DNA of 64,000 nt from Tychonema litorale BBK16 (lineage in GTDB: Bacteria; Cyanobacteriota; Cyanobacteriia; Cyanobacteriales; Microcoleaceae). The position numbers and the translations under genes were made by a program. Below the pieces are notes generated by a model. That model saw only the letters and a program-made list of their open reading frames with translations. It was not told the DNA's origin and did not search any database. Positions 1 through 64,000 of this stretch are shown piece after piece; positions within the stretch are counted from its first letter, which is position 1, and the number at the start of each line of letters is the position of its first letter. Location: positions 41,151 through 105,150 of the forward strand of contig NZ_JAKJHX010000001.1 in the NCBI RefSeq assembly GCF_021648855.1. Reading direction: 5' to 3'.

Positions 1-69
1 GTTATTTGTTAATGGTTATTTGTTAATGGTTATTTGTTAATGGTTATTTGTTAATGGTTATTTGTTAAT
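1..69. repeat. 14-nt tandem repeat, about five units
   Basis: The unit gttatttgttaatg is repeated in a head-to-tail row from the left edge of the window, so the array may start outside it. The last unit diverges to ttaatagttgg. It resembles the short tandem repeats common between cyanobacterial genes. It carries no spacers and no credible gene. Confidence 0.85.
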
Positions 70-96
70 AGTTGGTTTGAATAACTAATTCTCAAT

Positions 97-294
97 GCCC
101 GATGCCCAATTCTCAATTCCCAATAACTAATTCCCAATTCCCAATTCCCAATGCCCAATTCCCAATGCCCAATTCCCAATTCCCAATTCCCAATTCCCAA
201 TTCCCAATGCCCAATTCCCCATGCCCAATTCCCAATGCCCAATTCCCAATAACTAATTCCCAATTCCCAATTCCCAATTCCCCATTCCCAATTC
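97..294. repeat. Heptanucleotide repeat array (CCCAATT/CCCAATG)
   Basis: About 28 near-perfect heptamers (CCCAATT, CCCAATG, CCCCATG), interrupted twice by the phrase aataactaatt, run right up to the start codon of the prepilin peptidase gene. This is the short tandemly repeated repetitive (STRR) class known from filamentous cyanobacteria. The period of 7 leaves reading frames open on both strands, but their translations are pure repeats and not genes. Confidence 0.9.
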
Positions 295-1122
295 ATGGAA
301 CTTATATTTAATTGCCTTGTTTATACCATTGTATTTGTTGTCGGATCGGCGATCGGCAGTTTCCTGAATGTGGTAGTCTATCGCTTACCTGCGGGTTTGT
401 CCGTCATACATCCTCCTTCTCGATGTCCCAAATGTTTTAATCAGCTTAAATCTTACGAAAATGTACCAGTTTTCGGTTGGCTGTGGCTGCGGGGACGCTG
501 CAAGAACTGTCGTTGCCAGATTTCAATACGCTATCCCCTGGTGGAAGCAGCTATGGGTTTGCTGTTTTTGTTGATTTTCTGGCAGTTTGGACTGACTGTG
601 CAAACTCTGGGGTTTTGGACTTTTTTTAGCTGGCTGTTGGCTCTGTCTTTGATAGATTGCGATACAATGACATTGCCTAATTCTTTGACTCGATCGGGCT
701 TGGTGCTTGGGCTGGTTTTCCAAGTTGCTAAGGGCTGGTGGCCGATATTTAGTCCGATCGACTCAGTGCACCATCTCATACTCGATGGCATCCTGGGAGC
801 AGTTGTCGGACTCTGGTTGTTTGATATCATTGGGTTCGCTGGTTCGATCGCCTTTGGGCAAAATGCGATGGGGGCCGGAGATACCAAATTGGCTGCTTTG
901 ATGGGAGCTTGGCTAGGCTGGAAATACTTGCTGTTAGCGGGCTTTATCGCCTGTGTAGCTGGTGCTTTGGCTGGTGGATGGGCGATCGCGATCGGATTGC
1001 TCGATCGGCGTCAACCAATGCCTTTTGGCCCATTTTTAGCGATCGGTGCAGCAATTACAGCTTTGTGGGGCGAAGCGATCTTATCTACTTACTTGCAGTT
1101 GTTTTTCCCGAATTTAAATTGA
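295..1122 (+). CDS. pilD: Type IV prepilin peptidase / leader peptidase
   Basis: Membrane aspartyl protease that cleaves and N-methylates type IV prepilins, serving pilus assembly, motility and DNA uptake. The 275 residues match the family length. The cytoplasmic loop has two zinc-type cysteine pairs (C44/C47 and C69/C72). The two catalytic aspartates sit in the expected contexts: D121 in [11 protein letters not shown] and D196 in MGAGDTK. Several hydrophobic segments follow. The start ATG lies directly at the end of the heptamer array, so no ordinary upstream leader or ribosome site is visible. No other pilus gene is nearby, which is usual for cyanobacteria. Confidence 0.93.
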
Positions 1123-1185
1123 TGACAGGAATTTCTCTGCTGCGATCGAACATAATATTGTCTCAAAAATTGGTAAAATTGTCCC

Positions 1186-1401
1186 GTGTCTTGGATAACA
1201 CTAACAACCACTAGCTTTCGTTGGGAAGCAGAATTGATGCAGCAAATCCTTGCTGCTCAACAAATCCCAGCTCGTATTGTTGACTTGGGTATCGCATCTT
1301 ATCTGGGATCGGGCAGTGCTACAGCTTTGCAAGTTCTTCCAGAACACCAGGAGACAGCATCGCTTCTCATCAGTTCAATTGAAGAGGAAAGTAATCAGTA
1401 G
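1186..1401 (+). CDS. Small DUF2007-like protein
   Basis: A 71-residue soluble protein starting at GTG. The pattern of an early strand, a helix with EAELMQQILAAQQIPARIVD, and a late strand followed by a helix (LPEHQETASLLISSIEEE) is what DUF2007 'putative signal transducing' proteins look like. The assignment is by eye only. It lies 63 bp after pilD on the same strand and could be cotranscribed with it. No catalytic residues can be named and the function is unknown. Confidence 0.6.
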   Translation: MSWITLTTTSFRWEAELMQQILAAQQIPARIVDLGIASYLGSGSATALQVLPEHQETASLLISSIEEESNQ

Positions 1402-1449
1402 TTATTAGTTATTAGTTATTGGTTATTGGTAGCAGCTAAAACTCAGAAT

Positions 1450-1482
1450 AACAGTCAACAGTCAACAGTCAACAGTCAACAA
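1450..1482. repeat. Heptamer repeat CAGTCAA
   Basis: Between the DUF2007-like gene and accD the heptamer CAGTCAA occurs four times in a row (acagtcaacagtcaacagtc and onward). It is preceded by a degenerate ttattagttattggttatt run at about 1401-1428. This is a second, differently composed member of the STRR class, placed about 15 bp before the accD start codon. Confidence 0.8.
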
Positions 1483-1495
1483 TTACTAAGTTTTA

Positions 1496-2446
1496 ATGTC
1501 TTTATTTGATTGGTTTGCAAATCGACGAAAATCAGTACCGAACTCCCAAGAACGCCCGGAACGAGAAATTGCGGACGGACTTTGGAATAAATGCGAATCC
1601 TGCGGTGCACTGAGTTATACCAAAGACCTGCGAGCAAATCAAATGGTTTGCTTGGAATGCGGGCATCATATCAGAGTTTACAGTGACGATCGCATCGAGC
1701 AGTTGATCGATGCCAATACTTGGATGCCGATTAACGAAGGGCTCCACGCCACCGATCCGTTGAAATTTCGCGATCGCAAAAAGTATAGCGATCGCCTCCG
1801 GGAATTTCAAGAAAAAACAGGTCACTTAGACGCAGTAGAAACAGGCATCGGTCAACTCGAAACCTTACCCGTCGCCCTCGGAGTCATGGAATTTCAGTTT
1901 ATCGGCGGCAGCATGGGTTCCGTCGTCGGCGAAAAACTGACTCGCCTCATCGAACACGGGACACGGGAACACCTACCAGTGATCATTGTCTGCGCTTCTG
2001 GCGGTGCGAGAATGCAGGAAGGAATGCTCAGCCTGATGCAAATGGCGAAAGTTTCCGGGGCCCTGGAACGCCATCGGGAAGCCAGACAGTTGTACATCCC
2101 AATTTTGACTCACCCGACGACAGGGGGTGTCACCGCTAGTTTTGCCATGCTGGGAGACATTACTATTGCAGAGCCAAAAGCCACTGTTGCCTTTACCGGT
2201 GGCCGAGTCATTGAGCAAACTCTACGGGAAAAACTACCGGAAAATTATCAAACTTCCGAATATTCCTTTGCCCACGGTTTTGTTGATTTGATTGTCCCTC
2301 GCACTCAGTTAAAGAAAACTTTGGCTCAGCTAATTGCTCTGCATCAGCCCCAAGAAAAGCTGGGGCGATCGGAATCTGAGGAATTAGAACCCGCAGACAC
2401 CCACGTTTTCCCCGCACAGACTCACGCTTTCAAGCTCTCGCCCTAA
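1496..2446 (+). CDS. accD: Acetyl-CoA carboxylase carboxyltransferase subunit beta
   Basis: Beta subunit of the carboxyltransferase half of acetyl-CoA carboxylase, which moves the carboxyl group from biotin to acetyl-CoA to make malonyl-CoA, the first step of fatty acid synthesis. The 316 residues match the family. The N-terminal four-cysteine zinc ribbon is intact (C33, C36, C52, C55). The crotonase-fold core has the glycine-rich oxyanion segments [24 protein letters not shown] and [16 protein letters not shown]. The C-terminus is slightly extended and proline-rich. Partner subunits are not in the window, as expected for the scattered cyanobacterial acc genes. Confidence 0.97.
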
Positions 2447-2664
2447 TCGGTACTTCAATTGTGAATAAGGACACCGCAATGGGATGATATTTATTAGAAG
2501 TTGATTGGCGATCGAGTTCTTCTGAGCAGAAATACTTAGTAAGTTGGCAGTTAGTTGGCTCTGACAAAGTAAATCCAGAACAAACTAACAGCGCTTTGTA
2601 AAATTGTTCAGTTGTAAGTTAATAGCCGTCAACCCTATTTTTACCCGTCAGCAACCTAAAAACT

Positions 2665-2856
2665 ATGGGTTTTGCAGACCTGTCCATTGCAGAAATAGCA
2701 GAAGACTTCAACGTCCCTGTTGAAGACGTGATCCGCTTGTGTAACGAGTTGGAAATTGCCTACAAACATCCTCAAACCCGTTTGGCCCTAGAAGATGTTA
2801 AGGCAATTATGTCGGCTCTAGAAAAGAGTCGCGACTCAAAACTTATCACAGATTGA
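2665..2856 (+). CDS. Small IF-2 N-domain-like protein
   Basis: A 63-residue acidic protein. IAEIAEDFNVPVEDVIRLCNELEI followed by LALEDVKAIMSALE resembles the small helical N-terminal domain of translation initiation factor IF-2, a fold that also occurs as free-standing small proteins in cyanobacteria. No GTPase domain is present, so it is not an initiation factor itself. It lies upstream of psbV on the same strand, with about 146 bp between. The function is unknown. Confidence 0.65.
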   Translation: MGFADLSIAEIAEDFNVPVEDVIRLCNELEIAYKHPQTRLALEDVKAIMSALEKSRDSKLITD

Positions 2857-3002
2857 TTGCACAATTCCTTTACCCTTAAAGGTATAAACGCATCAGATTT
2901 CACCAGTTGTCGTCATACTCTGGAATTTCAGCTCTTAAATCTGTTTGCCAGCTCTGTCAAAGAGCATTCAATAAATTCGCCTGATTTTTTTTAAGGAGAA
3001 CC

Positions 3003-3491
3003 ATGCTTAAAAGATATTTCATTGCTCTGACCGCTGTATTCTTGACACTCCAGTTATTTGTCAGCAGTGCGATGGCTGTTGAACTGAGTTCAGAACTTCG
3101 CACCGTGACTTTAAATGACAAAGGTGCTCCCGTGGTGTTGAGCCTCAAACAGGTTCAGCAAGGAAAACGCTTGTTTAATTCCGCTTGCGCTCAATGTCAC
3201 AACTCAGGAATGACAAAAACTGACCCAAATATAAACTTGAGTCCCGAAACTCTGGCTTTGGCAAACCCACCTCGCAATAATGTTGAGTCGTTGGTTGACT
3301 ATATGAAAAATCCCACAACTTATGACGGTTTTGAGGAGATTTCTGAACTGCATCCGAGCATGAAGAGCGCGGATATTTTTGCTGAAATGAGAAATCTTTC
3401 GGATGATGATTTGTATGCTATTGCTGGTCACGTTCTATTGCAACCCAAAATTATTGGTAAGCAGTGGGCTGGTGGTAAAGGCGCTCGTTAA
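3003..3491 (+). CDS. psbV: Photosystem II cytochrome c-550
   Basis: Extrinsic lumenal subunit of photosystem II that stabilises the Mn4CaO5 cluster. It has a 25-residue signal peptide ending SSAMA and a mature length of exactly 137, as in well-studied homologues. The heme site CAQCH is at 62-66, so the proximal ligand is mature His41. The distal ligand is His117 (mature His92) in ISELHPS, giving the normal bis-His heme. A strong ribosome site, AAGGAGAA, sits just before the ATG. One oddity is the last three residues, GAR. Homologues I remember end in a tyrosine-rich tail such as IYY that lies close to the oxygen-evolving centre. psbV2 and petJ follow. Confidence 0.96.
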   Translation: MLKRYFIALTAVFLTLQLFVSSAMAVELSSELRTVTLNDKGAPVVLSLKQVQQGKRLFNSACAQCHNSGMTKTDPNINLSPETLALANPPRNNVESLVDYMKNPTTYDGFEEISELHPSMKSADIFAEMRNLSDDDLYAIAGHVLLQPKIIGKQWAGGKGAR

Positions 3492-3610
3492 TCGATTTTA
3501 GATTTTAGATTTTAGATTTTGGATTTTGGATTGGGAGATACCTAGAGTTTAGTAAATATTGCTAGTTGGTCGTTTTTCGATCGAAAATCTGAAATCTAAA
3601 ATTTACCATT
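3491..3610. repeat. AT-rich 'attttagatt' tandem repeat
   Basis: The psbV-psbV2 gap opens with cgattttagattttagattt and onward to ggattttgg, and ends with the inverted form ctgaaatctaaaattta. The two can pair as a long imperfect hairpin. The same 7-8 nt unit returns at about 37085, 44155, 45430 and 61840, so it is an interspersed element, possibly doubling here as a weak terminator for psbV. Confidence 0.6.
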
Positions 3611-3643
3611 GGCTTATTCAATATTGCAAAAAGTTGTACCCTC

Positions 3644-4141
3644 ATGCTGCGTCGTGGTATTTTTGTCTGCTTTCTGTTGGTAATTTTAACTATTTTGCCA
3701 CTCATGCTGCTGGCACCTCAGCCTGTTTTGGCGGCAACTAATTATGTGACTCGCTATTTACAAGTCACGGAACCTGTGCCAATGGAATTGGATGCTGATG
3801 GGCACACTCGATTATTTTCGGCTCAGGATATGACAGCCGGCAAGCAGTTGTTTGAGCAAAACTGTCTCAACTGTCACGTCGGAGGGGCTACTTTGCCAGA
3901 TCCGACAATCTCTCTGTCTTTGGCTACTCTTCAGGGAGCAACGCCTCCCCGCAGCAACATCAATAGTTTGGTGGAGTATCTGAGACAACCGATGACTTAT
4001 GACGGTAGTGAGGAAAGTTTTTGGTGTCGCCAAGTACCCGAAAGCTGGATGTCTCAGCCTCAGATTGAAGATTTGGCTGCTTTTGTGCTTCGGGCTGCTC
4101 AGAAGGCTCCGGGCTGGGGTACCGATGATCTTGAGAGTTGA
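3644..4141 (+). CDS. psbV2: Cytochrome c-550-like protein PsbV2
   Basis: A low-abundance c-type cytochrome related to PsbV. The 165 residues start with a signal peptide ending QPVLA (about residue 30). The heme motif CLNCH is at 74-78. The distal position, which is His in PsbV, is Cys128 in the segment ESFWCRQVP. This fits the His/Cys axial ligation reported for Thermosynechococcus PsbV2 and separates it clearly from a second psbV copy. The order psbV-psbV2-petJ is also known from other cyanobacteria. The cellular role is unsettled. Confidence 0.9.
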   Translation: MLRRGIFVCFLLVILTILPLMLLAPQPVLAATNYVTRYLQVTEPVPMELDADGHTRLFSAQDMTAGKQLFEQNCLNCHVGGATLPDPTISLSLATLQGATPPRSNINSLVEYLRQPMTYDGSEESFWCRQVPESWMSQPQIEDLAAFVLRAAQKAPGWGTDDLES

Positions 4142-4280
4142 ACCACAGTTGAACTGCTGGAAAAAGTGCTAAATTGCTCGATCGCCAGTATCGCAATTTT
4201 CTAGTCGGGATTCAACCCGAAATTTCAGGTAAAATAACTAAAGAACCACCGTTCCTGGTGTCCATTAGAGGAGAACTACG

Positions 4281-4619
4281 TTGAAAAGACTCTTATCGAT
4301 CGCTCTGTTAGCGTTTGCAATTTTTACTGTCGGCTTCGGCAGTCCCGCTTTGGCTGGAGATGCAGCTAAAGGAGCTAAACTGTTTAAGGCCAACTGCTCT
4401 GCTTGTCACATTGGTGGCGGCAACGTCGTGATGTCCATGAAAACCTTGAAATCGGCTGCACTAGAAAAGTACGGCATGAATTCTCTTGAAGCTATTACCA
4501 CTCAGGTAACAAAGGGCAAAAATGCTATGCCTGCTTTCGGTACTCGTTTGAAGCCTGAACAAATCGATGATGTTGCAACCTACGTGCTCGAACAATCTGC
4601 GAAAGACTGGAAAGGCTAA
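4281..4619 (+). CDS. petJ: Cytochrome c6 (c-553)
   Basis: Soluble lumenal electron carrier from cytochrome b6f to photosystem I and to terminal oxidase, able to replace plastocyanin. It has 112 residues, a signal peptide ending SPALA (residue 25), the heme motif CSACH at 39-43 and axial Met83 in NAMPAFG. The start is TTG, supported by GAGGAGAA 7 bases upstream. No copper-responsive operator could be recognised. It closes the psbV-psbV2-petJ group. Confidence 0.95.
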
Positions 4620-4963
4620 ACTGCCTTTCTGAACGGACTTGATTTAATCTAAAACTTGTCTTCTTGATCGCACCCTCTCTCACCCTTTAGCTCATAAATT
4701 TTGGTTTGAAGCCATCTTAACCTCTTTGGGAAAGTGTGCAAGAGATCAGATTTTTATTTGCCGAAGGGTGGGGGAGGGACTTTTTATGACCGAAGGAAGA
4801 AGGAAGAAACTGACTTTGTATAAATTGTCAAGCACCTTATATTAAGATTTATATTTTGAACTACCTCATCAACTTGTGTTGTGTGCTAGGATGTAAACCC
4901 TTTACTAGCAAAACCTTGAAATTAAAATTAAAGTCGATCGCCAATCAGGACTCTACACCTACC
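4620..4963. other. Intergenic stretch without a recognised element
   Basis: About 340 bases between petJ and the CHAD gene. An A/G-rich run (gaaggaagaaggaagaaact) lies at about 4793-4812, and a G-rich run gggtgggggagggac lies at about 4766. The frame of the next gene stays open upstream to a TTG at 4856, but that leader looks non-coding. No tRNA, terminator or riboswitch was recognised. Confidence 0.5.
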
Positions 4964-5962
4964 ATGAACCTACACACATCAACTCAAGTTAAGACTCTCG
5001 GAGACGCGGCTGCGGTTGCGATTGAGAAATATTTCCACAAAACTCTAGCGCGTGAAGCTGATGTTTTGAAAGACAAAGACGCAGAAGAACTTCATCAAAT
5101 GCGCGTCGGATTGAGACGTTTGCGATCGGCTGTGACGGGTTTTGCTCCAGTTTTAGACTTGCCAAAAGATGCTCAACAGCAAAAAATCGGTAAAGTAGGA
5201 CGGATTCTGGGAACACTCAGGGATTTGGATGTGATGCTCGAAACTCTCCAAAAACAATATTACCCGAATTTGCCGATTGAAGAACAGGAAACTTTGGATC
5301 AAGCTTTGTTGAATTTGCTCAAACAGCGACGACGCGCTTTGAAAGGAGTGAGGGCGGTTTTGGAACAGAAAAGTTACCAATTGCTCAAAAAGGCGATCGA
5401 GGATTGGTTGGAAAAACCGCAGTTTCGGGCGATATCGAATTTGCCAATTGCTGAAGTTTTACCAGATTTACTATTACCTCAAGTCAGCGAGTTTTTCCTA
5501 CATCCGGCTTGGCTGCTGGGTACGGAATATCAGGATGGCCAAGTTAAAGTTTGTGATGATTTGAATGCTGAGGCTGTGGAACAAAAGTTGGCGGCGGAGG
5601 GAACTATTCTGCACGATTTGCGGAAGCAAGCTAAGAAAGTTCGCTATTTGATGAATCTGTTTGGAGATTTTTATGGCGAGACTTATGAAGTTTATGTAGA
5701 AGATGTGAAAGCTGTTCAAGAATGTTTGGGCGATATTCAAGACAGTGAAGTTTTAGGGGAATTTCTGACAGATTTTGTGGAGTGCGATCTGAAAAAAAAG
5801 TTGCCGAAATTGGCTGGTACTTTGGCAGAAAATCGCTACGCAGCTTGGGAAAAATGGCAGATTTTGCAGCGCAGGTATTTGAGATCGGAAATTCGTCAAG
5901 ATTTGCGATCGGTATTAATTCACCCTGTACTTACAGATGATAGTAATGCGAAAGCCTCATAG
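4964..5962 (+). CDS. CHAD domain-containing protein
   Basis: A 332-residue all-helical protein built as two helical halves around conserved basic residues: LHQMRVGLRRLRS at about 40-52 and ILHDLRKQAKKVRYLMN at about 217-233. CHAD domains bind polyphosphate, and many occur near polyphosphate enzymes, but none is visible here. An in-frame TTG exists at 4856. The ATG at 4964 is preferred because the CHAD homology starts right after it and the extra 36 residues look like translated spacer. It may localise to polyphosphate granules (inference). Confidence 0.88.
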   Translation: MNLHTSTQVKTLGDAAAVAIEKYFHKTLAREADVLKDKDAEELHQMRVGLRRLRSAVTGFAPVLDLPKDAQQQKIGKVGRILGTLRDLDVMLETLQKQYYPNLPIEEQETLDQALLNLLKQRRRALKGVRAVLEQKSYQLLKKAIEDWLEKPQFRAISNLPIAEVLPDLLLPQVSEFFLHPAWLLGTEYQDGQVKVCDDLNAEAVEQKLAAEGTILHDLRKQAKKVRYLMNLFGDFYGETYEVYVEDVKAVQECLGDIQDSEVLGEFLTDFVECDLKKKLPKLAGTLAENRYAAWEKWQILQRRYLRSEIRQDLRSVLIHPVLTDDSNAKAS

Positions 5963-6074
5963 CAATTTTATTGACTAGGTGATTCAGGAACTGTTAAAAT
6001 CCAGTTGCGGCGGGGAGAGTCCCACCCGCCCACATTTGGGTTGAAAATAAACAGGAATTCTAATCAGGTAAAAA

Positions 6075-7157
6075 ATGATGAACCAACTGAACAAACCTCT
6101 GGAAATATGGATCAATGAAGATTTACTACTTCCTGATTTACGCCTAGTCCCACTCCTAATGCACCTCAGCCCGCGGGAAACTCCTCCAGAGTTACAGTTT
6201 TGGAATTTGCTCAGAGATAAATTGCCGGATCTAGTCAAGGTTCACCGCTTCACAAACTTGGCAGATGCAGGCAATATTGTAGTAATTCCACATTTTATTT
6301 CAAATTATTATGTCCTTAAAAAAGAACGTGAAATAAATAAATTCAGGCGCCAAGTATTAGCATCAAAACGGATTCTCGTCACCTTTTCCAACTGTATGGA
6401 GTATAAGGCTTATCAAGGAGAACTATTCTTTGCATCGGCAACTTACCGTGATAAAAAAGAAAAATCAATACCCACGCCTCCATGGATTTTTGACATAGGA
6501 GAGAAGGTAAATATCCCAAAACCATCAATTCCTACTGTCAGTTTTGTGGGAAATATTGAATATCCATCCCGAATAAATTCGGTGATATTACGTTATGTTA
6601 ATTTTTCGGATTCTATGATTAACTGGATGGCGTGCAGCCTTTTTGTCAATCGTAATTTGAATTTGGGAAGGCGAATGTTGATTGCACGATTAGTCAGAAA
6701 AAAAATAATTAATGAAGCGCGAAAAGCCAAAAATTTACAAAGTTTTTTGATTGAAAGAAAGGGAGAATTTTATAGTCTTCCATTGGAAGAAAAAAACCGC
6801 CAAAGAGCCGAGTATATCGAAAGTATTGAGAATAATGCTTATTTGTTGACTATGAGGGGAGACGATAATGGCTGTTACCGACTCTGGGAGGTGATGTCAG
6901 TAGGAAGAATTCCGGTTTTGATTGATACCAATGGATCATTACCGGAGTTGAAAGGGATGAAATGGGAGGACTTTTGCGTGATAGTTCCTTTTTCAGAAGT
7001 GCATCGGATTGGGGATTATATCCAAGCTTTTCACGATCGACTTTCGGATGAGGATTTTGCAGAAGTCTGTCGGAAATCTCGCGCTGCTTTTGATCAGCTA
7101 CTCCCTCATAATTTTGTTCTTAGGATTTTGGAAAAGATTGTTGAGAATACCAATTAA
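6075..7157 (+). CDS. Exostosin-like glycosyltransferase
   Basis: A 360-residue protein whose C-terminal half carries the exostosin/GT47-like donor-binding block: AYLLTMRGDDNGCYRLWEVM at about 255-274, then GRIPVLID and WEDFCVIVPFSE. The N-terminal half has a Rossmann-like pattern (NIVVIPHFISNYYVL). No signal peptide or membrane segment is seen, so it probably acts in the cytoplasm on a cell-surface glycan. It starts at one of two adjacent ATGs. It stands apart from the polysaccharide cluster at 17.5-27 kb, and its donor and acceptor cannot be inferred. Confidence 0.8.
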   Translation: MMNQLNKPLEIWINEDLLLPDLRLVPLLMHLSPRETPPELQFWNLLRDKLPDLVKVHRFTNLADAGNIVVIPHFISNYYVLKKEREINKFRRQVLASKRILVTFSNCMEYKAYQGELFFASATYRDKKEKSIPTPPWIFDIGEKVNIPKPSIPTVSFVGNIEYPSRINSVILRYVNFSDSMINWMACSLFVNRNLNLGRRMLIARLVRKKIINEARKAKNLQSFLIERKGEFYSLPLEEKNRQRAEYIESIENNAYLLTMRGDDNGCYRLWEVMSVGRIPVLIDTNGSLPELKGMKWEDFCVIVPFSEVHRIGDYIQAFHDRLSDEDFAEVCRKSRAAFDQLLPHNFVLRILEKIVENTN

Positions 7158-7206
7158 GTCAATATTTAGGATATACTTGAATGTGGTTGAATAGGGAATT
7201 CGAGCT

Positions 7207-7521
7207 ATGATTAAAATCTCAAATCGCCCTCGCCGTCGAGGTAGATTATTTCCTGAATTTACAATACCGCTAGAAGAGTTAGCTAGGCGTAAAGCTGAAA
7301 AGGATGCCCGCTGTCAGCGTTATCGGGATGTGTTTGCAAGGGTTAGCCCTGAACTAATAGATAATCATTACAACTGGTTTATGGTTATTGAGTCAAACAG
7401 TGGAGACTATTTCATCGATCCTGATGAAGAAATTGCTGTTCAAAAAGCTCGTGAGAAGTACCCTCGCGGGATGATTGGTATTCATCGCATCAATGAGACT
7501 GGGGCTTGTGGCACTCTATGA
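7207..7521 (+). CDS. Small cyanobacterial family protein, copy 1
   Basis: A 104-residue protein of a family with two further copies at 15116 and 15469. Shared features are a basic N-terminus (RPRRRGRLFPE), a charged helix, the central block HYNWFMVIESNSGDYFID, and a C-terminus ending GACGTL where the other copies end GVCGTI. Its stop overlaps the start of the next frame as ATGA, the same coupling used by copy 3 and its intact partner. I know this as an unnamed family often placed before a small aspartyl-protease-like gene. No function is assigned. Confidence 0.75.
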   Translation: MIKISNRPRRRGRLFPEFTIPLEELARRKAEKDARCQRYRDVFARVSPELIDNHYNWFMVIESNSGDYFIDPDEEIAVQKAREKYPRGMIGIHRINETGACGTL

Positions 7522-7628
7522 TTAATGGCTGGTTTGGTGAGATTGGGGAGCTATTTTTTGAAATTGATTTAGTTGCGGCTGATGGTGAAATTCTCCCCAT
7601 AATCGCTCTTTTTCGGTCAATACATTGA
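7518..7628 (+). pseudogene. Truncated remnant of the aspartyl-protease-like partner gene
   Basis: The frame opened by the ATGA overlap encodes 36 residues. Its beginning, MINGWFGEIGELFFEIDLV, matches the intact partner at 15783 (MIAGTFGEEDGLFFEVDLI) before running into a stop just where the catalytic DTG segment should follow. Later bases (gacatccaatac) may preserve another piece of the partner, but the frame is lost. I read it as a gene broken by an internal deletion. Confidence 0.7.
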
Positions 7629-7815
7629 CATCCAATACAACTCTGATTAGTTAGACCATAGCTCTTGTCTAACTTCGCTGGGAACTCCTATATCTGACTT
7701 ACTGGAAGCTATGACTAATTATAGCACGCTCCATTTAGTTGAAGCAATGAGAAATTAATGCCGATCGCACTTTGCGATAAAATAAAACAAAGGGCGATCT
7801 TTTTCCAATAACTTC

Positions 7816-8313
7816 TCAAGACTGCAACCACTTCATAAACTTGTTTGTTGCAGTACCGATAGACTCTCCAACTTGTTTCTTTAACCGCCACCTTTGAAAA
7901 GCCTCTTCGTAATCATCGCCTTGAGTTTGATAAACATTCCAAGCATTCAGTGACAATCCCAACCCCCAGGTTAGTAGAATGAAAAGTGACCAAGAAAGTT
8001 CGTGACTTCCTGCTAGATTTAGCAAAACTAAAAAAGTGTTGACGATAGCATACTTTGTTACATTTTTCTGTAATTTGCGACGACGATAACCATTAAAAGC
8101 TAGTTTTTGACTAGATTCCCCTCGATTAGCTAGCCATTGTTGTTCCGCCGCTGCAATATCCTGTTCGGAAATCCCTAATTCCGACGCAATCTCGAACAAC
8201 TGTACTCGCGAAAGTTCCCCGTTTTCTGCTTTTTGGGCGATCGCAATTTGGAGAATACCTTGAGCATCTTCAGAACCGTAAACTTGACTTATTTGACTGT
8301 CATTAGTTGCCAT
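7816..8313 (-). CDS. 2TM domain-containing protein
   Basis: A 165-residue protein. The N-terminal 65 residues are soluble, with a SHOCT-like or helix-turn pattern LFEIASELGISEQDIAAAEQ. They are followed by two membrane segments at about 87-104 and 107-125, with short charged ends (RRRKLQKN and the C-terminal KKQVGESIG). This is the layout of the 2TM family, which occurs fused to kinases or free-standing. No catalytic residues are seen. It stands alone on the minus strand. Confidence 0.75.
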   Translation of the reverse strand: MATNDSQISQVYGSEDAQGILQIAIAQKAENGELSRVQLFEIASELGISEQDIAAAEQQWLANRGESSQKLAFNGYRRRKLQKNVTKYAIVNTFLVLLNLAGSHELSWSLFILLTWGLGLSLNAWNVYQTQGDDYEEAFQRWRLKKQVGESIGTATNKFMKWLQS

Positions 8314-8412
8314 AACGAGTTTCCGATAAAATTTCCGACATTATTTCTATGATATATATAAGCGTTGTTAAACGGCAGGTAGGGACTATGGCGGATTTCA
8401 ACACCCAGATAG

Positions 8413-8713
8413 TTAACTGTTAATCGCATTTTCGCCCACATTGAACAAAACACCATCGCCCAGGTACAAAGCGCTGCTATCGTTTTGGAACACCTCTACC
8501 GTAAAACCTGCGCTGGTCATTACCCAAAAATGTCGGCACTAATAATTCTATTTCTGGGTCTATTTTTGCTATAATTTTGTTAAGATTATTTTCAAATAAA
8601 GCTTGGTTAGCTGATTCAGCTTGACACTGTTTGAGAACAATCGGAGGAACTGCTGCACTCAGTAAAAATTGTAGGATTCGTTGATTGAAAGTTCTTCGAG
8701 AAGATAAACTCAT
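8413..8713 (-). pseudogene. Gene remnant: start and end of a longer gene joined out of frame
   Basis: The minus-strand frame from 8713 encodes MSLSSRRTFNQRILQFLLSA, a secretion-signal-like start, and runs to DPEIELLVPTFLGND before ending at about 8477. Overlapping it, a second frame from 8520 to 8413 encodes 35 residues that look like a natural protein end (VFQNDSSALYLGDGVLFNVG). The simplest reading is one larger exported protein whose middle was deleted with a frame change. The parent family was not identified. Confidence 0.45.
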
Positions 8714-8840
8714 GTTAAATCTAGATAATCAGTCATAATATTAAAACATGATTGTCTATAATAGTAAAACTAAAATATCTCGCGCTACAGTACCAGAGAA
8801 CTGATAAGCTGATTCGGTACGAGTTAAAGTAGATTAGATT

Positions 8841-10934
8841 ATGGTCAACCGTCTTGCCCAATCCCAAAGCCTTTACCTGCGGAAACACGCCGAAAACCCG
8901 ATCGACTGGTGGCCGTGGTGCGATGAAGCCTTAGAAACAGCCCGCAGCCAAAATAAACCAATTTTCCTGTCGATCGGCTATTCTAGCTGCCACTGGTGTA
9001 CGGTGATGGAAGGTGAGGCTTTTTCCGATCGCGCGATCGCCGAATACATGAATTCGCACTTTATTGCCATCAAGGTCGATCGCGAAGAACGCCCAGACAT
9101 CGACAGCATCTATATGCAAACCTTGCAAATGATGACCGGTCAAGGTGGTTGGCCGCTCAACGTTTTTCTCAGCCCCGATGATAGAATTACCTTCTATGGT
9201 GGCACTTATTTCCCCGTAGATCCGCGTTACGGAAGACCAGGATTTTTAGAAGTTTTGCAAGCAATTCGTCGCTTTTACGACACAGATAAAGCGAAGTTAG
9301 GAACATTCAAATCAGAGATTTTAGGCAACCTCCAACAAGCAGCCATGCTATCAGGAGTTACTACAGAATTAAGTAGCGAAATATTCCAAAAAGGCTTAGA
9401 AGCTAACACCGCAATTATTGCCTCTGCTAATCGAGCACCTAGTTTCCCGATGATGCCCTATGCAGAATTAGCACTGCGGGGAATACGCTTTGATTTTGAT
9501 GAATCAGAATATGACGCTCAACAAGCCTGTACTCAGCGCGGATTAGACCTCGCATTAGGTGGTATTTACGACCATGTTGCGGGCGGATTTCATCGCTATA
9601 CTGTTGATGACACATGGACTGTCCCACACTTTGAGAAAATGCTCTATGACAACGGGCAAATTGTTGAGTATTTAGCTAATCTCTGGAGTGCAGGAATTCA
9701 AGAACCGGCGTTTGAAAGTGCGATCGCAGGAACGGTAGAATGGTTGAAGCGGGAAATGACTGCAACCACAGGCTATTTCTACGCCGCACAAGATGCTGAC
9801 AGTTTCACCCCCCCAACCCCCCCTTACCAAGGGGGGGCAACGGGGGGGTCTGAACCGGAAGAAGGAGTGTTTTATGTTTGGACTTATAGCGAACTAGAAC
9901 AACTGTTGACTGCGGAGGAATTGGTAGAAATTCAAGCACAATTTACTGTTAGTCGTACTGGGAATTTTGAAGGGAAAAATGTCTTGCAACGCCGCCATTC
10001 GGGTAAATTGAGCGAAACAGTGAAAACGGCTTTGGCGAAACTCTTTCAAGTTCGTTACGGCGGCCATCCCGATAGTGTAAAAACCTTTCCCCCAGCCCGG
10101 AACAATCAGGAAGCTAAAAACGATAGTTGGCCTGGCAGAATTCCGGCAGTTACTGATACTAAAATGATCGTAGCTTGGAATAGCTTGATGATTTCTGGTT
10201 TGGCTAGGGCTGCGGCGGTGTTTGGGAATTCGGAGTATCTGGAATTGGCAGTAAAGGCTGCTGATTTTATTTTAGATAATCAGTGGATTGATGGGCGGTT
10301 TCACCGATTGAATTATGATGGTGAAACGGCTGTGATGGCGCAGTCGGAAGATTATGCTTTGTTCATCAAAGCATTGCTGGATTTGCATCAAGGTAGTTTG
10401 TCGCTAGTTGTAGAAAGTGACAAATGGTTGCAGAAGGCTGTGGAGGTGCAAGCAGAGTTTGATGAGTTTTTGTGGAGTCTGGAATTGGGGGGATATTATA
10501 ATACTGCGAAGGATGCTAGCAGCGAGTTGTTGGTGCGGGAACGGAGTTATACTGATAATGCTACTCCGGCGGCTAATGGAATTGCGATCGCATCTTTGGT
10601 TCGTTTAGCGCTGCTGGATCAAAATTTGGAATTGCTCGATCGCGCGGAACAGGGTTTGCAAGCTTTTAGCAGTATTATGGAAGATGCTCCCAAAGCTTGT
10701 CCAAGTCTGATTTCGGCGCTGGATTGGTATCAGCATTCTACTTTGATTCGCACGACTTCTGAGCTAATTTCTGGGTTGATGTCGCAGTATTATCCGACTG
10801 CTGTTTTTCTGGTTGATACTGATTTGCCGGAAGGGGTTGTTGGGTTGGTTTGTGAGTCTTTGACTTGTAAGGAACCGGCGAAGAGTCGAGAGGAGTTATT
10901 GGTGGAAATTTGGCATAGTCAAACACGGATTTAG
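8841..10934 (+). CDS. DUF255 thioredoxin-fold / glycosyl-hydrolase-like protein (YyaL/SPATA20 family)
   Basis: A 697-residue protein. The N-terminal thioredoxin-like domain carries the signature SIGYSSCHWCTVMEGEAF (residues about 44-61) and EERPDID. The rest is an alpha/alpha-barrel like those of six-hairpin glycosidases, with GGIYDHVAGGFHRYTVD and PHFEKMLYDN. The usual CHWCH motif reads CHWCT here, so the second histidine is missing. At residues 323-336 the sequence FTPPTPPYQGGATGG interrupts the conserved step from DADS to EEGVFYVWT. It is encoded by a C/G-rich repeat listed separately. The biochemical role of this widespread family is unknown. Confidence 0.92.
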   Translation: MVNRLAQSQSLYLRKHAENPIDWWPWCDEALETARSQNKPIFLSIGYSSCHWCTVMEGEAFSDRAIAEYMNSHFIAIKVDREERPDIDSIYMQTLQMMTGQGGWPLNVFLSPDDRITFYGGTYFPVDPRYGRPGFLEVLQAIRRFYDTDKAKLGTFKSEILGNLQQAAMLSGVTTELSSEIFQKGLEANTAIIASANRAPSFPMMPYAELALRGIRFDFDESEYDAQQACTQRGLDLALGGIYDHVAGGFHRYTVDDTWTVPHFEKMLYDNGQIVEYLANLWSAGIQEPAFESAIAGTVEWLKREMTATTGYFYAAQDADSFTPPTPPYQGGATGGSEPEEGVFYVWTYSELEQLLTAEELVEIQAQFTVSRTGNFEGKNVLQRRHSGKLSETVKTALAKLFQVRYGGHPDSVKTFPPARNNQEAKNDSWPGRIPAVTDTKMIVAWNSLMISGLARAAAVFGNSEYLELAVKAADFILDNQWIDGRFHRLNYDGETAVMAQSEDYALFIKALLDLHQGSLSLVVESDKWLQKAVEVQAEFDEFLWSLELGGYYNTAKDASSELLVRERSYTDNATPAANGIAIASLVRLALLDQNLELLDRAEQGLQAFSSIMEDAPKACPSLISALDWYQHSTLIRTTSELISGLMSQYYPTAVFLVDTDLPEGVVGLVCESLTCKEPAKSREELLVEIWHSQTRI
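9807..9849. repeat. C/G-rich palindromic repeat inside a coding sequence
   Basis: The runs cccccccaacccccccttac and aagggggggcaacggggggg form an inverted repeat and add about 14 residues in frame to the DUF255 protein. A closely similar element lies between genes at 55059-55147 (ccccctaacccccc and its complement), so this is a mobile-type interspersed repeat and not a native domain. Confidence 0.8.
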
Positions 10935-11030
10935 CGCTAATATTGTCTATGTTATTGAACCGCGAAGACGCGAAGTGCGCGAAGGAAGAAATAGGATTGA
11001 TTTAACCGCAGAGGGCGCAGAGAATCCAAG

Positions 11031-11064
11031 AGAGTAGGGGCAATTCATGAATTGCCCCTACTCT
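11031..11064. repeat. Perfect palindrome, copy 1 (AGTAGGGGCAATTCA and complement)
   Basis: A perfect 34-base palindrome centred on AATTCATGAATT. Copies sit at 33123-33170 and 33171-33200. It lies between the end of the DUF255 gene and the end of an XRE gene, two convergent genes, where it may act as a bidirectional terminator. The preceding ccgcagagggcgcagag is another repeat, related to the one at 19911. Confidence 0.85.
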
Positions 11065-11077
11065 AATCTGTGTACCC

Positions 11078-11290
11078 TCAATCTTCCAAAATCTCCACTA
11101 AATCTTCCATTGTCACGTCGAAGGCGCGGGCAATTTTGTAAACAGCAGAAAGATCAACTGTGTTCAAAGTATCGCGTTGAACATAGCTTCTGACAGTGTT
11201 GTAGTTGACTCCAGATCGATCGGCAACTTGCTTTAGCGTCCAACCTTTTTGCTCAGCTAGTTCTCGAATCCGCAGTCTAACATATCCCAT
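11078..11290 (-). CDS. XRE-family helix-turn-helix regulator, copy A
   Basis: A 70-residue protein made only of a Cro/XRE helix-turn-helix: MGYVRLRIRELAEQKGW, then the turn VADRSGVNYNTVRSYVQ, then VYKIARAFDVTMEDLVEILE. The ATG at 11290 is chosen because it aligns exactly with the start of copy B. A further in-frame ATG at 11320 would overlap copy B and add ten unmatched residues. It lies 10 bp after copy B, in one transcript. There is no dimerisation or sensor domain, so it could be an antitoxin-like or phage-like regulator. Confidence 0.85.
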   Translation of the reverse strand: MGYVRLRIRELAEQKGWTLKQVADRSGVNYNTVRSYVQRDTLNTVDLSAVYKIARAFDVTMEDLVEILED

Positions 11291-11300
11291 GAGTGCGCCT

Positions 11301-11513
11301 TCAATCTTCCAAAATCTCAACCAAATCTTCTATTGTTACCTCTAAGGCGCGGGCAATTTTGTAAACAGCGGACAAATCGACTGTGTTCAAAGCATCCCGT
11401 CTCCCGTAGCTTTTTACCGTGTTGTAGTTGACTCCGGATCGATCGGCAACTTCTTTAAACGTCCAACCCCTTTTCTCAGCTAGTTCTCGAATCCGCAGTC
11501 TCACGTATCCCAT
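11301..11513 (-). CDS. XRE-family helix-turn-helix regulator, copy B
   Basis: A tandem paralogue of copy A: 70 residues, colinear, with about 12 differences. The recognition-helix area VADRSGVNYNTVKSYGRRD differs from copy A mainly in YGRRDA against YVQRDT, so operator preference may have diverged. The frame is open upstream to 11678, but the paralogy fixes the start at 11513. The promoter should lie in 11514-11646, shared with the divergent gene at 11647. Confidence 0.85.
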   Translation of the reverse strand: MGYVRLRIRELAEKRGWTFKEVADRSGVNYNTVKSYGRRDALNTVDLSAVYKIARALEVTIEDLVEILED

Positions 11514-11646
11514 TTTTTGCTTGACTTCGGTGCATATATACCGGATAATATTTATGTACACTAAAAACGATCGCCCACCTAGCCTCGAAAACTTGAGGGC
11601 GATCGCTTTTCTATCACACCCCGCAAACGCGGGGAAGGATTCCCCT

Positions 11647-11880
11647 ATGATACCAACATCCAAGCCAAAATTAAACACTCATCCCTGGTGTATTGTACGG
11701 CAATTGCCAAATATGCAGCGATTAGTGGTTGCGAGATTCCACCGCCGAGGTGATGCTGATGGATATATTCAGATTTTACGGCGGTTGTTACCGACGACTA
11801 AACACGCGATCGTTTTTGATTTGACTGGGGATGAAAAATTGCCTGATGTGCGATCGGCTGAGTTAGAACAAGTGTTGTAA
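11647..11880 (+). CDS. Small conserved cyanobacterial protein (unknown function)
   Basis: A 77-residue protein with HPWCIVRQLPNMQRLVVARF at about 10-29, then RRRGDADGYIQILRRLLP and a final strand HAIVFDL. I recognise this as a recurrent small cyanobacterial family with the HPWCIVR start, but no function is known to me. The frame is open upstream to 11428. That part is antisense to the XRE gene and is excluded. It is divergent from the XRE pair. Confidence 0.7.
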   Translation: MIPTSKPKLNTHPWCIVRQLPNMQRLVVARFHRRGDADGYIQILRRLLPTTKHAIVFDLTGDEKLPDVRSAELEQVL

Positions 11881-12002
11881 TTTGATAAAGGGCGATCGTA
11901 TTTGATGATAAGTGCGATCGACCTTCCCTCAACTTTGCTGAAAATTATCACCATTTTGCACGTTTGCCACACCGAATAGTACAATAAACTAGGAGTTGTG
12001 AC

Positions 12003-12185
12003 TTGCCAACGCAGAAACAATCCAACACAGCAATATTCCTCTGTCAATTGCTTTCAAATTTGTATCAGCCAATCAATGTTTTTCGTTACGATCGCCACTT
12101 AAAAACACTATACATCCAGGCTGGGGTGAGTGATGAAATTGGCATTTTAATAGATGAAAATGGAAGTTGGAGCTTTGTTTTATGA
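12003..12185 (+). CDS. DUF6888-like small protein
   Basis: A 60-residue protein starting at TTG, with AGGAG 7 bases before it. The pattern LCQLLSNLYQPINVFRYD, then LYIQAGVSDEIGILIDENG, matches what I remember of DUF6888, a cyanobacterial family encoded just before a DUF6887 partner. The stop overlaps the next start as ATGA, so translation is coupled. A toxin-antitoxin-like role is conceivable from the small, overlapping layout, but nothing in the sequence proves it. Confidence 0.65.
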   Translation: MPTQKQSNTAIFLCQLLSNLYQPINVFRYDRHLKTLYIQAGVSDEIGILIDENGSWSFVL

Positions 12186-12793
12186 CGCAAAAGTTAGACC
12201 AAATGACGACTGCTGAATTGAAATACTACCTTTCACAGCATAGAAACGATCGCGAAGAATTCCGACTGGCACTGCAAGTTTTAATTGACCGTCGTGATGC
12301 TAATGATACAAGCCAACCTTATCCTTTTGACCTTGCCGACCCAGAAAACGAGGTGACAGCAATTTTGACTGAAAAAATCAATCGGTTAACAAACCCTCAA
12401 CCCCTTCAAGTGGTTTACTATAATCTCTATCTTCTGATTAATCTCGGAGATAATTTAACAGGAGGAACCATTCTAATTGATACCTACACATTTGACCCCC
12501 AATTAATCAAGGGAGATACCGTCTCCATCAAGGACTGGAAAATAGGAGTTACAGCAGACAAAGGACTAAGAAATAGAGCTTTTTCTTTTGATGCAACTGT
12601 CATTGACGTACAAAAAACTGTAGTCCGGCATCAACATTTCTCTGTAGATATTATTCTACAATCACCGGATCGGGAGACAATAGCTCAACTAAGAGATGCT
12701 TTGACATCCAGAAATTCACAAAATTTTGGAGAAAATAATCGCATTGAGTCCTCAACATTTTTAGAGTTGAATTTGACCGCCCAACAATTTTAA
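12182..12793 (+). CDS. DUF6887-like protein with a C-terminal extension
   Basis: 203 residues. The first 45 or so (MTTAELKYYLSQHRNDREEF and LIDRRDAND) resemble the complete DUF6887 partner protein, which is usually only about 60-70 residues long. Here it continues with about 135 residues of unrecognised mixed alpha/beta sequence (VVYYNLYLLINLGDNLTGGT, then KDWKIGVTADKG). The start is set by the ATGA overlap. An in-frame TTG at 12167 is less likely. It may be a fusion of the DUF6887 helix with an unknown effector or sensor domain. Confidence 0.65.
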   Translation: MTQKLDQMTTAELKYYLSQHRNDREEFRLALQVLIDRRDANDTSQPYPFDLADPENEVTAILTEKINRLTNPQPLQVVYYNLYLLINLGDNLTGGTILIDTYTFDPQLIKGDTVSIKDWKIGVTADKGLRNRAFSFDATVIDVQKTVVRHQHFSVDIILQSPDRETIAQLRDALTSRNSQNFGENNRIESSTFLELNLTAQQF

Positions 12794-13027
12794 TCCGTAA
12801 TATTTATGCTCAAATTAGTCATAAACAACTAGCAACATAATCAGTGTTTATATAAAACTTAACAATTTATTTACAATTACTACCAATTCAGAAATAATAA
12901 ATTGTTACGCCTAACTGTTTTTTGCAAATAACCGTTAAACTATTCTAACTGCACGTCTTAAGCGTCGCAGGCTCAACCTATAGCTGTTAAGGATTCGTCC
13001 TGATTCACAGGAGCAAGATTTTAAAAT

Positions 13028-14935
13028 ATGCATCTCAGCGAACTAACTCACCCAAATCAATTACACGGCTTGTCGATTCATCAACTCGAACAAATTGCCC
13101 GACAAATTCGAGAAAAGCATTTAGAAACTGTAGCAGCCAGCGGTGGCCACCTCGGCCCCGGATTGGGCGTAGTCGAACTGACTTTAGCACTGTACCAGAC
13201 ACTAGACCTCGATCGCGACAAAGTTACCTGGGATGTCGGCCACCAAGCTTATCCGCACAAATTGATCACCGGTCGCTATAACAATTTTCACACCCTACGC
13301 CAAAAAGACGGCGTTGCAGGCTATCTCAAGCGCTGTGAGAGCAAATTTGACCATTTTGGTGCTGGACACGCTTCTACGAGCATTTCCGCAGCCCTAGGAA
13401 TGGCAATGGCGCGCGACCTCAAAGGCGAAAATTTTAAAACTGTCGCAGTCATTGGCGACGGCGCACTGACAGGGGGTATGGCACTCGAAGCGATTAACCA
13501 CGCAGGCCATATGCCGAAAACTAATGTAATGGTAGTGCTCAACGATAACGAGATGTCAATTTCGCCGAATGTCGGCGCAATTACCCGCTATTTGAACAAG
13601 ATGCGACTTTCGCAGCCGGTGCAATTTCTCAAAGATAACTTGGAGGAACAATTCAAACAAATTCCGTTTGTTGGTGAAACATTTACGCCAGAAATGGAAC
13701 GCCTCAAGGAAGGGATGAAACGATTAGCTGTGTCGAAAGTTGGAGCCGTAATTGAAGAATTAGGCTTTACTTACATGGGGCCGGTAGACGGACACAATTT
13801 GGCAGAGTTAATTGCTACTTTCAAACACGGTCATACCATCCAAGGCCCGGTGTTAGTTCACGTGGTGACGGTGAAGGGCAAAGGATATGCGATCGCCGAA
13901 AAAGACCAAGTAGGATATCACGCCCAAAACCCGTTTAATTTAGCTACTGGTAAAGGCATTCCTTCCACCAAACCCAAGCCTCCAGCCTACTCGAAAGTCT
14001 TTGCTCACTGTCTAGTTAAGCTAGCAGAAGATAATCCAAAAATTGTCGGTATTACTGCGGCAATGGCAACGGGAACTTGCCTAGACAAACTTCAGGAAAA
14101 ACTCCCGAAACAGTACATTGATGTTGGTATTGCCGAACAACACGCCGTCACATTATCGGCTGGTTTAGCCTGCGAAGGAATGCGCCCGGTTGTAGTAATT
14201 TACTCGACCTTTTTGCAGCGTGGATACGACCAAATTGTTCACGATGTCTGCATCCAAAACTTGCCTGTTTTCTTCTGTTTGGATCGAGCCGGAATTGTCG
14301 GTGCTGATGGCCCAACTCACCAAGGAATGTATGACATTTCCTACTTGCGCTGTTTGCCAAATCTGACAATTATGGCTCCAAAAGATGAGGCAGAATTGCA
14401 GCGGATGGTAGTCACGGGAGTCAATCATACCAGCGGTCCGATCGCGATGCGTTACCCGCGTGGCAACGGTTACGGCGTGCCTTTGATGGAAGAAGGTTGG
14501 GAAGAATTGCCGATCGGCAAAGCGGAAATCCTCCGCAACGGCGACGACGTGCTAATCTTAGGTTACGGTTCAATGGTCTATCCGGCGATGCAAACGGCCG
14601 AGATGTTGAGCGAACATGGCATTGAAGCAACTGTGATTAATGCGCGTTTTGTCAAGCCTTTAGATACCGAATTAATCTTACCTTTGGCACAGCGAATCGG
14701 CAAAGTTGTCACAATGGAAGAAGGCTGTTTAATGGGCGGTTTCGGTTCAGCAGTAGCCGAAGCTTTGCTAGACAATAATATCCTGGTTCCATTGATGCGC
14801 CTGGGTGTACCTGATACATTGGTGGATCATGCCACGCCGGAACAATCCTTTGCAACCTTGGGATTGAATCCGTCGCAAATGTGCGATCGAATATTGGCAA
14901 CATTCAGCCGCAAAGAGTCTCCGGTTAGCGTCTAA
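13028..14935 (+). CDS. dxs: 1-deoxy-D-xylulose-5-phosphate synthase
   Basis: A thiamine-diphosphate enzyme that joins pyruvate and glyceraldehyde 3-phosphate in the first step of the MEP isoprenoid pathway, feeding carotenoids, phytol and quinones. The 635 residues match the family. Visible motifs are [15 protein letters not shown] at the start, the ThDP/Mg motif [18 protein letters not shown]...NDNEMSIS, the transketolase pyrimidine domain with [17 protein letters not shown], and [18 protein letters not shown]. An A/T-rich leader of about 230 bases precedes it. Confidence 0.98.
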
Positions 14936-14942
14936 TTTCACT

Positions 14943-14967
14943 CGTTACCAGGCTTTGCCTGGTAACG
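14943..14967 (+). terminator. Hairpin after dxs (CGTTACCAGG repeat family)
   Basis: A perfect 10-bp stem, CGTTACCAGG / CCTGGTAACG, around the loop CTTTG, starts 7 bases after the dxs stop. There is no T-tract. The same palindrome family occurs inside polA at 62908. It probably limits read-through but is best seen as an interspersed palindrome. Confidence 0.6.
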
Positions 14968-14979
14968 CATAAATCAGGA

Positions 14980-15070
14980 GACGGCAGTGCCGTGTCCCTA
15001 CAATTAATTACGGTAGGGAAACGGCACTGCCTTGGACTCTATATCATTCCGGCATAGCCGGAATTGATAT
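14980..15070. repeat. Two nested inverted repeats upstream of the small gene family
   Basis: First, gacggcagtgccgtgtccct at 14980 is complemented by gtagggaaacggcactgcc ending at 15031. Second, ATATCATTCCGGC / GCCGGAATTGATAT spans 15041-15070. Relatives of the first occur at 54916-55005, 55200 and 60491. A relative of the second occurs at about 40048-40077. Both are typical palindromic interspersed elements. Confidence 0.75.
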
Positions 15071-15115
15071 TATGATATAATTGAATGAAATTTTCACGAT
15101 AAGGAACAATCACCA

Positions 15116-15433
15116 ATGACTTATCTCAACTCAACTCGCACAGTACCCCGGAAAAGATTGCACCAAAAACGCACACTTTCTCCAGAAGAAATAGCCCAAT
15201 GGTACGCTGAAAGAGCAGCATTTCGCCAGCGGTGTCAACCTATATTCGATCGCCTCAAACCAGAATTAATTAAAACCCATTACAACTGGTACATGGCAGT
15301 TGAACCCGACAGCGGAGAACATTTTATCGACAAGGATAATATGCTAGTTGCAAACATAGCTCATGAGAAATACCCGAAAGCTAAATTGCACGTTTTTAGA
15401 ATCAATGAAACCGGAGTTTGTGGTACAATCTAA
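15116..15433 (+). CDS. Small cyanobacterial family protein, copy 2
   Basis: 105 residues, closest to copy 3 next door. The colinear parts are EEIAQWYAERAAFRQRCQPI, FDRLKPELIKTHYNWYMAVE, PDSGEHFIDKDN and the C-terminal FRINETGVCGTI. Its stop is TAA and not the ATGA overlap. The bases just after the stop still match the first codons of the aspartyl-protease-like partner (see 15433), which shows that the pair was duplicated and this partner lost. Function unknown. Confidence 0.75.
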   Translation: MTYLNSTRTVPRKRLHQKRTLSPEEIAQWYAERAAFRQRCQPIFDRLKPELIKTHYNWYMAVEPDSGEHFIDKDNMLVANIAHEKYPKAKLHVFRINETGVCGTI

Positions 15434-15448
15434 TTGCAGGAACATTTG
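15433..15448 (+). pseudogene. 16-base relic of a partner gene start
   Basis: The sequence attgcaggaacatttg directly after copy 2 is identical to codons 2-6 of the intact partner gene at 15786-15801. The ATG itself has become CTA. Only this footprint of the duplicated partner remains before copy 3 begins. Confidence 0.6.
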
Positions 15449-15468
15449 AAAATAAGGGATAAAAAACA

Positions 15469-15786
15469 ATGACTAGCGTAAAACCAACTCGCACAGTCCG
15501 TCGCGGAAGAGTGTTCCCAGAAATTCAATGGTCAGAAGAAAAAAAAGCCCAGTGGCGCGCTGAAAGAGAAGCATTTTATCAACGGTGTAAACCAATTTTC
15601 GATCGCCTAAAACCAGAATTGATTGAAACCCACTACAACTGGTATATGGCAGTTGAACCCGACAGCGGAGAATATTTTATAGACAAAGATGATATGGTGG
15701 CTGGCAAAATGTGCCGTGAGAAACATCCAAATGCTATCCCGTTCATGTTCCGTATCAACCCTACAGGGGTTTGTGGCACGATATGA
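15469..15786 (+). CDS. Small cyanobacterial family protein, copy 3
   Basis: 105 residues with the family pattern: basic start TVRRGRVFPEIQW, central FDRLKPELIETHYNWYMAVE, PDSGEYFIDKDD, and C-terminus FRINPTGVCGTI. It is tandem to copy 2 and overlaps the aspartyl-protease-like gene by ATGA, so the two proteins are probably made together. Conservation of the HYNWYMA and GVCGTI blocks over three copies points to a structural core. Function unknown. Confidence 0.75.
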   Translation: MTSVKPTRTVRRGRVFPEIQWSEEKKAQWRAEREAFYQRCKPIFDRLKPELIETHYNWYMAVEPDSGEYFIDKDDMVAGKMCREKHPNAIPFMFRINPTGVCGTI

Positions 15787-16151
15787 TTGCAGGAACATTT
15801 GGTGAAGAGGACGGGCTATTTTTTGAAGTTGACTTGATTGCTGATAACGGCTTAGAATTACCTGTTGATGCTCTCCTAGATACAGGTTTTTCTGGCTGGC
15901 TAGCAATGGACATTCAGGATTTAGAAGGACTCGATTGGACTTATATTAGGCCACAAAAAATGGCCACAGCTAGGGGAGAATTCTATTTTGACCTTTATGC
16001 AGGAAAAATCAGAATTGATAATCAAGAATTCGATATTCCTGTTCATGTAGGTGACGGAGTACCCGAAGTTTTAATCGGCCGCCAGTGGCTCAAAAATCGG
16101 CGGTTAGTAGTTGATATTTCGGCGGGTGTGTTGACATTGGAAGCAAATTAA
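15783..16151 (+). CDS. Small retropepsin-like aspartyl protease family protein
   Basis: 122 residues. The core VDALLDTGFSGWLAM at about 29-43 carries the DTG active-site triad followed by the hydrophobic pattern of clan AA single-domain aspartyl proteases. Further on, IDNQEFDIPVHVGDGVPEVL and IGRQWLKNRRLVVD match the second half of such folds. It would need to dimerise to make a full active site. It is translationally coupled to copy 3, and a flavoprotein gene follows 7 bp later. Truncated or erased versions sit behind copies 1 and 2. Confidence 0.75.
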   Translation: MIAGTFGEEDGLFFEVDLIADNGLELPVDALLDTGFSGWLAMDIQDLEGLDWTYIRPQKMATARGEFYFDLYAGKIRIDNQEFDIPVHVGDGVPEVLIGRQWLKNRRLVVDISAGVLTLEAN

Positions 16152-16158
16152 TAGCAAG

Positions 16159-17379
16159 ATGACTTTAAAAAGTTTTGATATAGTAATAGTAGGAGCAGGC
16201 CCCGCAGGCGGTCAGTGTGCGAGAATCCTCGCCAAATCTGGTTGCCAAGTCTTACTTGTAGAACAAAATGATAGTTTTAATAAAAATGACTTTTCCAGCG
16301 CCGCCACGCCTTTAGAAACTCTCTCACAATTCAATTTACCCGAATCAGTAATTGGCAGTTATTGGCACAAACTTACTATTGAAACTAGCAAAGTCAGTCA
16401 AACTTGGGAGTCTCCTAAAAATTTGGGAGTTGTCTTAAATTTTGCTAAATTTAGAGCATTTCTGGCTAGTGAAGTTCAAGGAAATGGAAGTGAAGTTTGG
16501 CTGGGTTGTCGCTACATTAAACATTCACAAGCCAACGGCGCAACTATCGTAGAATTCAAACAGCTATCCGACGGCAAAATCATCCAAGTTAGCGCGAAAG
16601 TATTGGTTGATGCGACTGGTTTTGCTAGGGCGATTATGTATGAGAAAGAAAATGATAAACCAGCTTTCTTGTCGGGAACCGGCATCGAATATCTAATTGA
16701 AGTAGAACCGGAAGTTTACGATAAATATGCCAATGATTTAATCTTCTTTTTGGGCGATAAATGGATGCCAAAAGGTTATTCTTGGATATTTCCGATGGAA
16801 CAAAATCGGCTGAAAGTTGGTGCGGGCAGGATTTTTTTAGATCCGAAAACTGTGAAGAATTTGGAACCTCTGAAAAAGTATATCTATTTACTGATTGATG
16901 AGTATTTGAAGTCGAAAAATTATAAAATTATTGACAAACATGGTTCGACTCTGAAATACAGTCAGGGTTTGAAAGATATCTATTGTCAGGATAACATAAT
17001 TGCGATCGGCGATACTGTCTCGACGGTGAATTTTTTGGGCGGTGAAGGAATCAGACACGGGATGGATGGTGCACAAATAGCTGCAAAGTATATTCAAAAG
17101 TATTTAGATAACCAAATATCAGATTTCCGGGATTATGAGACGGAAATGCACCGCAAGTTTGATCGGAAATGGCATATTTCAGAAAGATTGGCTGTGAGAA
17201 AGTATATCGATGATGTGAATGATGTACTTACTGATAAAACAATTGATTATTTGAAGTATATGAAAACTGAAGATGTGATGGATATTTTGTTTGAGTATAA
17301 GTTTGAGAAGATTTCCAGAGGGTTGGGTGGTTATTTGAGTAGGAAAATTCAGGGTTTTATTCAGAAATTCGGCGGTTGA
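16159..17379 (+). CDS. Geranylgeranyl-reductase-family FAD oxidoreductase
   Basis: A 406-residue flavoprotein. It has the N-terminal dinucleotide motif VGAGPAGGQCARILA (residues 12-26) with the following acidic strand end LLVEQND, and the second FAD block IIAIGDTVSTVNFLGGEGIR at about 276-295, typical of the geranylgeranyl reductase/halogenase-like superfamily. The usual chlP is longer in its substrate region, so this is not called ChlP. It lies close to dxs, which makes an isoprenoid or lipid substrate attractive but unproven. Confidence 0.8.
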   Translation: MTLKSFDIVIVGAGPAGGQCARILAKSGCQVLLVEQNDSFNKNDFSSAATPLETLSQFNLPESVIGSYWHKLTIETSKVSQTWESPKNLGVVLNFAKFRAFLASEVQGNGSEVWLGCRYIKHSQANGATIVEFKQLSDGKIIQVSAKVLVDATGFARAIMYEKENDKPAFLSGTGIEYLIEVEPEVYDKYANDLIFFLGDKWMPKGYSWIFPMEQNRLKVGAGRIFLDPKTVKNLEPLKKYIYLLIDEYLKSKNYKIIDKHGSTLKYSQGLKDIYCQDNIIAIGDTVSTVNFLGGEGIRHGMDGAQIAAKYIQKYLDNQISDFRDYETEMHRKFDRKWHISERLAVRKYIDDVNDVLTDKTIDYLKYMKTEDVMDILFEYKFEKISRGLGGYLSRKIQGFIQKFGG

Positions 17380-17390
17380 AATTCGTTTAA

Positions 17391-17481
17391 AACTCGGCGG
17401 TTGAAACCGCGTCTACACACACGAAGTTGAAATTCATTTAATTAAAACTCGGCGGTTGAAACCGCGTCTACACACACGAAG
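17391..17481. repeat. 36-bp direct repeat, two copies
   Basis: Identical 36-base units at 17391-17426 and 17446-17481 begin aactcggcggttgaaaccgc and end cacacacgaag, separated by 19 bases. A partial third copy (ttcggcggttgaaattcg) is fused to the end of the flavoprotein gene, and gtccgcctccgcggac follows. This is an interspersed repeat and not CRISPR, because the spacing is too short and there are only two full units. Confidence 0.85.
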
Positions 17482-17514
17482 TCCGCCTCCGCGGACTAAG
17501 ATTATGAATTTATG

Positions 17515-19869
17515 CTACAAACTTAGTTGCAAAGTATTTTCTGTGGTGATTTGCATTCGGGGAAGCGATAATAAAGAATCTTCAAAATTGCTAAATTTTG
17601 ATTCATAGGACACACCAAAAGTATAGCCGATCGCACTAACTAAATTTTCTACAATTTTATCAACATTTCCGTAGGGATAAGCGAAGCATCTGACAGGTTT
17701 CCCCAACCCGTATTCCAAGATAGCACGAGATTTTGCCGCTTCCCGCACAATTTCTGTGGGCGACAATCCAGTCAGAGGTTGATGAGTCGCAGACATGGAA
17801 CCAATCTCAATCCCTGCATCTCGTAGTTGCCGAATTTCGGGCCATCCCATTAATTGTACTTGTTCAGAGTCTGCTTTTTCCCAACTATTTGTTTTTCCTA
17901 TGGACTCTGCTACTAAAAAAACAGTTGCTGTAAAGTCAAAACGTTTTAGCAGAGGGAAAGCATGGTGAAAAAAGTCGAGATGGCCGCCGTCAAAAGTCAG
18001 CAATACAGCTTTACCGGGTAGAGGAGTTTTAGCGAGTTTCGCACTTTGCCAATTTTCCCAACTTGTACTATAATAACCAGCATCTTTCAGATACTGCAAG
18101 TGTTGTTCAAAGATTTCTGCATAAATGCGATTATAAGCGAGAATAGGTAAGCTTTTGGTAACAGTATTATTGTCAAAGAATTGAGGTTTAACTGATTGAG
18201 AAACTTCTCGATAGGTTGATTTTCGCCAAATAATTTCTGGTGCATAAAATACTTGTTTTGGTAAGTCGTTTTCTAAAGGAATTTGGGTTATCGGTTCCCC
18301 TGTAATTGCCGCTGCTTCTATTAATTCTCGTATCGCCGCTGCTGGTAGTGCGGCCCGACGATTGACACTGGTGCCGATCGCACTTTCGCGCCTCCCGAAC
18401 ATCACCGCATCTTGCGGGTAAATGCCCCCACAACCCTCTGCATTCAACCAATTGGGTGAATTCGCCCTTTTTTGAGCGGCATCGCTTAAGCGCGATCGCA
18501 AGGACATTTCGCCGCTTAGTGGTTTTCCCAGCAAAGCTTCTCGCACGCAGGCGACACACAATTCAAAACCGCAATTTTGAGTAATTGCCGATCGCACTTT
18601 TTGAGCAGAAACAAAGTTGTTCTCAACCGCAACAGTTATAATACCGATAGCAACACCGCCGACTTTTACCAGCACATCAATTTCGGAAAGCTCAACTTTG
18701 ATGTTAGGTAATTCTTGGCTAACCTCTACAGCAATCAAGTCTCTATCAAGGTTAATTGTGAATGATTCATCGGCTGTTTCTGGATTATAAAAATAAGCCT
18801 GAAGCCAATTCGGGCGATTCCAAATTTCCTGTAAAAATAGTGTCCAATTAAATTGCGGATTTTCGGGATTTTGTTGAAAAAAGCGCTTTATAATTTCCCA
18901 AGCGAACTCAGATGCGATCGCATCAGCCAGCACTACACCAGCCACAATCCCGTCACAGACAGGCAATTCAATGATTCCGAGTTCAACGCCGTCTAGTTGA
19001 ATTGTACAGTAAGTGCGATCGTATATTTGCGGAATCTCAATATCCAAAATTGGTTGACTCACCTCCACCTTAAGCTGATAGGCAACTTCAGAGTTAACCC
19101 ACTGAATTTGAGTTAAAATAGATTGAAGTTGATTGCTATTAAAAATTCCCTGATACTTGTGAACTTTAGTGCTTTGGATATCTCTTTGAATTCCTTGATG
19201 CCAAGGTAGATTCAAACTCAAATTAGCTGCTTTAGCTTTATAATTAATCAGCATTGCAGAGTTATACTCAATTCCAATAAAATCACAAATAGTTGCTAAA
19301 ACTAGATTCTTATTATCTATAAGCTCCTCGTATTTAACCAATATATGATGAGACTTATTAACATATTTATGGCTAGTTAATACTGCATATTTCCAGCGCT
19401 CAATACAGTGTTCTAAATCCCAAACACCGCCCCATAACTCGCTAAAATCCCTCGTAGCCTCATACATAGAAGCTATAGTATCCATACCATTTCGCAAAAT
19501 ATGTATAAACTTAGCATCCGGCACCAGACGCTCAATATCATCAATAAAATATATATGTTCCGGGGTTTTTTCCAACCAAATACTTTTATTTTCTTCGACA
19601 GCTAAACCATCTAAAATTCCGACAAACCAAGCAGCTTTGTTTTCCTCTGTTTGACTGTTATCAAAATCATGTAAAAACTCAGGGCGCTTAATCTCATCCC
19701 TGAAAAACTTGGTTAATCTAGTTGGTAAATTTGTCGCAAACTCCTCATATAGCAAATAGTGGAAAAACTTGGATTCAGGAAAAGAAATAATTTCTGGATG
19801 GGCTGCTAACAAACTTTGAAGAATTGTCGTACCGCTTCTCGGAGCTCCAACTAAAAATATCCGTTTCAT
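17515..19869 (-). CDS. Sulfotransferase / NodB-type deacetylase fusion protein
   Basis: 784 residues. Residues 1-240 are a PAPS sulfotransferase with the 5'-phosphosulfate loop LVGAPRSGTTILQSLL and the 3'-phosphate segment ILRNGMDTIASMY, both intact. Residues about 270-450 hold two copies of a small beta-rich domain also found in the cluster's glycosyltransferases. Residues about 590-784 are a polysaccharide-deacetylase (NodB) domain. There the metal motif TFDDG reads TFDGG (627-629) and the HxxxH pair reads MSATH (M692, H696), so two of the three usual metal ligands are absent. It probably modifies an exopolysaccharide. The deacetylase half may bind but not hydrolyse. Confidence 0.85.
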   Translation of the reverse strand: MKRIFLVGAPRSGTTILQSLLAAHPEIISFPESKFFHYLLYEEFATNLPTRLTKFFRDEIKRPEFLHDFDNSQTEENKAAWFVGILDGLAVEENKSIWLEKTPEHIYFIDDIERLVPDAKFIHILRNGMDTIASMYEATRDFSELWGGVWDLEHCIERWKYAVLTSHKYVNKSHHILVKYEELIDNKNLVLATICDFIGIEYNSAMLINYKAKAANLSLNLPWHQGIQRDIQSTKVHKYQGIFNSNQLQSILTQIQWVNSEVAYQLKVEVSQPILDIEIPQIYDRTYCTIQLDGVELGIIELPVCDGIVAGVVLADAIASEFAWEIIKRFFQQNPENPQFNWTLFLQEIWNRPNWLQAYFYNPETADESFTINLDRDLIAVEVSQELPNIKVELSEIDVLVKVGGVAIGIITVAVENNFVSAQKVRSAITQNCGFELCVACVREALLGKPLSGEMSLRSRLSDAAQKRANSPNWLNAEGCGGIYPQDAVMFGRRESAIGTSVNRRAALPAAAIRELIEAAAITGEPITQIPLENDLPKQVFYAPEIIWRKSTYREVSQSVKPQFFDNNTVTKSLPILAYNRIYAEIFEQHLQYLKDAGYYSTSWENWQSAKLAKTPLPGKAVLLTFDGGHLDFFHHAFPLLKRFDFTATVFLVAESIGKTNSWEKADSEQVQLMGWPEIRQLRDAGIEIGSMSATHQPLTGLSPTEIVREAAKSRAILEYGLGKPVRCFAYPYGNVDKIVENLVSAIGYTFGVSYESKFSNFEDSLLSLPRMQITTENTLQLSL

Positions 19870-19899
19870 TTGTTTACTGAATAAATTGTTTATGAGTAA

Positions 19900-20033
19900 G
19901 ATTTTTTAACCACAGAGAGCGCAGAGGACACAGAGGGAGAGAAGAAAGAGGGAGAGAAGAAAGAGGGAGAGAATAAAAAAGTATAATTCATGCTTCTCTC
20001 TGCGCTCTCTGTGGCCTCTGCGGTTAAAAAATC
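19900..20033. repeat. Long inverted repeat with A/G-rich loop
   Basis: The arms gattttttaacc plus cacagagagcgcagag (19900-19926) pair with ctctgcgctctctgtg (19998-20013) and ggttaaaaaatc (20022-20033). The loop holds three copies of gagggagagaagaaa. It lies between two minus-strand genes of the polysaccharide cluster and could terminate or attenuate transcription into the sulfotransferase gene. Confidence 0.75.
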
Positions 20034-20038
20034 TTTTC

Positions 20039-22111
20039 CTAACTCCAGGTAAAATCCTCTTTCAATAACTCAGAAAGTTCCCGATTATAAGGTTCAAAAT
20101 AACTGATCAACTCTTGTTCAATCGCCTCCGGCATTTTGCTATAATCCTCAGCACTATTAACTTCATACTCTTTAACTGTGCTACCACTAATATCCAAGAA
20201 ATTTAACACTTTAGCAAACTCTTTGCCGGGATTTGCCTGAAAATCCTCGCTCTTCAAAATCAGCAACTGTTCCCTAGGAAAATAATCAAGCCAATTCTTG
20301 ATTTGTTCCGCATAAATTCCCCGTGACAAGTAGGAATAATGCTGGTGATTGAAACTGTAATAACCATCATCAGAGCGAATTTTCTCTATTTCACCTTTTA
20401 GTCGATCGCCTTCAGATGCGATCGCCTTTTCAAACTCCAACTTTTCACAACCGATCGCCACTTCTAAATTATAGTGTAACCAAGCTCGTTTCACCGGATT
20501 TCGCAGCATCACAATCAACTTAACATCTGGGAAACACTTGTAAACCCGTTCCGCCACCAAAGGATGATAAATATAGTAACCAGTCATCTCCCACAGCAGC
20601 ACCTTCTCACCCGCAACACTCCGAGTCAACTGCTTGTTGTACCACTCAACACCCCGCTCAAAATTTAAATCAAAAAACTGAACTCTCCTCGCACCTTCTT
20701 TAATAATTTGCAAGTGATTTTCTAGATATCCACACAAAGCCTCCGCGCCACACTTTTGAGCACCAAGAATTAAGAAATCCGGCTTCTGCTTGTTTTTCAA
20801 CTGAGTGGAAATCTTGGCGTAGCCGGGATTATTTTTATTCAAAGCGTGAGTTGTTTCAGGTTTTTCAGGTAAATCCAGTACCTCCATTTTGCCTTGGAAT
20901 TCCCAGCGGTAGGGCGGACAAAGAATCGTTTTTTGGTGTACAGTCGATCGCACATATAGCGGATAAACGTGCCAGTGATAGTCGTAAGCATAGGCCCAAC
21001 TCTTTTCGTAAATCCCAGCATTCACATAATACTGACCGTTACCCAAATCTAACCTATCTAAATGCAGCCTGATTTTGCCCTCACCTTTAGCTAGGGGCAA
21101 TAATTTGCCCATTTGATTTGTATTAGTATCAAAACAATTTTGACCATCTTCCCGGCTAATTGTTACTCCAAAGATAGCAGCAGAAATCTGTTTTGGTACA
21201 GAATAATGAATCTCAATAGTTACAGAATCGCCGCTATCTATTTCCTCATCCGGTAATACTTTTACATCTGTAATTTCTACTTCCAAAGAACCGAAGCGAT
21301 TTTCATTAACTCGCAATTCCGAACCCGTGCTTGTAACTTCAGGAGGACGCATAGGAGTGCGTTTTTCGGTTTCCGATCGCATTTCCGACAAATATTGACC
21401 AGCCACCACTTCCGGTTCTCCGTAAGCGATGATTTTACCTTCCCGTAGCCACAAAGCCCGATCGCACAATTTTTGAATTTGTCCAGCGTTGTGCGAAATC
21501 AAAACAATCGCACAACCTTTAGTCTTAAACTCAGTTATTTTATTCAAACATTTAGCTTGAAAAGCCACATCACCAACCGACAAATGCTCATCAACTAACA
21601 GCACTTCGGGATCAGTGTGAATCGCCACCGAAAAAGCCAACCGCATTTGCATCCCTGTACTATAAGTCCGCATCGGGCTGTCAATAAACTGTTCCAACTC
21701 GGCAAATTGAACAATATCATCAAATCGGCGTGCCGCTTCCCGACGAGTCAAACCGGCAACCACCGCACCGACAAACACATTTTCTCGCCCAGTTAAATCC
21801 GAGTGAAAACCAGCACCCAAATCCAACAAGCCGCCAATTTTACCATTGACTTGAATAGTACCTTCTTCCGCGCGGCCAATACCGCCAACAAGTTGTAACA
21901 GTGTCGATTTTCCCGCGCCATTCTTGCCGAGAATTCCCAGCATTTCCCCAGGAGAAACACTAAAACTTATATCTCGTAATGCCCAGAAATGTGCCTGCGG
22001 TTTCATCCGCCACCATCCCCACAAAGCCGCCTCCATGATCGTAAAAGGTCGATCGGCACTGTAGCGATTAAAACGTTTCCCCAAACCCTTGACAACAATA
22101 GCTTGACGCAT
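20039..22111 (-). CDS. Wzt-like polysaccharide ABC exporter ATPase fused to a sulfotransferase-like domain
   Basis: 690 residues in three parts. Residues 1-245 are a complete ABC ATPase: Walker A GKNGAGKST at 63-71, signature YSTGMQMRLAF, Walker B VLLVDE, switch H207. Residues about 265-415 are a Wzt-type C-terminal beta-sandwich that recognises the glycan. Residues about 443-690 resemble heparan-type sulfotransferases, but the phosphosulfate loop is GAQKCGAEAL instead of a GG-T-T/S pattern, and the 3'-phosphate segment is RNPVKRAWLHY with Leu where Ser is usual. It joins the permease gene by a one-base TAATG overlap. Catalytic activity of the third part is doubtful. Confidence 0.88.
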   Translation of the reverse strand: MRQAIVVKGLGKRFNRYSADRPFTIMEAALWGWWRMKPQAHFWALRDISFSVSPGEMLGILGKNGAGKSTLLQLVGGIGRAEEGTIQVNGKIGGLLDLGAGFHSDLTGRENVFVGAVVAGLTRREAARRFDDIVQFAELEQFIDSPMRTYSTGMQMRLAFSVAIHTDPEVLLVDEHLSVGDVAFQAKCLNKITEFKTKGCAIVLISHNAGQIQKLCDRALWLREGKIIAYGEPEVVAGQYLSEMRSETEKRTPMRPPEVTSTGSELRVNENRFGSLEVEITDVKVLPDEEIDSGDSVTIEIHYSVPKQISAAIFGVTISREDGQNCFDTNTNQMGKLLPLAKGEGKIRLHLDRLDLGNGQYYVNAGIYEKSWAYAYDYHWHVYPLYVRSTVHQKTILCPPYRWEFQGKMEVLDLPEKPETTHALNKNNPGYAKISTQLKNKQKPDFLILGAQKCGAEALCGYLENHLQIIKEGARRVQFFDLNFERGVEWYNKQLTRSVAGEKVLLWEMTGYYIYHPLVAERVYKCFPDVKLIVMLRNPVKRAWLHYNLEVAIGCEKLEFEKAIASEGDRLKGEIEKIRSDDGYYSFNHQHYSYLSRGIYAEQIKNWLDYFPREQLLILKSEDFQANPGKEFAKVLNFLDISGSTVKEYEVNSAEDYSKMPEAIEQELISYFEPYNRELSELLKEDFTWS

Positions 22112-22905
22112 TATAACTCCTCTACAAAATGATCGCTTTGTCGTCTAAAAATTCCCATTCCGATGGGCAACAGAACTGCTACAATCAAACTTACAGTTAA
22201 CAGTGATTGCCAGTCGGGTTGCGTACCTTTCAAAAGTATGGCGCGGTAAGCTTCAATCAAAGGAACCATCGGATTAAACTGATAGAAAGGCAGAAATTCT
22301 TTCGGTATACTGTCGAGGTTATAAAAAATTGGAGTTAGATAAAAAAGCATCTGCAAAACTACGCCCAAAGTGTGCTGAGTGTCGCGAAAAGTAACGTTAA
22401 TGGCGGCGAGGGGATAAGCCAAACTCACTGTTAAGAAAAATTGAATTACCATCAAGACTGGCATATATAGCAGCACTGAATTCGGCTGAATCCCATCAAT
22501 TGCTAGAAAGATAATTAGTACGGGTAGCGCTAGCAAAAAGTGAATTAATCCAGTAGTGGTTGTCACCACAGGCAAAATCGCGATCGGAAAATTTGGCTGT
22601 CGAATTAAAGCCCGGTTGCTAGTAATCAATCCCGTTGCTTGAAATAGCGCCGTCTGAGTCCAAGTCCAAATTAATAAACCGCTAAAAGCAAAGGAAGAAA
22701 ACTGCGGAACATTTACCGGAATTACGGTTTTGAACACAAAAGAAAATACCGCCAACTGTAACAGTGGATTGATCAAAGTCCAAGCAATCCCCAGGGTCGA
22801 TCGCTTGTAAAGTAGTTTCATGTCGCGATCGACCAACTCCCGCAGCAAATCCCACAAATGAGCAATTCTGCGCCGTCGATAACCCAGTGTTTGCGTATTT
22901 TTCAC
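22111..22905 (-). CDS. ABC-2 type polysaccharide export permease (Wzm/KpsM-like)
   Basis: A 264-residue membrane protein with the N-terminal amphipathic segment LLRELVDRDMKLLYKRSTLG, six predicted membrane segments, and the family phrase LYKRSTLGIAWTLINPLLQL. It forms the channel through which the glycan leaves the cytoplasm, powered by the ATPase encoded next. It overlaps the upstream glycosyltransferase by 4 bp and the ATPase by 1 bp, so the three are one translational unit. Confidence 0.93.
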   Translation of the reverse strand: MKNTQTLGYRRRRIAHLWDLLRELVDRDMKLLYKRSTLGIAWTLINPLLQLAVFSFVFKTVIPVNVPQFSSFAFSGLLIWTWTQTALFQATGLITSNRALIRQPNFPIAILPVVTTTTGLIHFLLALPVLIIFLAIDGIQPNSVLLYMPVLMVIQFFLTVSLAYPLAAINVTFRDTQHTLGVVLQMLFYLTPIFYNLDSIPKEFLPFYQFNPMVPLIEAYRAILLKGTQPDWQSLLTVSLIVAVLLPIGMGIFRRQSDHFVEEL

Positions 22906-24146
22906 CGTACACCTCCAGCGACTACCTGCGGTTCCACCTGCTGCGGTTCAACATCAGGAAGTTCAGCTAATTTTTGAGCCTGTAACTGCGCTTCCCTGTA
23001 AGCAAAAGGACTCTGTAAAGCTCCCAGCAACTCGCTGACGACCAACTTGCGGGGAAACCATCCCGGCTGTCTCAATCGTCGCAACAGCCACCAGTTCAGC
23101 CAGTTAAACACCGCAAAGTGCAGAATTGCGCCACGGCTGACAGTGCGGTTGCGATCGCACGTCAGCAAATAAGCCCCAAAACCGCGCCCGTTGTCCCGTA
23201 GTTGGCGGCTCAAAGCCTCACCACTGCGTCGGTGTACGTGCCATACAAAAGCTGTGGGCTCGTAAAAAGTCGAGTACCCCTTCGCCAAAATCCGGTGAAA
23301 CATCTCGATATCCCCAGCGCCCCTAGTCGGAGTTCCGACATCCAAAGCCGGGTCAAAATTGCCTACATCCTGGAACACTTGGCGGCGGAAAGCCATATTC
23401 GCGCCAACGCCGTAAGCGCTTGCCCACAGCAACTTCTGCGCCGTGAGTTGGCTACCGTCAACTTTAAAACAGTGGAGGTATTGCAGCATTCCCCCGTAGC
23501 CGAATTCGTATTGAATTTGAGCCTCTGTTTCCAATTCCGCCGGTGCAACCAAACCGCTAACTGCCATAATTTCCGGGTCAACAAAACCAGCAGCGATGCC
23601 CCGCAGCCAACCTCGATCGGGCCGAACGTCATCGTCAGTAAAAGCAATAATTTCGTGACTGGCTTCAGCGATGCCACGATTGCGAGCCCAGTCCAATCCT
23701 GGCCGTTCTTCTTTCACGTAGCGTACAGGTAATCCAGCGACGAATTCAGCGGTGCTGTTGTTGGAAGGAGCGTTGTCTATGATGATGATTTCGCGATCGG
23801 GATAGTCTACGGCAAGAATTGCTTCGAGAGCGCCTTTGAGTAAGTCGGTGCGATCGCGCGTACAGATAACTACGCTAATAGGTGGTAGCAGATCGTTTGA
23901 CTTTGGTTGCAGCCCCAACTTTTCGGTCAGAATTGCTTTAGTCAATTCCTTCCCTATTTGCTCCACAATTGTCGATCGCACCCGTTCGGCCGGAATAATT
24001 GCTTGCCAAGGATTGTTGAACATTTCCACCCATTTGATAGGCACTCCCCGGTATCGTACCAAAATACGAATTTTATCGTATTTTTCAAGTCCCCTAATCT
24101 GATTTATCGGTTCTGAAAATTCGAGATCAAGCAGTTTTATGCCCAT
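22902..24146 (-). CDS. Family 2 glycosyltransferase with N-terminal accessory domain
   Basis: 414 residues. Residues 1-78 are an accessory domain (LLDLEFSEP, ILVRYRGVPIKWVEM, VRSTIVEQIGKEL). Residues about 90-330 are a GT2 catalytic domain with ISVVICTRDR, IIIIDNAPSN, the metal motif FTDDDVRPDRGW, and the acceptor region GAGDIEMFHRIL. A proline/valine tail follows. It adds a sugar to the cluster's glycan, donor unknown. It sits first in the overlapping GT-permease-ATPase unit. The accessory domain is the same as in the genes at 25756, 24406 and 17515. Confidence 0.9.
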   Translation of the reverse strand: MGIKLLDLEFSEPINQIRGLEKYDKIRILVRYRGVPIKWVEMFNNPWQAIIPAERVRSTIVEQIGKELTKAILTEKLGLQPKSNDLLPPISVVICTRDRTDLLKGALEAILAVDYPDREIIIIDNAPSNNSTAEFVAGLPVRYVKEERPGLDWARNRGIAEASHEIIAFTDDDVRPDRGWLRGIAAGFVDPEIMAVSGLVAPAELETEAQIQYEFGYGGMLQYLHCFKVDGSQLTAQKLLWASAYGVGANMAFRRQVFQDVGNFDPALDVGTPTRGAGDIEMFHRILAKGYSTFYEPTAFVWHVHRRSGEALSRQLRDNGRGFGAYLLTCDRNRTVSRGAILHFAVFNWLNWWLLRRLRQPGWFPRKLVVSELLGALQSPFAYREAQLQAQKLAELPDVEPQQVEPQVVAGGVR

Positions 24147-24164
24147 AAGTTTATCCTAGAAATA

Positions 24165-24408
24165 GTGGGGATTGGGAATGGGGAATTGGGAATGGGGAAT
24201 TGGGAAATTGGGAAATTGGGAATTGGGAAATTGGGAATTGGGTACTGGGGAATTGGGAAATTGGGAAATGGGGAATTAGGTACTGGGAATTAGGTACTGG
24301 GAATTGGTTACTGGGAATTGGTTATTAGAAAAATTAGTAACAATTAACTATGCCCAATGCCCAATGCCCAATGCCCAATGCCCAATGCCCAATGCCCCAT
24401 TCCCATTA
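24165..24408. repeat. Heptamer repeat arrays on both sides of a short core
   Basis: GGGAATT/GGGAAAT heptamers (24170-24320) give way to CCCAATG heptamers (24352-24402), so the two arrays face each other as a large imperfect inverted repeat between two minus-strand glycosyltransferase genes. Transcription from upstream would produce a very long hairpin here. Confidence 0.85.
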
Positions 24409-25692
24409 TTTAACAGCAATTAAAGGCTTAATCTCCTTCATAGCACTACTTTTTGGCAAACCATTAACCGCGATCGCCACCAGCAACTTATCCGACAGAG
24501 AATTTGCCAAAATCGGACGCAAATGAACGCCTCGCAGCCGCTCAATACCAACCTTGGGAGTGATGTGACCGATCGGCAATTCACCATAACGTAAGTAAAT
24601 ACCATCAGGCCGTTTCTCATCAATGATTAGTTCAGCAGTTTCCCAACCTTGCATCAAGTCTATTTCAATTTCGCGATCGCTCAAATCCCCCCTAGCCGAT
24701 CCTCCTTGCATAAAACTAGAAATAGCCGATCGACTTTTCAACTCATCTATCACCCCCCGGAAATACCAATAACCGCGCAACTTTGCCCGCACCCACCGCC
24801 AAGTTGTCCGCATCCCCAAACTTTCTAGAAAATCCAGAGATTTTCTCAGCCCCGCCGCCAACAAATCCACCGCAGCCGGCCAAAAAAACGCGATCGCCAC
24901 CAAAATTTTATCTGCCCGCGAATAAGGAAGTTCGTAATTATTTATGTTTAAAATCGGTCTCAGTTCCGGGTGTCGCAAACCAATTAAAACATCCGAGCGT
25001 CCTTCCTGGCGAGCGCGACGAAAAGAGCGATCCAGATTGTTAGTTTCGTGTTCATAATGATAGCCCACCGCCCCCGCAGACATTACAAAAGGCACATCAG
25101 CTTTCAGCAAACGTACCCCGAATTCGTAATCTTCACCGCCACAATTCCCGAAAGCCACATCAAAGCCACCAAGATGAGCAAACAATCCTGAATCCAGAGA
25201 AAGATTACCGCTGAGCAAATCTTCATACTCGTAGCGGTGAGTCGGCTGGCTCATTTTGTAAAATTTTTCCTCCCACCAACTCCGCACTTCCACATCAAAA
25301 TAATTAGTGCTCCCCTGCAACTTGGGGGGATAAGGGCCCATGACAGCGCAGCCCGGATGCTCTCGGTGAGTGCGCGCGTGGCTTTCTACCAGCAGCGGCA
25401 TTGCTTCAATGTCATCGTCTAAAAATAACAGCAACTCTCCAGTAGCAGCCGATGCTCCTGTGTTACGCGCGATCGCAGCACTCCGACAATTCACCTCAAC
25501 AACCTGCAATTTAAACAGAGCTTTATAGTCTTTTAACATTGCCAAAGTATCGTCAATACAGCTATCTGCGACTACTGTAACCTCCATAAGGTCGATCGGA
25601 TAAGTCTGCGATTGCAAAGCATCAAGAGCCCGCTGCAACGAAGAACTTCGGTTATGAGTCGGAATAATTATGCTAACTGTTAGATTTTCCAT
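24406..25692 (-). CDS. Family 2 glycosyltransferase with C-terminal accessory domain
   Basis: 428 residues. The GT2 domain is at about 1-240: VSIIIPTHNRSSSLQRAL, the metal motif LLLFLDDDIEAM, and the acceptor motif GNCGGEDYEFGVRLL. A helical middle follows, and at about 340-420 comes a copy of the cluster's accessory domain (IEIDLMQGWETAELI, YLRYGELPIGHITP, LRPILANSLSD). Here the domain is at the C-terminus, whereas in the two other glycosyltransferases it is at the N-terminus. No membrane segments are seen. It probably extends the exported polysaccharide. Confidence 0.88.
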   Translation of the reverse strand: MENLTVSIIIPTHNRSSSLQRALDALQSQTYPIDLMEVTVVADSCIDDTLAMLKDYKALFKLQVVEVNCRSAAIARNTGASAATGELLLFLDDDIEAMPLLVESHARTHREHPGCAVMGPYPPKLQGSTNYFDVEVRSWWEEKFYKMSQPTHRYEYEDLLSGNLSLDSGLFAHLGGFDVAFGNCGGEDYEFGVRLLKADVPFVMSAGAVGYHYEHETNNLDRSFRRARQEGRSDVLIGLRHPELRPILNINNYELPYSRADKILVAIAFFWPAAVDLLAAGLRKSLDFLESLGMRTTWRWVRAKLRGYWYFRGVIDELKSRSAISSFMQGGSARGDLSDREIEIDLMQGWETAELIIDEKRPDGIYLRYGELPIGHITPKVGIERLRGVHLRPILANSLSDKLLVAIAVNGLPKSSAMKEIKPLIAVK

Positions 25693-25696
25693 ATTT

Positions 25697-25725
25697 AAAT
25701 TGGGAATTGGGAATTGGGAATTGGG
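25697..25725. repeat. Short GGGAATT array
   Basis: Four perfect GGGAATT heptamers in the 63-base gap between two minus-strand glycosyltransferase genes, followed by the hexamer run atgactaatgactaatgact. It belongs to the same class as the larger arrays. Confidence 0.85.
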
Positions 25726-25755
25726 AATTGGTAATGACTAATGACTAATGACTTC

Positions 25756-26922
25756 TTATAACTGCTTGCGAGAAGTAAAATAAGCTATCGGCCCACTAAA
25801 ACAGCCCCGCAACTGAGCCAAAAGCAAATCACTAGGAATAGAATCCGGTTTCTTTCGCAAAGAAGCAACTAACTCCGGCAATTGTTTGTACCGGAACCAT
25901 CCCCAAGCTAACAGAGGTACACTGAATTCCCTGTTTACCACAAACATCCGCGTCCAAAAAGCATAGACTCCAATTCCATAACCTTGAAGTGTTTTGCGTA
26001 ATTCTTCCCAAGTGCGTCGGTGACGATGCCAACTCAAAGCCCTGGGTTCATAAACAATGCGATAGCCCGATCGCAAAATACGAGCAAACAACTCACAGTC
26101 CTCCCCGCCCACAGTCGGAGTTCCAGCCCCCAAATCTTCATCAAACACCCCTATAAAGTCGATCGCACTCGAACGCAAAGCCATACTCGCCGAAACACCC
26201 ACCGGTGCCACAATCAGCGGATTAATATTCGCCCCATCGAACACAACACGCCCAAATCCCCGCCCGTGGGGGCTATAGCGCTCAAACCATTCTTGCGCCT
26301 CCGTTTCCAATTCTAGCGGCATGATTAGCCCCGTAACGCACATCACGCGAGGGTCACTGAAATTTTGTAAGAGCGATCGCAACCAGTTCGGATCAGGAGC
26401 CGCATCATCATCTGTAAAGGCTATGAATTCGTGTTTAGCCTCACGTAAAGCGCGGTTCCGGGCGGCGCTGGAGCCGGGTACATCTTCCCGCACATAGCGG
26501 ACTTTCGGGTAATTTTTGACCAGTTCCATCGTCGCATCGGTGGCAGGACAATTGTCAATTACCAAGTATTCCTGACCGTCGTCCGGCATTCGCATAAATG
26601 CTTCTAGACAACGCTGCAAATCTTCCGGGCGATCGCGTGTGCAAACTACTGCTGTAGCGATCGGCACTGGTTGCACCGCCCCACGTTCGTCCCATTCCAA
26701 GGTGTCATATAGCCAGTTTTTCCACAGGTTATCTCCCACAGCGTTCATCAGTGTTTCCCGCAATTGAGATCCCTCTATGCGACCTCCGACTACGGACAAA
26801 GTTGCTTGCCCGATCGGGTTTCCATAAAGTCGAATCAACACCAGAGCTTTGCTGTAACGTTCATCAACCGTTATTTCTGGTGGCAGTTGGGAAATTTCTA
26901 GATCGAGAATAGCTGTTGCCAT
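25756..26922 (-). CDS. Family 2 glycosyltransferase with N-terminal accessory domain
   Basis: 388 residues. The accessory domain is at 1-80 (ILDLEISQLPPE, VLIRLYGNPIGQATL, LRETLMNAVGDNL), then a GT2 domain with TAVVCTRDRPEDLQRCLEA, the metal motif FTDDDAAPDPNW, and GGEDCELFARIL. It is the closest relative of the gene at 22902 in length and layout. It is the first gene of the minus-strand polysaccharide cluster. The promoter should lie in the 400 bases upstream. Confidence 0.9.
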   Translation of the reverse strand: MATAILDLEISQLPPEITVDERYSKALVLIRLYGNPIGQATLSVVGGRIEGSQLRETLMNAVGDNLWKNWLYDTLEWDERGAVQPVPIATAVVCTRDRPEDLQRCLEAFMRMPDDGQEYLVIDNCPATDATMELVKNYPKVRYVREDVPGSSAARNRALREAKHEFIAFTDDDAAPDPNWLRSLLQNFSDPRVMCVTGLIMPLELETEAQEWFERYSPHGRGFGRVVFDGANINPLIVAPVGVSASMALRSSAIDFIGVFDEDLGAGTPTVGGEDCELFARILRSGYRIVYEPRALSWHRHRRTWEELRKTLQGYGIGVYAFWTRMFVVNREFSVPLLAWGWFRYKQLPELVASLRKKPDSIPSDLLLAQLRGCFSGPIAYFTSRKQL

Positions 26923-27325
26923 ATTACTAAATAAGCAAGTATTGGATTGAATCAGATTTCAGATTTCAGATTTAACAATTGCAAATAAATACTCCGTATT
27001 TACCCGTATTTTAATCAATTTATTGTTACCAACTATCTTCTAGAAGATATCCACTTATCAATGCAATTATTGTCGATCGCACTAATCGAGTTAAGCATAA
27101 TTTTTGTTGTTGGTTCTATTCATTTTTACTTTTTATTACCTACTAATGTCAAGTCGAATGAGGTATGCCCCATGCCCCATGCCCCATGCCCCATGCCCAA
27201 TGCCCCATGCCAATGCCCCATGCCCCATATTGCAAACATTTTCACTCGATCGGATCAAAAAGTCATGACAACGGTTAAAATCTCGTGATACTGCAAATCG
27301 CGCGCAGAGCAGGGAGATCACCGCA
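26923..27325. other. Divergent intergenic region with heptamer array
   Basis: About 400 bases separate the polysaccharide cluster (minus) from the MBL gene (plus). It holds cagatttcagatttcagatt at about 26957 and an array of CCCATGC/CCCCATG heptamers at about 27166-27231. An open frame at 27061-27288 has a hydrophobic start but then translates only the repeat, so it is not called. Promoters for both directions must lie here. None can be assigned with confidence. Confidence 0.6.
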
Positions 27326-28966
27326 GTGATGGAACTCGATTGTTTACCTTACGGCGCCGGTCACGCCAATGAAGGAATCTGTCTGTTAGTGCGAATGGGG
27401 CCGCACCGGATTCTACTCGACTGCGGTATTCAAGATATCGCACCACTGTCAACAAGTCTCGATCGCCCAATGCCAGCCGATTTAGTCCTGTGTACCCATG
27501 CCCATGCCGACCACGCCAGAGGATTACTAGCACTTCACCAATCTTTTCCGCAGTTGCCCATCTATGGCAGCCAAGTCACAACCCAACTGCTACCTCTCAA
27601 CTGGCCACAACATTCTCAATCATCAGACACACAATTCTGTCAATCACTACCTTGGCAATCGCCAGTCGAACTACGCCGGGGACTCAGCGTCCAGTTATTC
27701 CCCTCTGGACACCTGCCAGGAGCAGCCGCCGTACTCCTGACCTATGCAGCGCCCCACCGCACCTACAGCCTCGTTTATACCGGGGATTTTTTCCTATCCA
27801 ATTCTCGTTTGGTGGAAGGATTGCCCCTCGGAGAACTCAGAGGACTCAAACCCGACGTACTCATTTTGGAAGGCAGTTATGGCACTGCGCGTCACCCTCA
27901 CCGCCGACAACTAGAAAATCAATTAGCAGAAAGAATTCACCGCGCGATCGCCGATGGATACTCCGTACTATTACCCACACCCGCACTCGGTTTGGGGCAA
28001 GAACTGCTGATGTTACTTCGCAGCCACCACTTTTTCACCGGCCGCGACTTAGATATTTGGGTAGATGGCGTTGTTGCTGACGGGTGCGATGCTTATCTGG
28101 AATTACTGCCACAATTTCCCACTGCTGTCCAAAACTTTGCCCTACACCAACCTTTGTTTTGGGATGAAAGGGTCAAACCTCGCGTGCGCCGCCCAGATCC
28201 CCAACAGCGACCATTGTTAGGTCAAGCCCCGTGTATTGTGATTACTGACGAAACTACTGATTTGAATTTATACTTGGGCGATCGCACAAATCCTTGGATT
28301 ATACTTACACCTCAAAAACCCGGATATCCTGTCCCAGAATCTCTTCATAAATTACAAGAATCAGGAGTTCAACTCGTCGAAACTTACTTGCTATCCGAAC
28401 ACTGCGACGGGCCCGGAACTACACAGCTAATTCACAATTTGCGGCCCCAGCACGTAATTTTGATCCACGGTTCCCCCGCATATTTGGCAGACTTAGCCAA
28501 TTTGGACGAGTTGCGAAACCGCTACCAATTGCACACTCCAGCCACTGGTACCGTCGTCGATTTGCCGATCGGGGAAATGTTTTTGCAACCTGCGATCGCC
28601 GAAACTAATTATGAGGGAGAACTCAGCGATTTAGGGACGGAAATTGCGATTAGTTTGCCACACCCGATTACAGACGATCCCCGCTGGACCAGTTTTGCCG
28701 ATACGGGGCTGGTAGAAGCGCGATGGCAAGGTGAAGAACTTGTGTTGCGGGGGATTTCCCAGCGAGAATTGCTTTTTCAAGGAGGCGATCGATCTCGCAC
28801 AATCAACATCGAATGCTGTGCCAACTGCCAACACTACCGCGGCCAGCGCTGCTGGAATCAGTTATCTCCTTTGTTTGGATTTAAAGTCACTCCCGATGGC
28901 TACTGTCCCGTCTTTGACTCCATACCGGATGCAGAAATCTTCTCCTTTGAAGAAATCGATACCTAA
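27326..28966 (+). CDS. MBL-fold hydrolase with beta-CASP-like region and zinc-type C-terminus
   Basis: 546 residues. The metallo-beta-lactamase motif THAHADHARGL is at about 56-66, with further ligand positions in SGHLPGAAAVLL and YTGDFFLSN. A long beta-CASP-like insert and a return to IHGSPAYL follow, as in RNase J/CPSF-type nucleases. The last 50 residues add CCANCQHYRGQRCWN and GYCPVFD, a probable zinc-binding tail. It may act on RNA. GTG at 27326 and ATG at 27329 are both possible starts after GGGAG. Confidence 0.85.
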   Translation: MMELDCLPYGAGHANEGICLLVRMGPHRILLDCGIQDIAPLSTSLDRPMPADLVLCTHAHADHARGLLALHQSFPQLPIYGSQVTTQLLPLNWPQHSQSSDTQFCQSLPWQSPVELRRGLSVQLFPSGHLPGAAAVLLTYAAPHRTYSLVYTGDFFLSNSRLVEGLPLGELRGLKPDVLILEGSYGTARHPHRRQLENQLAERIHRAIADGYSVLLPTPALGLGQELLMLLRSHHFFTGRDLDIWVDGVVADGCDAYLELLPQFPTAVQNFALHQPLFWDERVKPRVRRPDPQQRPLLGQAPCIVITDETTDLNLYLGDRTNPWIILTPQKPGYPVPESLHKLQESGVQLVETYLLSEHCDGPGTTQLIHNLRPQHVILIHGSPAYLADLANLDELRNRYQLHTPATGTVVDLPIGEMFLQPAIAETNYEGELSDLGTEIAISLPHPITDDPRWTSFADTGLVEARWQGEELVLRGISQRELLFQGGDRSRTINIECCANCQHYRGQRCWNQLSPLFGFKVTPDGYCPVFDSIPDAEIFSFEEIDT

Positions 28967-29103
28967 CATCAATTCCGATCCAACCGGAAACGACATAACA
29001 TATTTGGGATTTCAGTCTATTCAAAAAAAAGCACACAAAAAAGGGAGAAAAGTGATCTTCTAATCTCCCAATTTTTATTTGTCCCGTAGACAAAAGTTCA
29101 AAA

Positions 29104-29412
29104 CTAATCCAAACCAGAGTCCGGATAGTGATTGCGAATTTGTTCCGCTTCTGGACAATCGTCAGAAACTAAGGGCTCGCAAGTTCTCGATATCGAAGCC
29201 AACTTCTGGGACACAGAACCAATACTCTCTAGACGCACCATTTCTTCCCAAGAGCTGAGCTCGTCTTCTTCGTCCGTTTCGTAGCGCAGCGTGACTAGAT
29301 CCCCTTCAATATCTAGGATACGAGCGCGCTCTATCCAACGTTGCTGATCTCGAAGAAAAATAGAAACCTCACGACCATCACAACAGAGTTGATAGATTTT
29401 GCGCTGTAGCAT
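29104..29412 (-). CDS. DUF6679-like conserved cyanobacterial protein
   Basis: A 102-residue soluble acidic protein: KIYQLCCDGREVSIFLRDQQ, RWIERARILDIEGDLVTLRY and ETDEEDELSSWEEMVRLESI. The beta-barrel-like pattern with a WEEM(V)RLESIG block is strongly conserved in cyanobacteria in my memory (DUF6679). The function is unknown. It is convergent with the MBL gene, and a weak hairpin of gggaga / tctccc at about 29043-29066 lies between the two. Confidence 0.7.
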   Translation of the reverse strand: MLQRKIYQLCCDGREVSIFLRDQQRWIERARILDIEGDLVTLRYETDEEDELSSWEEMVRLESIGSVSQKLASISRTCEPLVSDDCPEAEQIRNHYPDSGLD

Positions 29413-29895
29413 TTGTCAGTTCTCCTGCGCAGTGTAATTTGTTCAAAAAGATTGCCTGTTTACAGTAACGTACTTTGGGCTTTACATCGGAAGGCACAGT
29501 CTTATGGACTAGCCAGCTTCACGTTTTCCAAAACTTTGAAACCGATGGGAACTATCATATCAAATGATACCACTAAATCTACCTACTACGCCATTTATAT
29601 TGGCACACTTTGTGCAGTGGCTGTGTTAGAACCAAAAATTAGGATTACAGGCGTAGCGATCGGCCGTAAAATATTAGCTATGATTATAACATATTGCTAA
29701 AAGAATTATTAAATTTAGCAATATGTGATATAGGTCACTGACAGCATGGCATCACTAAATGTACAAGATGGTGGCAGCCAATAACTAGCTTCAAAGCGGG
29801 CAGCGGAACCTGTGGCGGTTAAGCTAAGAAAATTGCGGTTCCGTTCAAAAAAAATTGAAGTAAACGCGAGTCGTGCGTGTTAAGGAGGCTAATTG
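29413..29895. other. Divergent intergenic region, about 480 bases
   Basis: It separates the DUF6679-like gene (minus) from the CapA-like gene (plus). A 7-bp stem CGGAACC / GGTTCCG at 29804-29843 followed by aaaaaaaatt could be a leader hairpin for the CapA-like gene. A 95-codon frame from a TTG at 29413 has no ribosome site and no family resemblance and is not called. No RNA gene was recognised. Confidence 0.5.
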
Positions 29896-31968
29896 ATGGT
29901 ATATGCAGAAAATTGGTCGCAGCCGTCTATTTTGGATCTAGCGCGATCGGGCAACTTTCAAGCCCTGAATTACTGGATTGATAGCTTGCTTCGACCAGAA
30001 GGGATTTATGCCCGCGTAGAAGAAGCTCAGGCTGGATGCGTGCAAATCTTGGTAGAATTCCAGCGCGACTTTGCCTCAGATACCACATTACTGGGGAGCA
30101 CTCTACGAGAAGGCGTAGTCAAATTTATTTGTCACCAACTCTGGAGACTAAACTCGCCAGCAGTAGAAGGAGTGAGAATTCACGCGCGTTTAGCTGGAGA
30201 ACCAGAGATTCTGTGGAAACAATCAGTACGAATTGTGACTCCGGCAAATCGCGATCGGCGACGTTACCGATCGCTACTGGTCGTTGATTGGGTTAAATTT
30301 AAAACCTATCGTTCCCTATTGCTAATCGGTTCATCACTAGCTTCATTTGTCTTAGGTTGTTGGGTGACATACCACCAGGCTCTGGTTATACAGTCAGTTC
30401 CCCTAGCCTCCGGGCAGCAGCAAGTTGGATTAATGTCGGGGCCACCTCCAAAACGTCCCGATACCGTACAAGCAGCTCTAGAAACATTACCAGTAGTAAA
30501 GCAAAAACAAGTTGCCAATCCTTATGATCCAACTGTCACCCTGATGTTCGGTGGGAATGTAAATCTATTGGATGCGTTTTCTAAAGTGGCAGACAGAGGT
30601 TACGATTGGGCATTCGCCAACATGGAAGAATATCGCAAAGCAGATGTGGCGATGGTTAACCTGGAAAATCCCTTGACTCGCTCTACCTTGGGTAAAAGTA
30701 AAAAACAATTAAATTTTAAAGCCGATCCAGAATTGGTCAAAGTATTAACAGCAGGAGGAGTGGATATTGTCAATTTGGCAAATAACCATGCTATGGACTA
30801 CGAGGAACCCGGACTGGTGGAAACTATAAATACTCTAAATAATGCTGGAATTGCGAATCTGGGAGCCGGCAGAGATATTAAAGAAGCAAGGCGTCCAGAT
30901 ATTATTGAAGTTAAAGGTCAACGGATCGCGTATCTTGGTTATTACGATTCCGACCTCCACGCTGCCGACTTTGGGAAAGCCGGAACTAACCCGCGTCGCA
31001 ATAACCGCGTGGCCGAGGATATTCGAGCTCTCAGAGGTCAGGTAGACTGGATTATTGTGAATTATCACTGGGGAGTAGAATTGGCAGATTATCCAGGGGA
31101 TTGGCAGATAGATTTGGCTCGGTTCACGATCGACCAAGGTGCTGATTTGGTAGTGGGACATCACCCCCACGTTCTGCAAGGTGCGGAAGTTTACAAAGGC
31201 CGACCGATAGTGTACTCCCTGGGAAATTTTATCTTCGGTGGCAATGCTCGCAGCGATTATGACACAGCAGTGCTGAAAGTATCGCTTAAAGACAGAAATA
31301 TGAAAGTAGAATTTCTGCCTGTGGAGGTGAAAAAGTTTCAGCCGAAGGTGGTAGAAGGAGCAGCGGGCGATCGCATCCTCAAGCGCGTCGAGCAGATTTC
31401 TAGTATCTTTGACAAGCCAATGGGATCACAAGTAGTTCTCGAAGCCCCATTATCAGCAGTACCAGGTCAAAAAACTCCGAATTCTCAATTCCCAGGAGCG
31501 ACCAAGAAGGGTACACAACAGCCCCAGCCCCATTACCCATTTCTAGGAGGTGAAAGCAATAGACAAGAGCAACCCAAACCAAATCCCAATTTACCAGCTT
31601 TGCCCGCTGCACCCAAACAGCGGGAAAATTCGTCAGTTTTGAAGAACCGAACTTTTCCGGCTGCTGAGTCAAGCCCGCCTCCAAGTCAAGATTTGCCACC
31701 GCGCCTCTACCGAGGTCAAAATCCCAAACCCAGCGGGGAATCAGAGCCGTTTACCAAAGAGCCATTCATCAAAGAACCGTTCATTTCGCCTCCATCTCCC
31801 AGTTCGGGAACGGTGCTCAGCCCCCAAGGCTATCTTCCCCAAACTCAGTCTCCATCCTTCAAAGTCGCTCTCAAAGAACCGACTCCCATAGCGCTGATTC
31901 CAGTTAACAAGGTATCCAGGGGCTACAAGCCGATCGCCCTACCTCCGCTATCTGCAAATATAGGTTAG
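29896..31968 (+). CDS. CapA-family (PGA_cap) protein with proline-rich tail
   Basis: 690 residues. The cytoplasmic N-terminus of about 130 residues is followed by one membrane segment (SLLLIGSSLASFVLGCWV) and a calcineurin-like PGA_cap domain at about 210-480: VTLMFGGNVNLLDAF, MVNLENPLT, VNLANNHAMDYEE, VNYHWGVE and VVGHHPHVLQ. The last 170 residues are low-complexity and rich in Pro and Lys (KEPFIKEPFIS). Related CapA proteins serve poly-gamma-glutamate or cell-surface polymers. AAGGAGG sits 7 bases before ATG 29896, which beats the TTG one codon earlier. Confidence 0.88.
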   Translation: MVYAENWSQPSILDLARSGNFQALNYWIDSLLRPEGIYARVEEAQAGCVQILVEFQRDFASDTTLLGSTLREGVVKFICHQLWRLNSPAVEGVRIHARLAGEPEILWKQSVRIVTPANRDRRRYRSLLVVDWVKFKTYRSLLLIGSSLASFVLGCWVTYHQALVIQSVPLASGQQQVGLMSGPPPKRPDTVQAALETLPVVKQKQVANPYDPTVTLMFGGNVNLLDAFSKVADRGYDWAFANMEEYRKADVAMVNLENPLTRSTLGKSKKQLNFKADPELVKVLTAGGVDIVNLANNHAMDYEEPGLVETINTLNNAGIANLGAGRDIKEARRPDIIEVKGQRIAYLGYYDSDLHAADFGKAGTNPRRNNRVAEDIRALRGQVDWIIVNYHWGVELADYPGDWQIDLARFTIDQGADLVVGHHPHVLQGAEVYKGRPIVYSLGNFIFGGNARSDYDTAVLKVSLKDRNMKVEFLPVEVKKFQPKVVEGAAGDRILKRVEQISSIFDKPMGSQVVLEAPLSAVPGQKTPNSQFPGATKKGTQQPQPHYPFLGGESNRQEQPKPNPNLPALPAAPKQRENSSVLKNRTFPAAESSPPPSQDLPPRLYRGQNPKPSGESEPFTKEPFIKEPFISPPSPSSGTVLSPQGYLPQTQSPSFKVALKEPTPIALIPVNKVSRGYKPIALPPLSANIG

Positions 31969-32086
31969 CCAGCAGCCAGGACTACCAGGGGAGGAAATAG
32001 GCGGTAAAGGGTGTTGTAAAACAGATCAGCGACTAAACTACTAACCACAAATTGACTGACAACCAATGATCCATGACCTATTACCC

Positions 32087-32965
32087 ATGACAGATGTGTT
32101 TGCGATCGCGCTCAAGCAAAAGCAGTACAAAACCTACGTCCTCTCCGACGAAACTTCTAACTCGGTTCTAGAAATTGTGCCGGAACGAGGTGGTATCGCC
32201 ACTAGCTGGCTGGTTGAAGGCAAAGAAATCTTTTACTTAGACACCGAACGGTTCACCAATCCCGATTTGACTGTACGTGGCGGAGTGCCGATCCTGTTTC
32301 CGATCTGTGGCAATCTCCCCGACGATACTTACACACACAAGGGAAAGGAGTGGAAACTCAAACAGCACGGCTTTGCTCGCGATTTGCCTTGGACAGTAGG
32401 GGAAGTCCTTACGGAGAGAAGCGCTGGTATTACCCTGATTCTCGACAGCAACGAAAAGACCCAGGCTGTTTATCCCTTTAATTTCCGACTAGCCTTTACT
32501 TATGAGATTAAAGGCAATTCTTTGGAGATTTTTCAGCGATACACCAATCTGTCTGACGAACCGATGCCGTTTTCTAGTGGCTTTCACCCTTACTTTTTAG
32601 CGCCGGATAAGTCCAAGCTGCGCTTTGAAATTCCGGGGATGCAGTACAGAGACCAGAACACTCACTCCAAGGGTTATTCCACTGGGGTTTTTGACCCGAC
32701 GCTCGATGAAATAGATGTTTCGTTTGATGAGCTCACGGGTCTTGCTGCTACTGTCACTGACTCGTCGCGCAATTTGCGTCTCACCCTCAGCTACAACTCT
32801 AGCTATGGCAAGTTGGTGTTCTGGATGCTCAAGGGCAAGGATTTTTACTGTTTGGAACCTTGGACTGCTCCTCGGAATGCCCTAAACACAGGCGCACACT
32901 TGATTTATTTGCAGCCGGGAGCGACTTGCGAGATGCTGATTCGGATGACTGCAACTTTTTTGTAA
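32087..32965 (+). CDS. Aldose 1-epimerase-like protein
   Basis: 292 residues of the galactose-mutarotase fold. Visible are VPERGGIATSWLVEGKEIFY, GGVPILFPICGNL, KQHGFARDLPW with the conserved His, and FSSGFHPYF with the second His. The last strands (WTAPRNALNTG) are also typical. It interconverts anomers of hexoses or hexose phosphates. The exact substrate is not visible. The start at 32087 is preferred. An earlier ATG at 32066 would add seven residues encoded by repeat-like ccatgacctattacccatga. Confidence 0.88.
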   Translation: MTDVFAIALKQKQYKTYVLSDETSNSVLEIVPERGGIATSWLVEGKEIFYLDTERFTNPDLTVRGGVPILFPICGNLPDDTYTHKGKEWKLKQHGFARDLPWTVGEVLTERSAGITLILDSNEKTQAVYPFNFRLAFTYEIKGNSLEIFQRYTNLSDEPMPFSSGFHPYFLAPDKSKLRFEIPGMQYRDQNTHSKGYSTGVFDPTLDEIDVSFDELTGLAATVTDSSRNLRLTLSYNSSYGKLVFWMLKGKDFYCLEPWTAPRNALNTGAHLIYLQPGATCEMLIRMTATFL

Positions 32966-33032
32966 AAAAGACTTGCTATTTAAATAGATGGGTGCTACTA
33001 TCAGTGAATGTGCGCGGTGATAATGTTTTCAC

Positions 33033-33104
33033 GGGTCGCTAGCTCAGCGGTAGAGCATTCGGCTTTTAACCGATTGGTCTCGGGTTCAAATCCCGGGCGA
33101 CCCA
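33033..33104 (+). tRNA. trnK: tRNA-Lys (UUU)
   Basis: A 72-base cloverleaf. The acceptor GGGTCGC pairs with GCGACCC, the D arm is GCTC/GAGC, and the anticodon arm TTCGG/CCGAT surrounds the loop CTTTTAA with anticodon TTT. The T arm is TCGGG/CCCGG with TTCAAAT. The discriminator base is A and CCA is not encoded. A strong palindromic terminator candidate begins 18 bases downstream. Confidence 0.97.
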
Positions 33105-33122
33105 TAAATTAGAATAAAACTA

Positions 33123-33170
33123 AAAAGATTGAGTAGGGGCAATTCATGAATTGCCCCTACTCAATCTTTT
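33123..33170 (+). terminator. 48-base perfect palindrome after tRNA-Lys (copy 2)
   Basis: AAAAGATTGAGTAGGGGCAA followed by its exact complement, ending in CTTTT, gives a 24-bp stem with a T-tail. It therefore looks like a rho-independent terminator for the tRNA and, symmetrically, for the other strand. Its core is the 30-base palindrome also present at 33171 and 11033. Confidence 0.75.
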
Positions 33171-33200
33171 AGTAGGGGCAATTCATGAATTGCCCCTACT
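33171..33200. repeat. 30-base perfect palindrome (copy 3)
   Basis: An immediate second copy of the core AGTAGGGGCAATTCA plus its complement, abutting copy 2. The two copies differ only outside the 30-base core, which marks the core as the mobile or amplified unit. Confidence 0.9.
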
Positions 33201-33320
33201 TTCAACTCAAATCTGGAAACATCCTGCGCGATCGGTAGCAAATTGTCTTAAGATTATCGTAAGAATTGAAGTTGTCCAAAATCCACTACGATCAATCACA
33301 AATAATTAGGAGGAACATCT

Positions 33321-34400
33321 ATGGCGCTTGTACCTATGAGACTGCTGCTCGACCACGCGGCAGAAAATGGTTACGGCCTACCGGCTTACAACGTCAATAA
33401 CATGGAGCAAATCCAAGCCATCATGCGCGCTGCTGACGAAACCAACAGCCCCGTGATCTTGCAAGCTTCTCGTGGCGCTCGCACCTACGCTGGGGAAAAT
33501 TTCTTGCGCCACTTGATTTTGGCCGCAGTTGAAACCTATCCTCATATCCCCATTTCCATGCACCAAGACCACGGTAATGCCCCTGGTACTTGCTATTCCG
33601 CCATGCGCCAAGGTTTCACCAGCGTCATGATGGATGGTTCTCTGGAAGGAGATGCTAAAACTCCTGCTAGCTATGAGTACAACGTCCAAGTTACTCGCGA
33701 TGTGGTGAATGTTGCTCATTCGATCGGCGTTAGTGTCGAAGGCGAATTGGGTTGCTTGGGTTCTTTGGAGACCGGCATGGGTGAAGCTGAAGATGGCCAC
33801 GGCTTTGAAGGTGCTTTGTCTCACGATCAGTTGTTGACTGATCCCGAACAAGCTGTGGATTTCGTTGAGCAAACCGGCGTTGATGCTTTAGCAGTGGCGA
33901 TCGGCACTTCTCACGGCGCTTACAAGTTTACTCGTAAGCCGACTGGCGAAATTTTGGCAATCAGCCGCATTGAAGAAATTCACCGCCGCTTGCCAAATAC
34001 TCACTTGGTAATGCACGGTTCTTCTTCTGTGCCCCAAGAATTGCTGGAAATCATCAACAGCAACGGTGGCAAAATCCGCGAAACCTACGGCGTACCTGTG
34101 GAAGAAATCCAAAAGGGAATTAAGTGCGGTGTTCGTAAGATCAATATCGATACTGACAACCGTTTGGCAATTACTGCTGCGGTACGTCAAGCTTTGTTTG
34201 CGAAGCCTGATGAGTTTGATCCCCGTCACTTCCTGAAGCCTTCGATCAAGTTTATGCAAAAAGTTTGTAGCGATCGCTATCAATCTTTTGGCGCAGCGGG
34301 TCATGGTACAAATATCAAGCAAATGTCTTTGGATGATTTTGCAGCTAAGTATGCTAAGGGCGAATTGAGCTCTACTGCAAAGAAAGCTGTAACTGTTTAA
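33321..34400 (+). CDS. fbaA: Class II fructose-bisphosphate aldolase
   Basis: A zinc-dependent aldolase for glycolysis, gluconeogenesis and the Calvin cycle (fructose- and sedoheptulose-bisphosphate). It has 359 residues. Metal and active-site segments are visible: [10 protein letters not shown], the flexible-loop region [39 protein letters not shown] and [19 protein letters not shown] lies before the ATG. It is codon-rich and well formed, probably highly expressed, and encoded alone. Confidence 0.97.
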
Positions 34401-34443
34401 TCAAATTGCCGCCTGTCCTCATCTATAGAAATGTTAGGTAGGG

Positions 34444-34653
34444 ATGGGCGGCTCCAAAATTTCTCAGAAAACAGAATGCAAATTATTTTACACGCCTGCA
34501 TTGCAAGCCCGAATGAGTGCATTGCTCGATCGCAACAAATCCGGTAATCTGTCACGTTTAGAGGAAGTGGAACTCGATCGCTATTTGCTCTTGGAACATT
34601 GGGTACGCTTAGCCAAAGCTCACGCCTATAAACGTTCACAGACAGTAGCATGA
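34444..34653 (+). CDS. N-terminally shortened partner of an HNH nuclease
   Basis: 69 residues. The part from FYTPALQARMSALLDRNKSG to LEEVELDRYLLLEHWVRLAK matches the C-terminal half of a small cyanobacterial family, normally somewhat longer, that sits directly before HNH endonuclease genes. The first 15 residues (MGGSKISQKTECKLF) look like translated spacer, so the gene has probably lost its 5' part. It overlaps the next frame by ATGA. Confidence 0.55.
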   Translation: MGGSKISQKTECKLFYTPALQARMSALLDRNKSGNLSRLEEVELDRYLLLEHWVRLAKAHAYKRSQTVA

Positions 34654-34824
34654 GTTATGTACCAGCCAGTCTGCGCCGCGTCGTGACCCAACGAGCCGGA
34701 AATCGTCCCACTGACTCCCGAAGGGCGCGTAACAGCTAAAATTTTGCAATTTAACCTCCCAGAGCCCATTCTCGAACGGGATCAATTTAGTAAAGACTTT
34801 AATCCTACAAGTGAAAAGAATTAG
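34650..34824 (+). pseudogene. HNH endonuclease pseudogene with internal deletion
   Basis: The frame starts MSYVPASLRRVVTQRAGNR, a start I recognise from small cyanobacterial HNH endonucleases, then breaks within about 12 codons. A second frame follows at once and ends the same kind of protein: IVPLTPEGRVTAKILQFN and onward to a TAG at 34822. The whole zinc/HNH centre between the two is missing. It is therefore a dead nuclease gene. Confidence 0.7.
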
Positions 34825-34986
34825 CATTTATTAAATGTTACAAAAGTTAGTTATACTTAATATTAGATGTTGGTTGGGAAACTTTTTGTGAAATCACCCG
34901 ATCGGACGAGTCTCAAAGACGATGCCAAACATCCGCAAAAGTTTTACATTAAAAATAATCCTGAGATTAAATTAGGTGACTCGGTT

Positions 34987-36855
34987 ATGATAGTTAGCCC
35001 TAAAAAAGAAACTGCTCAGGTCAAGGTGGAAGATACTAAAAGCGCAGACACCAAGGCCGCAGATAACAAGATTGGAGATAAAAAAACCGTCCAAAAGCAG
35101 TCCCCCAAGGAACCAGCGCCGAAGTCAAAGCGGTGGGCGATCGCGCTGGTTGCAGCCGGGTTGATAGCTGTACCGACCACCATATATATAGTAAATAGTA
35201 AATCGCAGCCGAAAGTAGATGCGATCGCCACCATGACCGTGCCCGTGGAAGCACAAAACCTCACCGTGCGGATCACATCTAGCGGCACCGTACAACCCGT
35301 ACAGCGAGTGAATCTCAGCCCGAAAGGTTCCGGGCGGATCGCAGAGTTATTTGTCGAACAGGGCGATAAAGTCGAAGCTGGACAAATTATTGCCCGTATG
35401 GAAAGTCGCGATGTCGAAGCCCAACTCGCTCAAGCCACAGCCCGCGAGGCTAGTGTTCGAGCTAAATTAGCCAAAATTCAAGCCGGGAATCGATCGGAAG
35501 ACATCGCTTCGGCTCAAGCACGCTTAGATCAAGCCGAAGCCAGTCTCGCCCAATTCAAAGCCGGGAGTCGCGTTGAAGAAGTCGCAGCAGCCAGAGCCCG
35601 TTTGCAGCAAACTCAAGCCCGTTTGCAACAATTACGTGCTGGTAGTCGCGTGGAAGAAGTGAGTCAAGGACGAGCGAAATTAGCCCAAGCTCAGGCTCGT
35701 TTAGCAGATGCTCAAACGGGTAGTTCAAAACAAGAAATTGCCCAAGCACAAAGCCAAATTGAATCGAATAAAGCGCAAGCTGAACTAGCAGCTCAACGGG
35801 TGGAACGAAATCGGCCATTAGTCAAAGAAGGTGCTCTGGCTAAAGATAAACTGGATGAATTAATCAAAGAAAATCGCACCGCTCAGGCTAAATTAACTGA
35901 ATCTCAAAAACGTTTGCAACAAGTTGAAGAAAGTCGGTTGTCCCAAATCCAGCAATTGCAAGCTGCTGTGGAAGTTGAGCAACAGGGATTGAAGCAATTG
36001 CAAAACGGAACGCGATCGGAAGAAGTTGCAAAAGGTGAAGCAGAAGTTGCCGAAGCTAAAAGCAAATTAGCAGAAGTTGAAAACGGCAATCGTCCAGAAG
36101 AAATAGCTAAAGCCCAAGCCGCAGTTGCGGAAGCAAAAAGCCAATTAGCAGCACAAGTAAACGGCTCTCGCCCGGAAGAAATTGCTCAAGCTAAAGCTGA
36201 ATTAGCCGAAGCTGAAGCTCAAGTCCGCTATCAAGAAGTGCAGTTAGAAGCTGCTAAAGTTCGCGCTCCGTTTGCAGGAATTATCACCCAAAGATACGCG
36301 ATCCAAGGAGCTTTTGTGACTCCGGCAACTTCGGCATCGGAAGCTACTTCGGCAACTTCGACATCGATTGTGGCTTTGGCTAGAGATGTGGAAGTTTTAG
36401 CGAAGGTTCCAGAGGCTGATATTAGTCAAATTAAACCGGGCCAAGAAGTTGAAATAGTTGCTGATGCTTATCCAGATAAGGTGTTTAAGGGTAAGGTGAA
36501 ATTGATTGCGCCGGAAGCTGTGAAGGAACGGGATGTGACTCTGTTTCAGGTGCGAGTTGCGATCGATACGGGCAAAGATTCATTGCAGTCTGGGATGAAT
36601 GTGGATTTGAGATTTGTTGGTCAAAAGTTGAGTAATGCTCTAGTTGTACCGACGGTGGCAATTGTGACTAATAAAGGTCAAACAGGTGTGCTAGTTCCCG
36701 ATGAGAAAAAACAACCGAAGTTTCAGGCTGTGACGGTTGGATCGACTATTGGTAATAAGATTCAGATTTTGGAGGGTGCGAAAGCAGGCGATCGGGTTTT
36801 CACTGAACTTCCTCAAGATCAAAAACTTGAGGATATTATCAAGAATCAAAAATAG
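34987..36855 (+). CDS. Periplasmic adaptor (HlyD/MacA-like) with 26-residue repeats
   Basis: 622 residues from ATG 34987 (AGGTGA upstream). The frame is also open from an ATG at 34867, which cannot be excluded. A membrane segment is at about 50-68 (WAIALVAAGLIAVPTTIYIV). The lipoyl halves are VEQGDKVEAGQIIARMES and VRAPFAGIITQRYAIQGAFV. Between them lies a long coiled-coil hairpin: 26-residue units beginning AGSRVEEV (residues 166-269), the tip RNRPLVKEGALA (274-285), and three more units beginning NG-R-EE (340-417). It links inner-membrane permeases to a TolC-like channel. Two permeases follow. Confidence 0.85.
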   Translation: MIVSPKKETAQVKVEDTKSADTKAADNKIGDKKTVQKQSPKEPAPKSKRWAIALVAAGLIAVPTTIYIVNSKSQPKVDAIATMTVPVEAQNLTVRITSSGTVQPVQRVNLSPKGSGRIAELFVEQGDKVEAGQIIARMESRDVEAQLAQATAREASVRAKLAKIQAGNRSEDIASAQARLDQAEASLAQFKAGSRVEEVAAARARLQQTQARLQQLRAGSRVEEVSQGRAKLAQAQARLADAQTGSSKQEIAQAQSQIESNKAQAELAAQRVERNRPLVKEGALAKDKLDELIKENRTAQAKLTESQKRLQQVEESRLSQIQQLQAAVEVEQQGLKQLQNGTRSEEVAKGEAEVAEAKSKLAEVENGNRPEEIAKAQAAVAEAKSQLAAQVNGSRPEEIAQAKAELAEAEAQVRYQEVQLEAAKVRAPFAGIITQRYAIQGAFVTPATSASEATSATSTSIVALARDVEVLAKVPEADISQIKPGQEVEIVADAYPDKVFKGKVKLIAPEAVKERDVTLFQVRVAIDTGKDSLQSGMNVDLRFVGQKLSNALVVPTVAIVTNKGQTGVLVPDEKKQPKFQAVTVGSTIGNKIQILEGAKAGDRVFTELPQDQKLEDIIKNQK

Positions 36856-37085
36856 GGCATCGGGAATAGGGAATGGGGAATGGGGAATAGGGAATAGGGC
36901 ATTGGGCATTGGGCATTGGGCATTGGGCATTGGGCATTGGGAATACCAATTATCAATTGTGATTACTAATTATCTATTGATCAATTACCAATTCCCAATT
37001 ACCAATTACCAATTACCAATTACCAATTACCTATTTCCCAATTGCCAATTACCAATTCCCCATTCCCCATTCCCTATTCCCTCAA
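36856..37085. repeat. Composite heptamer arrays
   Basis: GGGAATA/GGGCATT heptamers (36860-36940) are followed by CCAATTA heptamers (36980-37060) and CCCATTC/CCCTATT units. The opposing orientation makes a large imperfect inverted repeat between the adaptor and the first permease gene. The frames on both strands are repeat translations only. Confidence 0.85.
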
Positions 37086-37120
37086 TCTAAAATCCAAAAT
37101 CCAAAATCTAAAATAGAATC

Positions 37121-38338
37121 ATGGATATTGTAGAAAGTGTCAAAATGGCTGCCACAACCTTGATGGCAAACAAACTCCGCAGCAGCTTGACGATGTTAGG
37201 AATTATCATCGGTAATGCTTCGGTAATTTCGATGATTGGCATCGGTGAAGGTGCTAAAACATTCATTGCGGGACAAGTTAACTCTTTGGGGTCAAACTTG
37301 CTATTTATCATTCCCGGAAGTCCTGAAGCCCAAAGCCGCCCGGTGATTCCACCCCAAACTTTAGTGGTGGAAGATGCAGAGGCGATCGCATCTCAAGTTG
37401 CTTCTGTGGATGAAGTTGCACCAACTCTCAATGATAGTCAACTTGTTACTTTCCGCAACAAAAATGTTTCGTCTTCTATTGTAGGAACTACTCCAGAATT
37501 TCTGACTGTTAGAAGCTTTGATGTTGGTCAAGGTAGATTTTTAAACAAAATAGATTTGCAAAGAGAAGAAAATGTAGTTGCTTTAGGTTCGGAAGCGGCA
37601 GAACAATTGTTTGGCAATTCACAGCCGATTGGTCAATATATTCGTATCAAAAATTCGACTTTTCAAGTAATTGGAGTTATGCAGCCGAAAGGTTCTAGTT
37701 TTGGTGACAATCAAGATATGAACGTTTATTTGCCGCTGACAACAATGGCAAATCGCATCGTCGGTCGCTCGTCTCCCTATGGTACAAAGGTAACATTTAT
37801 TTCGGTTTCTATCAAAGATGAGACTCAGATGAAAGCGGCTCAGTTTCAAATAGAAAACTTGCTGAGGTTGCGACATAAAATCACGAAGGAAGATGACTTT
37901 ACTGTCCGAAATCAGAAAGATTTAATGAAGACTTTGGGGGCGATTACTGATGGTTTGACCTTGATGTTGGCTTTTGTGGCGGCAATTTCACTGTTTGTCG
38001 GCGGCATTGGGATTATGAATATTATGCTGGTGTCTGTTACGGAACGGACGAAGGAAATTGGGCTGCGAAAGGCGATCGGAGCTTCTCCGCAAGATATCCT
38101 GATTCAGTTTATGATTGAGTCGGTGATTTTGTCGGCTGCTGGTGGTGCGATCGGTACTGGATTCGGTATTGGCGGTGTGCTTTTGGTGGCTGCTTTTACT
38201 CCTTTGCAAGCTAGTGTTTCTCCTGTGGCGATCGCACTTGCAGTCGGTGTTTCTGGTAGCATTGGCCTATTCTTCGGCATTGTACCCGCAAAACAAGCTG
38301 CTAAACTAGACCCGATTGTCGCACTTAGAAGTGCTTAA
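37121..38338 (+). CDS. MacB-type (FtsX-fold) ABC permease, copy 1
   Basis: A 405-residue membrane protein. The first membrane segment is at about 20-45 (RSSLTMLGIIIGNASVISMI), followed by a large periplasmic MacB_PCD domain to about 265. Three C-terminal segments carry the FtsX signature SLFVGGIGIMNIMLVSVTER and TKEIGLRKAIGA. Unlike true MacB it has no ATPase domain. It probably pairs with the paralogue at 38436 and with the adaptor before it, in export of a lipid, peptide or glycan. Confidence 0.92.
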   Translation: MDIVESVKMAATTLMANKLRSSLTMLGIIIGNASVISMIGIGEGAKTFIAGQVNSLGSNLLFIIPGSPEAQSRPVIPPQTLVVEDAEAIASQVASVDEVAPTLNDSQLVTFRNKNVSSSIVGTTPEFLTVRSFDVGQGRFLNKIDLQREENVVALGSEAAEQLFGNSQPIGQYIRIKNSTFQVIGVMQPKGSSFGDNQDMNVYLPLTTMANRIVGRSSPYGTKVTFISVSIKDETQMKAAQFQIENLLRLRHKITKEDDFTVRNQKDLMKTLGAITDGLTLMLAFVAAISLFVGGIGIMNIMLVSVTERTKEIGLRKAIGASPQDILIQFMIESVILSAAGGAIGTGFGIGGVLLVAAFTPLQASVSPVAIALAVGVSGSIGLFFGIVPAKQAAKLDPIVALRSA

Positions 38339-38435
38339 TTAGTTTGTTGACTATTGACTGTTCACGGTTGACTGTTGTCAGTAGTAACCAATGCCAAATT
38401 CCCAATTCCCGATGCCCAATTCCCAATAACAAATT

Positions 38436-39656
38436 ATGAATTTTATTGAAAGCGTCAAAATGGCCGGTCAAACTCTAGTCGCGAACAAAACTCGCAGTAG
38501 TTTAACCATGATTGGGATGATTGTGGGTAACGCTTCAGTGATTGCGATGATTGGTGTTGGAGAAGGTGCTCAAAAATTTGTAGCAGGACAAGTTCAATCC
38601 CTTGGTACAAATGTGTTAATTGTCAGGGCTGGAGTGCCGAATGCTAGGCGTGGTGGACTCGGAAATACGCCTCAAACTCTGGTACTACCAGATGCAAAGG
38701 CGATCGCAACTCAAGTCCCTTCAGTTCAAGGTGTTTCCGCAGAACTTAATAGTTCGGAAATAGTTCGTTACAGTAACAAAAATGTGTCTGCTTTGATTTT
38801 TGGTACGATTCCAGAATTTCTCACAGTGAGAAGTTTTGAAATGGCAAAAGGGCGGTTTTTGACTGAACTAGATGTTAAGCAAAACAGCCAAGTTGCGGTT
38901 CTTGGTTCGGAATTAGCAGAAAAACTTTTTGGGAATGCTAATCCTCTTGGCCAACAGGTACGGATTAAAAATGTCAGTATGAAAGTAATTGGAATACTGG
39001 CACCGAAAGGTACATCTTTTGGTACAAATTTTGATAATTCCGCGGCAGTCCCGATCGCCACAATGGCCAATCGCGTCATCGGGCGCACATCTCCCTACGG
39101 TTTAGCTGTCACGTCGATATTTATTTCGATTAAAGACGAATTGCAAATGGAGGCGGCGCAATTTCAGGTGGAAAACTTGCTGAGATTGCGCCACAAAATT
39201 ACCACAGAAGATGACTTTACTGTCAGAAATCAGAAAGATTTAATGGCAAGAATGGGGGCAATTTCTGGTTCTCTGAGTCTTTTGTTAACTGCTACTGCTA
39301 GCATTTCCCTATTAGTCGGTGGTATTGGGATTATGAACATTATGCTGGTGTCTGTCAGCGAACGTACTCAGGAAATTGGGCTCAGAAAGGCGATCGGGGC
39401 ATCCCAACAAGATATTTTGTTTCAGTTTATTGTGGAAGCTGTGATTTTATCCGCTGCTGGGGGCATAATCGGCACTTGCGTAGGTGTCAGTGGGATTTTG
39501 GTAATCGGTAGTTTCACTCCCTTGCAAGCTGGAATATCACCAATGGCGATCGCCCTTGCTGTCAGTGTATCCGGTGCCGTGGGCCTCTGCTTCGGCGTTA
39601 TCCCCGCCCGCCAAGCCGCTAAACTAGACCCGATCGCAGCTTTAAGAAGTGCTTAA
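38436..39656 (+). CDS. MacB-type (FtsX-fold) ABC permease, copy 2
   Basis: 406 residues, colinear with copy 1 along its whole length. Shared segments include KTRSSLTMIGMIVGNASVIA, EDDFTVRNQKDLM, GGIGIMNIMLVSVSERTQEI and the C-terminal RQAAKLDPIAALRSA. Tandem duplication is evident. The spacer holds a short CCCAATT array. The pair could form a heterodimer or act as alternative permeases for different cargo. No ATPase gene is adjacent on either side. Confidence 0.92.
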   Translation: MNFIESVKMAGQTLVANKTRSSLTMIGMIVGNASVIAMIGVGEGAQKFVAGQVQSLGTNVLIVRAGVPNARRGGLGNTPQTLVLPDAKAIATQVPSVQGVSAELNSSEIVRYSNKNVSALIFGTIPEFLTVRSFEMAKGRFLTELDVKQNSQVAVLGSELAEKLFGNANPLGQQVRIKNVSMKVIGILAPKGTSFGTNFDNSAAVPIATMANRVIGRTSPYGLAVTSIFISIKDELQMEAAQFQVENLLRLRHKITTEDDFTVRNQKDLMARMGAISGSLSLLLTATASISLLVGGIGIMNIMLVSVSERTQEIGLRKAIGASQQDILFQFIVEAVILSAAGGIIGTCVGVSGILVIGSFTPLQAGISPMAIALAVSVSGAVGLCFGVIPARQAAKLDPIAALRSA

Positions 39657-40121
39657 TAAATATTTAACTGTTTAGTTATAAAATCCACTCACTTTATGCT
39701 TATCAAAAATCGCTTGATCTCAACATCAAAAAAACTGTTTTAGTATAAAATTTTGACAAAAGTATAGTATTTTAAGTAGTTTTTTTGACAGTATTTTTAC
39801 CTACATTCACAGTGCTAAACTTCATAAAAACCCGTTAAATATTAAAGATTCCATAAAGTTTGGGGGGCCGTGCTGGCTTCTCAACCTCAAAGCTGATTAA
39901 GATTAAGTCACCAGCAAAGAAGCCTAAGCATCTACAAACGGTATTACAGCACTTTTCAGGTATGTAGGTATGAGCTTCTGTAGGGACGCGAGTGCCTTAG
40001 TCCCTACGGGGATATTGAATGTACCTCACAATAACGGGAACCGCTGTATATCAATTCTGTTAGCATCAGAATTGATATCAATCTAAGCTAAGCGATTTAA
40101 TCAAAATATCAAATAAATAAC
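39657..40121. other. Intergenic region upstream of the RTX-haloperoxidase
   Basis: About 465 bases, A/T-rich at first (ttttgacaaaagtatagtat). An inverted repeat ATATCAATTCTG / CAGAATTGATATC lies at about 40048-40077 and is related to the element at 15041. The segment gtagggacgcgagtgcctta resembles other interspersed repeats. A promoter for the next gene probably lies here, but none is clear. No gene or RNA was recognised. Confidence 0.5.
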
Positions 40122-41852
40122 ATGGCATCCCTTACCCCAAGTCCCAAATTTGACTATCTCGAAGGAACCACTCAATCAGACAGATTTAACGGCTTGGATG
40201 GCAATGACATAATTTACGCCAACAGCGGAGATGACTTTCTCGAAGGCGATGCAGGCAAAGACAAAATCTGCGGAGACCAAGGCAACGATACCATATTTGG
40301 TGGTGCCGACGACGACATCATCTGGGGAGGCAAAGGCAGTGACCTAATTTCCGGCAACTCCGGCAACGATATCATTTACGCAGGCGCAGGTAGCGATACC
40401 GTGACCGGCGGCGAAGGTGGAGATATTTTTGCCATTGGTAAAGGCAGCGGTGGCCCAACGGTAGTCACAGCCGACTACATCGCCGATTTCGGCAACGGTA
40501 ATGACAAAATTCGATTGCTAAACGGTCTTACCTTTGGAGACTTAAACATCCAGACAGGTACTGACACTAACAGCAACAGCACAGTAATTCAAGACAAACT
40601 TACGGGTGAGTATTTAGCTGTATTGCAAGGAGTCAATAGTAGCAGTATTAACTCCAGTAACTTCACAACTCACTTATCGGGAAACGTAGTCACAGACTGG
40701 AACGGAGTCATGCTGAATGCAGTGCGAACAGCCAGCACCGCGCCTCCTTTGGCATCCCGCAATATGGCAATGGTTCACGCAGCGGTTTACGACTCTGTTA
40801 ACTCCATTAGCAAAAAATATAGCCCTTACAAAGTCAGCATCGATGCACCAGCGGGTGCATCAGCCGAAGCCGCCACAGCAGCATCCGCCCACCGCGTTTT
40901 ACTCAATCTCTACCCAGCCCAAGCTGTCAAATTCAATGAAGCATACGCATCATCTTTAGCCAAAATCCCTGACGGTAAAGCTAAAGACGACGGTATCGCG
41001 ATCGGACAAAAGGTTGCCGACCAAATTATCAGTTTGCGGAGTACAGACGGCATCACGAAAGTTGTGCAGTACACTCCTAAAACTGAACCCGGTAGTTGGA
41101 ACCCGACTCCTCCGGCTTTTGCCCCTGGACTGGCGCCGCAGTGGCCAGAGGTAACACCCTTTGCGATGACTAGCGGTTCTCAGTTCCGTCCGTCTGGCCC
41201 GCCGGCCCTTGACAGCGCTAAGTACGCGGAGGAAGTTAACGAAGTCAAAGAAATCGGCAAGATTGACAGTCTAACGCGGACGCAAGATCAAGCTGCGATC
41301 GCCAAATTCTGGGCAAACGGTGCAGGTACTTTTACGCCTCCTGGCCACTGGAACCAAATTGCCGAAGAAGCATCAAGCCTAACGGGTCAGTCCTTAGAAG
41401 ATAGCGCCCGCTTGTTTGCTATGCTAAATTTTGCCCTGGCTGATGCTGCTATTGTCTCCTGGGATGCTAAGTATAAGTACGATTTGTGGCGGCCGGTGAC
41501 AGCTATTCGCCAAGCTGACAAAGACAATAACCCGAACACCACGATTGATTCCGGGTGGACTCCCTTTATTACAACTCCGCCATTCTCTGAGTACACGTCG
41601 GGCCACAGTACCTTTAGCGGTGCGGCAGATCCTATCATGAGTTCTGTGTTCGGTGCTGATTACGGTTTTGCGGACAAGGGAGATAAAACTATCAATACTT
41701 TGCGAACTTTTGACAACTTTGCTCAAGCTGCTGATGAATCGGGGATGAGTCGCATTTTCGGAGGCATCCATTTCATGAGTGCTAATGTAGATGGTTTGAG
41801 TTCTGGTAGAAATGTGGGGAACTATGTTGTCCAGAATTTCTTGAAAGCGTAG
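40122..41852 (+). CDS. RTX calcium-repeat / vanadium-dependent haloperoxidase-type PAP2 fusion
   Basis: 576 residues. Residues about 14-115 hold RTX nonapeptides (GLDGNDIIY, GDQGNDTIF, GGADDDIIW, GNSGNDIIY) that fold on calcium outside the cell. A linker follows to about 190. The rest is a vanadium haloperoxidase/PAP2 domain: DLWRPVTAIRQAD with the first Lys/Arg-type positions, YTSGHSTFSGAAD with the conserved SGH, and SRIFGGIHFMSANVDG with the last Arg and His. No N-terminal signal peptide is seen, so type I secretion is likely. The substrate could be halide or phosphate ester. Confidence 0.88.
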   Translation: MASLTPSPKFDYLEGTTQSDRFNGLDGNDIIYANSGDDFLEGDAGKDKICGDQGNDTIFGGADDDIIWGGKGSDLISGNSGNDIIYAGAGSDTVTGGEGGDIFAIGKGSGGPTVVTADYIADFGNGNDKIRLLNGLTFGDLNIQTGTDTNSNSTVIQDKLTGEYLAVLQGVNSSSINSSNFTTHLSGNVVTDWNGVMLNAVRTASTAPPLASRNMAMVHAAVYDSVNSISKKYSPYKVSIDAPAGASAEAATAASAHRVLLNLYPAQAVKFNEAYASSLAKIPDGKAKDDGIAIGQKVADQIISLRSTDGITKVVQYTPKTEPGSWNPTPPAFAPGLAPQWPEVTPFAMTSGSQFRPSGPPALDSAKYAEEVNEVKEIGKIDSLTRTQDQAAIAKFWANGAGTFTPPGHWNQIAEEASSLTGQSLEDSARLFAMLNFALADAAIVSWDAKYKYDLWRPVTAIRQADKDNNPNTTIDSGWTPFITTPPFSEYTSGHSTFSGAADPIMSSVFGADYGFADKGDKTINTLRTFDNFAQAADESGMSRIFGGIHFMSANVDGLSSGRNVGNYVVQNFLKA

Positions 41853-41965
41853 GAAAGGTTTTTTGTGGGGTGGGGGCGGGTTTACGAGATTGTTTGTTTT
41901 AGGCAATGATTGTTGGTGGAACCCGCCCCTACAGAATGTAGGAATTTTTACGTTTTTATTTCTGT

Positions 41966-44900
41966 TTATTCCAGCAATTCTACGGTGCCAAGATAGCCGT
42001 CTACTCGGACTTTTTGACCGTCTTGGAAGCGAGTTGTGGCTTCTGCAATATTCATGACTGCGGGAATTTTGTATTCGCGGGCGACGATCGCACCGTGAGA
42101 CAATTGGCCACCAACTTCGGCTATAATTGCTGTTGCTCCTAAGAGTAGCGGTGCCCAACCTGCATCGGTGTAGGGGACTACTGCGATCGCATTTTCGCCT
42201 AATTCAGTGCTCGCGGTGCGACAAATTTTGACAAAGCCTTCGACGCGGCCGATGCTGGCGGGAATTCCCTGGATGATGTTAGTTGCGGATGTTGCAAGGT
42301 CGATCGCACTTTTTTGAGAATTGGGCAGCAGATTGCCGTAGACTACAAGTGGAATTGTGCGATCGCGATCGGTTATTAATTGTTCGCGCCTTTCCCTAAT
42401 TGTATCCTTAAACGAAACACTCTCACCGCTGCGAATCCACTGCTGAACTTCCGCAAATTCCAAATAAAAGATATCTCCAGTTTCCTCAAATATCTCCATT
42501 GCTAATCCAGCAGCTTCTATCTCCAAAAAAGTCCAGCGCAAATTAGCCAACAACCGCGCGTAGATTTCGCTAATCTCATTTTTGACAGTAGCTCGTTCCT
42601 GACATTTATCTAGCCGCCACTTCTGCCAAAAAGTCAAGCTTAATTCACGCTTTTCGACTGAATTAGTGACAGCAGATTTGACCGCCATATTCACTAACAA
42701 TTTTTGGTAAACTTCCGGTTGTTCCCGCCAAGTAGCAATAGCGATATCCGTCCCGACTTCGCTCAAATATCCATAACTATCCAGCCACTGTACAAATTCC
42801 GCTTGCAAAGCAGAATTTTCAGTAAATACCTGTGTTAATTGTGCGACTGAAATAGCTTGATCAGATGGCGAAATCGCAGCTTGTCGCAATTTTTGGGCTA
42901 ACTGCTGCAAAGCTCGAACAGAAGCAATTTCCGGTGCGCTATGATTGTCCAGCCATTCATCGGGAACCCGAAAAATTGATTTGCGGATTGCCAGCCCGAT
43001 CGGCCCTAATATATTGTAGTAAGTAATCGGTTTTAGCCACTCTTGAATTTGCTCGGATCTATCTAATAATTCGATTAAATATTGGGAATCGGGAATTGGG
43101 AATTGGGAATCGGGAATTAATATTCCTTCTTCCTTCTCTAACTTATCCAGACTTTGCAGTGCTGGGATAAAAATAGAAGTGCGATCGAGCTTGAATTCTG
43201 CATTCAGCGCCCTCTCCCGCTGCACTAAACGCCACAAACCCGGCAAAGACGGCAAAATCTTCCCCAAAGGTGGCTTGCCCATCTTCTGCCCTCTCAGCAA
43301 AAATTCCAAACCCTGCTCCGGTAATCCCATCATCCGAAAAATTTCGCCCAACAAAGTCGCATTAAAATAAGCATGAGAACCCAACAAAGTTGCCGTTTCA
43401 GTAAAGTTTAAATTAGCTGCTCTCTCGCCCAAAACAACTTTAAATATTTTTCCCCAAACCCCACAAGTCAGCGGGCGATTAATCGACCAAGTTAGGGGGC
43501 GAATTGCACCGGGAATCACTTCTGCTGCAATAGTTCGTGTCCAAAATGGTTGCAAATTGGTAATCGGGCGACTTTGCAAAATCCAAAGTTTTTCACCATC
43601 CCAACTCCACTCAATATCCTGGGGGATTCCGTGAAAAAAGGCTTCGATTGCTTGCGCTAATTCAACTAATTCTGCTACAACTGATTTATCAATAATTGAA
43701 TTAGTCTCAATGTTCTGGTTTCGACTATGCTCAACCTCCGAGTTTTGAGTCGGTTCAATGTTCTGGTTTCGACTACGCTCAACCTCCAGATTTTGACTTG
43801 TTTCAATTTCTAAATGAATCGGAGTAAATTGTCCACCGACAACTGATTCTGCTCCTCCCGGTAAAGCTTCAATAATTACTTGGGAACCGCCATCTAAAGG
43901 ATTGCGGGTGAACATGACTCCGGCAAATTTGCTGTCAATATAAGGCTGAATTAATACAGCCATTTCGGTGTCGGGTAATTGTCGTTGGCGACGGTAAGCG
44001 ATTGCTTCGGAAGTCCAATAAGATTCGCGACAGCGATTAATGGCATCGATTAATTCTGGTTCGGTAAAAACAGGCCCAATGGTTTGATATTGTCCTGCGG
44101 CGGAACTAAAATCTCCGTCTTCTCCCACCGCAGAAGATCGCACAATCATCCGATTTTGGATTTTAGATTTTAGATTTTTGATTAAAGCATCAGAAATTGA
44201 AAAATTTTCACTGTTTACTCGATTATTACTTCCCTCGGACTTTTTTGTACCCTGAACCCTTCGACTACTCTCAGGGTACAAAGAAAGCCCTTCGACTTTA
44301 TGTTCCCTGAGCGTAGTCGAAGGGCCCGATTCATGCAATACTATCCAACCAGAAGGTACATTAAAATTGGCTCGTTTTAGTTGAGACAATTTGGCGGCTT
44401 TGTCACCACAGACTTTGGCATCTAGTGAGTCATTGAGAGAAAGCAATTTTTCTGATTTAGATAAAGCCATATCGTCACCCTGAAGTAAACTAATTATAAA
44501 GAGTAAAAATGCTAATCCTAATGCTGCTAAAAATTCTGTGGCATTTTGTCGCCACACCCAAACCCAGATGGGAGTACAAAGACATCCGCAACGGGTAGCA
44601 AACAGCCTGGCCCGATCGCCCTTACCAGCAAAACCCCATACTAGCAGCCCGGAAATGCCTGATGCGATCGCCACTGGCGGCGAAAATGCGAAAATACCCC
44701 AAACAGCGTTGGTCACGCCTCCACCACGGGCGATCGCATATCTGCCCATAACTAAAGGAATTAAGACAGTAAGTGCGATCGCAGGTGTATCCGCGAACCA
44801 AAATCGAGCAGCCAAAACTGGTATAATCCCTCTACCAATTTCCGCCAATACCGCAGCAATTCCAGCAAATTTTCCCCCGTGAATGAAAGCCGCCGAAACG

Positions 44901-45025
44901 CCAACATTCCCCGTACCCAGCGCCTTCAAATCTTTGCCGACACAGACTCTAACCGCCCATCCCGTTAGCGGTAAAGCACCCAGGGCGAAACAGCCGACTA
45001 ATAGCAATGCGATCGACAATGACAT
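41966..45025 (-). CDS. PlsY-like membrane domain fused to ATP-grasp and phosphohistidine domains
   Basis: 1019 residues. Residues 1-185 resemble PlsY glycerol-3-phosphate acyltransferase: five or six membrane segments, LKALGTGNVGVSAAFIHGGK and RGGGVTNAVWGIF, both degenerate. Residues about 200-500 are a PEP-synthase-type ATP-grasp (KAAKLSQLKRANFNVPSGWI, QPYIDSKFAGVMFTRNP, WILQSRPI). A helical region follows. Residues about 930-1015 are the swivelling domain with the phospho-histidine GGQLSHGAIVARE (H977). The PEP-binding barrel is absent, so the layout resembles rifampin-phosphotransferase-like dikinases. Several in-frame segments come from intergenic repeats, at about 43082, 43707-43800, 44154 and 44247-44325. 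Confidence 0.85.
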   Translation of the reverse strand: MSLSIALLLVGCFALGALPLTGWAVRVCVGKDLKALGTGNVGVSAAFIHGGKFAGIAAVLAEIGRGIIPVLAARFWFADTPAIALTVLIPLVMGRYAIARGGGVTNAVWGIFAFSPPVAIASGISGLLVWGFAGKGDRARLFATRCGCLCTPIWVWVWRQNATEFLAALGLAFLLFIISLLQGDDMALSKSEKLLSLNDSLDAKVCGDKAAKLSQLKRANFNVPSGWIVLHESGPSTTLREHKVEGLSLYPESSRRVQGTKKSEGSNNRVNSENFSISDALIKNLKSKIQNRMIVRSSAVGEDGDFSSAAGQYQTIGPVFTEPELIDAINRCRESYWTSEAIAYRRQRQLPDTEMAVLIQPYIDSKFAGVMFTRNPLDGGSQVIIEALPGGAESVVGGQFTPIHLEIETSQNLEVERSRNQNIEPTQNSEVEHSRNQNIETNSIIDKSVVAELVELAQAIEAFFHGIPQDIEWSWDGEKLWILQSRPITNLQPFWTRTIAAEVIPGAIRPLTWSINRPLTCGVWGKIFKVVLGERAANLNFTETATLLGSHAYFNATLLGEIFRMMGLPEQGLEFLLRGQKMGKPPLGKILPSLPGLWRLVQRERALNAEFKLDRTSIFIPALQSLDKLEKEEGILIPDSQFPIPDSQYLIELLDRSEQIQEWLKPITYYNILGPIGLAIRKSIFRVPDEWLDNHSAPEIASVRALQQLAQKLRQAAISPSDQAISVAQLTQVFTENSALQAEFVQWLDSYGYLSEVGTDIAIATWREQPEVYQKLLVNMAVKSAVTNSVEKRELSLTFWQKWRLDKCQERATVKNEISEIYARLLANLRWTFLEIEAAGLAMEIFEETGDIFYLEFAEVQQWIRSGESVSFKDTIRERREQLITDRDRTIPLVVYGNLLPNSQKSAIDLATSATNIIQGIPASIGRVEGFVKICRTASTELGENAIAVVPYTDAGWAPLLLGATAIIAEVGGQLSHGAIVAREYKIPAVMNIAEATTRFQDGQKVRVDGYLGTVELLE

Positions 45026-45161
45026 AAAATTAGCCCTTTACTTTCAATCTCTAAGTATTATGGCTGCAATTCAATGACTTTTTCAGTCTTCAGACATATC
45101 AACAAAACGCCATTAGCACTTAAAATTATACAAAAGTAGCGTAAATAAGGATTTTAACCTA

Positions 45162-45356
45162 ATGGTAGAACATGACTTTACGATTCCTCTAGCAGTTCTG
45201 GCTGTTGGATTTGTGGCGGCGGTTGGTATCGGCTCGATCGCCTGGTACAACTCCAAGCGCCCCCCCGGTTGGGAATCCAAAGATCGTCCTGATTTCGTGC
45301 CAAAAGTTGACAAAGATGATTTGATTGCAGATGTTTCTGATTCTAAAAGTAAATAG
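45162..45356 (+). CDS. psb35: Photosystem II assembly protein Psb35-like
   Basis: A 64-residue protein with one membrane segment (LAVLAVGFVAAVGIGSIAWY, about 10-29) followed by NSKRPPGWESKDRPDFVP. This tail is what I remember of Psb35 (Ssl2148 in Synechocystis), a small subunit associated with the CP47 assembly module of photosystem II. It is divergent from the PlsY fusion gene and followed by a perfect hairpin. Confidence 0.75.
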   Translation: MVEHDFTIPLAVLAVGFVAAVGIGSIAWYNSKRPPGWESKDRPDFVPKVDKDDLIADVSDSKSK

Positions 45357-45393
45357 AACAAAGTTGTTTTAAATCAAAAAAACAGAATACCCA

Positions 45394-45426
45394 GATCCCC
45401 GACTTCTTAGAGAAGTCGGGGATCTA
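45394..45426 (+). terminator. Perfect hairpin, AGATCCCCGACTTCT family
   Basis: A 15-bp perfect stem AGATCCCCGACTTCT / AGAAGTCGGGGATCT with a 3-base loop, 38 bases after psb35. Relatives follow the genes at 48532, 49370 and 56248, so it is an interspersed palindrome repeatedly placed at gene ends. It probably terminates transcription. Confidence 0.7.
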
Positions 45427-45521
45427 ACAGAAATCCAAAATCTAAAATCTAAAATTGATTGATTGATTCAGAAGTTCGATCGCCCGCTACAATGGATTAA
45501 GAGCCGGCATAGTGTTTTGTA

Positions 45522-46952
45522 ATGAATCCAGAATCAACTCTCGCCAGACTACAAGCTACACTTCCCGACGGAAAACTGCCTTCTAGCTACGGGGTTTACT
45601 TCAAAAATACCTTAGTGGCCCTTTGTCACGCCCTAGAAGACCATATCTTGCAAACCAGCGCCGGGGACGATATCGCAGTCAAACCCCTGGTTTTAGTCAC
45701 ATTCCAGCAGGGAAAATGGTATTTGCAAGAAGCCGATCGCTATTTTGATATTGCTAATTCCTCTCGGCGCGTTGTCATCGGTGCAGTAGCCGACAGCGGT
45801 TTCGCTACCCACAAAACGGGTCAATTAGAAAATGTATCTTTAATCGACCTCGATCCGATCGACCCCATCATCCAAGAATGGAATTTAATCATCCTCGCCC
45901 CAACCTACAAAGCAATGGTGCTTTGTCGCGAACTTTCGACCAAAGAATACTTACCGGAAGGTAAGCCAGAAGTCGATACAGAGCGAAAATTCTACGGTTT
46001 ATGGTCTTTTGACCAAGCTTTGGTATCGGCGGCGGCAGAAATTTTTATCGAACAAACACGACATTACGATCGCCATCTCGCAGATAAGTTACTGCATATT
46101 CACCAAGAAATTCTCGCAACAGTCGGGCCGCCACTTGCCGATATTAGTGGGGTAGTCACGCGGATCGTGACTTACTTGCAAAGTTCTCAGCAGCAAATGG
46201 TGGCAATTAACCGCCAAAGCCGCGACTTGTGGGAATTGGAAGGTCAAGCCCTGCGTATCAGTCGCAACTTGAACGCGAATAAACTACAAGCTTTTCTGCG
46301 GATGGCCCAGCGCGTAGACGAACGCGATGGCTCAAATCCCACAGCGTCTTTGCAAGTGGCGGCTTTGTCGGAAACTTTGGGTCAACTTCTGGATTTACCG
46401 GCTTTGCAGTTGCGTAGGCTGCGCTTGGCGGGATTGCTGTTTCGTGTTGGCTTGGTTTCGGCGCCCAATGAGGTGTTTGCTCAAACTTCTGATCAATTTG
46501 ACCAACAGACTTTGGCATTTTGGCGCGATCGCAGTTTCATCGGTTCTCAACTGTTGCAAGCGATGCCGGAATTATCACCTGTAGCCGAAATTGTCAAGCA
46601 TAAACTAGAAAACTGGGACGGTAGTGGCAGGCCGGAGGGTTTGCGAGGTGAAGGGATACCGATTGCTTCGCGGATTTTGGGCTTGGTTGCTTGTTTTCAG
46701 GATTTAACTCAACCACGGGGCGATCGTCCCGCTTTGGGTTTGACCGCAGCTTGGGAAAAATGCCGGGAATTGAGTGAAATTCGCTTCGATCCAGCTTTAG
46801 TCGAAACCCTCGGTAATGTTGTCAGGCTGGCAGATATGGGTTTGATGGAGTTACCAACTCGCCCTAGTCAATTGCCGAATGTCTGGTTGGAGGATTTGGG
46901 CGATCGCGCGATCGCAGTAACTACTGACAACAAACAATTGACAACTGACTAA
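45522..46952 (+). CDS. DICT sensory domain protein with degenerate HD-GYP-like domain
   Basis: 476 residues. The N-terminal region to about 190 is a DICT sensory domain (SYGVYFKNTLVALCHALEDH, then SLIDLDPIDPIIQEWNLIIL). The C-terminal part from about 255 resembles an HD-GYP phosphodiesterase, but the HD pair position reads LAGLLFRVGLVS and the later motif reads HKLENWDGSGRPEGL, with GRP for GYP. The metal-binding HD is therefore lost and it is unlikely to cleave cyclic di-GMP. It more likely acts as a signalling scaffold. The pentapeptide gene follows within 12 bp. Confidence 0.8.
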   Translation: MNPESTLARLQATLPDGKLPSSYGVYFKNTLVALCHALEDHILQTSAGDDIAVKPLVLVTFQQGKWYLQEADRYFDIANSSRRVVIGAVADSGFATHKTGQLENVSLIDLDPIDPIIQEWNLIILAPTYKAMVLCRELSTKEYLPEGKPEVDTERKFYGLWSFDQALVSAAAEIFIEQTRHYDRHLADKLLHIHQEILATVGPPLADISGVVTRIVTYLQSSQQQMVAINRQSRDLWELEGQALRISRNLNANKLQAFLRMAQRVDERDGSNPTASLQVAALSETLGQLLDLPALQLRRLRLAGLLFRVGLVSAPNEVFAQTSDQFDQQTLAFWRDRSFIGSQLLQAMPELSPVAEIVKHKLENWDGSGRPEGLRGEGIPIASRILGLVACFQDLTQPRGDRPALGLTAAWEKCRELSEIRFDPALVETLGNVVRLADMGLMELPTRPSQLPNVWLEDLGDRAIAVTTDNKQLTTD

Positions 46953-46964
46953 TGCTGATAACTA

Positions 46965-47555
46965 ATGACTAACATAGAAGCCATTTGCCAAGGGAAAATT
47001 AAAATGCTAGCGGGCTATCATTTAGCTGGAGCAGACTTATCGGGAGCCGAACTCGCCGATGCCGATTTGTCTCAAGCTAATTTGACAGGAGCTAATCTCG
47101 CGGGTGCTAACTTGCAACGAGCGGTACTGCGAGCCAACCTGCGGGGCGCTGACTTGAGCGGGGCAGACTTGCGAGGCGCAGATTTTCGGAATGCTGACTT
47201 GCGGGGAGCTTCTTTGGGGAATGCTCAACTCTCCGAGGCAAGTTTTGGGGGTGCTTTTTTGGCTGGGGCTGCGATCGGGAATTTGGATTTGAGCGGTGTC
47301 GATTTTCGCGGGGCCGATTTGCGGGGCGTGAATTTGGCTAGGGCAGTTTTGCAGCAAGCAGATTTGAGCCATGCCAATTTGTCCGGCGCTGATTTGTCCA
47401 GTGCGGATTTGGAAGAAGCGATTCTGAACGGAGCAGTCCTGCGTGGTGCTAATCTGACGGGTGCTAATTTGCTCTGTGCTGCGATCGAACAAACTGTCTG
47501 GGATGGTGCATTGCTCGATCGAGCCTGTGTCCAAGGCACGCCCCTGAGCCTTTAA
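46965..47555 (+). CDS. Pentapeptide repeat protein
   Basis: A 196-residue protein made almost wholly of A(D/N)LxG pentapeptides from about residue 20 to 185 (for example ADLSGADLRGADFRNADLRG), predicting one right-handed quadrilateral beta-helix. There is no signal peptide, so it is cytoplasmic or thylakoid-associated. Such proteins are abundant in cyanobacteria and mostly uncharacterised. It lies 12 bp after the DICT gene, probably in the same transcript. The spacer is made of tandem actgac-like repeats. Confidence 0.9.
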   Translation: MTNIEAICQGKIKMLAGYHLAGADLSGAELADADLSQANLTGANLAGANLQRAVLRANLRGADLSGADLRGADFRNADLRGASLGNAQLSEASFGGAFLAGAAIGNLDLSGVDFRGADLRGVNLARAVLQQADLSHANLSGADLSSADLEEAILNGAVLRGANLTGANLLCAAIEQTVWDGALLDRACVQGTPLSL

Positions 47556-47586
47556 AATTCAAAAATGCGCCGCAGCGCCCTGAGCC

Positions 47587-47628
47587 CTTCGACTACGCTC
47601 AGGAACCGGACACTGAGCGTAGTCGAAG
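47587..47628. repeat. Palindromic repeat CTTCGACTACGCTCAG
   Basis: Perfect 16-base arms CTTCGACTACGCTCAG and CTGAGCGTAGTCGAAG, spaced by 10 bases, 31 bases after the pentapeptide gene. The same arm appears in frame in the PlsY fusion gene at about 43726, 43774, 44250 and 44306. It may also terminate the upstream transcript. Confidence 0.8.
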
Positions 47629-47776
47629 TGCGATCGAAGTATAGTTGAATGGTAGAAGTGTTGTTTTCCATACACACTCAAAAAACAATTCGTTCTTATG
47701 ATGTGCATAAGCACAAGCTATTTTAACATTTCTTAATCAGAGGTTATAATAGCTAAGTAACTGAGTAAACGCATAA

Positions 47777-48532
47777 ATGGTAGCAGCTTTGTTTAGCGGT
47801 ACATCCTTTCAAGGTCAAAGTGGCGATCGCCTTGTCAGCAAAGTAGCAGGAGCTGCAATTGCGGCCTTATTCAAACGTTCGGAAAAGGCAGAAGCCAACA
47901 TCCGAGTCGAACCTGTGGCCAAACTATTACAGGGAAGCATCGACGGTTTCGACTTCATTGGCAAAGGTATGTTGATGTACAACGGCCTTCGCATCGAAGT
48001 AATGGAACTCTACTTGCAAGCACTCTCCATTGATTTTGGAGCGATTTTTGCAGGTCAAGTGAAATTACGACAGCCTACCCAGGCAAGTATGCGAGTAGTT
48101 TTGAGTAAGTCAGATTTAACCACTTCATTCAATACACCTTTTGTAGTTGAAAAACTACAGCGGCTGAGTTATCAAGACAAATCTCTCCTGTTTCAAAACA
48201 CCGAAGTCAGCTTTGGTGCGGATAAATCAATTCGGCTTCAGTCAGAAATTACCGTAGGCGATTCTAGCGAACCAGTCAAAATAGATATTACTGCTCAATT
48301 GCAAGTAGAAGAGCGACGAAAAATCCAATTTGTCAGCGTTACTTACGGCGGTGACGAAGCAGCAGTAGACTTGGCCAAAGCGATAATTGTCCACGTAAAT
48401 AACTTGCTAGATTTAGACAAATTTGCCCTCGAAGGCACTCAACTACGAGTAGACCGCTGTCGAGTCCAAAATGACGAGCTGGTTTTTTACGGTTGGGCCG
48501 GCATCGATCATTTCCCCAAAGGCAAACCATAA
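47777..48532 (+). CDS. DUF2993 (LmeA-like) protein
   Basis: 251 residues with the DUF2993 layout. The early VSKVAGAAIAALFKRSEKAE and NIRVEPVAKLLQGSIDGFDF are followed by beta-rich repeats (FGAIFAGQVKLRQPTQASMR and VVLSKSDLTTSFNTPFV), as in lipid-binding LmeA-like proteins. No signal peptide is visible, so it would act inside the cell or at the thylakoid membrane face. It is single in its transcript, with a hairpin terminator just after the stop. Confidence 0.8.
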   Translation: MVAALFSGTSFQGQSGDRLVSKVAGAAIAALFKRSEKAEANIRVEPVAKLLQGSIDGFDFIGKGMLMYNGLRIEVMELYLQALSIDFGAIFAGQVKLRQPTQASMRVVLSKSDLTTSFNTPFVVEKLQRLSYQDKSLLFQNTEVSFGADKSIRLQSEITVGDSSEPVKIDITAQLQVEERRKIQFVSVTYGGDEAAVDLAKAIIVHVNNLLDLDKFALEGTQLRVDRCRVQNDELVFYGWAGIDHFPKGKP

Positions 48533-48541
48533 ATTTTACTT

Positions 48542-48574
48542 AAATCCCCGGCTTCTTGAAGAAGTCGGGGATTT
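48542..48574 (+). terminator. Hairpin, AAATCCCCGGCTTCTT family
   Basis: The arms AAATCCCCGGCTTCTT and AAGAAGTCGGGGATTT have one mismatch. The hairpin begins 9 bases after the DUF2993 stop and ends in a short T-run. It is the same palindrome family as 45394, 49435 and 56294. Confidence 0.7.
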
Positions 48575-48629
48575 TGGTATATTTAGATAGACGCAGCGTG
48601 CGGAATTTTCTTGAAAAGAGGAATCAGCG

Positions 48630-49370
48630 ATGGTGTTTACAGCTCTAGAACTGGCAGCAATAATGCCAGATGCCAGTAAAATTGAAAGTGACGAACCTGA
48701 AATGGAAAGTTCTTTACATTATCTACAATTGTCTTTATTAGTTGCTTGTTTAGAATGGCTGTGGCGCGATCGCAATAATTTTTTTATTGGGGCAAACCTC
48801 ACAGTTTATTACAGCGAACAACAATTGCGGAATCGGGATTTTCGCGGCCCTGATTTTTTCTTAGTCAGGAATGCACAAAAACGTCCGCGTCGGTCTTGGG
48901 TAGTTTGGCAAGAAGATGGTAAATACCCCGATGTAATTATCGAATTACTTTCTGAATCCACTGCCAAAGTTGACAGAAATGCCAAAAAAATATTGTATCA
49001 AGATCGGTTTAGAACTCCAGAATATTTTTGGTTCGATCCTGAAGATTTGGAACTCGCTGGTTTTCGTTTAATTAGTCAAGAATATCAACCAATTGTTGCT
49101 AATGAATCTGGCAAATTGTGGAGTGATGTACTGGAATTATATCTGGGAATTCATGACGGAAAATTGCGCTATTTTAGTCAGGATGGGGAATTAGTTCCCA
49201 CACCGGAAGAAGCAGCGTTGCAAGCCAAACAAGAAACCAAAGAAGCCAAACAAGAAACCAAAGAAGCTCAACAACAAGCTGAACAAGCCAAACAACAAGC
49301 TGAACAAGCCCAACAGCGGGCAGACCGATTAGCTGACCAATTGCGAACCTTGGGAATTGAACCGGAATAG
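48630..49370 (+). CDS. Uma2-family (PD-(D/E)XK-like) endonuclease
   Basis: 246 residues. The Uma2/DUF820 core is at about 20-185: GANLTVYYSEQQLRNRDFRG, PDFFLVRNAQ, WVVWQEDGKYPDVIIELLSE and KKILYQDRF, with the acidic D...E-K-type positions of the PD-(D/E)XK fold. The C-terminal 55 residues are a coiled coil of KQETKEA and AEQAKQQ repeats. Uma2 genes are numerous in cyanobacterial genomes and their role is unproven. It lies convergent with the export operon. Confidence 0.88.
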   Translation: MVFTALELAAIMPDASKIESDEPEMESSLHYLQLSLLVACLEWLWRDRNNFFIGANLTVYYSEQQLRNRDFRGPDFFLVRNAQKRPRRSWVVWQEDGKYPDVIIELLSESTAKVDRNAKKILYQDRFRTPEYFWFDPEDLELAGFRLISQEYQPIVANESGKLWSDVLELYLGIHDGKLRYFSQDGELVPTPEEAALQAKQETKEAKQETKEAQQQAEQAKQQAEQAQQRADRLADQLRTLGIEPE

Positions 49371-49434
49371 TCCTTCGGTTTGAGATTTTGAATACTTTTA
49401 TTTCCCAAAAAGTAAAGTTTAAATTTTACTTGAA

Positions 49435-49465
49435 AATCCCCGACTTCTTCAAGAAGTCGGGGATT
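49435..49465. terminator. Bidirectional hairpin between convergent genes
   Basis: AATCCCCGACTTCTT and AAGAAGTCGGGGATT form a perfect 15-bp stem with one loop base. It lies between the convergent Uma2 and devA genes and overlaps the devA stop codon. It should serve as terminator in both directions. Confidence 0.75.
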
Positions 49466-50195
49466 ATTGATGATCGGCGAGATTTGTGACTAAACGGCCG
49501 TCTTCCATGTAGATAATGCGATCGGCAATATCGAGAATCCGATTATCATGGGTGACAAGCAAAATCGTGCAACCTTGTTCTTTAGCTAGAGTCTGCATAA
49601 TTTCTACAACATCTCGCCCAGATTTTTTGTCTAAAGCAGCCGTTGGTTCATCTGCTAGGACTATTTTAGGGTGACTGACTAACGCACGCGCGATCGCAAC
49701 TCTTTGCTTCTGTCCTCCTGACAAATTTTCCGGGTAATAATTCGCCCTGTCTCCCAAACCGACAGCTTCCAACATAGCTATTGACAAAGCATCCATATTT
49801 TGATTCAGCATTTCTTTGTGCAATTCCAAAGACATTCGCACATTTTGCTTAGCTGTCAAAAATGTCATCAGATTGTGTGCTTGAAAAATATAACCAATCT
49901 GCTTTCTCAGCTTAGTTAATTTATTTTTACTAGCAGACCGTATTTCTTGTCCGAGAATTTTGAGGCTACCATCTTGGGCCGATCGCAGACCTCCTAACAT
50001 CGTTAATAACGTGGTCTTTCCAGAGCCGGAGGGCCCCGTCATAATTACGATTTCTCCTGGGTTGATATCGAGATTAATATCGAATAAGGCTTGTTTTTTG
50101 AGTCCGCCTTGCCCGAAGTAATGGTTGAGATTTTTGACTGATATTACTGGTTCGGTTGCGGTGGTTTTTTCAGCGGGAATATTTAGGGTTTGCAT
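49464..50195 (-). CDS. devA: ABC exporter ATPase, DevA-like
   Basis: 243 residues. Walker A is GPSGSGKTT, the Q-loop is GYIFQAHNLM, the signature is NLSGGQKQRVAIARAL, Walker B is KIVLADEPTAALD, and the switch is LVTHDNRI. It belongs to the LolD/MacB-type ATPases and specifically resembles DevA of heterocyst glycolipid exporters. The frame is open upstream to 50291, but that part overlaps devC, so the ATG at 50195 is chosen. It is the last gene of the operon that begins with the TetR gene. Confidence 0.92.
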   Translation of the reverse strand: MQTLNIPAEKTTATEPVISVKNLNHYFGQGGLKKQALFDINLDINPGEIVIMTGPSGSGKTTLLTMLGGLRSAQDGSLKILGQEIRSASKNKLTKLRKQIGYIFQAHNLMTFLTAKQNVRMSLELHKEMLNQNMDALSIAMLEAVGLGDRANYYPENLSGGQKQRVAIARALVSHPKIVLADEPTAALDKKSGRDVVEIMQTLAKEQGCTILLVTHDNRILDIADRIIYMEDGRLVTNLADHQ

Positions 50196-50238
50196 GGTGA
50201 TTTTTGGGGATTTTTTTGACTGTAGATCCAGTCGTAGA

Positions 50239-51390
50239 TTAGAAAATATCTGCTGGATCGGCTGATTGGAGTTTACGAAGCGCGATCGCACCGGAACCAG
50301 TACACATCACAATCGTCAAACCTAGCACGAAAACCGCTCTATCTGTTGTCATTGTAATTGGCAATAAAGTAGCAGATTGTGCTAGGTGATACATTCCGTT
50401 TGCGAGAAGCATTCCTGGCATAAAACCTAAAATAGCTAATAGGAGAGCTTCTTGAATTAAGACTCCCACTAAATATCCATCGCTATATCCCATTGCCTTT
50501 AAAGTAGCATATTCAGCCAAGTGATCGGAAACATCGGAGTAAAGAATTTGGTAAACAATAATCAAACCGACAATGAATCCGATAATTGCTCCAAAGGCAA
50601 AAATAAAGCCGATGGGAGTAGCATTTGCCCAATAAGCTTTTTCGATGTCCGCAAATTCTGCTAAGGTTAAAACTTTGACATCAGGTAAAGCAGCTTGTAG
50701 CATTGATTGGACTTGTTTGATATCTGCACCGGGTTTAAGGTTAATTAAACCGACATCAATTTCATCGGTTTTTCGTTCTGGAAATAAGTTCATGAATGTG
50801 GAATCACTGACTATCACATTCCCATCAGCGGTGAAAGAAGTGCCGAGGGTAAACACACCTGATACTTTAATATTTCGTTTGTTGAGTTCAGTTTCGAGGG
50901 TAGGTTCTTTCTGAATTATTTGGGCAATATCTCCATATTCTGGTCTAGAAGATTGGTCGAATAAGGCATGATTAAACATTTGAATTTGATGCAGGTTTTG
51001 ATTGACATCTGGCAGATCAAATGTGATGCTTCCTGGATCGATACCAAAAATTAAAATTCCTCTAGTTGTGCGATTAGTGGGATTGCGCCATTGTCCGATG
51101 TCAATATGCAAGGAAGTTACAGATTCGACTCCTGCAAATCCTTTTGTTTGGTATAATCTGTCTCTTTTGAAACTTTTCACCGCCGCAAATGTTTCAAATT
51201 GAGGATTTATTAACACTAAATCTGTATGTAAACTTTGGTGTGGTTTGATAGCAGAATCGAATAGTGCATCTCGGAATCCTAGTTGTACAAATATCAAGAT
51301 ATCTGCAAAGGCAATTCCTGCGATCGCAACTGCAAGACGGGTTTTTTCTCTAGTTACTTGTAACCAAGCAAGGGGTGTTTTGCGAAACAT
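50239..51390 (-). CDS. devC: ABC exporter permease, DevC-like
   Basis: A 383-residue FtsX-fold permease. The N-terminal TPLAWLQVTREKTRLAVAIA and FADILIFVQLGFRDALFDSA are characteristic of DevC. A periplasmic domain follows, then three C-terminal membrane segments with LIIVYQILYSDVSDHLAEYA and TLKAMGYSDGYL. With DevA and DevB it would export a lipid or glycolipid-like compound. In species without heterocysts the cargo is unknown. It lies 43 bp before devA. Confidence 0.92.
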   Translation of the reverse strand: MFRKTPLAWLQVTREKTRLAVAIAGIAFADILIFVQLGFRDALFDSAIKPHQSLHTDLVLINPQFETFAAVKSFKRDRLYQTKGFAGVESVTSLHIDIGQWRNPTNRTTRGILIFGIDPGSITFDLPDVNQNLHQIQMFNHALFDQSSRPEYGDIAQIIQKEPTLETELNKRNIKVSGVFTLGTSFTADGNVIVSDSTFMNLFPERKTDEIDVGLINLKPGADIKQVQSMLQAALPDVKVLTLAEFADIEKAYWANATPIGFIFAFGAIIGFIVGLIIVYQILYSDVSDHLAEYATLKAMGYSDGYLVGVLIQEALLLAILGFMPGMLLANGMYHLAQSATLLPITMTTDRAVFVLGLTIVMCTGSGAIALRKLQSADPADIF

Positions 51391-51454
51391 ATAATTTGGG
51401 AATGGGGAATTGGGAATTGGTCATTTATTAGACATCTCCTAAAAAGCCTGTGAA

Positions 51455-51475
51455 GAACAGGCATCCTGCCTGTTC
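51455..51475 (-). repeat. Hairpin upstream of devC
   Basis: GAACAGGCA / TGCCTGTTC is a perfect 9-bp stem around TCC, in the 127-base gap between the DUF2834 gene and devC. The gap also holds one GGGAATTGGG unit. It may attenuate read-through and set a lower level for devCA than for the genes before it. Confidence 0.5.
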
Positions 51476-51517
51476 CACAATAATTATGGGAGATATCTAT
51501 TGTTGGTTATTTGTTAT

Positions 51518-51829
51518 TTATTCAAGTTTCCGCTGCCGCATTAGGAGAAATAAAGGCAAACCCAGGGAAACACCAACGAGTAAGTTGCTGGCAATATAAA
51601 TCCACAAATTTTTCATTTTTAGACGCGAACCTTCGCTAAATACAAAAATCCACAAAACCACGGAAGACACGATGACATCCATGCCGAAAAAACCGGAAAT
51701 TTGATTGGCAAACAATTGTCCAAAGAACTCGTTGACATTCAACCCTTTTTCTAAGAGAAACGGGATAAATTGGGAATAGGGCAAAGCTGTGCCCAGAATA
51801 CAGAGAACTAAGTATGCAATTTGAAGCAT
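51518..51829 (-). CDS. DUF2834 family membrane protein
   Basis: 103 residues with three predicted membrane segments: AYLVLCILGTALPYSQFIPF, VIVSSVVLWIFVFSEG and WIYIASNLLVGVSLGLPLFL. The phrase GFFGMDVIVSSVVLW followed by a basic cytoplasmic loop fits DUF2834. It lies in the operon between the acetyltransferase and devC. The role is unknown. Confidence 0.8.
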   Translation of the reverse strand: MLQIAYLVLCILGTALPYSQFIPFLLEKGLNVNEFFGQLFANQISGFFGMDVIVSSVVLWIFVFSEGSRLKMKNLWIYIASNLLVGVSLGLPLFLLMRQRKLE

Positions 51830-51875
51830 TGAAAAACCTCCACTTTGTTAATTTTAAATCGCTATATTTGCAAGT

Positions 51876-52508
51876 TTACTCAGCATTGCTGAGCGCTTTA
51901 ATATCGGATTGCATGATTACGCTAATATTGCGCGTAATTTTGTCAATTTCCCAATCCCACCACCGAATTTCTAATAATTCTGCAATTTCTGCGTCGCTGA
52001 AACGCTGTTTGATTAAACCTGCGGGATTCCCACCAACAACGGTGTAAGCTGGAACATCTTTTACGACAACAGACTTGGCTGCAATCACTACACCATCGCC
52101 GATTTTGACTCCGGGCATAATCACCGATTCGTAACCGATCCACACATCATTGCCAATCACGATATCACCTTTACTTGGCAGTTCCATTAATAAATTTATG
52201 GCTGTTTCCCAGCCATTCCCAAAGATGGGAAAAGGATAAGTTGAAATACCGTCGAGTTTGTGATTTGCACCATTCATGATGAATTTGACATTAGTGGCGA
52301 TCGCACAAAATTTCCCAATAATTAATCTGTCGTTTCCGTAGTTGTAAAGTACATTTTTCTCAAAGTTTTCCGGGTTAATTGGATCGTCGTAGTAGGAGTA
52401 ATCACCGACAACAATATTAGGCGATTTAACAAAGTTTTTGATGAAACATACCCGCCGCTGGTCTACCATCGGATAAGGTCGGTTTGGATCGGGGCCAAAT
52501 TCTATCAT
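51876..52508 (-). CDS. Hexapeptide (CatB/Vat-type xenobiotic) acetyltransferase
   Basis: 210 residues. The N-terminal [20 protein letters not shown] and [10 protein letters not shown], the catalytic-His region [19 protein letters not shown], then left-handed beta-helix turns ([20 protein letters not shown] and [20 protein letters not shown]), and the C-terminal WWDWEIDKI are all hallmarks of type B chloramphenicol and streptogramin acetyltransferases. The ATG at 52508 is chosen. The longer frame to 52565 begins in spacer. Its place inside a dev-type exporter operon suggests it acetylates the exported compound or a toxic molecule. Confidence 0.88.
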
Positions 52509-52582
52509 AATTAGAAGGAAGAAGGAAGAAGAAAAAATGCTTATACAGCAAATTAAATGATTCAAATTGTGTCGTCAGGACT

Positions 52583-54091
52583 TTAGTCTTTCTCAATTGC
52601 TACCGTTACCTGCAAATTTGTCAAGCCTGCAACTTCTTTGCTACCTTCGGGATTCAAATGAATTTTTACTTCAACCACTCGGCTATCCAAGTTTTCTCCT
52701 GCTTGGTTGCTAAACACATTTTGTTTACTAACTTTTAAGCCAATTTCTTTAACAGTTCCCGGCAATTCTCCTGAAAATGCTTGGCTAGTGACAGTTGCTT
52801 TTTGCCCAACCTTGATTTTGCTAATGTCGGTTTGATAAACTTCGGCGACGACTACCATTTGCTCAGTTTTTCCTACGTCCGCAATGCCGTCAGCACTAAT
52901 TTTTTCGCCGGGACGAGTATGAATTTTGAGAATTTTTCCGGCATTTGGAGTGCGGATATAAGCTTGATTTAATTCGGATTGGGCGCGTTTAACTTGGGCG
53001 ATTGTACTATTGATTTCTGTTTGCGCTGCCTCTATATCCACAGGGCGCACTTCGGATATTTTTTCCAGGGTTGCTTTCGCTTCTTCTAGTTGTTCGCCAC
53101 CACTTCCTTTGATACGTTTGAGATTGGCTTCAGCTTCATTTTGCTGCTGGATTGCTGTATTATTGATTCGAGTCAAATTGGCTTGAGCTTCATTCAGTTG
53201 CTGTTTGGCTGTACTATTAATTCGATTCAGGTTTGCTTGACCTTCCTCAAGTTGCTGAGTTGCTGTATTATTAATCCTAGTCAAATTGGCTTGAGCTTCT
53301 TTAACTTGCTGGCGACTTGTTTCTACTGCTAGCTTTTTCGTATCCATTACAGATTTAGAAATTGCACCTTCGGCGACAAGTTGCTGATTCCGTAAATATT
53401 CGGCTTCGGCATTATTGAACTCGGCTACTAATTTGCTAATTGTTGCTTCTTGTGCTTTTTTCTCTCCTTGGAATTGTGCATTTATTCGGCTAATTGTGGC
53501 TTGTTGGACTTTCTTTTCTCCTTCCCATTGGGCGGTGATTCGGCTGATAGTTGCTTGTTGTGCGGTTCTGTCTCCTTGCCATTGCGCTTGAAGGCGATCG
53601 ACTGTTGCTTGTTGTGCGGTTTGATTTCCTTGCAATTCTGCCTCTAGTTTGCCGATCGTGGCGGATTGTGCAGTAAGTTCTCCCGATTTAGCACCAGCTT
53701 TGACTTGTGCTAAACTGGCTTCAGCAACTTTGACTTTTTCTTTGGCTTCGTCTAAGGCGGATTTTAGCCGATCGCCTGCATCCAATATTGCGATTAATTG
53801 TCCAGCTTTTACAGTATCGCCCTCCTTGACTAAAAGCTGGGAAATGCGATCGCCATTTAGAGTCTGCGATACTCCCAAGCGAATCACTTCTCCTTGCGGT
53901 TCCAATCTTCCTAAAGCCGTTATTTTTCTAACTGGAGGAGTTGTTTCCACAGGCAAAGGCTTAGCATTTTGACTGAAAGATGCAGATTGAGAAACAGCAT
54001 AAAAAGTAGTTGCAGCAGCTAGGGTAGTTCCCGCAATCACTAATCCCATTACCAATCGATTTTTAGGTTTTACGAAATCTGGAAAGTTCAT
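52583..54091 (-). CDS. devB: Periplasmic adaptor, DevB/HlyD-like, with mirrored 18-residue repeats
   Basis: 502 residues. A membrane anchor is at about 12-32. The biotinyl-lipoyl halves are VKEGDTVKAGQLIAILDAGD and YIRTPNAGKILKIHTRPGEK. Between them is a coiled-coil hairpin with five 18-residue units (137-226, ending in the pattern ATISRI-AQ), the channel-docking tip RNQQLVAEGAIS (R234, L238, S245, a perfect RxxxLxxxxxxS motif), and five further 18-residue units (267-356, pattern ANLTRINNTA). It bridges DevC and a TolC-like outer-membrane channel. Confidence 0.9.
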   Translation of the reverse strand: MNFPDFVKPKNRLVMGLVIAGTTLAAATTFYAVSQSASFSQNAKPLPVETTPPVRKITALGRLEPQGEVIRLGVSQTLNGDRISQLLVKEGDTVKAGQLIAILDAGDRLKSALDEAKEKVKVAEASLAQVKAGAKSGELTAQSATIGKLEAELQGNQTAQQATVDRLQAQWQGDRTAQQATISRITAQWEGEKKVQQATISRINAQFQGEKKAQEATISKLVAEFNNAEAEYLRNQQLVAEGAISKSVMDTKKLAVETSRQQVKEAQANLTRINNTATQQLEEGQANLNRINSTAKQQLNEAQANLTRINNTAIQQQNEAEANLKRIKGSGGEQLEEAKATLEKISEVRPVDIEAAQTEINSTIAQVKRAQSELNQAYIRTPNAGKILKIHTRPGEKISADGIADVGKTEQMVVVAEVYQTDISKIKVGQKATVTSQAFSGELPGTVKEIGLKVSKQNVFSNQAGENLDSRVVEVKIHLNPEGSKEVAGLTNLQVTVAIEKD

Positions 54092-54100
54092 ATTTGTCCT

Positions 54101-54685
54101 CTATTTACAGTTGTTGTTCTTTTCTAAATAAGCTAGTAACATCTCTTTTAATAAATTCGCTTGTTCTGAAAAAGATATCCTTTCCCCTTGATAGAATCTT
54201 CTGACTAGCAAGCCGTCAATATAGTTGACAATAAATATACAAATTGCTTGATCGGCGATATCTAAATAACAGCTTACTACTTGTTCATAACGCTTCCCCG
54301 CTTCCTGAAGTGCCTGATTACTCTCAATTTCTTGGCGATTCTTTTGATGACAAAAATCACATATAATCGACATACTTTTCAAGATATAATCTTCATTATT
54401 ACCGATATACTCCATCATTTTTTCAATCCTTTCAGCTAAGGTTGGCGGATTACCTAATTCGGCCAGTGCTTCTTCTTTTGTATCTTCATAGCTCAAGTAT
54501 TCAATTAACTGCTCAAACAGACTTTCTTTACTGGGGAAATAGTGGTAAAGTGTGCCTGTAGAAACTCCAATTTCTGACGCTATTTCACGCATTGTTACTG
54601 AGGAATAGCCTTTTTCGGCAAAAATCTCAAAGCAGTCGTTCAGAAGTTGTTTGCGGTAGTGTTCGTGGTCAACTATTTTTGGCAT
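54101..54685 (-). CDS. TetR-family repressor
   Basis: 194 residues. The N-terminal helix-turn-helix (IASEIGVSTGTLYHYFPSKE, about 30-49) is followed by an all-helical ligand domain. It is the first gene of the minus-strand operon and lies 9 bp before devB. This suggests that it represses its own exporter operon and is released by the exported or toxic compound. Candidate operators lie in the upstream region at 54761-54841. Confidence 0.92.
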   Translation of the reverse strand: MPKIVDHEHYRKQLLNDCFEIFAEKGYSSVTMREIASEIGVSTGTLYHYFPSKESLFEQLIEYLSYEDTKEEALAELGNPPTLAERIEKMMEYIGNNEDYILKSMSIICDFCHQKNRQEIESNQALQEAGKRYEQVVSCYLDIADQAICIFIVNYIDGLLVRRFYQGERISFSEQANLLKEMLLAYLEKNNNCK

Positions 54686-54760
54686 TGGTCGATCGATCTG
54701 ACATTGTGGATTCTAGATCCTAGGTTATCGGAGATTTAAAGTCGATCGACTAAATGTTCC

Positions 54761-54841
54761 TATATCGAACATCCGATATAGTACAACCACCTACAATCAA
54801 TATTTTTAGCGGCTGAGGTTGGAAAAAATGTATATCGAACA
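54761..54841. promoter_or_regulatory. Candidate TetR operators (two TATATCGAACA sites)
   Basis: TATATCGAACA occurs at 54761-54771 and again at 54831-54841, 70 bases apart, upstream of the TetR-dev operon. The first is embedded in the inverted repeat TATATCG-n6-CGATATA (54761-54780), preceded by tgttcc so that TGTTC/GAACA also pair. The second is followed by gttgttataat. The position and symmetry fit repressor binding. This is inference. Confidence 0.5.
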
Positions 54842-54915
54842 GTTGTTATAATTAATGTTGCACACAAATGTAGATTTTGTCAAGAGGTGTAGTAAAATTA
54901 TTTTGGGCGATCGAA

Positions 54916-55005
54916 GACACGGCAGTAAGCAGTGCCGCAAGGACACGGCAGTAAGCAGCCGTAAGGACACGGCGGTAAGCAGCCGTAAGGACACGGCAGT
55001 GCCCA
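54916..55005. repeat. 24-base tandem repeat (GACACGGCAGTAAGCAGCCG)
   Basis: Three and a half units of about 24-26 bases, each starting gacacggcagtaagcag, in the 560-base gap between the TetR gene and the GNAT gene. The unit is related to the acggcagtgccgtgtccct elements at 14980 and 55202. The ends of the gap otherwise hold no gene. There are no unique spacers, so this is not CRISPR. Confidence 0.8.
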
Positions 55006-55058
55006 TAGGTGTCAACTTAACGGCAAACCCAGTCAGAGACTACTGTTTGACTATTAAA

Positions 55059-55147
55059 TCTAGATCCCCCCTAACCCCCCTTAAGAAGGGGGGGACAGGA
55101 GTCTTTTCAAAGTCCCCCTTCTTAAGGGGGATTTAGGGGGATCTAGA
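55059..55147. repeat. Large inverted repeat TCTAGATCCCCC...GGGGGATCTAGA
   Basis: The arms tctagatcccccctaacccc and ccttcttaagggggatttag plus ggggatctaga can fold into a stem of more than 30 bp with an internal 20-base loop region. It is the same family as the C/G-rich element inside the DUF255 gene at 9807. No transposase is present. It is probably a miniature or palindromic interspersed element. Confidence 0.8.
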
Positions 55148-55247
55148 CTATGGTAAAAACCAGATTTATCATGGCTTTCGGGCTTAAGTTGACACCAATG
55201 GGCAGTGCCGTGTCCCTACTCCAATTAAAACTAAAAATGATTTATTT

Positions 55248-55709
55248 ATGAAAGTCAGAAACTACGAAATATCTGATACCCAACAAATTATCCAACTGTT
55301 TTATAACACCGTACACCAGGTAAATATCCGCGATTACACAAAAGCCCAAGTAGACGCTTGGGCACCAGCAGACATCAATATCGAAATTTGGATGAAAAGT
55401 TTAAGCAGTAAATTTACCTTTGTAGCAGAAGATAGTGGAATCATTGCAGGTTTTGGAGAATTAGAAACAAACGGCCATATCGATTGCTTTTACTGCCACA
55501 AAGACTTTCAAAGGAAAGGAGTTGGCACACAAATTTTAGAACACATTGAATCCAAAGCCAAGGATTTAGGCATGAACAGACTATTTACTGAAGCCAGTAT
55601 TACAGCCAAACCGTTCTTTGAAAGCCATAAATTTATTGCGATCAAAAAACAAGAAGTAGAACGGAGAGGACAGAAATTCATCAATTTTGCAATGGAAAAA
55701 GATTTATAG
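55248..55709 (+). CDS. GNAT-family N-acetyltransferase
   Basis: 153 residues. The N-terminal IIQLFYNTVHQVNIRDYTKA, the beta-strand ITIAGFGELETNGHIDCFYC-like section (IIAGFGELETNG, then HIDCFYCHKDF), the acetyl-CoA loop QRKGVGTQILEHIE and the last strand KPFFESHKF together give a complete GNAT fold, closest by eye to YafP-like members. The substrate is not visible. It is encoded alone, after the repeat-rich gap. Confidence 0.88.
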   Translation: MKVRNYEISDTQQIIQLFYNTVHQVNIRDYTKAQVDAWAPADINIEIWMKSLSSKFTFVAEDSGIIAGFGELETNGHIDCFYCHKDFQRKGVGTQILEHIESKAKDLGMNRLFTEASITAKPFFESHKFIAIKKQEVERRGQKFINFAMEKDL

Positions 55710-55879
55710 AATATCTTTATTGGTAGGAGTTATATCATTTCCGTTTGATTCGTCCTGCTATGATATCAAGTTTTGTAGGGGCGGGAACGCCTGGGATAAA
55801 TGATTAAGCCCTGTTCCATACCAGGATGATCAAACTGATGTTAAATTAGATTAAAGAATTTTGCAAAGGAGTTGCGATT

Positions 55880-56248
55880 GTGACAGAAGCTACAAATGTG
55901 CTGGGTGGAAAGTTAGAAACTTGCTGCACATCTCCCATGACGGGATATTATAGGGATGGTAAATGCAATACAGGTGGTGGCGACTATGGAGCTCATACTG
56001 TTTGTGTTCGACTAACAGCGGAGTTTTTGCAATTCAGCAAGTCTAGGGGAAATGATTTGTTGACTCCGGTACCAGAATATAATTTCCCCGGCTTGAAACC
56101 AGGGGAATGCTGGTGTTTATGTGCTTCGCGCTGGAAGGAAGCGATGGATGCTGGATGTGCACCTGGGGTGGTTTTGTCGGCGACTCATGTATTAACTTTG
56201 GAGTATGTTTCTTTGAACGAATTGAAGCAACACGCTGCTGATTTGTAG
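55880..56248 (+). CDS. DUF2237 family protein
   Basis: 122 residues, starting at GTG after AAAGGAG. The family's cysteine-rich start is present (NVLGGKLETCCTSPMTGYYR and CNTGGGDYGAHTVCVRLTAE), then FSKSRGNDLLTPVPEYNFPG, LKPGECWCLCASRWKEA and a late helix. The conserved cysteines and the full length match DUF2237. The function is unknown. It is followed by a palindromic hairpin. Confidence 0.9.
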   Translation: MTEATNVLGGKLETCCTSPMTGYYRDGKCNTGGGDYGAHTVCVRLTAEFLQFSKSRGNDLLTPVPEYNFPGLKPGECWCLCASRWKEAMDAGCAPGVVLSATHVLTLEYVSLNELKQHAADL

Positions 56249-56573
56249 ATAAAAATTGGCGGGATCGCATTTTAATACAAACAGAATACCCAAATCTCCG
56301 ACTTCTTAAACAAGTCGGAGATCTAACAGAAGGCGGGAAGAAGAAGCAGTAATTATCAAATCTCAAATCACAAACAACCAATTCTGGATTCCTGGTATCC
56401 AATCTAATATCTTATTGATTAATCCGTATATTTACGCACGGTAATAATAATTTTACAATTCTATGACTCTCCGAGAGCGCGGATTACCGAATTTATTTTT
56501 GGGATGCTACACATAAAAAGTTTATGCTTAAAAGATAGCTTGTCTAAAAGCCACAGTGTATTCCAAAATAACC
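56249..56573. other. Intergenic region with hairpin
   Basis: About 325 bases. ATCTCCGACTT / AAGTCGGAGAT (56294-56322) is the fourth member of the CCCCGACTTCTT palindrome family and probably terminates the DUF2237 transcript. The rest is A/T-rich. The frame of the next gene is open from 56556. The promoter for the kinase operon should lie here but is not clear. Confidence 0.6.
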
Positions 56574-58769
56574 ATGTTATACCATAACCAATCAATCTAC
56601 AAATGTCGCGAGATGGAACGGGAGTACAACGCTATTAGCTTGCAACTTATAGTCGCGCAGCTAAGGGCAGAATTAAATAGCAGCCACCAGCAACTTCAGA
56701 GGGAAATCGATCGACTCACAACCGCCCACGCCACCCTGCAAGCAACCATCTGTGCAGCGCCGATGCTTCTCTGGGCAACAGACACAGAGGGCAAAGTCAC
56801 CCTTGCAGAAGGCAAAGGACTAGAAAATTTGGGGCTTTCGTCTGGTGAAGCTGTCGGAGTAGCCAGTGTTTCTACTGAGATTAGCGATCGCGATCGATCG
56901 TCAGTAGCCTTGCAAATAGCAAATCAAGAATTAGAGTGCCAGCTTCAGCAGCAAACAGAAATCTTTAAAACAGCACTGACTGAAAGCGAAAGAAAATACC
57001 AAAATCTCGTAGAAACCTCTCAGGAATTGATCTGGTCAGTCGATCTTGAAGGCTTGTTGACCTTTGTCAATTCCGCTGCTGAACACATCTATGGTTATAA
57101 ACCACCAGAAATGATTGGCCACCGCTTCACCGAGTTTTTGCTTCCCGAACATAAACCCTTACAAATACAAATATTTGAACAACTTTTAGATAAAAATAGA
57201 ATTGAACCAACAGCACCTAATTATACTTACGAAACAGTACACATTTGCAAAGACGGTACTCATGTTTACTTACGGGTAAACAGCATTGTGAACAAAGCTG
57301 AAAACGGCACCATTTTAGGACTAATGGGTACCGCGACAGATATTAGCGATCGCAAGCGCTCCGAAGAAGCTCTACAAAAAACTACAGACCAACTATGGGC
57401 AGTTTTAAATGCAGTACCGGGATTGATTTCTTGGATCAGTTCAGATTTGCGATATATAGGAGTCAACCAGCATTTAGCAACTTCATTCAATCGGTTTCCT
57501 GAAAGTTTTGTTGGGGAACAAATAGGGTTTATCGAACCAGAAACTAATTTTGGACAACTAATTGAGCATTTTTTTGAAAGTTCAGCTCAGCAAACATCAG
57601 AAGAAGTAGACATTGAAATTAACGGTTCCGTCCGCAACTATTTGATAGTAGCTCAGAAATACGATCAAGGAACAGCAGCAGTTTCTGTGGGGATCGATAT
57701 TAGTGACCGAAAACGTGCCGAAGCCCAGAAAACTCAATTAATTGCCTCACTACAAGAATCAGAGCATAAATTTCGCAGCCTTTATGAGGCGACAAGCGAT
57801 GCCGTAATGTTGCTTAATGAACAGGAGTTTTTTGACTGTAACCCCGCCACCTTAAAAATATTTGGCTGTACTAACAAAAAAGAATTTTATGGCAAGCATC
57901 CGAGCGAATTTTCACCCCAGTTTCAGCCTAATAGACAAAATTCAGCGAGTTTAGCTTCACAAAGAATGAGTACAGCAATGGCGATGGGTAGTTGTCGATT
58001 TGACTGGGTACATAAACGGCTAGATGGTTCAGAATTTCCGGCAGAAGTTCTGTTAAATGTCATGGAGATTAACGGACAAAAATTTTTACAAGCAGTAGTA
58101 CGCGATATTACAGACCGCAAGCGAGACGAGGATCAAATCAAAGCCTCTCTCGCCGAAAAAGAAGTTCTTCTCCAAGAAATTCACCACCGCGTCAAAAACA
58201 ATCTCCAAGTTATTTCTAGTCTGCTGAAACTTCAGTCTCGCTATATTCAAGACAACCGAGTTATCGAAATGTTGAAAGAAAGCCAAAACCGCGTGAGGTC
58301 AATGGCTCTGGTTCATGAACAATTGTACCAATCGAAAGACTTGTCGAACATTAATTTTGCTGAATACATCAAAAACTTAGCCCACAATTTATTCCAAGCT
58401 TATGAAGTTAATGCAGCAGGCATTAAATTGGAAACAAATATTGCGCGGTGCGATCTCAATGTTGATACAGCAGTTCCTTGCGGACTAATCATCAACGAAC
58501 TGGTCACAAATTCCCTAAAGTATGCTTTTTCAGAAAAAAATGAAGGTAAAATAAAAATAGATTTTAATTTAGATCATAATGGGGTATGTGTCCTAGTTGT
58601 AAGCGACACGGGTGTCGGTTTTCCTAAAGATTTAGATTATCGGAATGCGAGAACATTGGGGTTGCGATTAGTCGGAACTTTGGCAAGGCAAATTCGTGGT
58701 AATATCACGCTAGTAGAAAGCGTAGGCACTGTTTTTCGGATTACATTTTCGCAACCTAAATTGCAGTAG
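56574..58769 (+). CDS. PAS-domain sensor histidine kinase (HisKA_2 type)
   Basis: 731 residues from ATG 56574 (ATG 56613 is also possible). A coiled-coil start is followed by PAS units at about 135-260, 270-390 and 395-520 (for example YQNLVETSQELIWSVDLEGL). The kinase core has the H-box LLQEIHHRVKNNLQVISSLL (His537/538), the N-box INELVTNSLKYAFSE and the G-box VVSDTGVGFP. HisKA_2 kinases of this kind are cytoplasmic and include many light- or redox-related sensors. There is no membrane segment and no chromophore GAF domain. The response regulator follows 13 bp later. Confidence 0.93.
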   Translation: MLYHNQSIYKCREMEREYNAISLQLIVAQLRAELNSSHQQLQREIDRLTTAHATLQATICAAPMLLWATDTEGKVTLAEGKGLENLGLSSGEAVGVASVSTEISDRDRSSVALQIANQELECQLQQQTEIFKTALTESERKYQNLVETSQELIWSVDLEGLLTFVNSAAEHIYGYKPPEMIGHRFTEFLLPEHKPLQIQIFEQLLDKNRIEPTAPNYTYETVHICKDGTHVYLRVNSIVNKAENGTILGLMGTATDISDRKRSEEALQKTTDQLWAVLNAVPGLISWISSDLRYIGVNQHLATSFNRFPESFVGEQIGFIEPETNFGQLIEHFFESSAQQTSEEVDIEINGSVRNYLIVAQKYDQGTAAVSVGIDISDRKRAEAQKTQLIASLQESEHKFRSLYEATSDAVMLLNEQEFFDCNPATLKIFGCTNKKEFYGKHPSEFSPQFQPNRQNSASLASQRMSTAMAMGSCRFDWVHKRLDGSEFPAEVLLNVMEINGQKFLQAVVRDITDRKRDEDQIKASLAEKEVLLQEIHHRVKNNLQVISSLLKLQSRYIQDNRVIEMLKESQNRVRSMALVHEQLYQSKDLSNINFAEYIKNLAHNLFQAYEVNAAGIKLETNIARCDLNVDTAVPCGLIINELVTNSLKYAFSEKNEGKIKIDFNLDHNGVCVLVVSDTGVGFPKDLDYRNARTLGLRLVGTLARQIRGNITLVESVGTVFRITFSQPKLQ

Positions 58770-58782
58770 GAGAGACAAATTC

Positions 58783-60444
58783 ATGTTAAGTAAAAAGATA
58801 CTAATAGTGGAAGATGAAAGCATCATTGCTGAAGATATTGCCGATAGTTTAATAGCTTTAGGATATCAAGTAACTGCGATTGTTCATTCAGGAGAAGAAG
58901 CACTGCAATCCGCAGCCCAAGAGCGACCAGATTTAGTATTGATGGATGTCAATCTGCAAGGAGAAATCGATGGGATAACAGCAGGAGCAAAAATGCAATC
59001 GCGTTTCCAGATTCCAGTGATTTACCTGACAGCTTATGCCGATGAAAATACTTTGCTGCGAGTCAATTCTACGAAACCTTTCGGCTATATTGTCAAACCA
59101 TTTGAAGAAAAGAACTTGCACACAACTATTCAACTAGCTCTGCACCGAGATCAGTATGACTGCTTGACCAATCTACCAAATCGTTCATTTTTGCGAGAGA
59201 GATTAAGTGAAGTATTAAGTAATCAAACAGGATTGTCAGGAGTGATTCCGGTGATCACTCTTAGCTTAGATAAAATTAACCGAATTAATAGTACCTTGGG
59301 AAATGATGTCGGTGATTTTGTAATTTGTAGCATTGCTCAGCGACTTAATAAATGCAATGACAAAATTAATATTGTTGCTCGTTTGGAAGCTGCTGAATTT
59401 GCGCTTGTACTGGAACCAGTCAAAGAGAAGCAAGATACTATCAATATTGTTCAATGTATTTTGGAAATTCTAGCCCAATCAATTGTTGTAGAAAGCTGCG
59501 AAGTTTATGTCACTGCTAGTATCGGTATATCTTTGTCTCCGGGCGATGGCTGCGATGCAGATGAGCTGCTAAAAAATGCTTATATAGCAATGTATCATGC
59601 TCAGGAAAAAGGTGGTAATAATTATCAGTTTTATACTCACAATATTGCCTGTTATTCTATTGATGAGTTAAGTCGAGAGAACAGTCTTCGTAATGCTTTG
59701 AAGAATTCTGAATTTGAAGTTTACTATGAGCCAAAAGTAGAAATAAAGACAGGTAAAATTGTTGGTGCAGAAGCTTTGGTGCGTTGGAATCATCCAGAAA
59801 AAGGGCGGGTTTCGCCTGGAGAATTCATTCCGATGGCTGAAGAAATTGGCTTGATTGGATCTCTCGGTGAATGGGTGTTAGAGACTGCTTGCAGGCAAAC
59901 TAAAGCTTGGCAAGGGCAGGGTTTGGGGCCAATGCGAATAGCTGTGAATGTTTCAGCCCGCCAGTTTGAGCAAAAAAATATTATTGAAAGAGTCTGTGAA
60001 ATATTGACAGAAACTGGTCTTGATCCTAAATATCTGGAATTAGAATTGACGGAAAGTCTGGTGTTGCAAGATGAAGCAGCAGTGTTTCAGGCTTTTAGTG
60101 TATGGAAAAATATGGGAATTAGGGTGGCGATTGATGATTTTGGGACGGGATATGCTTCGTTAAGTTATTCCAAGCGATTTCCGTTTGATCTTCTCAAAAT
60201 CGACAAGAGTTTTATTCATAATATTGCAGATGATCGTCAGAATGCGGCGATTACAATAGCGATTATTCAAATGGCTCATTCCATGAATATGACGGTGGTT
60301 GCTGAGGGGGTAGAAGATGAGCGGGAATTAGCTTTTTTGTGTGAGCATGGTTGTGATGAAATTCAAGGCTATTTTTTTAGTAAAGCTTTGCCAAGGGCTG
60401 ATTTTGAAGAGTTGTTAAAAAGTGGTAAGCACTGGCATCTGTAG
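58783..60444 (+). CDS. Response regulator with degenerate GGDEF and intact EAL domains
   Basis: 553 residues. The receiver domain is at 1-120, with phospho-acceptor D55 in DLVLMDVNL and VKPFEE. The GGDEF domain is at about 125-285, but its signature reads RLEAAEF, so it should make no cyclic di-GMP. The EAL domain from about 300 keeps its catalytic set: GAEALVRW, NVSARQF, ELTES, AIDDFGTGYASLS, LLKIDKSF, VVAEGVED and DEIQGYFF. It is therefore a phosphorylation-controlled phosphodiesterase, driven by the kinase upstream. A palindrome follows its stop. Confidence 0.93.
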   Translation: MLSKKILIVEDESIIAEDIADSLIALGYQVTAIVHSGEEALQSAAQERPDLVLMDVNLQGEIDGITAGAKMQSRFQIPVIYLTAYADENTLLRVNSTKPFGYIVKPFEEKNLHTTIQLALHRDQYDCLTNLPNRSFLRERLSEVLSNQTGLSGVIPVITLSLDKINRINSTLGNDVGDFVICSIAQRLNKCNDKINIVARLEAAEFALVLEPVKEKQDTINIVQCILEILAQSIVVESCEVYVTASIGISLSPGDGCDADELLKNAYIAMYHAQEKGGNNYQFYTHNIACYSIDELSRENSLRNALKNSEFEVYYEPKVEIKTGKIVGAEALVRWNHPEKGRVSPGEFIPMAEEIGLIGSLGEWVLETACRQTKAWQGQGLGPMRIAVNVSARQFEQKNIIERVCEILTETGLDPKYLELELTESLVLQDEAAVFQAFSVWKNMGIRVAIDDFGTGYASLSYSKRFPFDLLKIDKSFIHNIADDRQNAAITIAIIQMAHSMNMTVVAEGVEDERELAFLCEHGCDEIQGYFFSKALPRADFEELLKSGKHWHL

Positions 60445-60475
60445 GTTGGGTTTCGCTACGCTTAACCCAACCTAC
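60441..60475 (+). terminator. Palindrome GTAGGTTGGGTT...AACCCAACCTAC
   Basis: GTAGGTTGGGTT and AACCCAACCTAC, with 11 bases between, form a 12-bp stem that starts on the stop codon of the response regulator gene. This is a well-known cyanobacterial interspersed palindrome. No T-tract follows, so termination efficiency is uncertain. A fragment of the acggcactgcc family lies at 60491. Confidence 0.6.
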
Positions 60476-60551
60476 AATTTAAGGGAATATGGTAGGGAAA
60501 CGGCACTGCCGTATCCTCCGTTTCTATCTACAAATTTGTTGGCAAAATTCG

Positions 60552-61838
60552 TTAGCGAAGCCCTCGAAGAGGATCGCCCAACCAATAGCCCAACCACAGC
60601 CCAAAACTGGAAGTCGCCACTAACAGAATAGACGTGTAAAACCCGTTACCAGAGCCGATCGCCCTTTCAGCCACTACCATCTTAGCTACAATTCCGGCAA
60701 TAATGCCGATCGCAGCCCAAGCCCCATAGACAGCCTTAGATCCGGCGATGGCTAAAGCTTGGGCGAGAGCCCCCGAACCCGCTATAGCCACCGCACCCAC
60801 CCCAGCCCCAATGCCTAACCCGATTAAACCTGCAAGCCCCCTAGGGCCCTGATAATTAACACCTACTTCCGCCATTAGCCCACAGATCAATCCCACAGAT
60901 CCCCAACAGATACCTCCTGCCAGCGTTCTCATCCAATCTCCAGAACCTGTTCCTGCCATCAATCCCGTTACTGTCGCGACTCCCGCAACAGCCACGACTG
61001 CCGCTACCGCCCTAGACTCAGCCTCAGAACTGGCGATCGCCCCCAAGCCAGCCCCAACCAGCGCCCAAACCACCCCTGTCACGACACCTCCTGCTTGGAA
61101 ACCCGCGATCGCACCCCCCACCGATCCAGCCAAAGCCAAAGCTGCCAGCCAAACTCTAGGGGTTGCTGAGCCCTCCGCCACCAAAATCGCGGCCCACAGC
61201 CCATCGGCACCGCAGATTAAAGTCCACATCCACAGCGGGGCGGCAGATTTGGTCAAAATCCAGCCAGTCAAAGCATAACTGGCCAGGGCGATCGCGAATG
61301 GCCACCAAGGAAAGCTGGAATATTTTTGAGATTGTCGAGTTTCCGTGGGGAAGTTTCGCGGTTTTGAGTATTGAGTTGAAAATTGTTTCTTCTTTTTCGG
61401 GGTAGGGTTCGCACGGTTTGGAGTTTTGAAATTACTATGCTTTCCTAGAAAGGTTTCACGGTTTGGGGTTTTAAATCCTTTCTGCCTTTTAGATGTACCT
61501 TTTCGATATTTTTGACTTTTTGGGGAACCAGACCTGCCTGCGGGCTTTTTATAGCCTTTTCTGTTGAGGTTTTCACGGATAGGTGCTGGGGGTGTCGGTG
61601 GCTGAAACTGTGGCTCGATCGCTTTTAATTCAGGCTGACTGAGAAACAACAGCAATTGCTGGTAAGCTTGATTAATTTCTGTTAATCTTTGTTGAGCTTT
61701 TTGTTGGAGGCGATCGTTGTGGACAAAGCGATCGGGATGCCACACAAAGACCAAATCCCTGTAAGCCTGTTTAACTTCTTCTAGGGAAGCTCCAGGCTGA
61801 ATTTCGAGGATTTGATAGTATTGGTCAATGTCAGCCAA
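60552..61838 (-). CDS. J-domain protein with C-terminal membrane segments
   Basis: 428 residues. The J-domain is at 4-65 with the HPD tripeptide at 34-36 (VFVWHPDRFV). A basic, Pro/Lys-rich linker follows to about 165 (KGYKKPAGRSGSPK), then eight or more Gly/Ala-rich hydrophobic segments to the end. The HPD shows that it can activate a DnaK/Hsp70 partner, tethered at a membrane. This is a known cyanobacterial layout. The client is unknown. The start is at the head of a cgattttag-type repeat region. Confidence 0.85.
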   Translation of the reverse strand: MADIDQYYQILEIQPGASLEEVKQAYRDLVFVWHPDRFVHNDRLQQKAQQRLTEINQAYQQLLLFLSQPELKAIEPQFQPPTPPAPIRENLNRKGYKKPAGRSGSPKSQKYRKGTSKRQKGFKTPNRETFLGKHSNFKTPNRANPTPKKKKQFSTQYSKPRNFPTETRQSQKYSSFPWWPFAIALASYALTGWILTKSAAPLWMWTLICGADGLWAAILVAEGSATPRVWLAALALAGSVGGAIAGFQAGGVVTGVVWALVGAGLGAIASSEAESRAVAAVVAVAGVATVTGLMAGTGSGDWMRTLAGGICWGSVGLICGLMAEVGVNYQGPRGLAGLIGLGIGAGVGAVAIAGSGALAQALAIAGSKAVYGAWAAIGIIAGIVAKMVVAERAIGSGNGFYTSILLVATSSFGLWLGYWLGDPLRGLR

Positions 61839-61890
61839 TGGATTTTAGATTTTAGATTTTAGATTTTAGATTCTAGATCCTAGATTTTAG
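61839..61890. repeat. Heptamer repeat GATTTTA
   Basis: Six or so units of gattttagattttagatttt, then tctagatcctag, lie between the divergent J-domain gene and polA, where both promoters must also lie. It is the same element as at 3491, 37085 and 45430. Confidence 0.85.
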
Positions 61891-61922
61891 ATGAGAACTG
61901 AGTACAATCAAAAAATAGTTTC

Positions 61923-64000
61923 ATGCCATTGGTAACTGCATCTGTGTCGGAAAATCAAACACCCACCATCATCTTAGTTGACGGTCACTCCTTGGCCTTT
62001 CGTTCCTACTTTGCTTTTGCCAAAAGTCGGGATGGAGGTTTGCGAACCAGTACCGGAATTCCCACCAGCGTCTGTTTCGGCTTTTTGAAGTCGCTGCTGG
62101 AAGTGATGGCGGCCCAAGAACCAGAATACATGGCGATCGCCTTTGATCTCGCGACACCGACATTTCGCCACGAAGCTGACGACACCTACAAAGCCGGCCG
62201 CCCTGAAACTCCAGCAGATTTTATCCCCGATCTGAAAAACCTGCAAGAACTCCTCGGCTATTTCAATTTACCCGCAATTACGGCTCCAGGCTACGAGGCG
62301 GACGATATTTTGGGAACTTTGGCGAAAAAGGCTAGCGAGGCGGGTTATCGGGTCAAAATCCTGAGTGGCGATCGCGATTTGTTTCAATTGGTAGACACTG
62401 AAAAACAGATTAGTGTTTTATATTTGAGTACGGATGAATTAAGGCGATCGGGTAAAGGTAAATCCCAAGAATTCGGGCCGGAAGCAGTTAAGGAAAAACT
62501 TGGCATTTTGCCGGAACAAGTAATAGATTACAAAGCTCTTTGTGGTGACAAATCCGATAACATTCCCGGAGTCAAAGGCATTGGCGACAAAACTGCGATT
62601 CAATTGTTGGATGCTTACCAATCTCTCGACGGAATTTATGCTGCGATAGATGAATTGAAAGGGGCAACTAAGAAAAAGTTAGAAGAGGGGAAAGAAGCAG
62701 CCTATCATTCTCAGCGCATGGCGACAATTGTCCTAGATGTTCCCTTGGAAATTAATTTAGAAGATTGCCAGTTGAAAGGTTTTGATGAATCATCTTTGAT
62801 TCCGATGCTGGAAAAATTAGAGTTTAAAAATATTTTAAATAAAGTTAAACAAATTCAACAGCGTTTTGGCGGCGTAGAAGAGAAGGAAAAAACACAAGAA
62901 GAATCCTCGTTCCCAGGCTCTGCCTTGGAACGCATATCTAGAGGATCTGCCTCGTCGGAAAACCCCCTAGAACAGACACTGGAGGGTGTAGAAAAGCCAT
63001 TGGAACAGGGCGGGGAAGATGCCCAACCCCTACTCCCCACAATAGATAAGTCACCTCCAACTTCTGAAATTTCAGAAGAAAATGCCTTATGGTTTTGGAC
63101 TTATCCTGATACCCTAGCCGCCCAACAAGCAAACAAATTACCAATCAAACCCCGAATAATTCAAACCATTGAACAACTAAATGAATTAGTCGAACTGCTG
63201 CAAACCTGTACCGATAAAACTACACCCGTGGCATGGGATACTGAAACTACCGCCCTCGAACCACGAGATGCCGAATTAGTTGGAATTGGCTGCTGTTGGG
63301 GAATCGGCGAAACAGATTTGGCCTATATTGCGATCGCACATAAAACGGGCAAAAACTTAGACAAAGCTATAGTTATCAATGCTTTGCGTCCAATTTTAGA
63401 AAGTGAAAAATATCCCAAGGCGCTGCAAAATGCGAAATTTGACCGATCGATCCTGCGCTGTCAAGGAATCAAACTAACAGGAGTCGTCTTTGACACAATG
63501 TTAGCCAGCTATGTACTCAATCCCGAAACCAGTCATAGCCTCAGTTCATTGTCAAGTAAATACCTAGGAATTGTCGCCAAAAGTTACAAAGAATTAGTCA
63601 CAAAAGGCAAAACAATTGCTGACAGCAGCATTGGAGAAGTAGCTGACTACTGCGGCATGGATGTCTACACTACATTTCAATTGGTAAATAAACTCACAGC
63701 GGAACTGGATGCAGCCGATGAAAATGCGCCATCTAAAAAATCTCTGCACGAGTTGCTGCTAGCAGTAGAACAACCTTTAGAACCAATTTTAGCAGAAATG
63801 GAACATTGCGGAGTTCGGATTGATTCAGCTTATCTGCAAGAACTATCTCAACAGCTAGAAAAAACATTAGCCGAACTCGAAGCAAATACCTATAAAGCAG
63901 CAGGAAGAGAATTCAATTTAGGTTCGCCCAAGCAACTCAGCGAAATCTTATTAGAAAAAATCCCCGATGAGTTCAAGAAGAAGTCTCGGAAAACCAAAAC
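61923..64000 (+). CDS. polA: DNA polymerase I (5' part, cut by the window end)
   Basis: 692 codons are present and the polymerase domain lies beyond the window. The start ATG at 61923 opens MPLVTASVSENQTPTIILVD. The 5'-nuclease domain is at about 15-305: DGHSLAFRSYF, YEADDILGTLAKKA, LSGDRDLFQLV, KGIGDKTAIQLLDAYQSLDG. Residues about 323-385 are a low-complexity linker that includes a palindromic repeat. The 3'-5' exonuclease domain is then intact, with WDTETTALEPRDAE and the later acidic positions (KFDRS...; YCGMDVYTTFQL). The vestibule region EMEHCGVRIDSAYLQ leads into the missing part. Confidence 0.96.
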   Translation, partial: MPLVTASVSENQTPTIILVDGHSLAFRSYFAFAKSRDGGLRTSTGIPTSVCFGFLKSLLEVMAAQEPEYMAIAFDLATPTFRHEADDTYKAGRPETPADFIPDLKNLQELLGYFNLPAITAPGYEADDILGTLAKKASEAGYRVKILSGDRDLFQLVDTEKQISVLYLSTDELRRSGKGKSQEFGPEAVKEKLGILPEQVIDYKALCGDKSDNIPGVKGIGDKTAIQLLDAYQSLDGIYAAIDELKGATKKKLEEGKEAAYHSQRMATIVLDVPLEINLEDCQLKGFDESSLIPMLEKLEFKNILNKVKQIQQRFGGVEEKEKTQEESSFPGSALERISRGSASSENPLEQTLEGVEKPLEQGGEDAQPLLPTIDKSPPTSEISEENALWFWTYPDTLAAQQANKLPIKPRIIQTIEQLNELVELLQTCTDKTTPVAWDTETTALEPRDAELVGIGCCWGIGETDLAYIAIAHKTGKNLDKAIVINALRPILESEKYPKALQNAKFDRSILRCQGIKLTGVVFDTMLASYVLNPETSHSLSSLSSKYLGIVAKSYKELVTKGKTIADSSIGEVADYCGMDVYTTFQLVNKLTAELDAADENAPSKKSLHELLLAVEQPLEPILAEMEHCGVRIDSAYLQELSQQLEKTLAELEANTYKAAGREFNLGSPKQLSEILLEKIPDEFKKKSRKTK
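62908..62932. repeat. CGTTCCCAGG palindrome inside polA
   Basis: cgttcccaggctctgccttg and onward to ggaacg is the same palindrome family as the hairpin after dxs (14943, CGTTACCAGG). Here it is translated in frame as SFPGSALER, within the linker between the 5'-nuclease and the 3'-5' exonuclease domains. Further in-frame low-complexity sequence follows to about 63060. Confidence 0.75.

Follow-up and report, generated by a model that had tools for sequence, protein, structure and literature searches.

A domain of about 75 residues in polysaccharide-assembly enzymes of Tychonema litorale and other bacteria, with a proposed role in enzyme assembly

Four proteins encoded on the minus strand of the window (the whole stretch of 64,000 nucleotides from Tychonema litorale BBK16 analysed here) contain five segments, 69-77 residues long, that are copies of one domain. 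This domain, which we call DOM, has no name in the family libraries searched (Pfam, NCBIfam). We propose, at a probability of about 0.45, that DOM is a non-catalytic accessory domain of ~75 residues in bacterial polysaccharide-assembly enzymes, which positions these enzymes in one complex; most likely, it helps sugar-chain enzymes to assemble into one machine. To our knowledge, little is established, beyond a few models such as WbdD-WbdA, about what keeps separate glycosyltransferases and modifying enzymes together on a growing chain. DOM provides a genome marker for such polysaccharide-assembly systems and a concrete module for deletion, swapping or engineering, and it could sort many proteins annotated merely as glycosyltransferase into one assembly type.

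The gene cluster and its five DOM copies

All genes of the cluster lie on the minus strand. Glycosyltransferase F (25756..26922, 388 aa; PF00535, 4.5e-23) is a DOM-GT2 protein, glycosyltransferase E (24406..25692, 428 aa; PF00535, 6.7e-21) has the order GT2-DOM, and glycosyltransferase D (22902..24146, 414 aa; PF00535, 2.5e-21) is again DOM-GT2. As in ABC-transporter-dependent export, adjacent genes encode an ABC-2 type permease of the Wzm type (22111..22905; PF01061, 5.5e-20) and a Wzt-type ATPase (20039..22111; PF00005, 1.3e-20). The permease also matches the galactan export permease model NF050109 at 1.1e-16, which is below the cut-off of that model. By Pfam, the Wzt-type protein has the C-terminal glycan-binding domain that marks Wzm/Wzt export clusters (PF14524, 1.8e-23, aa 269-390) and a sulfotransferase-like C-terminus (PF00685, 1.5e-13). 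Neither exporter protein contains DOM, at odds with the initial annotation, which had the export enzymes held by it as well. Fusion A (17515..19869, 784 aa) combines a sulfotransferase (PF13469, 1.1e-32, aa 4-203), two DOM copies and a polysaccharide deacetylase (PF01522, 2.3e-24, aa 616-751). ORFs of this type contain GxPRSGTT (23/23 ORFs listed) and RN[GP]xDxxxS (18 ORFs for which this pattern was listed), which we take to be the PAPS-binding motifs of sulfotransferases; by these motifs, fusion A is a predicted sulfotransferase of sulfated polysaccharide synthesis.

The recurring segment was real: all five copies and the three strings quoted in the initial annotation were found in place. DOM is N-terminal in F (aa 1-75, 26698..26922) and D (aa 1-77, 23916..24146), C-terminal in E (aa 339-412, 24457..24678) and present twice in the middle of fusion A (aa 266-334, 18868..19074; aa 377-446, 18532..18741), with limits set by the profile. 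BLASTP among the six cluster proteins paired D with F (E 8e-6), D with the second copy of A (E 3e-5) and F with E (E 1e-4). Because the five segments of the window served to build the first profile, A1, the searches made with it in the own genome and in cyanobacteria are not independent of the finding; the E-value of 1.9e-33 for the copy of F comes from a profile trained on that copy. In a hold-out test, leave-one-class-out HMMs were searched over 5711 ORFs. Four window copies were recovered by HMMs lacking their own class, at iE 2e-13 to 9e-7 (F 1.8e-13, D 2.7e-11, first copy of A 6.7e-11, second copy 8.5e-7). The noise floor was ~4e-4, a score reached by a HAD hydrolase in one hold-out search, and this borderline match was rejected as noise.

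That the five segments are unrelated stretches with a common loose hydrophobic pattern is highly improbable. Identities to the first segment are low (19-31% in the five-segment alignment), and the C-terminal copy of E was missed by the hold-out HMM (iE 0.12; 0/15 members of its class at 1e-3). Against this stand the hold-out E-values of the other four copies, reaching 1e-13, and the HHalign comparison of the E class with the rest, which gave probabilities of 93-94% (E 3e-7 and 8e-8) in a colinear alignment of 69-71 columns. Eleven of 12 HHalign controls scored ≤2%, and one scored 64% with a stretch running into DOM itself. The copy of E joins the family by profile-profile alignment only. DOM also recurs within the same enzyme types in Chloroflexota.

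Distribution and host enzymes

A second profile, A2, was built from the cyanobacterial matches of the A1 search. DOM was found in 18/291 cyanobacterial genomes, a draw that is therefore not independent of those matches, and in 23/301 Chloroflexota genomes, a draw independent of A2 training except for two positive genomes (G292, G296) to which protein F had led. Among 299 Pseudomonadota genomes, none was positive. Relatives of F with 52-57% identity over almost the whole length were present in three Chloroflexota records.

DOM hosts are mainly GT2 glycosyltransferases and fusions of GT2 or sulfotransferase with polysaccharide deacetylase, and the domain is near-exclusive to such enzymes. Of the 88 host ORFs fetched from both positive draws together, 87 have a glycosyltransferase, sulfotransferase or deacetylase match, and the remaining one is a truncated glycosyltransferase. 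The profile matches fall on such proteins and not at random, as the initial annotation expected. The ORF count of 47/47 includes four ORFs of G294 (unclassified Bacteria) and G295, which were reached through protein F and lie outside the draw; without them the count is 43/43. A 257 aa ORF with DOM as its sole match (G284) is not a stand-alone DOM but a truncated GT2. We set aside an apparent DOM-GT-Wzm fusion (L118), in which the ORF joins pieces of GT, Wzm and, by eye, a C-terminal-class DOM; the gene seems to be broken or misassembled, and the ORF stays in the count of Chloroflexota hosts.

Neighbour counts cover DOM-bearing loci and 22 of the 23 Chloroflexota genomes, since one genome with a single match (G417) was not fetched; in several cases two loci represent one stretch of DNA that was fetched twice, and distinct counts were kept separately. 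Sulfotransferase matches lie near DOM in 5/18 cyanobacterial and 1/22 Chloroflexota genomes, and GT2 is present in most hosts of both draws, which argues against sulfation as the common link suggested initially. Wzm plus Wzt were found in 5/22 Chloroflexota genomes, 10/22 have just one DOM ORF, and many hosts in this phylum are single DOM-GT2 proteins with no Wzm/Wzt in the neighbourhood.

Architecture and possible roles

Nostoc T09, Scytolyngbya and Gloeothece verrucosa PCC 7822 have the same gene order, with F, E and D (DOM at N, C and N) ahead of Wzm and Wzt, and Chloroflexota show parts of this arrangement. In the DOM tree (FastTree, with FastTree support values), four groups (the F class, the E class, copy 1 of A and copy 2 of A) each form a separate clade, which spans Cyanobacteria and Chloroflexota and has a fixed place relative to its enzyme; G294 rows carried a Chloroflexota label, and the named clades span both phyla without them. 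DOM is co-inherited with each enzyme. The initial annotation had described a module whose linear position changes along with the neighbouring enzyme. Its association with enzymes stands, while a freely shifting position, a hold on the exporter through DOM and sulfation as the common link are not supported: the place of DOM is kept within each orthologous enzyme class, the D class being less cleanly resolved in the tree.

Sulfotransferase-DOM-DOM-deacetylase fusions were found in 21 ORFs (20 distinct) and GT-DOM-DOM-deacetylase fusions in four (three distinct). A GT-DOM-DOM-GT fusion was seen once, on a 3.9-kb contig; it places the DOM that ends an E-type enzyme directly beside the DOM that begins another GT2. 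This single occurrence counts against the assembly role. Because enzyme-DOM-DOM-enzyme fusions recur, we consider an assembly domain, perhaps acting through DOM-DOM pairs, the best mechanism. In the cytoplasm, the three GT2 enzymes and fusion A would synthesise and modify a lipid-linked chain, which Wzm/Wzt would export. DOM copies would position the enzymes in one complex, so that one chain could pass through successive steps before it is exported. The likeliest contacts would be DOM-DOM pairs, the C-terminal copy of E pairing with the N-terminal copy of D and the tandem copies of A with each other. In favour of this role, all four cluster enzymes other than the exporter carry DOM, the DOM-free Wzt fusion has its own known glycan-binding domain, and the profile built on the five copies detects DOM nowhere else in the genome at E ≤ 10, despite 42 PF00535 matches. 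The single DOM-GT2 hosts of Chloroflexota and the DOM-free exporter speak against it.

Docking domains order polyketide synthases, and DOM can be likened to them. In this stricter form, cognate DOM-DOM pairs, in trans between glycosyltransferases and in cis in fusions, would arrange the enzymes at the ABC exporter as an assembly line, and the system would occur in Cyanobacteria, Chloroflexota, Deinococcota and Actinomycetota, a proposal that we regard as doubtful.

A less favoured, though still serious, possibility is that DOM packs on the catalytic domain of the GT2 or deacetylase next to it and influences stability or the access of the acceptor, without any role across enzymes. The prevalence of GT2 among hosts, the single DOM-GT2 genes without a partner cluster and the way DOM classes follow their own enzymes in the tree all fit; co-inheritance is equally compatible with such an intramolecular domain and with assembly. 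However, the deacetylase is preceded by the same two DOM copies whether a sulfotransferase or a GT2 stands at the N-terminus, and therefore these copies are not tied to one catalytic fold. In addition, DOM is found either N-terminal or C-terminal to GT2.

We think it unlikely that DOM is a small glycan-binding module with which each enzyme grips the nascent chain or the lipid-linked end of that chain. By family match, the identified hosts are enzymes of carbohydrate chains, and every chain-handling protein of the cluster except the permease has DOM or the Wzt glycan-binding domain. Residues that are strongly conserved within one class, for example EPLRGxHLR in the C-terminal class, could be ligand residues. 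But among 114 non-redundant copies (223 in total, after removal of copies that had iE >1e-3 or spanned <49 profile positions), conservation is highest in hydrophobic columns, an acid (96%) and a Gly (92%), and no polar or aromatic set of ligand residues common to the whole family was seen; this pattern also speaks for the assembly role. DOM also matched neither PDB sequences nor, among Pfam families, the Wzt C-terminal domain.

Predicted fold and known systems

Scans of 36 DOM sequences yielded best E-values of 0.0074 in Pfam-A (PF13636; 3/36 members at E ≤ 1) and 0.021 in NCBIfam (1/36), that is, no match better than E 0.007, in agreement with the initial view of one domain without a name; the searched portions of the literature held no published description. 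Two structure predictions from separate alignments, covering 3/5 window copies, gave the same hairpin-then-helix order (mean pLDDT 71.8 and 56.4), with the first strand absent in the last window copy. Five different folds were thus not seen among the copies covered, and the models, of moderate or low confidence, suggest a beta-beta-beta-alpha fold. Foldseek against PDB with the model of mean pLDDT 71.8 returned 0/327 matches at E ≤ 0.001 (best E 0.44), and nothing significant was found in a PDB sequence search or for a viral structure of the same fold. Weak PUA-like hints came from PF13636 and from Foldseek matches to TruB (E 0.47) and 3iuw (E 1.3), both presumably PUA-like and none significant. 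For a relation to PqqD/RRE-type N-terminal domains, HHalign gave <3% against a PqqD set that held wrong-frame ORFs.

In D and F, the GT2 portion matches its counterpart in the mycofactocin glycosyltransferase MftF (TIGR03965; E 2e-35 and 2e-39, below the cut-off), starting at or past the end of DOM. The N-terminal part of MftF scored <3% against DOM in HHalign, with a poor set of three sequences, one bearing an unrelated N-terminal extension.

Like the E. coli O8/O9a pathway, the cluster comprises glycosyltransferases, Wzm, a Wzt with C-terminal glycan-binding domain and chain-modifying enzymes; unlike it, a recurrent 75-residue domain sits in the glycosyltransferases themselves and in a sulfotransferase-deacetylase fusion. 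In E. coli O9a, a non-catalytic C-terminal region of WbdD recruits the mannosyltransferase WbdA, and export requires chain termination (PMC3482155); we count this among the points in favour of the assembly role of DOM. In contrast to the WbdD type, Pfam detected no kinase in the six cluster proteins. The synechan (xss) cluster of Synechocystis 6803 is likewise a cyanobacterial polysaccharide cluster with glycosyltransferases (eight genes) and sulfotransferases (two genes), whereas the present cluster has Wzm/Wzt and DOM-bearing fused multi-domain enzymes. Scytolyngbya has a GT-DOM-DOM-methyltransferase-deacetylase fusion, with the same enzyme order as a Rhizobium protein whose record names it a trifunctional glycosyltransferase/SAM-methyltransferase/polysaccharide deacetylase. 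In the Rhizobium leguminosarum trifunctional protein, DOM was undetected at E ≤ 10; by eye, a stretch resembling DOM lies between its glycosyltransferase and methyltransferase.

The recurring domain and its cluster

Judged by protein F, the source genome is closest to Microcoleus (91% to Microcoleus sp. CAN_BIN18). The cluster at 17515-26922 lies on the minus strand and encodes, in transcription order, the GT2 glycosyltransferases F (25756-26922), E (24406-25692) and D (22902-24146). Next come a permease of the Wzm type and an ATPase of the Wzt type (20039-22111), the latter carrying PF14524 and ending in a sulfotransferase-like region, and last the sulfotransferase-deacetylase fusion A (17515-19869). 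Since the available text of an earlier report describes sulfotransferases in cyanobacterial ABC-type polysaccharide clusters (PMC8205485), this type of cluster is already known. The domain of about 75 residues that recurs in it (DOM) is without description or mention in the literature searched.

The initial annotation had described five segments of these proteins as one unnamed domain, N-terminal in F and D, C-terminal in E and twice in A (A1, A2); the segments proved real in a sequence check and pairwise BLASTP. Pfam and NCBIfam searches with the six cluster proteins gave nothing on the five segments at E ≤ 0.1, the one partial overlap being SepSecS on D (E 0.11), and 36 DOM members scanned singly reached at best E 0.0074 (Pfam) and 0.021 (NCBIfam). 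A profile search of the source genome found no sixth copy at E ≤ 10, despite 42 PF00535 matches. When each class in turn was omitted from the model, the window copies of F (iE 1.8e-13), D (2.7e-11), A1 (6.7e-11) and A2 (8.5e-7) were regained, and class recovery at 1e-3 was 10/10, 26/26, 13/13 and 5/8, respectively. The C-terminal E class was missed (0/15 at 1e-3; window copy iE 0.12). Profile-profile alignment joined it to the remaining DOM at 93-94% over 69-71 colinear columns, while 11 of 12 controls stayed at ≤ 2% and one, which extended into DOM itself, reached 64%. Because the E class failed the hold-out and was joined by profile-profile alignment, homology of the fifth copy is less firmly supported than that of the other four.

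AlphaFold2 predicted strands 2-9, 23-32 and 35-43 and a helix 51-80 for the F copy (39 sequences, mean pLDDT 71.8). For the A tandem, predicted from its own 13 sequences (mean pLDDT 56.4), a hairpin followed by a helix was obtained in A1 and A2, and the short first strand in A1 only. Foldseek with the F-copy model returned nothing significant in PDB or viral structures.

Distribution and host enzymes

A 35-sequence profile, trained on cyanobacteria only, detected DOM in 18/291 cyanobacterial genomes (seven of the 18 without a match among those used for profile building) and in 23/301 Chloroflexota genomes. With a broader profile, 0/299 Pseudomonadota genomes were positive, an uninformative result as this draw held no known positive. 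On plasmid records, DOM was found three times in Gloeothece verrucosa PCC 7822 (1.5e-20 to 4.8e-14) and also in Deinococcus aetherius (7e-20) and Dietzia (1e-9), marginally in Kitasatospora (0.007) and, despite the empty Pseudomonadota draw, weakly in Sinorhizobium fredii (iE 2.7e-6) and Ensifer adhaerens (iE 3.3e-5).

In the stretches fetched for two draws, 44/45 cyanobacterial and 43/43 Chloroflexota host ORFs also matched GT2, sulfotransferase or deacetylase, the sole exception being a truncated GT2: at L144:7388-8161 (minus strand, genome G284), the DOM-GT2 gene is cut off soon after the GT2 part begins. Over all fetched loci, 200 of 201 DOM ORFs (181 distinct sequences) had an enzyme match. 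With GT for glycosyltransferase, the architecture DOM-GT was seen in 121 ORFs (110 distinct) and GT-DOM in 36 (30 distinct); sulfotransferase-DOM-DOM-deacetylase occurred in 21 (20 distinct), DOM-GT-DOM-GT in eight (all distinct), GT-DOM-DOM-deacetylase in four (three distinct) and other architectures in one or two each.

Neighbours were counted at DOM loci alone, in 18 cyanobacterial and 22 Chloroflexota genomes: Wzm plus Wzt occurred in 9 and 5, any ABC ATPase in 17 and 8, a sulfotransferase in 5 and 1, and two or more DOM ORFs in 14 and 12, respectively. In a second cyanobacterial cluster type (L039, L043, L044, L046, L140-L144), the ABC protein is a single piece of some 597-635 aa and two DOM-GT2 genes lie nearby; the stretches fetched gave no match to Wzm/Wzt. 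At L053, L059, L060 and L064 the class F DOM-GT2 gene is doubled, the copies adjoining or with a partial GT in between.

Retained positions and a proposed role in assembly

FastTree analysis of the non-redundant set (114 copies) gave the E class, the F class, A1 and A2 a clade each, with support 1.00 and members of both phyla. The D class formed no single well-supported clade; it lay near the second of the two copies in DOM-GT-DOM-GT proteins. Support was poor at deeper nodes. A1 and A2 are unchanged whichever enzyme stands before them, the sulfotransferase of Microcoleus or the GT2 of Nostoc T09 and Scytolyngbya; hence the front enzyme was swapped while the DOM-DOM-deacetylase core persisted. 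The initial annotation had seen the domain shift place as the enzyme beside it changes; given these clades and the constancy of A1 and A2, that place is a retained property of each enzyme class. DOM was less conserved than GT2 in 11/11 comparisons for F and D, nearly equal in one, and similarly conserved in E (6 comparisons).

In-frame insertions of about 30 residues split A1 at L051, L052 and L062; L034, whose profile match is split, is apparently the contig of L051 over again. In Scytolyngbya (L040:8319-11807, minus strand; L161:7909-10911, plus strand), a NodS-type methyltransferase stands within a GT-DOM-DOM-methyltransferase-deacetylase fusion that parallels the trifunctional protein of Rhizobium leguminosarum, where DOM was not detected and a similar stretch was seen by eye.

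Our data establish the DOM family, its enzyme partners, its co-inheritance and recurrent tandem copies between enzymes. Since no set of polar residues conserved family-wide was seen, DOM is probably non-catalytic, and we infer that it serves assembly: copies would pair with each other and so bring enzymes together. This pairing is preferred mainly because a single GT-DOM-DOM-GT fusion, an E-type GT2 joined to a second DOM-GT2, places two copies side by side (34-residue gap) like the tandem in A (42 residues). Each copy may instead pack intramolecularly on its own enzyme or, somewhat less probably, bind glycan. For the proposed organisation of enzymes, the recruitment of WbdA by WbdD, as described in the available text of PMC3482155, provides a precedent.

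The C-terminal domain of Wzt

Recognition of the chain cap by Wzt is established in other systems, according to the accessible part of PMC9445017. In the ATPase at 20039-22111 (minus strand), the sulfotransferase-like domain spans about aa 440-644; it is present in 22 fetched Wzt ORFs (21 distinct, 689-690 aa) and absent from 18 others (13 distinct). It may be a pseudo-enzyme retained on the exporter. Its PAPS-binding motifs look degraded against the standard ones: an acid stands two residues after GAQ[KN][CS] in each of the 19 sequences (of 21 distinct) in which this motif was inspected, and after RNPVxRAW all 21 have L, M or V in place of Ser.
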